A stretch of 40,102 bases of DNA from a bacterium (GCA_900299305.1 OMJJ01000382.1:1-40102); one strand, 5' to 3'; counted from the stretch's first letter, positions 1 to 40,102 are shown. The notes: generated from the letters alone by a model not told the origin. Made by a program: numbers and translations.

Positions 1-210
1 AAAGCGATACTCTTCAAGAACGACATCACCACCGGGTTCAATGGAGTTACCTTTACTGTACCCGCTACCGTCTCTTACTGCTACGTAACCGGTCTTGCTC
101 CCTACGGGAAATACACCGTAACCAGCGTAAATACCGCTACCGGAAGACAGTACACCATTACGGTAGGAGGTTCCTCCATTGCAGATAGTGGAGGGGTACT
201 CAACTTCTAG
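1..210 (+). CDS. 3' end of a secreted heparinase II/III-like protein (partial, truncated by window start); paralogue of the next gene
   Basis: Frame 1 translates KAILFKNDITTGFNGVTFTVPATVSYCYVTGLAPYGKYTVTSVNTATGRQYTITVGGSSIADSGGVLNF*, almost identical to the C-terminus of the 471..3158 product. Confidence 0.85.
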   Translation, partial: KAILFKNDITTGFNGVTFTVPATVSYCYVTGLAPYGKYTVTSVNTATGRQYTITVGGSSIADSGGVLNF

Positions 211-231
211 TACCAACTAGGCATGATGTTA

Positions 232-275
232 AGAGGGGATTGTACTTAGGTTAAGGGAGTACAATCCCCTCTTTT
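232..275 (+). terminator. Rho-independent terminator
   Basis: Perfect 15-bp stem agaggggattgtact / agtacaatcccctct followed by tttttgc. Confidence 0.9.
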
Positions 276-470
276 TGCAAAAGGGTACATCACAAGGGAA
301 ACCAAGTATTTCCTTGCGTTATTTTCCGAATCTTTTGCTCTTTTTTCTTTTTTGACGGAACATCCCCTGTTTTGTGTACGATACCGTCACGCTTAGAGTG
401 TATCCTCTCTATGCTACAGGGTTGTAGTATGCGTTTCGTCAAAAAAATCAAAAAATTAGGAGATAAAAGA

Positions 471-3158
471 ATGCGATTTGTTGTAAGGAGTTTCCAGCGT
501 CTGCTATGTACGCTTTTGTTGATAGGTGTTGCGAAAGGTGCGTTTGCACAAAATCCCACTATCACCAGCTTCTCCCCCTATCATGGGGTTCCCGGAACCA
601 ATATCTTCATTACAGGAGACAATCTACAGACCGCCAGTGCTGTGTATTTTAACGGCAAACTCGGCGTGAATCTGACTGTTCTCTCCAACTCTGCCCTAAC
701 AGTAGATATACCGCAGGGGGCAATCACCGGTAAACTCAAAGTCACCAATAACTACGGCTCCTATACCACCGACCTCGACTTTCAGATAGATGGGGCAAAC
801 GATGGGGGAGGGGGGGGAGGTAACGACTCTGGCGGCTTTATCAACCCTCCCGCTATCGACCCACCTGCGGGTGCTATGGTTGGGCATCCCCGTATCCTTG
901 TGCGCCAAACCGACCTTCCTCGCCTACGCAGTTGGGCAGCCTCTACCAATTCGGTTTGGAACGCGCTAAACAAACTTGCCAAAAACGCAAAAACCGACAT
1001 GAACAACGGCAAACTGAACACGGACGATGGAGAAGGTGCTTTGAATGTCCCTGTTGCAAGTGAAAGTTATGCCGAACTGTTCGCGTTTATGTCGCTAATA
1101 CACCCCGACAGCAACACCCGCGCCGACTATGCCAACCGCGCCTACAAGATTACCATGAAGATAATCAACGAGGCGGTAAAAGGTGTTGCGGATGGACAGC
1201 CGTTTCGTGGGCACGCCTTCGCGATACATAACCGCGCCAGTTGGTTCGGTGAGAGTTTCCCGCTCGTGGTAGACTGGTGTTACGACAAGTTCACCGCGCA
1301 GGATAAAGCCAAGATTCGCACGGTCTTTCTACGCTGGATTCAGGAGTGCCTCAGAGCCAATACGACTGCCCAAGAGCATCCTCAGCCTCTGGGAGTGGTA
1401 AACGACCCCGCTCTGATTGCCAACAAGATTCGGGTACGCTGGTCGATAAACAACTACTCTGTGAACCATGCCCGACAAGTGGGTCTGCTTGCTATGGCAC
1501 TCGACGCGGCAGACGACGTTCCCGCAACTGCTACCGACCCCGCGGCAGGCACTCTGCGCCGCTTTGTGGGCAACGCCATAGGGGCATGGCTCTATATTAT
1601 TCAGCAGTTTGAGAAGACCGATGGTGCAGGTGGTGTCTCTCCCGAAGGGTTGGGGTATGGACAGATAAGTGCCTCTGCCGTCGCCCTTCTGCTGTTGGCA
1701 ATGCACACTACTGGCGTAGACAACCCCGCCGTATATGGTACTGCGGCGAATATGATAAATAGCGACTACTGGACTCACGAAGTAGAAGATGCCTACCTCC
1801 ACATGATGAGTCCCGCAAAGGTGGTACAAGACTCTTGGATTGGACCTACCTACCTGCCCTATCTGTTTGGAGATACCGCCTACTACAAAAACGTGGACTA
1901 TGTGCGTGTGTTCGGCTCGCTGGCTATCTATGCCATGAATACCGGCGACACTGCCCACTACAACAAACTGCGCTGGATGATAGATAACCTGCCTCCCGGT
2001 GGATTGGGCGCACGCACTTACCGCATTACCGATGCGATTGGCAACTCTAGCATTCTGAGTTCCATTATGTACTATTTGGCAACCGACCCAACTGTTGCGA
2101 CTCCTGCCGCCCCCTACACGGGTATGCCTACCGATTACTACGCGCCGGGCTTGGGAATGGTGTTCTCGCGAAGCAACTGGACGAATAAAGCCTCGTGGTT
2201 TACCTACCGACTTAGCTGGAACTCTATCGACCATCAGAATGGTGATGGCAACTCGATAAACTTCTATAGGGGTAAAGAGTGGCTTACCAAGATAGGAAAC
2301 GGTTACGGCTTTAATGTAAGTTCGTCGGACTACCAGAATACGCTCTCTATTGAGAACCCCGCGAATACCAACATCTACTTCTGGATGGTGAACTCCGCGC
2401 ACGGTTCGCAATATATGTACGACCCTGTAGCCGACCCACCCGCCCCTACGTACAGTTTTGCACCTGTCTATACCTACGTACAGGGCGATTCGACCAGCCT
2501 CTACAACGTAGCACCGCTTGCGGCAATGGACGTACTCCATGCAAGCCGCTCTACCTTCTACCTAAAACCGGATGTGTTGGTGGTATACGATAGAGCGACC
2601 TCCGCAACCGCAGGGCGGTATAAACGGTTCTTCCTAAACACCGCTACACAAGCGGTTGTCAACGGACACACAGCAACCGTAACCACGCCGGGAGGACAGA
2701 ACTTTACCGTAGATGCCCTCTTACCGCTAAACACCACGCTAACGGCAACTCCATGGGAGCCGCTGGACGGTGAACCCGCGCAGTATGAGGTAATGAAGTT
2801 CCGTATCGGCTCGGAGGACACCAGCAAGCCTAGTGATGTCCGTTTCCTGAATGTGCTTCAGGGAACCGATGCACTCGGCATTAAGGCAGTCACCTCACGG
2901 ATTGCAAGCCAGTCCGGTATTCCCTTCGATGGAGCGATTGTTGGGAATAAAGCGATACTCTTCAAGAACGACATCACCACCGGGTTCAATGGAGTCACCT
3001 TTACCGTACCCACTACCGTCTCTCACTGTTACGTAACTGGGCTTGCCCCCTACGGTAAGTACACCGTAACCAGCAAAAAGACCGCTACCGGAAGGCAGTA
3101 CACCATTACGGTAGGAGGTTCCTCGATTGCTGACAGCGGAGGAGTGCTTAACTTCTAG
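471..3158 (+). CDS. Secreted protein with N-terminal IPT/TIG domain, Gly-rich linker and heparinase II/III-like (alginate lyase-like) region
   Basis: Signal peptide MRFVVRSFQRLLCTLLLIGVAKGAFAQ; IPT/TIG-like PTITSFSPYHGVPGTNIFITGDNL; GHPRILVRQTDLPRLR typical of heparinase-like toroid proteins. ATG 471 is preceded by ttaggagat, so it is preferred over the longer ORF start at 372. Confidence 0.75.
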   Translation: MRFVVRSFQRLLCTLLLIGVAKGAFAQNPTITSFSPYHGVPGTNIFITGDNLQTASAVYFNGKLGVNLTVLSNSALTVDIPQGAITGKLKVTNNYGSYTTDLDFQIDGANDGGGGGGNDSGGFINPPAIDPPAGAMVGHPRILVRQTDLPRLRSWAASTNSVWNALNKLAKNAKTDMNNGKLNTDDGEGALNVPVASESYAELFAFMSLIHPDSNTRADYANRAYKITMKIINEAVKGVADGQPFRGHAFAIHNRASWFGESFPLVVDWCYDKFTAQDKAKIRTVFLRWIQECLRANTTAQEHPQPLGVVNDPALIANKIRVRWSINNYSVNHARQVGLLAMALDAADDVPATATDPAAGTLRRFVGNAIGAWLYIIQQFEKTDGAGGVSPEGLGYGQISASAVALLLLAMHTTGVDNPAVYGTAANMINSDYWTHEVEDAYLHMMSPAKVVQDSWIGPTYLPYLFGDTAYYKNVDYVRVFGSLAIYAMNTGDTAHYNKLRWMIDNLPPGGLGARTYRITDAIGNSSILSSIMYYLATDPTVATPAAPYTGMPTDYYAPGLGMVFSRSNWTNKASWFTYRLSWNSIDHQNGDGNSINFYRGKEWLTKIGNGYGFNVSSSDYQNTLSIENPANTNIYFWMVNSAHGSQYMYDPVADPPAPTYSFAPVYTYVQGDSTSLYNVAPLAAMDVLHASRSTFYLKPDVLVVYDRATSATAGRYKRFFLNTATQAVVNGHTATVTTPGGQNFTVDALLPLNTTLTATPWEPLDGEPAQYEVMKFRIGSEDTSKPSDVRFLNVLQGTDALGIKAVTSRIASQSGIPFDGAIVGNKAILFKNDITTGFNGVTFTVPTTVSHCYVTGLAPYGKYTVTSKKTATGRQYTITVGGSSIADSGGVLNF

Positions 3159-3181
3159 TACCCACTAAGCACGATGTTAAA

Positions 3182-3224
3182 AGGGGATTGTACTTCGGTT
3201 AAGGGAGTACAATCCCCTCTTTTT
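3182..3224 (+). terminator. Rho-independent terminator, near-copy of the one at 232..275
   Basis: Stem aggggattgtact / agtacaatcccct followed by ctctttttgc. Confidence 0.88.
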
Positions 3225-3275
3225 GCAAGGTAAAATAGAGGGAGATTATTATGCGTCTGGCAGAGGGAGATTGTA

Positions 3276-4997
3276 TTGTCTGGAGTCCGTTGCTCTCGCT
3301 TGTGGAAGGCACTCATAGTTACGATTGCTGCGTTGTTGGTAGGGTGTAGCCACCCCAAGCCGAAAATGGTTGCTTCCAAGCCTAGTTGGGACGCAACTCG
3401 GTTTCGGGAGATAGGGGTCTTATCCCAAACACGGCGCACCCCTATTTTGCGCTACCAAGAGAGTACTTTGCGAGAGTGTGAGGCGCAACTCAAGCGGTTA
3501 CAGGCAGAGGGGTGGCAGTTCCTCACGCTTGCCCAACTCCAGCAACACCTTACAACGGGTAGCGAAATACCCCTCAAGTCCCTTGTCCTAACCTTCGATA
3601 CCAGTGTGCAGGGCTTTTATGGGCAGGTGTACCCGCTTCTCCAAAAACTCCACCTTCCTTCTGCGCTCTTTGTCTCTCCTCTCCTTAGCAACAAAGACAC
3701 CGATACCCTCAAGCAGATAGACAAAGAGGGGCTAGTTACCATAGGGAGTTATTGGGAGCCTATAGACCAGTTAGCCCCCGCAATGGCGAAGGGCAAAAAA
3801 GTACTTCTACAGACACTAGGACACCCCATTCTCTACTGCGCTTATGCACCTAACGAGACTTCACCAGATGCGCCCGCTACCCTAGCAAGGGCGGTAGGTT
3901 ATAAGTTGGCTTTGGCGTGCAAGGAGGGGTTGGCACAGGAATCTCCCTCTATTCTCTCTCTCAATCGTTACGGAAGTGAGCATCTCCAGCAGGCTTTGGA
4001 GGAGAGAGAAGACCGCCTGAAAACGGTTCCTTTGGCGGTTGTGGATGTACCTGCCCGTAACACACCCATCTCGGTAGAGATACGCGAGTACAAGCGGGTT
4101 AAGCTTGCTATGCTAATAGGCGGTAAAGCCTCTTTCCGCCATGATGAACACCGCCAAAGTGTAGGAGAGTTTATCAATGAGATAGGGGGGATTGCGGGGA
4201 GTAGCGGAACCTTCTTTACGGGGTCTTCTATGCGGGGAACACCGGGAGAATCGCTCGTAGGTCCTTACGTCTGTGAGGGCAAGTTCAAGCCCGATAACGG
4301 CTTCTATCCTTCGATTAGCATTAACAACCGTCCTATGGTGCTTTGGGGCGCAAATAGAGTATCTATCTTTCCCGTTCAATTAGGGGTGCTAAACCAAGAG
4401 GCGACCTACAAAACGTTTATGCCCGACTTTACCGATGGGTTTTTGGGAGGGGCTTGGATAGTACATAACGGCATAGCCCGTACCAAAGAGGAGATACCCC
4501 AAACCAGTGTCTCGGATATTCACGATCCACGATTCCGTATCTGCTTCGGACTCACAAAAGAGGGGGATACCGTTATCGCGGCGAGTATGAGCGTGGTAGA
4601 CACGGCAAAACTAGCGGAGGTGGCGGCAGGGGTAGGAATTCAGGAGGCGGTTCTGCTCGATTCGGGATTCTCTACCGCGATTATCTACCAAAACAAGGTG
4701 GTGGCTACGGGGCATACCGAGACCAAACTACCCTCGCGCCCTGTACCCAGTGCCATTGTTCTACATGGTGTTCTTGCCCCCATTCTCGACCCCAAAATGG
4801 TGGCACACCTAGAAAAAGCCCTCCCCGCTACCGGAGAAGGCTCTTTAGAGACTACGGAAGAGATTCAATGGGCTTCCAAACGTAGAAAAGCACGGCGCAA
4901 AATGCTAGAGAAGGACGAGCCTAAAAAGGATGAATCTAAAGCAGAGTCTCCTGTGAAGAGCGACGTAGTTCTTCCAAACGACCCCGAAAATCCTTGA
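3276..4997 (+). CDS. Phosphodiester glycosidase (NAGPA) family protein with N-terminal polysaccharide-deacetylase-like domain
   Basis: C-terminal NAGPA-like pattern (FFTGSSMRGTPG..., AWIVHNG, EAVLLDSGFSTAIIYQNKVV, RPVPSAIVLHG); N-terminal LTFDTSVQGFYGQVYPLLQKLHLPSALFV resembles NodB-homology proteins. Confidence 0.7.
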   Translation: MSGVRCSRLWKALIVTIAALLVGCSHPKPKMVASKPSWDATRFREIGVLSQTRRTPILRYQESTLRECEAQLKRLQAEGWQFLTLAQLQQHLTTGSEIPLKSLVLTFDTSVQGFYGQVYPLLQKLHLPSALFVSPLLSNKDTDTLKQIDKEGLVTIGSYWEPIDQLAPAMAKGKKVLLQTLGHPILYCAYAPNETSPDAPATLARAVGYKLALACKEGLAQESPSILSLNRYGSEHLQQALEEREDRLKTVPLAVVDVPARNTPISVEIREYKRVKLAMLIGGKASFRHDEHRQSVGEFINEIGGIAGSSGTFFTGSSMRGTPGESLVGPYVCEGKFKPDNGFYPSISINNRPMVLWGANRVSIFPVQLGVLNQEATYKTFMPDFTDGFLGGAWIVHNGIARTKEEIPQTSVSDIHDPRFRICFGLTKEGDTVIAASMSVVDTAKLAEVAAGVGIQEAVLLDSGFSTAIIYQNKVVATGHTETKLPSRPVPSAIVLHGVLAPILDPKMVAHLEKALPATGEGSLETTEEIQWASKRRKARRKMLEKDEPKKDESKAESPVKSDVVLPNDPENP

Positions 4998-5880
4998 GAT
5001 TCTCCACGAAAATCGCGTCGATGCTCGTCAATGTACTACGGTAGTGTGGGGCATCTTTACCACCTACCAGTATTACAACCTTATCCCCAACATATCGCCT
5101 CAAACTCACTAACTCCTGTGGCAACCTGCCGTCATCGGGTGGATGAACGATACTAAGAGCCACCACGTTCGCTTGTGTTTGGTGTACTGCCCCCGCAATC
5201 TCTGCCGCGGGTAGGTTTACCCCCAAATAGCGAATGCGCCACCCTTCAGAGGCGGCAACAACCGATACCATCAACGCCCCTAATTCGTGCATCTGCCCAA
5301 TGGGAGTAGTGATAATCAGGGTGGGCGAAGTAGCTGGTATCAAGATAGATTCGAGAACACGCCCTAAAAAAGTGCGTATCGCCGCGCTTGCCAAATGCTC
5401 ATGGGCAATCCGTAGTTGTCCCTCTTGCCAATGTGTACCTATCTCATAAAGCAGTGGGGTCAGCAGATTCTCTATCACCTCCATGCTACCCAGAGTGGCT
5501 AATGCTCTATTCAAGGTCGCTTCCAGCCCCTCTACATCCATCTGCTGTATATTTAGGAGTGCTTCGGATACATAGGTAGCACTGCTTTGCACCAAAGGCA
5601 TGGAGGGTATAGGTGACTCGTTAGGGGGAGTTGAGCTGGAGGCTTGAGAGCCTTCCAACTCTCGCAGTTTGGGTATCGCAAGGTTTGCAACCTGACCAAT
5701 ACTATAACCCGTCTGCACCAATCGTCCGAGGAGACGTAGTTTCTCCATATCTTCGGTGGAGTACAGTCTGCGATTAGTGGCAGTGCGCTCTGGTGTGAGC
5801 ACGCCATAACGCTTCTCCCAAGCACGAATGACGTGCTGAGATAGCCCTGTGCGCTTAGAAACAAATTTGATGGTGTGCAT
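4936..5880 (-). CDS. MerR-family transcriptional regulator with cobalamin-binding domain (CarH/LitR-like putative photoreceptor)
   Basis: N-terminal MerR HTH (IKFVSKRTGLSQHVIRAWEKRYGVLTPERTATNRRLYS). Middle domain WQEGQLRIAHEH fits W-x9-EH. B12 fold motif GQMHELGALM retains the lower-ligand His; followed by VVALSIVHP and VILVGGKDA. Confidence 0.88.
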   Translation of the reverse strand: MHTIKFVSKRTGLSQHVIRAWEKRYGVLTPERTATNRRLYSTEDMEKLRLLGRLVQTGYSIGQVANLAIPKLRELEGSQASSSTPPNESPIPSMPLVQSSATYVSEALLNIQQMDVEGLEATLNRALATLGSMEVIENLLTPLLYEIGTHWQEGQLRIAHEHLASAAIRTFLGRVLESILIPATSPTLIITTPIGQMHELGALMVSVVAASEGWRIRYLGVNLPAAEIAGAVHQTQANVVALSIVHPPDDGRLPQELVSLRRYVGDKVVILVGGKDAPHYRSTLTSIDAIFVENLKDFRGRLEELRRSSQETLL

Positions 5881-5902
5881 AGTTCTCCCGCTTTCTTACT
5901 AT

Positions 5903-5933
5903 ATTATGTGGTGTTTGTCCAATTTTTGTCAAT
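5903..5933 (-). promoter_or_regulatory. Promoter/operator of the CarH-like gene: two 11-bp-period repeats overlapping -35
   Basis: Minus strand: attgACAaaaattggACA (repeats at 5927-5933 and 5916-5922), TTGACA -35 at 5927-5932, 18-bp spacer, CATAAT -10 at 5903-5908. Confidence 0.7.
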
Positions 5934-6010
5934 CACAATTTAGATAAAAAGGCATAAAACCTAAGTAAGTAGCAGATTTTCTGCTTTGAAATCCAAGATC
6001 CACCTCTATT

Positions 6011-6063
6011 TTTAGACATATTTTAGACAAAATGTTGACAAACTTGTCGGAGTTAGATATACT
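6011..6063 (+). promoter_or_regulatory. Promoter/operator of the SRPBCC gene: three 11-bp-period direct repeats overlapping -35
   Basis: TTTAGACAtat TTTAGACAaaa TGTTGACAaac at 6011, 6022 and 6033 (exact 11-bp steps); TTGACA at 6035-6040, 17-bp spacer, TATACT at 6058-6063. Confidence 0.8.
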
Positions 6064-6097
6064 TAAAACATCTCACATAGTTAGAGGATAGAACGAT

Positions 6098-6652
6098 ATG
6101 CACACTGCCCTTGCTTTCGGTGCACCAGAATATACCCTTACCCGCACTCAGTGGGTCTCTGCTACGATAGAGGAGGTTTTTTCTTTTTTTGAGAACCCCC
6201 ACAACCTTTCTAAAATCACCCCGTCAAATCTTGGCTTTCATATTCTCGCTATCCATCCCGATACCGTTCAAGAAGGTACTCAAATCCTGTACCGTCTGAA
6301 GTGGCATGGTATTCCTTACCGTTGGCAAACTCTGATTGAAGAGTGGGTTTCAGAAGAAAAATTTGTAGATGTCCAGCAACGAGGTCCTTATATCCAGTGG
6401 CATCATACGCACACTTTTACGCCCTGTGAGGGAGGGGTACTGGTCGAGGACTGTGTACGGTATCGCTTACCATTCGGCAAGTTGGGTACTTTGGTACACA
6501 AACTTGTTGTACATAAAGAACTGAACGCTATTTTTGACTACCGCATGAACTGCATCGCGGAACACTTTACAAACGGGACAGTCTACTCTAACCCGCCTCA
6601 CGGGCAAAAGTACACCGCCAATACTCTTATTACAAGCCCAAACACGAGGTAA
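6098..6652 (+). CDS. SRPBCC family (START-like/cyclase-dehydrase-like) protein
   Basis: YTLTRTQWVSATIEEVFSFFENPHNLSKITPSNLGFHIL is typical of SRPBCC coenzyme Q-binding-like proteins. Confidence 0.8.
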   Translation: MHTALAFGAPEYTLTRTQWVSATIEEVFSFFENPHNLSKITPSNLGFHILAIHPDTVQEGTQILYRLKWHGIPYRWQTLIEEWVSEEKFVDVQQRGPYIQWHHTHTFTPCEGGVLVEDCVRYRLPFGKLGTLVHKLVVHKELNAIFDYRMNCIAEHFTNGTVYSNPPHGQKYTANTLITSPNTR

Positions 6653-6657
6653 ACACA

Positions 6658-7905
6658 ATGAAATCTTCTTCTTTATATCGGCTTAGCCTGCTACTCCTGC
6701 TTCTTAGCCATCCAATGCTTGCCAAGTCGGAAGACTGGGCGCAGTGGCGCGGACCAAAACGCGATGGACACCTAACGGGCTTTACTGCCCCCTCTGTATG
6801 GCCCAAAGAACTCGTGAAAGAGTGGAGCATTGATATAGGTAAAGGGCACTCTTCTCCTCTTATCGTGGGTAACGTTGCGTATGTTTTTGTACGGCGTGAC
6901 GAAAAGGAGTGGACATACTGCCTAGATATGGCGAATGGCAAAGAGGTTTGGCACGATGTGGTTGCCGCCCCTTTTGATAGTGTTATCTTTCCTGCCCAGA
7001 GGTTGGGAAAAGCCCCACGCTCTACCCCCTTGTATCACGAGGGAAAACTCTATACTATTGGGGTAAACGGCTTAATGACCTGTTTTCAGGCAAAGACCGG
7101 AAAGATTGTTTGGCGCAAAGACTTCACCAAAGCGTTTACTACGCCCATGCCGATTTGTGGTGCCGCTCTGTCGCCTCTTATAGATGGAAAGCGTCTCTAT
7201 GTGCATATTGGGCATGACGATAGGGGTGCGTTTTTGGCACTAGATAAGGATAGCGGAGACGAGATATGGCGATGGCAAGGAGAAGGACCGGGCTATACTT
7301 CTCCGATACTGGCAACTATCGGAGGAACCCGCCAACTCATTACGGCTTCGCATAATATGTGGATTAGCCTCTACCCCGAAAACGGTCAACTGCTGTGGAG
7401 TATGAAGGTACGCCAAAACTACTTTAATCACAACTCTATTACGCCCGTGATAAAAGGGGATGTGGTGTACTGCGGGGCAAATCAACGCCCTACAATGGCT
7501 CTACGTATTACCAAAAAAGGGGAGACATGGACTCCGGAAACTCTCTGGGAGACGCGAGACGTTACCATGTCTACCTCTAGCCCTGTGCTTTCGGGGAGTA
7601 CGCTCTACGCCGTAAATGAAAAGAGGCGTGGGCAGGTTGTGTGTATGGCTGTAGATAGCGGGAAAGTATTGTGGGAGTGCCCCGGAAACAAAGGCGAAAA
7701 TGTGACTCTCTACGATGCGGGTACGTCTCTACTGGCGTTTACCAGCGGGGGAGATATGTTTGTCTATACCAAAAAAGCAGAAGGGCTACAAGAGGTAGCA
7801 CGGTACGAGGTAGCAGATAGTACGGTATGGGCAAGCCCCGCCATTTCGGGAAACCGTATCTTGGTAAAAGGCGCAGAAACGCTTACCCTTTGGAAGATAC
7901 CTTAG
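6658..7905 (+). CDS. Secreted PQQ-binding-like beta-propeller protein
   Basis: Signal peptide; DWAQWRGPKRDGHLTG opening; repeated propeller blades (GLMTCFQAKTGKIVWRKDF, LALDKDSGDEIWRWQGE, VVCMAVDSGKVLWECPG). Confidence 0.85.
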   Translation: MKSSSLYRLSLLLLLLSHPMLAKSEDWAQWRGPKRDGHLTGFTAPSVWPKELVKEWSIDIGKGHSSPLIVGNVAYVFVRRDEKEWTYCLDMANGKEVWHDVVAAPFDSVIFPAQRLGKAPRSTPLYHEGKLYTIGVNGLMTCFQAKTGKIVWRKDFTKAFTTPMPICGAALSPLIDGKRLYVHIGHDDRGAFLALDKDSGDEIWRWQGEGPGYTSPILATIGGTRQLITASHNMWISLYPENGQLLWSMKVRQNYFNHNSITPVIKGDVVYCGANQRPTMALRITKKGETWTPETLWETRDVTMSTSSPVLSGSTLYAVNEKRRGQVVCMAVDSGKVLWECPGNKGENVTLYDAGTSLLAFTSGGDMFVYTKKAEGLQEVARYEVADSTVWASPAISGNRILVKGAETLTLWKIP

Positions 7906-7925
7906 TAAAGGATAGAGTGAGAGGC

Positions 7926-7956
7926 AACAGGTAGGTACGGCGTGTACCTACCTGTT
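7926..7956. terminator. Inverted repeat between convergent genes, possible bidirectional terminator
   Basis: Perfect 13-bp stem aacaggtaggtac / gtacctacctgtt, 5-nt loop; U-tract is weak. Confidence 0.55.
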
Positions 7957-7971
7957 TCGTGTTACCGTGTT

Positions 7972-8451
7972 CTATTCGTAGCGTATCTCCAAAACTTTGT
8001 ACTGCATTATGCCGCTTGGCGACTCCATAGAGACGATTTCGGTCACTTTTTTGCCTACCAAAGCCTGCCCCATGGGGGATGAGTAGGCAATTTTATCGTT
8101 CATGGGGTCGGCAGAGATAAAGTCTACAATGCTTATCTCCCACTCCTCTTCCATCTCCATATCGTAAACCAGTACCGTTGCGCCCAAACCTATCAGCCCC
8201 GCCCCCGTATCTATCTCTACGACTTTGGCACGGTCTAAAATCGCCTCTAGTTCTGCCACGCGCCCATTCAAAATCGCTTGTGCTTGCCGTGCCGCCTGAT
8301 ACTCAAAGTTTTCCGAGAGGTCGCCGTACTCTCGTGCGCGGCGTATGGATTCGTTGATTTCAGGACGCTTTACAGTGCGAATATGGGCAAGCTCCTCTTC
8401 TAGTTTATGCTTACTAGCGAGGGTAATAATAATATCTTCGGGATGGTGCAT
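7972..8451 (-). CDS. greA: Transcription elongation factor GreA
   Basis: KLEEELAHIRTVKRPEINESIRRAREYGDLSENFEYQAARQAQAILNGRVAELE is diagnostic of GreA; C-terminal SSPMGQALVGKKVTEIV. Confidence 0.95.
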   Translation of the reverse strand: MHHPEDIIITLASKHKLEEELAHIRTVKRPEINESIRRAREYGDLSENFEYQAARQAQAILNGRVAELEAILDRAKVVEIDTGAGLIGLGATVLVYDMEMEEEWEISIVDFISADPMNDKIAYSSPMGQALVGKKVTEIVSMESPSGIMQYKVLEIRYE

Positions 8452-8625
8452 GAACTAACTTGGCTCCTTATATGGGCTTTGGCGGAACGGAGAGGGTAGG
8501 AAAAGACCACCTCTACCTGTGGTGGTAGGATATTCTTCTTAACCCCCTCCGTTCCCTTTTTTGACAGCCCTGTTTTTCGCTAATTTGTTGTGTATGTACA
8601 AAATAGGTAGGCAGTGGATAACCGC

Positions 8626-11352
8626 CTATCCTTTGGCAAAAAGCGTTTTGCGGACTTCTAGTTGCCCCTGCTTTTCACGCCAGTCTTGTAGACGTTGGCG
8701 TTCGAGGGCAACCACTTCTGGGTTTGCCCGCTCTACAAAACTGGGGTTGCCTAGTTTGCCTTCACAACGGCTTATCTCTTTGGTAATGCTGGCGAGTTCC
8801 TTCTCAATGCGCTCCAGCTCTTTACCTAAGTCTACCGTCTCTCCTATCTCTAGGAGAATCTCTGCGCCGGTGATAGGCTTACCCACCCACTTACCCCCTT
8901 CGGGGGCAGTACTGCTAACCCCTAGTGCGTCGCTAAGGCGTGCGAGTTCTGCAATCAGGAGTGCGTTTGCCGTAAGGGCATCTGCTACTTCGGGGCGCGA
9001 AGCCACTGCCGCCGCCTGTAGTCGGGTTCCGGGCGGGATGTTCAGTTCCGCTTTCAGGTTGCGGAGGGCGCGGGTCGCTTCGATGGTGGTTTCGATAGCG
9101 GTAGTCGCCTCTGGGGAGTCCCAAGCGGGATTGACCTGCGGATAGGGGGCGGTACAGATAGTCTCGCCAGTATACGGGAGCACCTGCCAAATCTCCTCTG
9201 TAATGAAGGGAATCATCGGGTGTAGAAGCCGTAATGCCGTCTCCAATACAAAGACCAGCATATTCTGAACGGTGGTACGCTCCGCGCCTTCCGAGCGTAG
9301 ACGCTGCTTTGCCATCTCCAGATACCAGTCACAGTAGTCGTCCCACAGGAAGCGGTAGAGGGAGCGGGTTGCGTCGTCCATGTCGTAGGAGGCAAGATAC
9401 TTATTCACCTCTCCGATGGTGGTGTTTAGGCGTGAGAGTATCCAGAGGTCGGCAGAGGCAAGACTCTCCTGCGCGGGGAGTTCTCCGGTCACGGTATCGT
9501 CGAGGTTCATCAGCACGAAACGGGAGGCGTTCCACAGTTTGGTGCAGAAACTTCGGGCGAGTTCTGTCTTCTGTTCGCTATAGCGGATGTCTTGGTTTTT
9601 TCCTGCCTGTTGGAGTAGCGAGAAGCGCGTAGCGTCCGCCCCATACTTTTCGATAAGGTCGATGGGGTCTACACCGTTGCCCTTGCTTTTACTCATGCGC
9701 TCGCCCTTCTCGTCGAGTACAGTAGCATGGATATAGACATCGCGGAAGGGGATAACGGCGCGGCTTCCTTTGTGTGGGATGCTTACGCTTTCGTCGGCGT
9801 TGTCGCGCTGTACAAAGTCTAGCCCCGTCATTATCATACGTGCCACCCACAGATAGAGAATCTCCTGCGCGGTAGAGAGTAAATCGGTGGGATAGAAGGC
9901 GTTTAGGTCGTCGCTCTCTTGGGGCCAGCCGAGAGTAGCATGGGGCCAGAGTCCCGAAGAGAACCACGTATCCAGCACGTCCTCGTCTTGCCAGCAGTTT
10001 TCTGTACCGAGTTTTGCGATAGCGTCCTCTTGAGTTCGTGCAAAGACGTGTCGCCGCTTCCCGCCCTCTTCTGTCCACCACACCGGAACACGATGCCCCC
10101 ACCAGAGTTGGCGGCTAATACACCAAGGCAGAATGTTCTCCATCCAGTGTAGATAGATGGCTTTGTAGCGTTCGGGGAAGAAGCGCACTTTGCCCTGCTG
10201 AACCACCTCTAGGGCGGGTTCTGCAAGGGGTTTCATATCCACAAACCACTGCTCCGAGAGGAGTGGCTCTATGACCTCTTTAGAACGGTCTGAGATGGGG
10301 GTTTGGATGGTGTAGTCTTCCGTTTTAACGAGTAACCCCAACTCCTCCATGTCGGCAAGCACCTGTTTACGGGCGGCGTACCGCTCCATGCCCACGTACT
10401 TCTCCCCTGCCTCTGCGGTCATTTTGCCGTCTTTGCCAATCACTACAATCTGCGGTAGGTTGTTTCTGCGCCCACACTCGAAGTCGTTGAAGTCGTGAGC
10501 AGGAGTGACCTTCACCGCTCCAGAACCGAATTCGGGCTTGGCGTAGTCGTCTGCAATTAGCGGTATCTCGCGGTTGGTAAGGGGAAGCGCAAGCATTTTA
10601 CCAAAGTGAGGCTGATACCGTTCGTCTTCGGGGTTTGCGGCGACGGCGGTATCTCCTAGCAGGGTTTCGGGGCGAGTAGTCGCAATCGTAATGCTTCCGC
10701 TACCATCTGCAAACGGATACCGGAAGTGGTAGAGTTTGCCCTGCCGCGTCTCGGTGTAGACCTCTATATCGGAGACCGCCGACTGCAACTTTACATCCCA
10801 GTTTACTACGCGAGTTCCCCGATAGATAAGCCCACGCTCGTACCAGTCCTCAAAGCAGGTCATAATCGCGTCTACATAGGAGTCATCCATTGTAAAGCGC
10901 ACGCGCTCCCAGTCGTAGGAACAGCCCAACCTCTCGAACTGGTGATAGATACGGTTTCCGTAGACCTCGCGCCACTCCCAACACTTCTCGATAAACTTTT
11001 CGCGCCCCAAATCCTGACGTGCGATACCCTCTTTAGCAAGTTCCCGCTCCACAACGGCTTGCGTGGCGATACTCGCGTGGTCGGTTCCGGGAAGGCAGAG
11101 GGTTACGTAGCCCTTCATTCTGTGCCAGCGCGTCATGGTGTCCAGAATCGAGTTATTGAGGGCGTGTCCCATGTGAAGGCTTCCCGTGATATTGGGAGGC
11201 GGTATGGTGATGCTATAGGTGGGGCGTGTGGGGTCTGGCTCCTGGTGAAAAAAGCCTATCTGCTTCCAGAACGGATACCACTTCCCTTCGCTCTCTTCTG
11301 GCGTGTAGGTTTTCGCCAGTTCGCGGCGACTCTCTCCGTCGTTCCAACTCAT
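8626..11352 (-). CDS. valS: Valine--tRNA ligase
   Basis: PPPNITGSLHMGHALN (HIGH), GERMSKSKGNGVDPIDLIEKYGADATRF (KMSKS), C-terminal coiled coil LERIEKELASITKEISRCEGKLGNPSFVERANPEVV. Confidence 0.97.
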   Translation of the reverse strand: MSWNDGESRRELAKTYTPEESEGKWYPFWKQIGFFHQEPDPTRPTYSITIPPPNITGSLHMGHALNNSILDTMTRWHRMKGYVTLCLPGTDHASIATQAVVERELAKEGIARQDLGREKFIEKCWEWREVYGNRIYHQFERLGCSYDWERVRFTMDDSYVDAIMTCFEDWYERGLIYRGTRVVNWDVKLQSAVSDIEVYTETRQGKLYHFRYPFADGSGSITIATTRPETLLGDTAVAANPEDERYQPHFGKMLALPLTNREIPLIADDYAKPEFGSGAVKVTPAHDFNDFECGRRNNLPQIVVIGKDGKMTAEAGEKYVGMERYAARKQVLADMEELGLLVKTEDYTIQTPISDRSKEVIEPLLSEQWFVDMKPLAEPALEVVQQGKVRFFPERYKAIYLHWMENILPWCISRQLWWGHRVPVWWTEEGGKRRHVFARTQEDAIAKLGTENCWQDEDVLDTWFSSGLWPHATLGWPQESDDLNAFYPTDLLSTAQEILYLWVARMIMTGLDFVQRDNADESVSIPHKGSRAVIPFRDVYIHATVLDEKGERMSKSKGNGVDPIDLIEKYGADATRFSLLQQAGKNQDIRYSEQKTELARSFCTKLWNASRFVLMNLDDTVTGELPAQESLASADLWILSRLNTTIGEVNKYLASYDMDDATRSLYRFLWDDYCDWYLEMAKQRLRSEGAERTTVQNMLVFVLETALRLLHPMIPFITEEIWQVLPYTGETICTAPYPQVNPAWDSPEATTAIETTIEATRALRNLKAELNIPPGTRLQAAAVASRPEVADALTANALLIAELARLSDALGVSSTAPEGGKWVGKPITGAEILLEIGETVDLGKELERIEKELASITKEISRCEGKLGNPSFVERANPEVVALERQRLQDWREKQGQLEVRKTLFAKG

Positions 11353-11355
11353 CTT

Positions 11356-11706
11356 TTACTCTCTCTCCTTCTGTTCTCCGCCTTTGGGTCCATAGAATAC
11401 TGCCCAAGTCGCAAAATCGTCTGAAATCGTCTCAAATTTGTGGGGCATCTCGGCAGGTACAAAGAGTACGTCGCCTACCTCGCAGGGTATCGGCTCCCCA
11501 TTTCGGTTAAAGGTGGCACTCCCCGCTATTACGAAATAGATTTCGTCCTGCTCGTGTGTGGTTTGGTAGTCGTTACCACGCGGGGCAAAGTAGATAACGG
11601 ACATGGTTCCGTGCGCGAGTGCCTCTATATCCCATACCCCCTCTTTCCACTTTTCGGTGGCAGGTAGGGGTAGTTTAGTTTTTAGTTCGTTTAGGCTTGC
11701 TTTCAT
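11356..11706 (-). CDS. Cupin domain protein
   Basis: HEQDEIYFVIAGSATFNRNGEPIPCEVGDVLFVPAEMPHKFETISDDF cupin motifs. Confidence 0.88.
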   Translation of the reverse strand: MKASLNELKTKLPLPATEKWKEGVWDIEALAHGTMSVIYFAPRGNDYQTTHEQDEIYFVIAGSATFNRNGEPIPCEVGDVLFVPAEMPHKFETISDDFATWAVFYGPKGGEQKERE

Positions 11707-11786
11707 AATGAATCCTTTAGAGAGGTTTTTTCCCCTGCCTGTGAAGTACGCACACAGGAGCCCCTTAAGCCATGTTGAGCCTTAGC

Positions 11787-12641
11787 CTACTTGCCTTCTA
11801 TGTAGGAAGCACCAAGCGCAACAACTATAAAAGCCAGTCCATGTAATTGATGCGCCTGTTTCTGAAGGCTATAGATATTACTATCAGAACCTACCTGTTT
11901 ACGAAACCATTCTCCAAAATAAGGCATGAACGATGGCGACGCTTGCACGATATGCTCTTTTGCCCAAAATGTGTAGTTAGCGTTAAATTGGCAACCCCGC
12001 TCCACAGGTTTCATGCATTTGGATAGAGGTATGTGCCTTAGCGACGAGCAGGAGCAAAACTGCTCGTAGTCTCTATGAAACACCCCCAAACCATATTGAG
12101 AATGCGTTTTAGGGTTCATCACTCGATGCCACATATGTTTATCATCATAAATCGAAAACAGACTCGGATTGACGATGTGAAGGAATTTTGAGATGGGAAT
12201 GTGAGCATACTTTTTATTTCGCTTGATGATTGTCACTACGCTCAAAAAGTTGACCATATTATCATAATGGACTTTCTCTATCTCCAATAGCGTGAGTCCC
12301 CCAAGCCGAAATTCCTGCCCATGATGGAGAAGAGCCTCAAGAATTGCTTCAGGATTGCCGTACTTTGCTATCTCCTCCGGATTGCTTTTTTGTCCCATCC
12401 ATTCAATCACAATCTGGAGAATGTCAGAGATAGTAGCTATACGCATATCAAGTTTGATATTCTCATTAAATGCATCTTGTAAGCGTTGATATGCCTGGCA
12501 TTTAACGTCAACACGCCAATTCCGACGGGTGTTTTTAATGTACTCTTTGTCATAGACCTCTATTGCCTTCATATAAAGGGTAGGCACCTGAAAGTATTCC
12601 ACCAATCTTCGGCTCATATTAGTCTCCTGTAAAATTGACAT
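11787..12641 (-). CDS. Hypothetical protein, family not recognised
   Basis: Long ORF with plausible codon use; ISKFLHIVNPSLFSIYDDKHMW and a Cys-rich CSCSSLRHIPLSKCMKPVERGC segment. Confidence 0.65.
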   Translation of the reverse strand: MSILQETNMSRRLVEYFQVPTLYMKAIEVYDKEYIKNTRRNWRVDVKCQAYQRLQDAFNENIKLDMRIATISDILQIVIEWMGQKSNPEEIAKYGNPEAILEALLHHGQEFRLGGLTLLEIEKVHYDNMVNFLSVVTIIKRNKKYAHIPISKFLHIVNPSLFSIYDDKHMWHRVMNPKTHSQYGLGVFHRDYEQFCSCSSLRHIPLSKCMKPVERGCQFNANYTFWAKEHIVQASPSFMPYFGEWFRKQVGSDSNIYSLQKQAHQLHGLAFIVVALGASYIEGK

Positions 12642-12746
12642 CCATTATGTAAAGCCTTGTCATCAACGGACTGTTTTAAGCGAAAAACTACCTTTTACCC
12701 TAATCACTTCTCGCGTAATTCTCAGTGAGAGGTAGGTTAAAATAGG

Positions 12747-13190
12747 CTATATCTCTGCAAGAACATCCTCCAGCATAATCAGGGGTAGTCCGGGTACACG
12801 CCTAAACCCCTTATCATTTGTAATAAATAGAGGGCAAGAGTGGTAAAGAGCGGTAGCGGCATGAATGCTATCCGGCGTTTTCAGGCTCGGTATGGTGGTG
12901 CGGAGGCGTGCCGCATCTTTCAGTATCTCTTGCGTGATGGGTAAAAGTTGCGTATTCGGTTGAAACCAAAGTTTTTCACGCTTTAAGGCAAGTTGCATAT
13001 CTCTGCTTCGGATAGGCGCGACGAGGGTTTCTAGCAAAGTAAGTTCGCTTGATACGATAACTGTAGGGGCTACCACGTTCCATAGAGGGGCACAAATCGT
13101 AGCGTAAGCGGGGTGATTGTCCGTGCTATAGATAACGATTTGAGCGTCCACATAGACCATGCCAGAAGTAGGAAGAGTCAGTCTCCCCAT
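12747..13190 (-). CDS. PIN domain ribonuclease toxin (VapC-like)
   Basis: MGRLTLPTSGMVYVDAQIVIYS...TPDSIHAATALYHSCPLFITNDKGFRRVPGLPLIML. Start at 13190 matches the PIN N-terminus; upstream part of the ORF overlaps the antitoxin out of frame. Confidence 0.85.
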   Translation of the reverse strand: MGRLTLPTSGMVYVDAQIVIYSTDNHPAYATICAPLWNVVAPTVIVSSELTLLETLVAPIRSRDMQLALKREKLWFQPNTQLLPITQEILKDAARLRTTIPSLKTPDSIHAATALYHSCPLFITNDKGFRRVPGLPLIMLEDVLAEI

Positions 13191-13429
13191 GCGTTTCGTT
13201 CCTCTTGAAACTGCCTCTCTATCTCTGCCCACTCTTCCGGTGTGTGCGTTTGAGGTTGGAAAGACTGTAGATACTCCCACGCAGACGCGAATTGAGGCGC
13301 GGCGTGTTCAGTCTCAGTTTTCAGGACAATAAGTTCTATCTCCTCCCCTTCAGTAAGTTCGGGGGCGGTGAACTCTACACGCTTTCCTGAGAGAACACGG
13401 GTTGTAAGGCGAATGGCGGTCTGTGTCAT
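13178..13429 (-). CDS. Putative antitoxin partner of the PIN toxin
   Basis: 83-aa acidic ORF directly upstream of and overlapping the PIN start by 13 nt. Confidence 0.75.
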   Translation of the reverse strand: MTQTAIRLTTRVLSGKRVEFTAPELTEGEEIELIVLKTETEHAAPQFASAWEYLQSFQPQTHTPEEWAEIERQFQEERNAWGD

Positions 13430-13488
13430 AGCATCGACTCCTCTAACGCTATTATATCATAACGAACATAGTGAGAAGCAAACCTTAC

Positions 13489-14694
13489 CTACTCCTTCAC
13501 CCCGTTCACAACGCGCAAGGTAGTCTCTTTTTCCTGTAGGTGCGCGGTTGAGTAGACAAGGTGCTTTCTATCCGGTGACCAGTCGCAGTCCGCGCTCTCC
13601 ACTGTTCCCAACGGTTGTGGGTTCTGTCCATGACTATCCCAACGTATCATCTCGTAAGCGTTTTTCGTTTTGTGTAGCACCCCGATACGCTCGTTCCCTA
13701 TCCAAACAGGGGCAAGATAGCCTCCGCTATTTGGGGGGCTAATGCGTTGTGCCTCTTTGCCGTCTGCTCTTACTTTCCAGACCTCGTACCTCTCGAAATC
13801 GAGGGGGTCGGGGGTAAACGTAAACGCCAGGTACTTCCCGTTTGGCGACCAAGTAAGGTGTCCTGTATGCGGATGAACGGGCAGTGTAGTGTCTGTCTGG
13901 AGTCGGGCGCACTCGCTAGGAGCCATGCGCCAAAACTCACCAGTACGCCCTGCTTTTGCGTTGCCCGGCTCAATACGTCTCAGCGTTTCGGTAACGGGTA
14001 CAGAGACGGTACGCCGTATCCCCTGCCGAAAGGTAAGAGTGCTTTTCAAGGTAGGCTCCCATGTGGGCCAGTCGCTATCTTTCCCCCTGTCAAAAAGAGA
14101 CATGGTATCGGGAGAGCCTTCTGTTTTTAGGTGCGCGACAAAGATACCCCTCTGCCCCAAGATACCCTCTCCCACAAACGCAATGCGCTTTCCATCCGGC
14201 GACCACTGCGGGTAACGGTAGTAGATAAACTCTCCCCGATAACGGCTAGAGTGTACGGCAAGCGGCTTCGCTTTACGGGTAGGAAAGTCGTATATCCAAA
14301 GCCCCATACCCGGCAGACGCTCCCCTCTATCGTCGGTTAGCCAGTCCGCTCTTGGAAACACCAGTTGCTTTCCATCCGGTGAAAAGGCAAGCCTATCCGT
14401 TGAGATATAGCGTTCCCAACTCGAACCCAAGTGCCTATCGGGTATCAGCACTTCGGGGTCGAGAAGGGCATGGACGTACTTTAGCGGGGCATCGGCGATA
14501 AAGAGTTGGTGCTTCCTATCGGGAGTGGCGCGTAAGAACGCAATGCGCTTCCCGTCCGGCGACCAACGTGGACTCACATCCTGAAACACTCCCCGCGGCG
14601 CAGTAGGGAGATTGGGTGTGTCGGCAATCCCCGGTATAGGTTGCCGACACCCCATGAGAAGGTACACCCCTAAACTAAACCAGACACGCTTCAC
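13489..14694 (-). CDS. Putative lipoprotein with TolB/PD40-type WD40-like beta-propeller repeats
   Basis: Lipobox-like LLMGC; repeated SPRWSPDGKRIAF, YPQWSPDGKRIAF, HLTWSPNGKYLAF, DCDWSPDRKHLVY. Confidence 0.85.
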   Translation of the reverse strand: MKRVWFSLGVYLLMGCRQPIPGIADTPNLPTAPRGVFQDVSPRWSPDGKRIAFLRATPDRKHQLFIADAPLKYVHALLDPEVLIPDRHLGSSWERYISTDRLAFSPDGKQLVFPRADWLTDDRGERLPGMGLWIYDFPTRKAKPLAVHSSRYRGEFIYYRYPQWSPDGKRIAFVGEGILGQRGIFVAHLKTEGSPDTMSLFDRGKDSDWPTWEPTLKSTLTFRQGIRRTVSVPVTETLRRIEPGNAKAGRTGEFWRMAPSECARLQTDTTLPVHPHTGHLTWSPNGKYLAFTFTPDPLDFERYEVWKVRADGKEAQRISPPNSGGYLAPVWIGNERIGVLHKTKNAYEMIRWDSHGQNPQPLGTVESADCDWSPDRKHLVYSTAHLQEKETTLRVVNGVKE

Positions 14695-14702
14695 GTACTG
14701 TT

Positions 14703-17213
14703 CTATCTCTCCTCAGTGGTTGGGCTGACTTCCAACGTTTGCAGGGCGGTGTCTTTGGGAAGATGCACCACCACAACGCCGTTCTCGTCGGAGGTCTGCA
14801 CTCCAGATACCGCCCCTGTAAGGCGGTAGTTCGCTTTTGGCTTCCCCATCACACACAACAGGACTCCGCTCCCGCTTGCCTCATAGACACGAAACGCGCA
14901 ACGGGCTTTGTCTTGTGCTTTATCGTAATAGGGGCTAATGAGGGTGGTGTCCCATCCCGCAGAAATCGTACCGACACTATGGTAAGACCTCTGCAAGAGC
15001 CACAACACACAGGCATCCCCCGAATAGTCGTTTGCTCCTTGTGGTGCGCCCGTGTCTCCGTTCAGCCACTCCGGGTAGCCGCCGCTTAGGTTGTGTGCCT
15101 GTGCGTAGCCGTTTAGCAGGTTTTGCGCCAAGCGGTTCGCCGTCTCCGCCTCCCCAATATCCAGCAGAGCCTTCCAAATGAGCCAGTTCACCCCATAGTG
15201 TACCCCGCCTTTGCCCGCAACCGCAGGGCGATAGGCAAACGAACTCTTGGAAAGGCTTCTTAATCCGTAAGAACTCCAAAAAAGTTCGGGATTCGTGAGG
15301 GCTTTTAGTAGCGCGGAACGCCGCTCTGTGGTAATGCTATCTGCCCCTACGACAAGCGGAATCAGGGTTGCTATCGAATCGGGCTCCTCTAGTGTAAGAG
15401 GTTGTCCATTCGATTTCGGGGTGAAGGTTCCCCGTTGTGCGTCCCAAAGTTGCGTATTCAGGGTGCGCGTGACCACCTCTATCTCGGTTTGATAGATTTT
15501 TCGCTCCTCTTCTGGTAGGGAGAGAGCCTCAGCGATTTTTAAGAGCGTCTTGGCAGAGCGTATCACATACGCAGAGTACTCTGGTGCGAACGATTTGCTG
15601 ATGCCCCCAATCGCCAACGGGCGCGTCATTAGGGCTTGGTTCTGCTGAGAGGCAGATGACCACGAAAACAGCCCTTCATTCGTAGTAGAGCGTCCTGCAG
15701 AGAGGAGCTCCTGATACCGATGTTTTGCAGAGGGGTATGCCCTCTCTAATAGTCCCCGGTCACGAGTTGCCTGATAGAGTTCCCATAGTGCAAACAGGTT
15801 GGTAGGTGCAACCGCTATCGGGTTGGTAAGCGGGCGATTCGCATCGAGTTGGGTAAGCAGGTGCGCGTTGATTTGACTCGCCGCCCACTCTGGGCGAACC
15901 ACACTCCACCCCAGAGCAATCAGCCCCCCAATCGCAGGATGATACGCCCCTTCCTCGGTTCCAAGCCCTGTATCACGGCTCGAAACGCCCACACGCCGTA
16001 AGTCCGTCTGTACCACATTCGTAAGCGATTGCGCGACTAGCCCCTCGAAAACAGGACTTCCTCCCCGCAAAGCGACCTCTCGTTCCAACGCCTTTTGCGC
16101 TTGCGAGAGTAGCCCACCTCCCTCTATCGCCTTCCCATTCGGCAAAACATCGTCTACCAGCCCCAAAAGTGTGGTCGCGGAATCTTTCGCCTCGTCGCTA
16201 TCCCTCCCCGCCCCAATGCAGAGGGTTATTGTGCGCTTCTCACCGGGAGCAAGCAGAATCCCCTCCGAACGTAGTAGCCCCCAATCCGATAAGTTGGTTT
16301 TGGGTGCGTCTTCGGTGCGAATAACGGCAGGTTTGATCTGTCCATCGCTATCCCGTTGGCTATGCAGGGCAGGGTCGGATAGAAACGCACTTTTCACCAC
16401 ATACCCCGCCAGAACCGAGGCGGTAGCGCGTCCTGCCAGTGCAAAAACCACAGGCGACTTCTCGTGCCGCAAAACGGGTAGCCCGGTGTTCGCGTCTTTC
16501 TCAATTTTAAGTTGGTCGGGTGCTAACCCGTTGGGAGTTGCGGCGATACCCCCTAGCAGTTCCACAAACCAAGTCTGTCGTGCCAAAGAGCGATTAGTAA
16601 GCGTAATCACCAGTATCAGCCCCTCCGCAGAGGGTTCCGCGTTTGCGGGGATAGTGATAACCGTCGCCTCACCCTCTCCCCAAAAGGGTTCTGAACCCCG
16701 CTTTCCTTCGGGTGGGTTGGCAGGAAGAAACGGGATTTTCGCCTCCCAATAAACTCCCTTCGCGCTGGCACTAACGGGCGTGGTGCGTCGATTTCTAAGG
16801 CGGTCAGCCTCAGTTACGGGGCTATCGTCGTTGTCGGTGTTCAGTGGAGATAGCCCGATACTACGGCGTTCGTACACCTGCCACGTGCGTTCCAAGCCCT
16901 GCTTACGAACCACCTGCTCCACCCGCCTTTGCCCGATAATAAGCGGGAAAGTAAACCGTGAGGACTGGGTACGGTCTAGCAAAAAGCAGGGCGCAAGGTG
17001 TCCCTGTGCGATAGCCCCCCAAGGCGACGAGGGAAGTTCGCTCAACCCAACGGCGTGTTCTAACAGGCTAACACGCTTTTGGGGTTTAGGGGTCTCTTGC
17101 GCTACCAGTGCGGTGGTAGAAAATGCGAAAACCCCCAGCGTAATGGCTCGCCATACGTTATAATAGGACAGCGTTGTTTTTAGAAAGTGTGCAAAGCCGA
17201 GATGTCTCTTCAT
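14703..17213 (-). CDS. Secreted six-hairpin-glycosidase-like protein
   Basis: Helical toroid patterns (APTNLFALWELYQATRDRGLLERAYPSAKHRYQELLS, GVHYGVNWLIWKALLDIGEAETANRLAQNLL, CVLWLLQRSYHSVGTISAGWDTTLISPYYDKA); signal-like N-terminus. Confidence 0.6.
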   Translation of the reverse strand: MKRHLGFAHFLKTTLSYYNVWRAITLGVFAFSTTALVAQETPKPQKRVSLLEHAVGLSELPSSPWGAIAQGHLAPCFLLDRTQSSRFTFPLIIGQRRVEQVVRKQGLERTWQVYERRSIGLSPLNTDNDDSPVTEADRLRNRRTTPVSASAKGVYWEAKIPFLPANPPEGKRGSEPFWGEGEATVITIPANAEPSAEGLILVITLTNRSLARQTWFVELLGGIAATPNGLAPDQLKIEKDANTGLPVLRHEKSPVVFALAGRATASVLAGYVVKSAFLSDPALHSQRDSDGQIKPAVIRTEDAPKTNLSDWGLLRSEGILLAPGEKRTITLCIGAGRDSDEAKDSATTLLGLVDDVLPNGKAIEGGGLLSQAQKALEREVALRGGSPVFEGLVAQSLTNVVQTDLRRVGVSSRDTGLGTEEGAYHPAIGGLIALGWSVVRPEWAASQINAHLLTQLDANRPLTNPIAVAPTNLFALWELYQATRDRGLLERAYPSAKHRYQELLSAGRSTTNEGLFSWSSASQQNQALMTRPLAIGGISKSFAPEYSAYVIRSAKTLLKIAEALSLPEEERKIYQTEIEVVTRTLNTQLWDAQRGTFTPKSNGQPLTLEEPDSIATLIPLVVGADSITTERRSALLKALTNPELFWSSYGLRSLSKSSFAYRPAVAGKGGVHYGVNWLIWKALLDIGEAETANRLAQNLLNGYAQAHNLSGGYPEWLNGDTGAPQGANDYSGDACVLWLLQRSYHSVGTISAGWDTTLISPYYDKAQDKARCAFRVYEASGSGVLLCVMGKPKANYRLTGAVSGVQTSDENGVVVVHLPKDTALQTLEVSPTTEER

Positions 17214-17219
17214 GGGCAG

Positions 17220-18383
17220 ATGAGTTCCGATTCCTTAGCGATTTATGTGCATATCCCTTTTTGCACGAAGCACTGCGCCTACTGTGACTTTAATACCTAT
17301 GTAGAACAGGCGCAGAGCCGTATTGTGAGCGATACGGTAGAGGCTATCTGTACCGATATACGTCATACCTCTCAAACCCTCTCCCCAGAACAGGCTTCCC
17401 GCCCGATAACCAGTATCTTCTTTGGGGGCGGAACCCCTACTTTCCTTAGCGGAGAGCAGATAACGCGCGTTCTACAGACCCTCTATGATACCTTTGTTAT
17501 CGCCCCCGATGCAGAAATCTCTAGCGAAGCCAATCCTACCTCTTCAGACGCAGAGAAGTTCGCGCAGATGCGGGAGGCAGGTTTTAACCGCTTGAGCGTG
17601 GGCGTACAGGCGTTTCAAGACCCCATTCTTATCGCGCTAGACCGTTTTCATACCGCAAACGAGGCGGAGCGCACCCTCCAAACAGCACAAGCCGCAGGTT
17701 TTGACAATGTGAACCTCGATTTGATGTTCGGGCTACCCAAGCAGAGGCTTTCCGACTGGGAGGAGAGCCTACATCGTGCTATTGCCCTCCAAACCAATCA
17801 CCTGTCGCTCTATGCTTTGACACTGGAAGCGGGTACTCGTTTCGAGAGATTGTACGCGGGGGGCAAATTAGACTTGCCGGGTGAAGACGCAGAGGTAGAG
17901 ATGTACGAACGTGCCATCGAACTACTAACAGAGCAGGGCTTTGAACACTACGAGGTGAGCAACTTCGCCCGAAAAGGCTACCAGTCTCGGCACAATCGGG
18001 TCTATTGGGAGAATCGGGAGTACCTTGGGTTTGGAGCAGGTGCGGTGTCTTACTTAGCAGGGAGACGCTGGAAACGGGAACGGCTACCCACGCAGTACGT
18101 TCGTAAGGTAAAAGCAGGGGCAGATTTAGCAGTAGAGTCGGAGAGCCTAGACGCGGCGGGTACTCTCGGTGAGACCATGATGCTCGGCTTACGTTTGCGG
18201 GAAGGAATCTCCTTGTCTGTATTGCAGGAACGCTTTGGGATAGAACCGCTCTCCTACTTTGCAGAGATTATCGCCGACCTTATCCAACGCGGATGGATGA
18301 TACACCATCACGACACCTTAAAACTGACCCACACGGGGCTACTACTTGCGAACGAAGCGGTGAGCGCGTTTCTAGCGGAGTAG
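17220..18383 (+). CDS. hemW: Radical SAM heme chaperone HemW (coproporphyrinogen III oxidase-like)
   Basis: LAIYVHIPFCTKHCAYCDFNTY (CxxxCxxC), FFGGGTPTFLSGEQI, ISSEANPTS, NRLSVGVQAFQD, YEVSNFARKGYQSRHNRVYW. ATG 17220 is preferred over the ORF start at 17187. Confidence 0.93.
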   Translation: MSSDSLAIYVHIPFCTKHCAYCDFNTYVEQAQSRIVSDTVEAICTDIRHTSQTLSPEQASRPITSIFFGGGTPTFLSGEQITRVLQTLYDTFVIAPDAEISSEANPTSSDAEKFAQMREAGFNRLSVGVQAFQDPILIALDRFHTANEAERTLQTAQAAGFDNVNLDLMFGLPKQRLSDWEESLHRAIALQTNHLSLYALTLEAGTRFERLYAGGKLDLPGEDAEVEMYERAIELLTEQGFEHYEVSNFARKGYQSRHNRVYWENREYLGFGAGAVSYLAGRRWKRERLPTQYVRKVKAGADLAVESESLDAAGTLGETMMLGLRLREGISLSVLQERFGIEPLSYFAEIIADLIQRGWMIHHHDTLKLTHTGLLLANEAVSAFLAE

Positions 18384-18461
18384 GCTACCTAAGCAGGGGT
18401 TTCCGCATCACAAGGTGAATTGAGAGTGACAATAAGACCCCAAAAGGAGACCCTGATTTCG

Positions 18462-18884
18462 ATGATAGAACCCGCTCTTTTAGACGAGGCGAAGTTTGAT
18501 GATACGCAACGCGAACTGTTGGCACTAACATGGAAACTCCTCCATGCCATTCACACAGGCGATACTGCCTTCTATGCAAAACACTCCACCCCAGACCTCT
18601 CCTGCTTTGAGGACGTGTGCGCCTACCGCATAGATGGAGTAGAGTTTCACCTCTCTCTGATGCGACAGATGACAGAAAATCCCGCTATGGCTCCCCGACG
18701 CTTCGACATCGTTGCACCGCGTGTACAGGTTCATGGCGAGACCGGTATCGTCACCTATACGCGCCTAATGACCTTCGACTCGCATGGAACCCCTCTCTGG
18801 AAAACCTATAACGAGACGCGGGTCTATGTGATACAAGAGGGCGTTTGGAAAATGGCGCACTTCCATCGCTCTCCCACCTCTTGA
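18462..18884 (+). CDS. CaMKII-association-domain/SnoaL-like protein
   Basis: LLHAIHTGDTAFYAKHSTPDLSCFE...VEFHLSL...YNETRVYVIQEGVWKMAHFHRS. Confidence 0.75.
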   Translation: MIEPALLDEAKFDDTQRELLALTWKLLHAIHTGDTAFYAKHSTPDLSCFEDVCAYRIDGVEFHLSLMRQMTENPAMAPRRFDIVAPRVQVHGETGIVTYTRLMTFDSHGTPLWKTYNETRVYVIQEGVWKMAHFHRSPTS

Positions 18885-18902
18885 TAAGGAGAACCCTTTC
18901 CT

Positions 18903-19391
18903 ATGTCCCTACTCGAACGCTACCGTCTTTGGTACGAGTACGAAAAAGACTGCAACGACAAGATGCTCACCATGCTAGAATCGGTTCCGCCAGCCCATCG
19001 TAATGATGTCCGCTTCCAACAAGCGGTTACGATTGCAGGACATTTAGCGGCTTGCCGTGAAAACTGGCTGAACTTTATGACCGGCGATAGCGATAACACT
19101 GTCGCTTGGTTCGACAAAACTTGTGAACTTGCTACACTACGCTCCCGCTTTGCCGCGTTAGAACACAACTGGACAGAGTACCTCACCAACCTGACCGAAT
19201 ACCGATTAGCACAAGACTTCTCTTTTCGCGAAGAGGGGCAGGTATTTAGCCTTCCTACCGAAGTACAGATAGTGCAGTTGTTTGGTCATGCCTCCTACCA
19301 TCGGGGGCAGGTGGCAGTACTGGTAGACCAGTTGGGCGGCGAAACCGTAGATACGGACTATGTGTATTGGGCAGTACCAGAAAGCCGCTAA
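18903..19391 (+). CDS. DinB family protein
   Basis: LLERYRLWYEYEKDCNDKMLTMLESVP...VQLFGHASYHRGQVAVLVDQLGG; DinB-type His pattern. Confidence 0.85.
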   Translation: MSLLERYRLWYEYEKDCNDKMLTMLESVPPAHRNDVRFQQAVTIAGHLAACRENWLNFMTGDSDNTVAWFDKTCELATLRSRFAALEHNWTEYLTNLTEYRLAQDFSFREEGQVFSLPTEVQIVQLFGHASYHRGQVAVLVDQLGGETVDTDYVYWAVPESR

Positions 19392-19479
19392 CCCCCTCTC
19401 AAACGCACTCAAGCAGGAAATCAAAATCGAGACGTGGAACCTAGTGCCAAGTCCCGATTTGAAAGGAGAGTGTGCTAAA

Positions 19480-20121
19480 ATGCGTTCCCTTTCCTCCCGC
19501 TCTCATGGGTTCACCCTCATTGAACTACTTACCGTTATCGCCATTATCGCCGTACTGGCGGGGCTGATATTCCCTGTGTTCCTTACGGCACGAGGAAAAG
19601 CACGAGAAACGGTCTGCTTCTCCAACTTGCGCCAAGTAGGACTTAGCGTTTCGATGTATGCCCAAGACAACGACGGGCTTTACCCGTATGCCCTCGACCC
19701 CGCAGACCGCTACACGCCTATTATCTGGAGCGCATTTCCTAGTTTTCAGCACGATATTCCCACGATTGGTATGGTTCACGAGGTACTACAGCCCTACGCA
19801 AAATCGAAGGAGATTTTTCACTGCCCCGCCGATACTGGCTTTGATACCGAAGACTTTACAGGGTTGCCTTTAGATGCCACGCCGTCCAGTTTTCAGAAGT
19901 TTGGAACGAGCTACTACTACCGTACCGAAATCGCGCTACGCCATGCCGGAGAGATGACGTTTCAAAACCCCGCGCAGGTAAACGTTCTCTTCGATGGAGC
20001 CGGAAAATGGCACGGAAGCCTCTTCCCCCTTGCCCAACGTTACAGTACGCTTTTTGCGGATGGACACACCAAAAGTCTCACCCGTAATCGCTTAGACGAC
20101 CTGTGGGCAACCCCCTTCTAA
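19480..20121 (+). CDS. Prepilin-type N-terminal cleavage/methylation domain protein (type II secretion pseudopilin-like)
   Basis: HGFTLIELLTVIAIIAVLAGLIFPVFLTARGKARETVCFSNLRQVGLSVSMYAQDNDGLYP; C-terminal LFADGHTKSL. ATG 19480 preceded by aaaggagag. Confidence 0.9.
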   Translation: MRSLSSRSHGFTLIELLTVIAIIAVLAGLIFPVFLTARGKARETVCFSNLRQVGLSVSMYAQDNDGLYPYALDPADRYTPIIWSAFPSFQHDIPTIGMVHEVLQPYAKSKEIFHCPADTGFDTEDFTGLPLDATPSSFQKFGTSYYYRTEIALRHAGEMTFQNPAQVNVLFDGAGKWHGSLFPLAQRYSTLFADGHTKSLTRNRLDDLWATPF

Positions 20122-20128
20122 CCTCAAT

Positions 20129-20764
20129 ATGGATAAGTACACCCTCTTTCTAAAGGCAACTATCTCCCTGCTGGTCATTGTAAACCCACTCAGTGCCGCC
20201 CCCGTCTTTTTGGGCTTAACACATGGGCAGACCGAAGCAGAACGCAAGCAGATGGCTCGCATGGCGGCTCTCGCGACTACCCTAATTCTGCTGATTGCCG
20301 CTGTTTCGGGCAAGAGCCTACTTACCTTCTTTGGAATAAGCCTTGCGAGTTTTCGGGTGGCAGGGGGTGCGCTGTTTCTCTTTATGGGCTTGGATATGCT
20401 TAACGCACGCCCTAGCCGTAGCAAAGAGACCCCCGAAGAGACCGAAGAGGCGAAATCTCAACACGAAATCGCGATTGTTCCTATGGCGATTCCGCAGTTG
20501 GCAGGGCCGGGGGCGATTGGTTCTGTAATCCTGTTTATGGATTCGGGTCCCTTCTGGAGTCAGTTGCCGCTTATGAGCGGTATCGTGCTGATTATTGGGC
20601 TACTCTCGTGGCTTGCGTTGGGAATGGCGGGTTCTATTGGGAAGTTACTGGGCAAAACAGGGGTCAATATCTTTGCACGTATCGAAGGGCTACTGCTCGT
20701 AGCCGTAGCGACAGAATTTATTTTGTCGGGCATTAAGGAGTTGTGGCAGACCCCGCTACACTAG
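20129..20764 (+). CDS. MarC family integral membrane protein
   Basis: SLLVIVNPLSAAPVFLGLT...FRVAGGALFLFMGLDML...IAIVPMAIPQLAGPGAI. Confidence 0.92.
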   Translation: MDKYTLFLKATISLLVIVNPLSAAPVFLGLTHGQTEAERKQMARMAALATTLILLIAAVSGKSLLTFFGISLASFRVAGGALFLFMGLDMLNARPSRSKETPEETEEAKSQHEIAIVPMAIPQLAGPGAIGSVILFMDSGPFWSQLPLMSGIVLIIGLLSWLALGMAGSIGKLLGKTGVNIFARIEGLLLVAVATEFILSGIKELWQTPLH

Positions 20765-20823
20765 GCAAAACTCGTCTTTAGGATGGAAGGGAGAGGGCAA
20801 ACGCCCCGCAACAACAAAACGGA

Positions 20824-22014
20824 ATGACTACAAAAGCGGCTCAAATCGATTCGTTGACCCCCTTACGCGGTATCGCCGCGATTTTGGTGGTACTTTTTCA
20901 CCTTACTGGTCTTGCGTACCTCCAAAACTTGGGAGAGATATTCCCCAATACTAGCATCATCAGCCGAGGCTACCTCTGGGTAGATTTCTTCTTTGTACTA
21001 AGCGGATTTATCATTACGCACGTATACGGAGAACGCTTTACTGCGGGGCTAAAATGGAGTGAAGTAAGAGAGTTTCTTATTGCCCGTATTGCCCGGCTAT
21101 ACCCCCTACACTTTGTGGCACTCTGTACTACGGTACTGACTTATGTTCTTATCTTCTCCAAAATGCCCGCCCCCAAATCGGAGGGGGCATTTAGTATGTC
21201 GGAAATCTACAACTGGAGTGCTCTCCCCTTCCATTTTCTTTGGCTTATCGGGTTTGGGCTTACCAAAATGACGTGGAACGTCCCTGCATGGTCTATCTCT
21301 ACCGAATGGTGGACATACCTGCTCACCCTCCCGCTATTCCGCTACCTAAATCGGGGGGTCTCAAAGCGCACTTCTCTTGTTCCTGTGGGTTGTGTAGCGG
21401 CACTTTGGGTACTGGTATCGTACCACGAATCGAAGTCTCTGGATATTACTTTCGACTTAGGGGTTCTACGGTGTCTGTTTAGTTTTACCATTGGTATCTG
21501 TCTCTACCAGTTCTACAAAACAGAGACCGCCAAACGCCTACTCTCTTCTGATGGGGCAACGCTTGCGGCTCTAACGCTAACCCTTTTGGTTTTGCACTTT
21601 CCGCGCCCTGCCATGTTTCCCGCCCCGCCGCCAGAGATGTTTAAGGTACATCCGCTAACTCCCTATTTCGATGTGGCGAGTGTGCCTATCTTTGCGTTTC
21701 TTATTCTCTGCGTTGCCTACAATCGGGGGAGAACCTACCAGATACTGAACTTACGCCCCTTGCGCTATTTAGGCGATATTTCGTTTTCGGTGTACCTGAT
21801 GCAGGGGAACAGTTTCACCCTCTTTATGATACTTGCGGCGGTATGGAGGCAAAAACACCCAACAGGAGATATGGACACACTTTCCAAACTCCTGCTGTTT
21901 GGGTTTGTAGTTTTCGTAGACATCTTATTGGCAATGGCTACCTATAAGTGGGTGGAACGCCCCGCCCGTGGGTGGATACGAAAAAAACTGAGTCCCTCCC
22001 AAAGCAATGGCTGA
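20824..22014 (+). CDS. Acyltransferase 3 family protein (OafA/YrhL-like)
   Basis: IDSLTPLRGIAAILVVLFHLTG...WVDFFFVLSGFIITHVYGERF...ARIARLYPLHFVAL...NVPAWSISTEWWTYL. Confidence 0.92.
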   Translation: MTTKAAQIDSLTPLRGIAAILVVLFHLTGLAYLQNLGEIFPNTSIISRGYLWVDFFFVLSGFIITHVYGERFTAGLKWSEVREFLIARIARLYPLHFVALCTTVLTYVLIFSKMPAPKSEGAFSMSEIYNWSALPFHFLWLIGFGLTKMTWNVPAWSISTEWWTYLLTLPLFRYLNRGVSKRTSLVPVGCVAALWVLVSYHESKSLDITFDLGVLRCLFSFTIGICLYQFYKTETAKRLLSSDGATLAALTLTLLVLHFPRPAMFPAPPPEMFKVHPLTPYFDVASVPIFAFLILCVAYNRGRTYQILNLRPLRYLGDISFSVYLMQGNSFTLFMILAAVWRQKHPTGDMDTLSKLLLFGFVVFVDILLAMATYKWVERPARGWIRKKLSPSQSNG

Positions 22015-22052
22015 TTCCAAATAAAGCGACCTACTACGAAAGGGGTCTTCTA

Positions 22053-23570
22053 ATGAACAAAACGTCACTACTCTCTTTTATTATTCTAGCCTGCCTCTGT
22101 GTATCACTCTGTTTGCCCTGCGTAGGGCAGACACAGAACTCTGTTACCACCGCCGCAGAGTGGGCTACCAAACTGTTTCCGTATACAGGTACTCCCGACC
22201 ACTTGGAACATCGTTTACGGCGGCTAAGTGTATCAGAGCAGAGTGTAAACGGAGTAGTGGTTACTGCGGTAACGGCAGAACTTACCTATCCCGATATGTA
22301 CGGCAAAGACCATCTGGGGCAGGTAAAAATCTACCTACCCTCTGCACTTCGCGATACGCCTTCCCACCGATGTCCTCTGATGCACAACGCCGGTTATGAG
22401 ATAGACGAGAAGGGGGCTTCGGGTCTTGTTGCCAAAGGGTATGTGGTCTGTACTCCCCATGCCGAACCGGTACACCCTCTCTGTCGCAATGTGAACCTAG
22501 ATACCGCCATTCTCCACGCAGTGCGCCGCCTCTCCTTTATAGACCCCCTTAAAGTCTCGATACAGGGCGGTAGTGCGGGAGGATGGATGACACTTCTACT
22601 GACCGCAGACACTTTTCCACTCGTCTGTTCTATGCCGGATGTACCCCTAATTCACTTTGGTTATAACATCGACTACCTAGAGGCAAATCGCGAGGCGGCT
22701 ACCGCACAAAAAGGGACGGAAAAACCGAATATGCCCTACCTTGCGGCGGTATCACTGATCACCGAGCAGGTAAGACCGTTCTATGGTATGCCCTACGATA
22801 GCGCAACCTACTTTGCAGTATCGCCGCTGGCGCATAGCGACACCATTACTGCCCCCACATTGGCGACCTTCTCGACTGCCGATGTGCTAGTGCCTATCGA
22901 CCAAGTAGCTTCAAACCTCGTTGTGCCACGAAATTCTGAAATGTTTTTGGAGGGATACCATACCGCACTAGAGGACCGCTTTCCGGGATTAAATGGAAAG
23001 AGAACTCTGTTGAAGGCATTGACTGCCAAGAAGTATGAGATGTTTCGGGTTCCAATAGAGGCAGGACTGCCCCGTATCAAGTTTGGAGAGACCCCATCTG
23101 GGCAAACCAAACAGATAGGTTTGCCTTTTTCACGTAGCAAGGTATGGAGTATTGTGGTGCTAGAGGAGGGGGCGGCGGAGCCAAGTGACGCACATACAAA
23201 GTATGTATGGGGGATGAACCACGAGCCTTTTCGCCTGTGGGCAGAGGAGAGAGGTGTTACCGCCGACCAACTGACGCTTCCCAAACTGAAACGCCTTATG
23301 AAGCGGTATAAGGGAGAGGCTTGGAGACCTTTGCAGGTACGCCCCGATGGAAAAGGAGCCGAAATCGCGGGAAACCAACTGGACTACCCCGAAGCCGAAC
23401 GCGCCGACGTGATACTCGGTTTGGCGGCGTTTGCTACCGACGACGCACGAGCAAGCCACCTGTTCCGCCTCTACAGCCGACTTCCGAAAGACTTAAAAGT
23501 GTTAGGAGCGCATTTAGGAGACGGAACTCCAAAAAGGGTACTCGCTGTATTGGAAACCTACGGCAAGTAA
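22053..23570 (+). CDS. Secreted alpha/beta-hydrolase (prolyl oligopeptidase-like)
   Basis: Signal peptide MNKTSLLSFIILACLCVSLCLPCVGQ; nucleophile elbow VSIQGGSAGGWMTLLL; FSTADVLVPIDQV acid loop. Confidence 0.75.
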   Translation: MNKTSLLSFIILACLCVSLCLPCVGQTQNSVTTAAEWATKLFPYTGTPDHLEHRLRRLSVSEQSVNGVVVTAVTAELTYPDMYGKDHLGQVKIYLPSALRDTPSHRCPLMHNAGYEIDEKGASGLVAKGYVVCTPHAEPVHPLCRNVNLDTAILHAVRRLSFIDPLKVSIQGGSAGGWMTLLLTADTFPLVCSMPDVPLIHFGYNIDYLEANREAATAQKGTEKPNMPYLAAVSLITEQVRPFYGMPYDSATYFAVSPLAHSDTITAPTLATFSTADVLVPIDQVASNLVVPRNSEMFLEGYHTALEDRFPGLNGKRTLLKALTAKKYEMFRVPIEAGLPRIKFGETPSGQTKQIGLPFSRSKVWSIVVLEEGAAEPSDAHTKYVWGMNHEPFRLWAEERGVTADQLTLPKLKRLMKRYKGEAWRPLQVRPDGKGAEIAGNQLDYPEAERADVILGLAAFATDDARASHLFRLYSRLPKDLKVLGAHLGDGTPKRVLAVLETYGK

Positions 23571-23660
23571 CCCACCGCTATCCCATTCGATTCACTTAGG
23601 CAATCAAGGGCTTACCGTGTTCACATAAATGAACCCACGGTCTGATTTTGGGGAAAAGCA

Positions 23661-23700
23661 TAGATAGCCCACCTCGCTAGATGAGGTGGGCTATCTATTT
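23661..23700. terminator. Bidirectional terminator between convergent genes
   Basis: Perfect 15-bp stem tagatagcccacctc / gaggtgggctatcta, 7-nt loop, T-run on + side and A-run (ggggaaaa) on the other. Confidence 0.88.
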
Positions 23701-23709
23701 TGCAATGAC

Positions 23710-24003
23710 CTAATCTTTGTCCCTTTTAATGGCTGCACGCACTTCGTCCAGTGCCTGTTCTACAAAGTGACGGGCAGTAGTGCGATGCCCACCAAACTCC
23801 CCTTTCGCCGCTTTAAGGGCAGCCTCAGCATCTTGTAACGCTTTGAATGCGACACGGATATTCTGGTCTTTCGGCGGCTTTGGTTTTTTGCCCTCTTTTT
23901 TTACTCCTGTGGGTGGGGTTGCCTGCTTTGCAATAGCTCCCGTAACTCCCAACGCGCCTAGGGCTACCAACGCACAAAACAGGGTATATTTTCTTTGGCT
24001 CAT
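23710..24003 (-). CDS. Small secreted protein of unknown function
   Basis: Signal peptide MSQRKYTLFCALVALGALGVTGAIAKQ; Lys-rich linker; FKALQDAEAALKAAKGEFGGHRTTARHFVEQALDEVRAAIK helical region. Confidence 0.7.
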   Translation of the reverse strand: MSQRKYTLFCALVALGALGVTGAIAKQATPPTGVKKEGKKPKPPKDQNIRVAFKALQDAEAALKAAKGEFGGHRTTARHFVEQALDEVRAAIKRDKD

Positions 24004-24218
24004 GGATCTGCTATCTATCCTTTCGATATATGAACTTAGGTTCACTAGAAGTGGTGAGGGGAGGGATTCCCCCACTCTCTCGTAAGACACCCCTTTCCAT
24101 TAAAAGTGCCTGAAATGTAACAAAAAAACCTCTCCTTTTCAACTTTTATTTCTAGTATTATTCCCTCTTTCGCAATTTTTAAGATGTTTTTGATGGCGTT
24201 CATCTGGTCATATCTATT

Positions 24219-25247
24219 TCACTCTGTTGTCTTTGCGGGAGGGGGCGGTATAAAATTGGCGAGGTAGAGCCTATCTACTTCGGGGGTGGTGCGTAGAGTG
24301 AGGGTTTTGCCTTCTCGCCCTATCTGTACCCCTTCTCCTGCGCCCCAGTTTTCGCGGTTTGCGCCCCAAAAGAGAGGAGGCGTTTTTTGAGAGGTGGTAG
24401 GTAGGTGAAGGCGCAGAGTGGTGGGAACCGTAGCCGCGAATAGGAGCCCGATACGCCAACTCTCTTGGCTTGCACCTATCTCGAAGTCCCCTTCGGCACT
24501 CAAGGGCTTACCGGTTTTGGGGTCAGTGGTGTAGGAAAGTGCCATCTGGTTTGGCGACACGCCTTCTTGGTCGGGTTCTAGGAGGATAGGAGGGTAGACC
24601 CACCCATAAGGGCAGGTAGTCTCTCCTACACGCACTGCCCACGCCGAATCGCCCCACGAGTAGTGCCAATACTCTTCACGGCAGTTCGAGAAACCCGCGT
24701 CTAGCATGGCGTGTACCATCGTCATTCGGTTCTGTTTCGATTCGGGAGAGAGCAAATCCGACCACGTGTAAGCCGCCTCCCAACCCTGTGTGGGGGCAAT
24801 AAGGTCGAGAGCATTTCCGTCTTTATCGAGGAGGTTGACATCCACTGCCGCCCCCGTACAGTGACCGGGGGGCGCGTACTGGTCGTAAGGGGCGAAGTAC
24901 TGATTGGTGGCACGGCGCAGTGCTGAGAGGGGCCAGTTGGGATGTGCCTCCAGCGTCTTTTGGTAGTAGCCATCCCAGCCCCGCTTCTGCATGGTAAGCG
25001 TTCGCATAACGGTATGCACCCGCAACTTCATTCCGTCTTTCAGAGAGGCTTGGGCGCGGTTCAGCATATCGGCAGGGGTTTTACGAAAGAAGGGGCATAT
25101 TGTCTCGGCGAGAACCACATCGGGGCAGTAGAGGCGTACATCTACCAGAGGCTCCCGCTCTGCTAAAGGGAGGGCATATTCAGTAATTTTAATGCGGTTC
25201 AGCGCGGCGATAGGTTCGGGTGCGCCCAAACGGATGGCTTTGGGCAT
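24219..25247 (-). CDS. M15D (VanX-like) D-alanyl-D-alanine dipeptidase family protein
   Basis: Zn-site motifs GHCTGAAVDVNLLD (HxxGxAxD) and EEYWHYSW (ExxWH). Confidence 0.82.
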   Translation of the reverse strand: MPKAIRLGAPEPIAALNRIKITEYALPLAEREPLVDVRLYCPDVVLAETICPFFRKTPADMLNRAQASLKDGMKLRVHTVMRTLTMQKRGWDGYYQKTLEAHPNWPLSALRRATNQYFAPYDQYAPPGHCTGAAVDVNLLDKDGNALDLIAPTQGWEAAYTWSDLLSPESKQNRMTMVHAMLDAGFSNCREEYWHYSWGDSAWAVRVGETTCPYGWVYPPILLEPDQEGVSPNQMALSYTTDPKTGKPLSAEGDFEIGASQESWRIGLLFAATVPTTLRLHLPTTSQKTPPLFWGANRENWGAGEGVQIGREGKTLTLRTTPEVDRLYLANFIPPPPAKTTE

Positions 25248-25250
25248 CTC

Positions 25251-25628
25251 CTACTCTTCCCTCTCGTCGTCATCGTCTTCTCCGTCGTCTATATCGTCCA
25301 TCGGTCCCGAACAGTCGGTATAACGGCTAATCTCTTCTCCTCGAAAGACATGTGCTACAAAATCCTCACGCTCAAAACGAGGCAAGTAGGAGGAGACAAT
25401 ATCGTCGTCTATCTGTGCTAGAAGGTCTTCTTCCTCGCCTACCGTTAGGTCTGTCTCAAAGATAACGGTGGCATGGATGGTATCCTGTGCAAAGTGAACG
25501 TCTACTTGCCCTAGCCTCCGAGAACCATCCCAAAACAGATAGACCTCTGAAGATGGGGTACGTACCAAGCGGGTAAATTTGAAACGAGACTCCACGATTC
25601 TGTTCCTCCTTTTGCCACCACAGAGCAT
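25251..25628 (-). CDS. Small acidic-tailed hypothetical protein
   Basis: 4 nt upstream of the M15 gene, same strand; C-terminal run DDIDDGEDDDDEREE. Confidence 0.6.
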   Translation of the reverse strand: MLCGGKRRNRIVESRFKFTRLVRTPSSEVYLFWDGSRRLGQVDVHFAQDTIHATVIFETDLTVGEEEDLLAQIDDDIVSSYLPRFEREDFVAHVFRGEEISRYTDCSGPMDDIDDGEDDDDEREE

Positions 25629-25661
25629 GAAGAATAAGGGCAGTGAAGGCAGGAGGAGCCT

Positions 25662-27014
25662 CTAGGTGGCGTTCTCTAAAGGCACTGCAAGTAGCGTTGT
25701 TCCTCGTTGCGCTTCCACAAACTGAACGTGTTGCATAGGGGTTTCCACCAATAACTGCAAACGCCCGTTCCGAATCCATACTCCCGGATGGGTCTCTACA
25801 ACGGTAATAGTCGCCGTTACTCGCTCTTTTGTAAGCAGTACGTTGCGCCGCTTCTCTTCACGCAGTAGCCGTATACGGTCTTCCTGAACCTTCTGATGGC
25901 TCTGTATCTGTTGGATAAGGGCGCGGCGTTCATCCGTAAGGTTTCTGTGTGCGGCGGAACTGCTAAAAGGCTTGAGTGCCGACTGGATACGTAGGATATT
26001 ATAGTTACAGCCCACCATTTCCTGCTCAATCTCAATATCGCGCAGGGGAGTGTAGTGGTCGTTTCCTACTTCGAGGGTTGTCTCAATAAAGTCGGAGGTT
26101 CCCACGCTACCCGCGGTGATCTCCCTGAAAGCGCGTACCGTTCCGCCCATAATACGCGAGTAGGGGCTACCCACAACCTTCTGCCGTGTTTTTATGTCGC
26201 AGTTGATAAGGTCGCCATCTACATACACAGTACCTGCCGTTACGATAATACAGTTCTCGGCGTTTTGTAGTAGAATATCGCCTTTGGAGCGTAGGGTACA
26301 GTTTTTGACCTCACCTTGCACCGCGATAAACTCTTCGGCAACAATCTCCGCGTCCGTTATCGCATCAAAAAAGATAACACCCTGCTCAAACGTATGATAC
26401 CCCCCTACTACCTCTTCGGGGAACTGCTGAAACCCCGCAACCGTAAGCCGTTCTCCATGCAGATAGCAGTAGCCGTCCGTAGTAGCATGAACATGGAGGC
26501 TATCGGCAGAATGTGCCACGTTCTTGCCTAAAGAGAGGTAGGCGGGCTTACTAGGGCGATAGGGTACATCTCGGATAGGGAGGGTGCAGGTTTTGCCTAG
26601 TACTCCGGGTTGAGCAGGGATGGTAGAGGCTACCTCTTGCCCTTTTTTTACCAGTTGACGGGCATCTAGGGCAAACCAGTCTGTCGTTTCGGGGAAGGTG
26701 AAGTGCTTGGGAGGGTGCTGGCGAATAACCTCTTCCGAAAGGAAATAGCGTACCTTCGCATCTTGTCCGTCTTTGGGAAGAACACCTTGCGCCCCTACCA
26801 CTTCGGTAGGTAACGCCGCAGTTCGGGCTTGGCTAATCCCTGCCTGTATCTCTTCTGGGCGGGAACTATGCCCTGCGTTCATGCGGTGCAGACGCTCTAG
26901 TATCTCTTCAAAACTCGCGTCTTTGCCATCACCCTGCGGGGGGTAGATAGTGACTAGGGCTTGCGTGTGGTCGTGGTTTAAGCGGACTTCAAAGCGTCCG
27001 TTTTGGTTTGTCAT
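25662..27014 (-). CDS. DUF342/FapA-like protein, copy B
   Basis: WFALDARQLVKKGQEVASTIPAQPGVLGKTC...LHVHATTDGYCYLHGERLTV...VQGEVKNCTLRSKGDILLQNAENCIIVTAGTVYVDGDLINCDIKTRQKVV typical of FapA-like beta-helix proteins. Confidence 0.82.
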   Translation of the reverse strand: MTNQNGRFEVRLNHDHTQALVTIYPPQGDGKDASFEEILERLHRMNAGHSSRPEEIQAGISQARTAALPTEVVGAQGVLPKDGQDAKVRYFLSEEVIRQHPPKHFTFPETTDWFALDARQLVKKGQEVASTIPAQPGVLGKTCTLPIRDVPYRPSKPAYLSLGKNVAHSADSLHVHATTDGYCYLHGERLTVAGFQQFPEEVVGGYHTFEQGVIFFDAITDAEIVAEEFIAVQGEVKNCTLRSKGDILLQNAENCIIVTAGTVYVDGDLINCDIKTRQKVVGSPYSRIMGGTVRAFREITAGSVGTSDFIETTLEVGNDHYTPLRDIEIEQEMVGCNYNILRIQSALKPFSSSAAHRNLTDERRALIQQIQSHQKVQEDRIRLLREEKRRNVLLTKERVTATITVVETHPGVWIRNGRLQLLVETPMQHVQFVEAQRGTTLLAVPLENAT

Positions 27015-27060
27015 CTCTATTCGCCTTGTGACGTGATTAAGATTTTGTGGTGGGGTATTA

Positions 27061-28410
27061 CTAACTTGCTTTCGTAAGTGACACCGCATGAACCACCGTG
27101 CCGTGCATCGCCTCTACAAACCTAACCTCTTGTAAGAGAGCCGGTACGGTCAATTTAGAGCGACCATTCCGTATCTTTACTCCCGAAAAAACCTCATTTG
27201 CCTCTATGGTAGCGTTGATGTGGTTTTTGGCAAACAGGGCACATCGGTGTTGCTCCGTTTTTAGGAGGCGAATACGCTCTAGTTCTAAATGCTGGAGGGT
27301 TTGGCACTGCTCTCGCATCTGGCGGTACTGCTGTAACCCGTCTTGTAGCATGGTATTCTCTAGGGGTTTGAGGGTAGCTTGAATACGGTGTAGGTTGTGC
27401 TGGTGGGTCGCTAGTTCGCGTTCTATCTCTATAGCGCGTAAGGGAGTGTAGTAGTCGTTGCCTACCTCTACAAAGGTCTCTGTTCCTTTGGGGTCTCCTA
27501 GCCTCCCCGCAGCGACTCCACCAAAGGCGCGTAGAGTACCCCCAACCACCTGTGCCTCCTTACAACAGACGACTTTTTGGCGTGTCATAACGTCGCAGTT
27601 CTCTAATCCAACCTCTACAAAGACATCGCCGGGAGTGATGATTTTACAGTTTTCGGCACTCTCTATCAGTACATCGCCGCTTACACGTAGGGTACAGTTT
27701 TTTAGGTTTCCGCGAACCGCAAGAAACTCCTCCACGATAATCTGAGCATCGCTTGCTCCCTGATAGAGAATGGCTCCCTTGCCGAGCGCGTACTCTCCCC
27801 CCTTTATTTCGTTAGGAAACAGATGTAAGGGAATAACGGTTAGCCGCTCTTCTTTAAGGTAGAAATACCCGTCTTCAGTGGCGTAGGCGCGTACTCCATG
27901 AGGGTCTAGTACCACGTTATCCCCTATCGCACCATCGGGGGGCTTGCCGGGCATATAGGGAACGTCATGGGTGGGGAGGGTGCAGGTTTTTCCTAATACC
28001 CCTAGTTTGAGGGGGGTGATAGAGGCGAGTTCCTGCCCTTTTTTTACTATCTGAGCGGGGTCGAGGGAGAACCAGTCGGTTGCACCAGAGAGGCGCGGGT
28101 GTTTGGGAGGATAACGGCGTAACAGGTTTTTGGGAAGCGAGTGACGGATAACCGCGTCCTGACCATCCACCGGCATAACGCCTTGTGCCGCCAAAACCTC
28201 CATCGGCATAGCGACGGCACGGGCGTGTTGTATCCCGTCCCTAATCGCATCTACGCGCAGGTTATGCCCCACGCGCATCTGCCGCAAGCGGTCTACTATC
28301 TCGCCAAGAGTAACCTCTTTCCCGTCGCCATGAGGGGGGTAGATAGTGACGACTGCCTGTGTATGATTAGAGTTTAAGTGAGCGTCGAAGCGTCCGTCAA
28401 TGTCTTCCAT
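27061..28410 (-). CDS. DUF342/FapA-like protein, copy A
   Basis: Aligns end-to-end with copy B (NHTQAVVTIYPPHGDGKEVTLGEIVDRLRQM...; VRGNLKNCTLRVSGDVLIESAENCKIITPGDVFVEVGLENCDVMTRQKVV). Start could instead be GTG 28440. Confidence 0.82.
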   Translation of the reverse strand: MEDIDGRFDAHLNSNHTQAVVTIYPPHGDGKEVTLGEIVDRLRQMRVGHNLRVDAIRDGIQHARAVAMPMEVLAAQGVMPVDGQDAVIRHSLPKNLLRRYPPKHPRLSGATDWFSLDPAQIVKKGQELASITPLKLGVLGKTCTLPTHDVPYMPGKPPDGAIGDNVVLDPHGVRAYATEDGYFYLKEERLTVIPLHLFPNEIKGGEYALGKGAILYQGASDAQIIVEEFLAVRGNLKNCTLRVSGDVLIESAENCKIITPGDVFVEVGLENCDVMTRQKVVCCKEAQVVGGTLRAFGGVAAGRLGDPKGTETFVEVGNDYYTPLRAIEIERELATHQHNLHRIQATLKPLENTMLQDGLQQYRQMREQCQTLQHLELERIRLLKTEQHRCALFAKNHINATIEANEVFSGVKIRNGRSKLTVPALLQEVRFVEAMHGTVVHAVSLTKAS

Positions 28411-28511
28411 CGTTGTACCTAAGCCGTGTTCCTGATTCACACCTATTGCGGTAGTACATTATTGGGGAAACGGCTTAGAAACTAGAGAGAAAAGGGCAAA
28501 AACCCTGCCTT

Positions 28512-29828
28512 TTACGGGCTACTAGGCTTCTCTTCGGGGGAAAGTGGGCGATGGCGGTGCATATGCGCCTTAAAATCCCCCAAACAGACCCAGCGGGTTG
28601 GAGCGTTCAAATCGACCTCTGCTACTGCTACTGTTCCCCAATCCGTCGCGAGTGCAACGGGCTTACCTTCGTGATTATAGATAGCAGAGAGCATCCAGTT
28701 TCGCGAAACATCTTCGTAGGTACTGCTCACAATATAGACGTGGTTCTCACAGGCTCGCGCCGATGCCAACAGCGGGTTGCATCCCCATACGGGCCAAGCG
28801 ATAACCTCTGCCCCGTTACGGGCAAGTTCTAGTGCTACTTCGGGAAAGAAGCCGTCGTAGCATATCATCATCCCAACCTTGCCAAAAGCGGTCTCGAAGA
28901 CGGGGTACTCGCTACCGGGAGCCATGCCGCCCTGTACTTCGGTACGCGGCAAACAGACCTTGCGGTACTTGCCCACTATCTCCCCGCTGGGGTCGATAAG
29001 AACGGCGACATTATACAGAAGATGCCCCGCTCTCTCCACCAAACCCGCCACGATATGAATACGATATTGACGTGCAAGCATACCAAAGTAGCGGGTAGAG
29101 TCTCCGGGTATGGGTTCCGCAACATCGGCGTAGGTTTTGTCTAGCCCATAGAGGGTTAGCGTTTCGCCAAGCACCACAAGGTCGGTGTTCTGCCGTGCCG
29201 CTTCCGCAATCAAGGGCGCGTAGAGTTCGCAGTTACCCTGTGGAGTTTTGCCCCCGTGGGGTTGAAAGTGTACCGTAGCCAGTCGTACTATACGCTTTGG
29301 GGGCGGGGCAGTCTCTACCAAAGAGGCTTGGCTCCACTCTACCTTGCTATCAGGCGACCATTGCAGATGTAGTTCTACCACCGCTTGCGTCGCACCAGAG
29401 GGGGCGCGGTAGGTATGTGAAACCTCCGTCCAGCCCTCTGCGTCTGTACTTTGTGCTTGGGGGTGTTCGGTCTCTGCCATCGCAACGGAGTCGCACAGGT
29501 AGCCCTCGCAGGTAGCAAGGTCTTCTGGAACGGCTTTCCCCTGCACGTCGAACCAGTCTATTTTTACCACCACACTTCGGCGGGGGGCGGCTACGTTTTG
29601 CGCCCGATAGGACACTTCAAAACGATAGTGTGTGCCGCCCGTAACGGGAAACGTTTTTGCCCACCAACCGTCTAACCCCTCACGGAAGTCCGCCTCTATA
29701 ATCAGTACCTCGTTACCTGTTGGGGAGGCAGAGGAGAGGTAGGAGAAGCGTGGGCATATCTCCTCACGAGGTGCGAGACCTTGCCAGCCGTTAAAGTCGG
29801 CTTGGGGAGCGTGGTATATGGGTGTCAT
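28512..29828 (-). CDS. Carbon-nitrogen hydrolase (nitrilase superfamily) with N-terminal beta-sandwich-like domain
   Basis: Triad: LVVLGETLTLYG (E), GKYRKVCLPRTE (K), GMMICYDGFFPEVAL (C). N-terminal GWWAKTFPVTGGTHYRFEVSYRAQNV resembles carbohydrate-binding sandwiches. Confidence 0.87.
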   Translation of the reverse strand: MTPIYHAPQADFNGWQGLAPREEICPRFSYLSSASPTGNEVLIIEADFREGLDGWWAKTFPVTGGTHYRFEVSYRAQNVAAPRRSVVVKIDWFDVQGKAVPEDLATCEGYLCDSVAMAETEHPQAQSTDAEGWTEVSHTYRAPSGATQAVVELHLQWSPDSKVEWSQASLVETAPPPKRIVRLATVHFQPHGGKTPQGNCELYAPLIAEAARQNTDLVVLGETLTLYGLDKTYADVAEPIPGDSTRYFGMLARQYRIHIVAGLVERAGHLLYNVAVLIDPSGEIVGKYRKVCLPRTEVQGGMAPGSEYPVFETAFGKVGMMICYDGFFPEVALELARNGAEVIAWPVWGCNPLLASARACENHVYIVSSTYEDVSRNWMLSAIYNHEGKPVALATDWGTVAVAEVDLNAPTRWVCLGDFKAHMHRHRPLSPEEKPSSP

Positions 29829-29966
29829 GGTAGCCTCCGATAAGGGATATTGGGGTTCAAACTGAGTCTACCCAACTTTGGGGGTTGGTATCCTCCCGAA
29901 ACGCTTTTGTTATCCCCTTTTCGCGGAAAAGGACTAAAATTGTGACTTTAGGAGAGGAATTTCTAG

Positions 29967-29972
29967 TATAAT
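29967..29972 (+). promoter_or_regulatory. Candidate -10 element for the TA module
   Basis: Perfect TATAAT about 38 nt upstream of ATG 30010; -35 is weak (TGACTT 29943-29948, 18-bp spacer). Confidence 0.45.
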
Positions 29973-29992
29973 TGACTTAGGAACTCATGTTA

Positions 29993-30012
29993 TGTAGGAA
30001 GGAAGCCGTATG
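29993..30012 (+). repeat. Direct repeat copy 1 (tgtaggaaggaagccgtatg)
   Basis: 20-bp exact match to 30825-30844, ending at the ATG of the antitoxin. Confidence 0.95.
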
Positions 30013-30324
30013 GCGCACCCAGTAACACAAAACACAACTACGCTAGAGATCACGGGTATCTCACTTGCGCTAATGAAGCGTATTGAAGAGAGAGCAAAAG
30101 AGCGTGGTGAGGATAGTGGTAGTTTTGTACGCGAATGGCTTCAAGAAAGTCTTGGTGTCGCTACAGATTCTCCTAAACAGGCTTCTTTAGAAGAGATACT
30201 CTCTCCCTTAAGAGAAGATTTTGAGAATACAGGGATGACCGATGATGAGTTGGGGGAATTCATCTCCCACGAGATAAAACAGTACCGTACTGCTCATAAG
30301 ACAAAAACACCAGTGCGCTCATGA
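30010..30324 (+). CDS. Putative antitoxin
   Basis: EITGISLALMKRIEERAKERGEDSGSFVREWLQESLG looks like a ribbon-helix-helix N-terminus; stop overlaps the toxin ATG (atga). Confidence 0.75.
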   Translation: MAHPVTQNTTTLEITGISLALMKRIEERAKERGEDSGSFVREWLQESLGVATDSPKQASLEEILSPLREDFENTGMTDDELGEFISHEIKQYRTAHKTKTPVRS

Positions 30325-30785
30325 GTACCCCATTGACGTTTGTACTGGATACAGGGGTTATACTACAAGCAACACTTAACCCTTCTGGTCCTGCAAATAG
30401 ATTACTACGAATGCTTGAGAGTGGAGAGGGGATTTTATATCTTAGCCCCCAAACTCTGACAGAAGTTGAAGATATTTTGAGCCGCCCTGCAATTCGTGAA
30501 AAGTATCCCCATTTAACGGACAGAGTTGCAGATAGTATGTTGAATCGCCTGAAAACTCTAGCCGAAACTGTAAACGTCATTCAGCGATATGTAGAGTATC
30601 CACGCGACCCTAACGATGAATCCATTCTCAACCTCGCGATTCAGCAAAAAGTAGATTTTTTGGTCTCTAGGGACAAGGATATTTTGGATTTAGGGCAAAG
30701 TGCAGATTTTCGTTTGCTACATACCACTATAAAGGTCGTCAATCCTGTAGCGGTACTAGAATTACTATATAAACAGGGTGTCTAA
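30321..30785 (+). CDS. PIN-family toxin of a putative toxin-antitoxin system
   Basis: TFVLDTGVILQATLNPSGPANRLLRMLESGEGILYLSPQTLTEVEDILSRP...YVEYPRDPNDESILNLAIQQKVDFLVSRDKDILDL. Confidence 0.9.
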   Translation: MSTPLTFVLDTGVILQATLNPSGPANRLLRMLESGEGILYLSPQTLTEVEDILSRPAIREKYPHLTDRVADSMLNRLKTLAETVNVIQRYVEYPRDPNDESILNLAIQQKVDFLVSRDKDILDLGQSADFRLLHTTIKVVNPVAVLELLYKQGV

Positions 30786-30824
30786 CTACCCTTTACGGAG
30801 TGTTGTATTGTTAGGAATCGTTTT

Positions 30825-30844
30825 TGTAGGAAGGAAGCCGTATG
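30825..30844 (+). repeat. Direct repeat copy 2 (tgtaggaaggaagccgtatg)
   Basis: 20-bp exact match to 29993-30012, ending at the ATG of the ankyrin gene. Confidence 0.95.
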
Positions 30845-32185
30845 CGTAATAATCACCGCCATAGTGTTGTGTGGGTAGGAGTAGGAGTAATGTGTCTTGG
30901 GCTGACCGCGCAGTCTGTAGAGACAGCACACGCTCTTAGCCCCCGCCTCTCTGCACCTCCCAAAACCACACGGAAGGGGGCTACTCGGCAAGAGAACGAG
31001 TACCTTGCCGCCTGTGAATCCGGAGATACCGCAAAGGTGAAATCCCTCCTTGACGATGGAGTTAGCGTAAAGACCGCCGATGCAGGGGGCTACTCTGGGC
31101 TTCACCTTGCGATTCGTAGTATTCCCGTCATTCGCCTTCTGATAGAGAACAGGGCAAACGTGAACGCCGTAGACAAAAAAGGGCGTACCCCGTTGGTACT
31201 CGCGGCGATTGCAGGACAGATTGGCGCAGTAGAAGAGTTGCTTCATGCGGACGCGAGGGTAGATGTACGCGATTCGGAGGGGTGTACTGCCCTGTCGAGA
31301 GCGGTACTCAACCGCCGTCCGCGTACCGTTGCCCTCCTTATTGCAAACGGCGCGAATGTGCATATACAAGACAATCAAGGACGTACCCCGCGAGATATGG
31401 CGAAAGAGGTGAAAGACCCTCAGATACTGAAAATGTTAGAGCAAGCGGTAGTCAACCCGCCCCGTGTTACACCCAAAAACCAGAACCCAACGACTAGCAA
31501 CCCGCCTGTGCATCCCCCCGACGAACACTCAAACCCGCAACCGCTTACCGGTAGCGGTACGTTACGCTATGCTCAGGATATGCTCTTGGGAGTGTTGCAA
31601 GAGGGGGCGCGTTCCCGCAACGCTCTGCGCTACTTCGACGGCAAAACCGAAGCACAACTGCGTCGCGAACTAGAATCTCTGCGCCGTGAACAGACACGCG
31701 GCAGTTTGGGATATCGTAGCCTATCGTATGTGCTTGCCTACTATGGGGTGGATGTGCTTATCAACGCGCAACGGGTGATGTATAACTGGCTCTACCCCGA
31801 TGTGTTCGGAGACGAACCCAAAAACAGACAAGCAGACCCTACCGCCGAAGCGATAAAGCGTATCTATCAGCGTAACCCTTCGGACGATTTGCTAGGTAAA
31901 GTCTTTTTTGTGGTACGGCAAAACCGCGTTAATTCGGAAGACCCCTCTGTGCTGGTCTCCGATATGTTTGTGCAGTACCCTACCGCCATGCTACGCGCCT
32001 CCATCGTGCGCTCTGGCGAGAGCCGCGATGCGAGTATCACCACTCTGGCGCGTATTCTGAATGAGTACAACGGCTATCGGCGGGTACAACGTATTCTAAA
32101 AGACCTCACCCAAAGCGAAGAGCGCGGCATCTCTAGTGCGGCGCAAGACATACTCGACCAACTGCGCCGTATTCACACCAACTAA
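30842..32185 (+). CDS. Secreted ankyrin-repeat protein
   Basis: Signal peptide; ankyrin repeats (NEYLAACESGDTAKVKSLLDDGVSVKTADAGGYSGLHLAI; ANVNAVDKKGRTPLVLAAIAGQIGAVEELLHADARVDVRDSEGCTALSRAVLNRRPRTVALLIANGANVHIQDNQGRTP). Confidence 0.87.
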   Translation: MRNNHRHSVVWVGVGVMCLGLTAQSVETAHALSPRLSAPPKTTRKGATRQENEYLAACESGDTAKVKSLLDDGVSVKTADAGGYSGLHLAIRSIPVIRLLIENRANVNAVDKKGRTPLVLAAIAGQIGAVEELLHADARVDVRDSEGCTALSRAVLNRRPRTVALLIANGANVHIQDNQGRTPRDMAKEVKDPQILKMLEQAVVNPPRVTPKNQNPTTSNPPVHPPDEHSNPQPLTGSGTLRYAQDMLLGVLQEGARSRNALRYFDGKTEAQLRRELESLRREQTRGSLGYRSLSYVLAYYGVDVLINAQRVMYNWLYPDVFGDEPKNRQADPTAEAIKRIYQRNPSDDLLGKVFFVVRQNRVNSEDPSVLVSDMFVQYPTAMLRASIVRSGESRDASITTLARILNEYNGYRRVQRILKDLTQSEERGISSAAQDILDQLRRIHTN

Positions 32186-32215
32186 TCGAACTGCCCTTTA
32201 AGGAGATATGGGAAC

Positions 32216-33733
32216 TTGGCAACCGCTTCCAACACCGCAAACGTAACCCCCGCGCTCACTATGACGAACATCCGCAAGGAGTTTCCGGGTGTTCTCGCCC
32301 TTGATAACGTCTCGCTAACGGTTCTGCCGGGAGAGGTTCATGCGCTTTTGGGAGAGAATGGGGCGGGTAAATCGACCCTAATGAAGATTTTGGCGGGGGC
32401 GCAACCCAAAGATAGCGGCGAAATTCTTCTGTATGGGCAGACCGCGCATATCGACAGTCCACAAAAAGCGATGAGTTTGGGGGTCTCGATTATCTATCAA
32501 GAGTTCAACCTCGTCCCCTATCTTACCGTAGGCGAAAACATCTATCTGGGGCGCGAACCCCGCGCCGCTATTCCCGCGTTTGTAGATTTCAAGAAACTGT
32601 ACGCCGACGCACAGCAGGTTATGGACAAACTCAAGGTGAAAATCGACGTTCGCGCCCCCGTCCATACCCTCAGCGTGGCGCAACAGCAGATGGTAGAGAT
32701 TGGCAAAGCGACTAGTAGGCAGTCTAAAATTATCGTGATGGACGAGCCGAGCGCAACCCTTACCGACCACGAACTACAGTCGCTATTCACCCTTATTCGG
32801 CAACTGCGAAGCGAAGGGGTGAGCATTATCTACATCTCACACCGACTAGAAGAGGTGTTTGAGGTGTGCGATAGGGCGACTATTATGCGAGATGGACGCT
32901 GGATTGCTACCGAAGAGGTGAAAAACCTGACCCGTGAAGACATTATCCGCCTGATGGTAGGGCGCGAACTAAAAGATGCTATCCCGAAAGTCGCGGCAAC
33001 CCCCGGCGAACCCGCCCTCAGCGTGAAAAACCTGTGCCGTGATGGGATTTTGGATAATATCTCGTTTACTGTGCGAAAGGGAGAGGTGCTTGGAATTGCG
33101 GGGCTGGTGGGCGCAGGAAGAACAGAGACCGCCCGTGCTATCTTCGGGGCAGACCCCATAACGAGCGGAACCATTGAGGTAGCGGGGAAATCGGTTCAGA
33201 TTCGCTCTCCGCAAGAGGCGATTAAGTACGGTATCGGGCTAGTAACCGAGGATAGGAAACAGCAGGGGCTAGTGCTAGGTATGGCGGTACGTGAGAACAA
33301 CACCCTCGCGAACCTGCAAGCACTAACGAGCATGGGCTTTGTGCGCCGTGCAGAAGAGAAGAAGGTCGCAGAGGAGTATCGCACCAGTCTCTCTATAAAA
33401 ACTCCCACCATCGAACAGACGGTGCAGAACCTTTCGGGGGGGAATCAGCAGAAGGTAGTACTGGCGAAGTGGCTGTTTACTGGCGCGAAAGTGCTGATTT
33501 TCGACGAGCCTACGCGGGGTATCGACGTGGGTGCGAAGAGCGAAATCTATAAACTGATGAACGAACTTGCGGCGCAGGGGGTCGCGATTATTATGATTTC
33601 GTCGGAACTGCCAGAGGTTATCGGGATGAGTGACCGTATCTTGGTGATGCACGAGGGGCGCATTACCGGCGAACTAAACCGCGCCGAAGCGACCCAAGAG
33701 AAGATAATGCACCTTGCAACGGGGGGAGAGTAA
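32216..33733 (+). CDS. Sugar ABC transporter ATP-binding protein (RbsA/MglA/XylG-like, two NBDs)
   Basis: Walker A GENGAGKSTLMK; LSVAQQQMVEIGKATSR; Walker B IIVMDEPSATL; second NBD AGLVGAGRTETARAIFG, LSGGNQQKVVLAKWL, VLIFDEPTRGIDVGAKSEIY. TTG start likely. Confidence 0.92.
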   Translation: MATASNTANVTPALTMTNIRKEFPGVLALDNVSLTVLPGEVHALLGENGAGKSTLMKILAGAQPKDSGEILLYGQTAHIDSPQKAMSLGVSIIYQEFNLVPYLTVGENIYLGREPRAAIPAFVDFKKLYADAQQVMDKLKVKIDVRAPVHTLSVAQQQMVEIGKATSRQSKIIVMDEPSATLTDHELQSLFTLIRQLRSEGVSIIYISHRLEEVFEVCDRATIMRDGRWIATEEVKNLTREDIIRLMVGRELKDAIPKVAATPGEPALSVKNLCRDGILDNISFTVRKGEVLGIAGLVGAGRTETARAIFGADPITSGTIEVAGKSVQIRSPQEAIKYGIGLVTEDRKQQGLVLGMAVRENNTLANLQALTSMGFVRRAEEKKVAEEYRTSLSIKTPTIEQTVQNLSGGNQQKVVLAKWLFTGAKVLIFDEPTRGIDVGAKSEIYKLMNELAAQGVAIIMISSELPEVIGMSDRILVMHEGRITGELNRAEATQEKIMHLATGGE

Positions 33734-33770
33734 CACCGTGTAAGGGCATAAGGCAGACAGGAGGGGCAAA

Positions 33771-34880
33771 ATGGACTTCCGAGAGCAGATGGAAAAAGAT
33801 GACCGCTTTAGAAGAAGATCTATCACATTCTATTTTATCTACTCGATACTCGTGGGGCTAGGAGTAGCATACTACTGTATCAACGAAAACTGGTGGAGTG
33901 AGAGCGACAGAATAGCCTATGCGAACTACCCTTTCTTAAGATACTTCTTGGGGGGCATGGGCTTCTTACCCGCCTCCATTTCTGGAGGGCTATTGCTACA
34001 ATTACGACGTGTAGACCGTAATAGCCAACAAATAAATGTTGCGGACATAAGCCCTGTAGAAGAGCCACTCGAACCCGTATCGCTACAGGCGATTGAGTTT
34101 CAAATTCCAACCCCTGAAGACCGTGCCAAACTCCACCGTCTTATGGTGGAGGCAGATAAATATAGCCGTTGGACAAACGCTCGTTTTATGGGGAAGTTAC
34201 CAATACTCCTACAATTCGGGGTGTTCGTTGTTGCCTTCACCCAAAGCGCATATCTGATAGTTCTTCTGGGTGTTGCTCTGGCTCTCTATATCATCTTCAC
34301 TTTTTTTGCGCTCTATACTATCATTCAGTGGCAACGGCGCAACAAAGCCCTCAAAAAACACTGTGTAGAACTACTACAACGTTCGCCGCACCCCTGCCTT
34401 GTAGGAAACGCCCTCTACTATCTGCGTACCTCCCAACAAAAGAACCCTGAAGCCTACGAAACGATAGCAAACATCCTCTATTCGATGGGCAGAGAGGAGT
34501 TTGTACTGCACTTTGCAGACCACAAGCACTCCTTCAAGAGCGTGTTGCGCTCTGCCTGTTTTCGGCAGGAGAAGTATCCCACTATTCTGGTTCGCGCAGT
34601 GCTTCATGCGGTTCAGGAGATGGAGGAGGTATCGCTGTTGCCCGTAGTGCGCTTTACCGCCAACTGCGCCAAGAGCAGAGAGGTACGCCAAGAGGCAAAG
34701 GAGTGCGCCCGTATTTTGGAGGTGGTAAGCAACGCACAAAACAGCCCCGAAACCCTGCTGCGCCCCGCTTATGCCGTACCCACTGGTGAGTTACTGCGCC
34801 CCGCCTACACCCCACAAGAGACCCCCCAAACCCTGCAGATGCTCCTAAAGCCCTCTCAAAACCCAGAGGAAAGGGGTTAA
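33771..34880 (+). CDS. Membrane protein of unknown function with HEAT-like C-terminal region
   Basis: Several hydrophobic segments, helical region, C-terminal repeat LLRPAYAVPTGELLRPAY. Confidence 0.6.
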   Translation: MDFREQMEKDDRFRRRSITFYFIYSILVGLGVAYYCINENWWSESDRIAYANYPFLRYFLGGMGFLPASISGGLLLQLRRVDRNSQQINVADISPVEEPLEPVSLQAIEFQIPTPEDRAKLHRLMVEADKYSRWTNARFMGKLPILLQFGVFVVAFTQSAYLIVLLGVALALYIIFTFFALYTIIQWQRRNKALKKHCVELLQRSPHPCLVGNALYYLRTSQQKNPEAYETIANILYSMGREEFVLHFADHKHSFKSVLRSACFRQEKYPTILVRAVLHAVQEMEEVSLLPVVRFTANCAKSREVRQEAKECARILEVVSNAQNSPETLLRPAYAVPTGELLRPAYTPQETPQTLQMLLKPSQNPEERG

Positions 34881-35074
34881 AACCTCACTACAAGCAACCA
34901 CTTTTGAGTTGCACAGCAATAGTATCCTAAAATCCATATTCCTCTCAACCTACGAATGGCAAAGGAATTGCGAGTGAGAAATTACGGTTTAGCAGAACCT
35001 ACTTGGATCTGCCCGATGGAGGCTTGCATGGGGGCAGGAAGTTTTAACAGTCGGCGCGACAACTCCATAACCGC

Positions 35075-36077
35075 CTACAGGGGTTTCCCATCGGCTTCCA
35101 GATAGGGGTAGATGAACTTGTTTACCGGCTCTCCCTGTTGCGCTGGTGAGAGAACGAGGTTGCGTCCACGAGAAATAGCTACAGCGTTGTGCTCTAGTAC
35201 AAGATTACCGAACTGGTAGTCGCGCAAATCAGGGCGTTTGTGGTCTACCCAGCGAATTCCATCCGACGCATCCACAGGAATCCAGCCATAATCAGGTTGA
35301 TAGATACAGGCGTAGCAGTGATAACTGGTGATTTTCGCCTGTTCGGGGAGAGGGGAAGGCAGGGGTACACCCGCAACGCCAAAGCCGTACTCGTGGATTA
35401 CGGGGATGTTTTGCGTTCGCGCCAGCGAAATAAAGTAGCTATGCAGATCGGTGCAGTCGCCTTTTTTGTAGTCGCACACGAAATCAGAATCACCTACGCC
35501 TAATTTCGGCGACTCCGACTTATAGTCGTACTGCATACTAGAGAGGATATGCTCGTAGAGCGCACGTGCTTTATCAAGTGTCGTTGTTTTTCCTGCCGTC
35601 ACATTTGCAGAGATAGCAAGGAAACGCCCCCCCGATAGGCAGGCTTTTTTCTCCCATCAGATTCATCTTTAGAAATTTTGTGGACTCTTTTTGGGGATGG
35701 CGAGTTGCATCTCCCAATACCCGCATCTCCTTGCGGTTTACCACGTAGCGCACGGTTACGGTAAGCGGGGTTTGCGTTGCATCGAGGTGTACATAGACCA
35801 TTCGGTTCTTGTAGCGGTTCTCCTGATTGATTTTATAGTCGGGAGCACCTTCGACTACGAGGCTCTCTACTTTTTGCCATTCGCTATCAGAGGGCGCAGG
35901 AATCCACAAAGAGGCTTCTTTGGTTCCTGCGGGCAGAGCGGGGACAGTCGTTTTGCAGACAAACTCGGTGGTCATGGAGCGTGCATCCGTCTTGGGGGCG
36001 GCTTGCGCGATAAGGGCGTTCTCGCCAAACGATAAGGCGAGCGACAAGGTAATAAGGACTTTTAATGACAGGCGCAT
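35075..36077 (-). pseudogene. Secreted transglutaminase-like protein interrupted by a single frameshift (or sequencing error)
   Basis: N-terminal piece 35574..36077 (signal peptide; beta domain) and C-terminal piece 35075..35602 (GDCTDLHSYFISLARTQNIPVI...YHCYACIY...GWIPVDASDGIRW: Cys, His and Asp triad). Removing one G from a 7-G run restores PIGGRFLAISANVTAGKTTT. Confidence 0.85.
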
Positions 36078-36380
36078 GGTGTGCGAAGGTTCCTCCTAAA
36101 ATAGACGTGACAGGGAAAGCGATTGAGCATACTCGCCGCCGTTATTATAGTAACAGAACCTTAAACCTGGCTAAGATTAGTGTTAGAGTTTTTTAAGCAT
36201 AAGTCGGTGCTTTTGTCCCACCTTGCGTAAGTGGTTCAGGTGAGGGATGAGGCGTTTTGAGTACAAAGTTACAGGGTGTAATAAATTTACATAAGTTCAC
36301 TATCTTATTTGAGATGTGACACACATCGTTTTACCTCTCATAAACTACCACTATAACAACGTTTGAAGGAGGATTGTGCT

Positions 36381-38990
36381 TTGTTTTCTGCGCTTCGACG
36401 CACTGTGAATGCGTCACTCTGTTTTGCGGCTCTCCTCTGTACCTCTTCACTCACCTCTGCTCAAGTAGGGCGGGTGTGGGGGTGGGGGCAAAATCCGCAT
36501 GGAGAACTCGGCTATGGTTATTTTGGCTATACCGCATTTCCTACCCCCATTTTGAATATCAATGGCGTGCGCGATGTTCATACTATAAATGCCCATTCAC
36601 TTGCTATAGACTCGAATGGCTCTCTCTGGTCGTGGGGATATAACAGTAATGGGCAACTTGGTAACGGCAACCGAATCCCAACAGCATCTCCCAAGCAGGT
36701 AAGCGGACTGGGCTATATCGTGGCTACCTCCGCAGGTGATTCCCACTCACTAGCAGTAGATGCAGATGGGAACCTTTGGGCATGGGGCTCAAACCTCTGG
36801 GGGCAGTTAGGAACTCACACCTCTGCCTATACCCTCACCCCAACCAATGTTCCCACCCTCTACGATATTGTAGAGGCTACAGCGGGCTACCAACACTCAC
36901 TGGCTCTTCGTGTAGATGGAGCGGTATTTGCTTGGGGTAGTAATCATTTTGGAGAGTTGGGCTTGGGAACCGGGGTCTCCTCCACAGGAGACCCTGCATT
37001 AGTTTCTGGGGTAGATGGAATTGTCCAAATTTCGGCTACAGGCTCGTCTAGCCTCGCCCTGCGCTACGATGGAACCGTATGGGCTTGGGGAGATAACTCC
37101 AAAGGGCAAGCGGGGCTACCTTCTCAAAATAATAGAGTCCAGTATGCTCCCCAAAAGGTCTCTGGTATCTCTAATGTGGTTCAGGTGGCTACAGGAGGGC
37201 TACACTGCCTTGCTCTGCGCTCAAACGGAACCGTATGGGCTTGGGGGGCGAACTACTATGGTCAACTCGGCAACAACTCCCTTATAGATTCTAGCACCCC
37301 TGTTCCCGTATCAGGGCTAGGGCAAGTGATTCAAGTAGCAGTAGGAGGGGAGTACTCGCTTGCTCTCAAGGCAGATGGTACGGTATGGGTTTGGGGGGCA
37401 GACCTATCCAACCACCCCGGCACCGGTCCTTTTGGCGCAAACCTCACTCCGATACGCATCACAGGACTGAACAACATTAAGAGTATCTCTGCGGGTGCTG
37501 CGTTTGCCACCGCCATGAATGCCAACGGCTCTCTTTCGTCGTTAGGAAACAACTGGGCAGGACAGCTTGGAAATGGCGGAGCTGGCTTTCCTTATGGTGT
37601 GGTCTCTGCTTGGACATCCGACACAGTACAAGTCTGTGCGGGTAATCTCTTCTCACTTTCGCTTCAAACAGATGGAACCGTATATGCTTGGGGATCTAAT
37701 GAGCATAACGAGTTGGGTGACGGTACTACCTTTCCGCGTTCGCTTCCAACTCCCATTCCCAACCTTACCAATGTTGCTCTTATCGCCACAAAGGGATTCC
37801 ATTCGCTTGCTCTCAAGAAAGATGGAACTCTCATGGGTTGGGGTTGGAATGAGTATGGGCAAGCCAGTACCGGAGGAGGGGGAAATACACCTGTTCCGAC
37901 ACCTGTTCCCGGTTTGTCGGATGTGGTACAGGTAGCAACAGGATATGCCCACTCATTAGCCCTCAAAAAAGATGGAACCGTTTGGGCGTGGGGATTAAAT
38001 ACACATGGTGCGTTAGGAGTAGGAAATACCCTAGATAGCGGTACCCCCCAACAGGTCGTAGGCTTGTATGGAGTGGTACAGATTGTTGCCGGCTACTACC
38101 ACTCTCTTGCTCTCACCTCTGATGGAACCGTTTGGGCATGGGGCTGGAACAACTTTGGGCAACTCGGTAACGGCTCTAAGAGTGATAGCAGTCTCCCTGT
38201 TCAGATACTGGGGCTAACGGGGGTAACTCAACTCTCTGCGGGGCTTCACCACTCCCTTGCTCTGAAATTGGATGGAAGTGTTTGGGCATGGGGAAGGAAC
38301 AGCAATAACCAACTCAGTGTGGTAGGGCTAGATAGCTCCTCGGTTCCGATACAGTGCCAAAACGTGAGCGGAATCTCCCAGATTTCAGCGGGCGCACTTC
38401 ACTCTGTCGCGCTTAAAACAGACGGAAGTGTTCTATTTTGGGGGGCAGATGAGGATGGACAGTTCGGAGACGTAACCTTTGCGCGTGCCGTGGTAGTATC
38501 GCCTATTGTTGGCTTAGAAGGGCAGACCAACATCTCCGCAGGACACGCTCACACGCTTTCGGTACAGGCACCGAAACTGAACATCAGCATCAGCAATACC
38601 AATGTATCTACCCTCTACGGGAAGGGAGTGACCCTTAAAGCGACCCTCAAAAATCAGTTGGGGCTTCCCCTGTTCAACCAAACTGTAGACTTTTATATCG
38701 ACGGGCAAGCCCTTGCGACTACAGTCACTAACTTAGAGGGAGTGTGTAGTCTGGATATCCCAGATAATACAACTTACGAAGTAGGAAAACACAAAATAGT
38801 GGCTCTCTTCGATAACGGCAACGCACGTTATAATGCCTCTAGCGGTGTGGCAACCCTAACGGTTCGCAAGTCTAATACAGCAATCACCGCAGACAGTAGC
38901 AGTGGTGCCCCTGGCAACTATCTCCTTCGGAGCGTCTCTGTTGCGAACCTCCACCAACACTCCTGTGGCGGATGCGGTTCTCAACTTTAG
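36381..38990 (+). CDS. Secreted RCC1-repeat protein with Ig-like domain(s), 5' part of a frameshifted gene
   Basis: About 14 AWGxNxxGQLG-type repeats, then APKLNISISNTNVSTLYGKGVTLKATLKN Ig-like domain. TTG 36381 lies 8 nt after aaggagg, so it is preferred over TTG 36363. Confidence 0.82.
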   Translation: MFSALRRTVNASLCFAALLCTSSLTSAQVGRVWGWGQNPHGELGYGYFGYTAFPTPILNINGVRDVHTINAHSLAIDSNGSLWSWGYNSNGQLGNGNRIPTASPKQVSGLGYIVATSAGDSHSLAVDADGNLWAWGSNLWGQLGTHTSAYTLTPTNVPTLYDIVEATAGYQHSLALRVDGAVFAWGSNHFGELGLGTGVSSTGDPALVSGVDGIVQISATGSSSLALRYDGTVWAWGDNSKGQAGLPSQNNRVQYAPQKVSGISNVVQVATGGLHCLALRSNGTVWAWGANYYGQLGNNSLIDSSTPVPVSGLGQVIQVAVGGEYSLALKADGTVWVWGADLSNHPGTGPFGANLTPIRITGLNNIKSISAGAAFATAMNANGSLSSLGNNWAGQLGNGGAGFPYGVVSAWTSDTVQVCAGNLFSLSLQTDGTVYAWGSNEHNELGDGTTFPRSLPTPIPNLTNVALIATKGFHSLALKKDGTLMGWGWNEYGQASTGGGGNTPVPTPVPGLSDVVQVATGYAHSLALKKDGTVWAWGLNTHGALGVGNTLDSGTPQQVVGLYGVVQIVAGYYHSLALTSDGTVWAWGWNNFGQLGNGSKSDSSLPVQILGLTGVTQLSAGLHHSLALKLDGSVWAWGRNSNNQLSVVGLDSSSVPIQCQNVSGISQISAGALHSVALKTDGSVLFWGADEDGQFGDVTFARAVVVSPIVGLEGQTNISAGHAHTLSVQAPKLNISISNTNVSTLYGKGVTLKATLKNQLGLPLFNQTVDFYIDGQALATTVTNLEGVCSLDIPDNTTYEVGKHKIVALFDNGNARYNASSGVATLTVRKSNTAITADSSSGAPGNYLLRSVSVANLHQHSCGGCGSQL

Positions 38991-39456
38991 CGTCGATGGA
39001 GTAGTTATAGGGAGTGCTTCTACCGACAGTAACGGTAAGGCAAGCCTACCCTATACTGTGGACGAACGCTTTGGAGCCGGAAAGCATAAGCTCGTGGTAG
39101 CCTTTGCAGGAGACAAAAATCATAGTGCCACCACCAAAACGGCAACCTTCAAGGTTGTAGCCGCACAAACTCAGGTCGCTGTTACCGACGCAACTGCCTC
39201 TAGGGGGGCAACCATTAGCCTACAGGGTAGCATCGCACGGGTTACAGATGGTGCTCCGTTGGCAGGCAGAATGGTGCGCTTCCAGATAGATGGAAACACC
39301 GTCGGCTCTACTGCTACAGATGCTATGGGTATGGCGACACTCTCCTATGCCGTAAACGAAAGCCTCTCTCTTGGGTCTCACAAGATTCGAGTACTGTTTG
39401 ACGGAGAGCCTCTCTATAGCAAAAGTTCCGGTACGGGGACGCTCAAGGTGAAATAG
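38902..39456 (+). pseudogene. 3' part of the RCC1/Ig gene in a shifted frame: two further Ig-like domains
   Basis: TISFGASLLRTSTNTPVADAVLNFSVDGVVIGSASTDSNGKASLPYTVDERFGAGKHKLVVAFAGD continues the domain series; no independent RBS or signal peptide. Confidence 0.75.
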
Positions 39457-39468
39457 GAGACATCCTAC

Positions 39469-39512
39469 CAGTTCGCACCAGAAGCGTGGAATACATATTC
39501 TGGTGCGAACTG
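39469..39512. repeat. Long perfect inverted repeat downstream of the RCC1/Ig gene
   Basis: 15-bp stem cagttcgcaccagaa / ttctggtgcgaactg, 14-nt loop; no U-tract on either side. Confidence 0.8.
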
Positions 39513-39585
39513 ACTAGGAGAGAAAAGAAAAGTTCTTGTTGCGGGCAGTGTTGATACTATATGTAGTTTGCAGGTAAGGCAAAAC

Positions 39586-40092
39586 CTATCTCTTATCGGG
39601 GCTAGAGAGCGGGATAGAGACCCCTTCGCTTCCCTCTGTAGTTATCCATTTGGGGTCGGTAATCGAGCCAAAACTCTCTAGGAGAACGGTGCGCGGTACG
39701 GGGTCTCCGGCAATAGAGTGCGAAAAGAAGTTCCCTCTCTCTCCAGATACCGGTACGTTGGCGTTGAAGTGACCATCAGGATACGTCCACCCACTCACCA
39801 TCAACTGCCCATTCAGGCGAATGACTTTCCACTGCGCCTCCCCCACCTGATTACCAAAATCAGTTGTCCTCAATGAAATAGAGGAGGGACTTGCCCCTTT
39901 CGCCAGTTCATTCAGTTGGTAGAGGGTAGCATATCCGGGACGCTCTAAGGTGATGTCGGCGGTTCTAATCTTCTTCTCCATCTGCATAGGAGGAACAGAG
40001 ACAGGCATAGAAGTATAGGGTGCCCTTGAGAGTGCCATCATCGCAATAAAGTTGAACATCAACGACCCCGCGATAACCCCTGCAAGAAGCAA
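39586..40092 (-). CDS. Membrane-anchored hypothetical protein, possibly truncated by window end
   Basis: Single N-terminal TM; TTG at 40092 could be the start, but the frame stays open to the window edge (FRRLLLAGV). Confidence 0.6.
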   Translation of the reverse strand: MLLAGVIAGSLMFNFIAMMALSRAPYTSMPVSVPPMQMEKKIRTADITLERPGYATLYQLNELAKGASPSSISLRTTDFGNQVGEAQWKVIRLNGQLMVSGWTYPDGHFNANVPVSGERGNFFSHSIAGDPVPRTVLLESFGSITDPKWITTEGSEGVSIPLSSPDKR

Positions 40093-40102
40093 CCTGCGGA
40101 AC

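Follow-up and report, generated by a model that had tools for sequence, protein, structure and literature searches.

Which genes does a CarH/LitR-type regulator control if there are neither carotenoid nor photolyase genes at its side? The question is raised by a 40,102-nt stretch of DNA (OMJJ01000382.1:1-40102; hereafter the window) from the draft genome (GCA_900299305.1; 4.47 Mb, 404 contigs, ~95% complete) of an uncultured bacterium of the phylum Armatimonadota, which, judging by the names of its order-level relatives, groups with uncultured Chthonomonas MAGs. Here, a regulator of 314 amino acids with an ATG start faces a divergent pair of genes encoding an SRPBCC protein and a PQQ-like propeller, with a gap of 5 nt (6653-6657) between the stop codon of the former and the start of the latter. 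These ORF coordinates agree with a first-pass annotation made from the sequence alone, which had proposed that a CarH-type photoreceptor controls the gene pair and that this output may be undescribed. It had also seen no carotenoid or photolyase gene in the window, and none was found either among the ORFs inspected or with profiles for photolyase and CrtI. A scan of the window for tRNAs and Rfam elements returned none. The features of the locus are listed here with the evidence for each:

4936..5880, minus strand: carH/litR-type regulator (Pfam, PDB sequence match, AlphaFold, Foldseek, signature conservation)
5903..5932, minus strand: predicted carH promoter with two overlapping repeats (promoter scan, repeat scan)
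6009..6041, plus strand: CarH operator, three tandem 11-bp direct repeats (pattern search, spacing test, published operator)
6035..6063, plus strand: predicted sigma-70 promoter of the SRPBCC-PQQ unit (promoter scan)
6098..6652, plus strand: SRPBCC (START/PYR1-like ligand-binding) protein, 184 amino acids (profile, AlphaFold, Foldseek, carH linkage)
6658..7905, plus strand: PQQ-like (BamB-type) beta-propeller protein, 415 amino acids (Pfam PQQ_2, orthologues and paralogues)

The regulator comprises a MerR helix-turn-helix (amino acids 3-67), a B12-binding_2 helical bundle (111-173), and a B12-binding Rossmann domain (188-275), each of which scores above the respective Pfam gathering cut-off (MerR_1, B12-binding_2, and B12-binding); the first-pass annotation had placed a MerR helix-turn-helix and a cobalamin-binding domain at exactly these gene coordinates. 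Its best solved relatives by PDB sequence search are the CarH/LitR proteins of Thermus thermophilus (E about 1e-30; structures 5c8d, 5c8e, and 3whp), which it resembles in domain order, signature residues, and the predicted fold of the cobalamin-binding domain; in the match to the full-length structure, 28% of the residues are identical. When the AlphaFold model (pLDDT 92.8) was compared with the PDB using Foldseek, all top matches were T. thermophilus CarH/LitR (best, 5c8d/5c8e), with TMt values for the cobalamin-binding domain mostly between 0.83 and 0.87. In a phmmer alignment, W151, E161, H162, and H198 correspond to W131, E141, H142, and H177 of T. thermophilus CarH, which bears out the W-x9-EH motif and the lower-ligand histidine noted earlier. 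The tryptophan, the glutamate, and both histidines are invariant among nine order-level homologues; among 80 carH loci from many phyla, the glutamate and the histidines are invariant, and the tryptophan is present in 79. All four motifs of the published light-response signature (GxxW, EH, GxxH, and GxxxP; PMC11796333) are found in the regulator (GTHW, 148-151; EH, 161-162; GQMH, 195-198; GVNLP, 220-224). Both the conserved residues and the structural model suggest that the regulator is of the CarH/LitR type and that it would bind AdoCbl and respond to light. The source genome also encodes a cob(I)alamin adenosyltransferase, the enzyme that makes AdoCbl.

Published CarH operators consist of tandem 11-bp repeats of the form nnnnTnnACAn; in T. 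thermophilus, there are three, one of which includes the -35 box (PMC9304148). The same architecture is found upstream of the SRPBCC gene, where three consecutive units (TAGACA at 6013, TAGACA at 6024, and TTGACA at 6035) match the pattern exactly and the third one is also the -35 box of the predicted promoter (TTGACA-N17-TATACT; 11 of 12 consensus matches). The genome-wide tests for operators and genes in the source genome were pattern searches; in their exact form, which misses operators with pseudo-repeats such as those known for CarH (PMC9304148), the three-repeat pattern combined with a -10 box has a single match in the 4.47-Mb genome, at the SRPBCC promoter, and so has a looser pattern of two repeats plus TTGACA (reversed controls, 0 in both cases). 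Four of 31 order-level genomes contain the three-repeat pattern, each time in the region divergent from carH and nowhere else. Of the regions upstream of 84 carH homologues from many phyla, 59 contain two TnnACA units with a spacing of 11 bp; other spacings (7-10 and 12-19 bp) are found in 1-10 of the 84, and shuffled sequences gave a mean of 1.3. The predicted promoter of carH (TTGACA-N18-CATAAT) is itself overlapped by two TnnACA repeats with this spacing (TTGACA, 5932-5927; TGGACA, 5921-5916), and the presence of this two-repeat site makes autoregulation of carH likely. The operator repeats over the SRPBCC and carH promoters, which the first-pass annotation had overlooked, are the strongest evidence at this locus. 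Together with the conserved residues and the predicted fold, the exact operator over the promoter lends stronger support to the earlier proposal that a CarH-type photoreceptor may control the SRPBCC-PQQ unit.

The SRPBCC fold of the 184-amino-acid protein was confirmed by a profile match to the N-terminal SRPBCC domain of 3oh8 (E 8e-9) and by structure prediction (pLDDT 85.5), and the Foldseek matches of the model (START/PYL/PR-10) identify the predicted structure as a hydrophobic-ligand fold of this kind. A Pfam search with the protein alone gave no match, and Polyketide_cyc was detected in 11 of 14 members of its family (SRPBCC_A). A search for related loci seeded with the SRPBCC protein alone returned nothing, and the 80 carH loci from public genomes were gathered instead from an alignment of carH homologues. 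In 14 of them (in Armatimonadota, Acidobacteriota, Ignavibacteriota, Verrucomicrobiota, and others), a gene for SRPBCC_A lies no more than 8 kb from carH, against a chance expectation of roughly 0.3 loci, calculated on the assumption of a single copy every 4 Mb or so. Some of the carH-linked SRPBCC genes adjoin photolyase, carotenoid, or SDR genes, and CrtI-type genes are present in several of these same loci. SRPBCC is therefore a widespread carH-linked gene and no one-off. The propeller matches Pfam PQQ_2 (E 3e-31), with BamB-like PQQ_2 as the best whole-family fit, and its hydrophobic, signal-peptide-like N-terminus suggests that the protein is secreted. A true PQQ dehydrogenase was rejected, with 50.8 bits against TIGR03075 versus a cut-off of 480; the protein is best described as a PQQ-like propeller, for which PQQ is at most a putative ligand.

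The regulator-SRPBCC-PQQ neighbourhood, the conservation of which the first-pass annotation had left open, is shared by same-genus relatives. In the Chthonomonas sp. MAG Umea1_bin-3024 (CAIJLM010000204; G014), the orthologues of carH, SRPBCC, and the propeller share 53-54%, 59-60%, and 80% identity, respectively, and a three-repeat operator again covers the carH-divergent promoter. In contrast to the window, however, the first gene behind this promoter encodes a fasciclin, and the cluster includes a second SRPBCC gene and a second propeller gene, so that the order opposite carH is fasciclin, SRPBCC_B, PQQ-b, SRPBCC_A, and PQQ-a. A second genome of the genus (G013) has the same gene string, with the promoter cut by the contig edge, and its propeller orthologue also shows 80% identity. 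In another member of the family (G027), carH is followed by genes for a photolyase, two CrtI-type desaturases, and an aldehyde dehydrogenase, and the divergent side encodes a fasciclin, an SDR-DUF2867 protein, an FAD amine oxidase, an ECF sigma factor, and both SRPBCC proteins; in a genome of a different family (G012), carH faces a fasciclin and a PQQ gene. Fasciclin is the usual partner of carH in this group, and 24 of the 80 public-genome loci have a fasciclin gene at a distance of up to 8 kb from carH. The source genome has no match to the fasciclin domain anywhere, and a fasciclin gene hidden elsewhere in the genome was accordingly rejected.

In a quick tree, the CarH of the window is placed together with its same-genus counterpart from the fuller cluster (SH-aLRT support, 86). 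The window locus looks like a trimmed form of a widespread light-protection cluster, a direction of change suggested by the neighbouring genomes; the simplest history is that the cluster was trimmed and that SRPBCC_A and PQQ-a now stand directly behind the operator. The fasciclin gene RSP_1409 of Rhodobacter sphaeroides is induced by singlet-oxygen stress (PMC7074977), which supports a role of the ancestral cluster in photo-oxidative stress. The regulons of the class II LitR proteins PplR and PmlR of Pseudomonas comprise light-derepressed genes for photolyase, an SDR, and an FAD-dependent oxidoreductase (PMC9758184), the same kinds of genes as in G027.

The class II LitR proteins also provide a model for a different reading of the locus, in which a CarH-family repressor still acts on these operators but has lost its light switching and either senses the availability of B12 (AdoCbl present or absent) or acts independently of it, as in the case of Myxococcus CarA and class II LitR. 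Relatives of the CarA type and LitR proteins partnered with LOV proteins do exist, and the regulator has Gln152 in place of His132 of T. thermophilus CarH, which makes the bis-His light adduct and the exchange of which (H132A) yielded a variant that could not monomerise (PMC11796333). In addition, its score against the NCBIfam CarH equivalog (NF052513) is 134 bits versus a curated cut-off of 400, so that we do not call it a strict CarH equivalog. However, a histidine occupies the position of His132 in just 4 of the 80 carH homologues. The light-responsive CarH-like CtMerR (PDB 8jbs/8jbt), which likewise has all four signature motifs and carries Arg instead of Gln at this position, converts from tetramer to monomer in the light all the same (PMC11796333); His132 therefore does not define the wider CarH family. 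The regulator retains not only the W/E/H/H residues and GxxxP but also both of the B12 domains that are present in AdoB12-dependent LitR (PMC9758184). The class II LitR of P. mendocina differs in that it is controlled by a LOV protein rather than by photolysis of AdoCbl, and also in its binding consensus, and no LOV-like gene was recognised among the ORFs read in the window. A loss of light switching is unlikely.

Slightly less likely still is a genuine CarH whose main targets lie on other contigs (a photolyase or unrecognised carotenoid genes), with the SRPBCC-PQQ unit as a minor one. There is indeed a photolyase gene on a separate contig, operators with pseudo-repeats would escape the exact patterns, and the genome is incomplete and fragmented to the extent given above. 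By contrast, both operator patterns single out the SRPBCC promoter genome-wide, and the 5.9-kb photolyase contig does not carry a two-repeat site. A carotenoid pathway elsewhere in the genome was rejected: there is no CrtI homologue at E<1e-20 genome-wide, and the only genes of the phytoene-synthase family (SQS_PSY) lie in tandem, as a pair that recurs across almost the entire order and that we take to be the hopanoid genes HpnC/HpnD. A chance juxtaposition, with a constitutive SRPBCC-PQQ unit and a regulator that controls itself alone, is very improbable. SRPBCC_A occurs also in several genomes without carH, and orthologues of the propeller are located away from carH in two genomes (G005 and G025) in which no carH was found, which indicates that the propeller gene is not tied to carH. 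Nevertheless, an exact operator covers the -35 box of the SRPBCC promoter, the same architecture recurs at the carH-divergent promoter of the relatives, and the linkage of SRPBCC_A to carH is far above its chance expectation.

We consider it quite probable that the locus represents an AdoCbl-dependent CarH switch whose output is reduced and specific to its lineage, a reading that builds on the computationally established domains, residues, and fold of the regulator, the operator and its uniqueness, and the homology of the clusters. In the dark, the regulator would bind AdoCbl, tetramerise, and occupy the three 11-bp repeats that cover the -35 box of the SRPBCC promoter, and the tetramer would block the SRPBCC-PQQ-propeller transcript; binding to the second, two-repeat site would repress carH itself. 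In the light, the Co-C bond would be cleaved and the tetramer would fall apart, which would switch on the SRPBCC-PQQ unit. The ancestral light or photo-oxidative-stress cluster may have combined carH with divergent genes for fasciclin, SRPBCC proteins, and PQQ propellers, joined in one relative by photolyase, carotenoid desaturases, the SDR-DUF2867 protein, and the FAD-oxidoreductase; the lineage of the window would have lost fasciclin and would have retained the SRPBCC-PQQ pair directly behind the operator. The pair may protect the envelope or handle lipids or pigments, and its possible function in photoprotection is suggested by association.

The switch itself belongs to a known kind and shares with T. 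thermophilus CarH also the three tandem repeats, one of them over the -35 box. The difference lies in the predicted targets, which are SRPBCC and PQQ genes instead of the carotenoid synthesis described for CarH (PMC10442372). The earlier suggestion of an undescribed output holds only in part: the SRPBCC family recurs in carH clusters of several phyla, but the secreted propeller under the operator is unusual, as is the fact that the genome apparently has no carotenoid genes of the CrtI type. In the part of the literature available to us, no relevant paper was retrieved on carH together with fasciclin, or on SRPBCC together with MerR, photolyase, or carotenoid, an absence that is no proof of novelty. 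The multi-phylum pairing of carH and fasciclin appears to be unreported, and both the operator-proximal secreted propeller and the loss of the canonical targets from the locus appear to be undescribed. More tentatively, and at somewhat less than even odds, we propose a genuine AdoCbl photoreceptor with strong operators at just two places in the genome, its own gene and the unit of the SRPBCC protein and the secreted propeller; its output would have been freed from carotenoids and photolyase and may serve the cell envelope or the handling of lipids. The switch would belong to a light-protection module of carH, fasciclin, and SRPBCC that spans several phyla and of which the literature consulted makes no mention.

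The regulatory code of CarH, consisting of a protein signature and an operator of 11-bp repeats, is hereby extended to Armatimonadota and, via the regions upstream of the 84 homologues, to numerous further phyla, and CarH regulons become predictable from sequence. Fasciclin and SRPBCC proteins, which travel with carH far above chance, emerge as understudied candidates for photoprotection. The species represented by the window appears to be a minimal case provided by nature: with the pigment and repair genes gone from the locus, the function of the SRPBCC/propeller output becomes testable alone.

Among the genes scored within 8 kb of carH (the gene of the CarH/LitR-type MerR regulator with a B12-binding domain), a fasciclin-domain gene is the most frequent neighbor, seen at 24 of 80 loci across several phyla and usually oriented divergently from carH (loci L082-L161 and L041-L049). 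In most of the loci with this neighbor, CarH repeats are present upstream of carH; a literature search retrieved no paper on the carH-fasciclin pairing. In G027, a genome from the family of the window species, carH and a fasciclin gene are part of a single cluster of ~15 kb:

L042:2-18999: carH, photolyase, two CrtI-type desaturases, ALDH, SDR-DUF2867, FAD amine oxidase, ECF sigma factor, fasciclin, and two SRPBCC genes

A Gemmatimonadetes MAG encodes two tandem carH homologs with a fasciclin gene between them (L098:7965-10823).

Three regions of the window contain apparently split or duplicated genes:

35075-36077 (-): a pair of ORFs that overlap in different frames, resembling a single transglutaminase-like protein
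36363-39456 (+): long RCC1-repeat protein, then an Ig-like-domain ORF, overlapping in different frames
25662-28440 (-): two neighboring paralogous proteins of ~460 aa, FapA/DUF342-like in appearance

The first pair looks like one protein split by a frameshift, either a sequencing error or a pseudogene, and the second is probably also a single, frameshift-broken protein; the third is a tandem duplication.

Two relatives of one genus carry CarH homologs with an altered motif:

L051:8586-9494: CarH homolog of G002
L052:8536-9444: CarH homolog of G003

Their adenosyl-contact motif is HER in place of HEH, and they form a long branch in the tree. Their loci lack both the 11-bp operator and a fasciclin gene. 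Possibly, these homologs represent B12- or light-independent offshoots.
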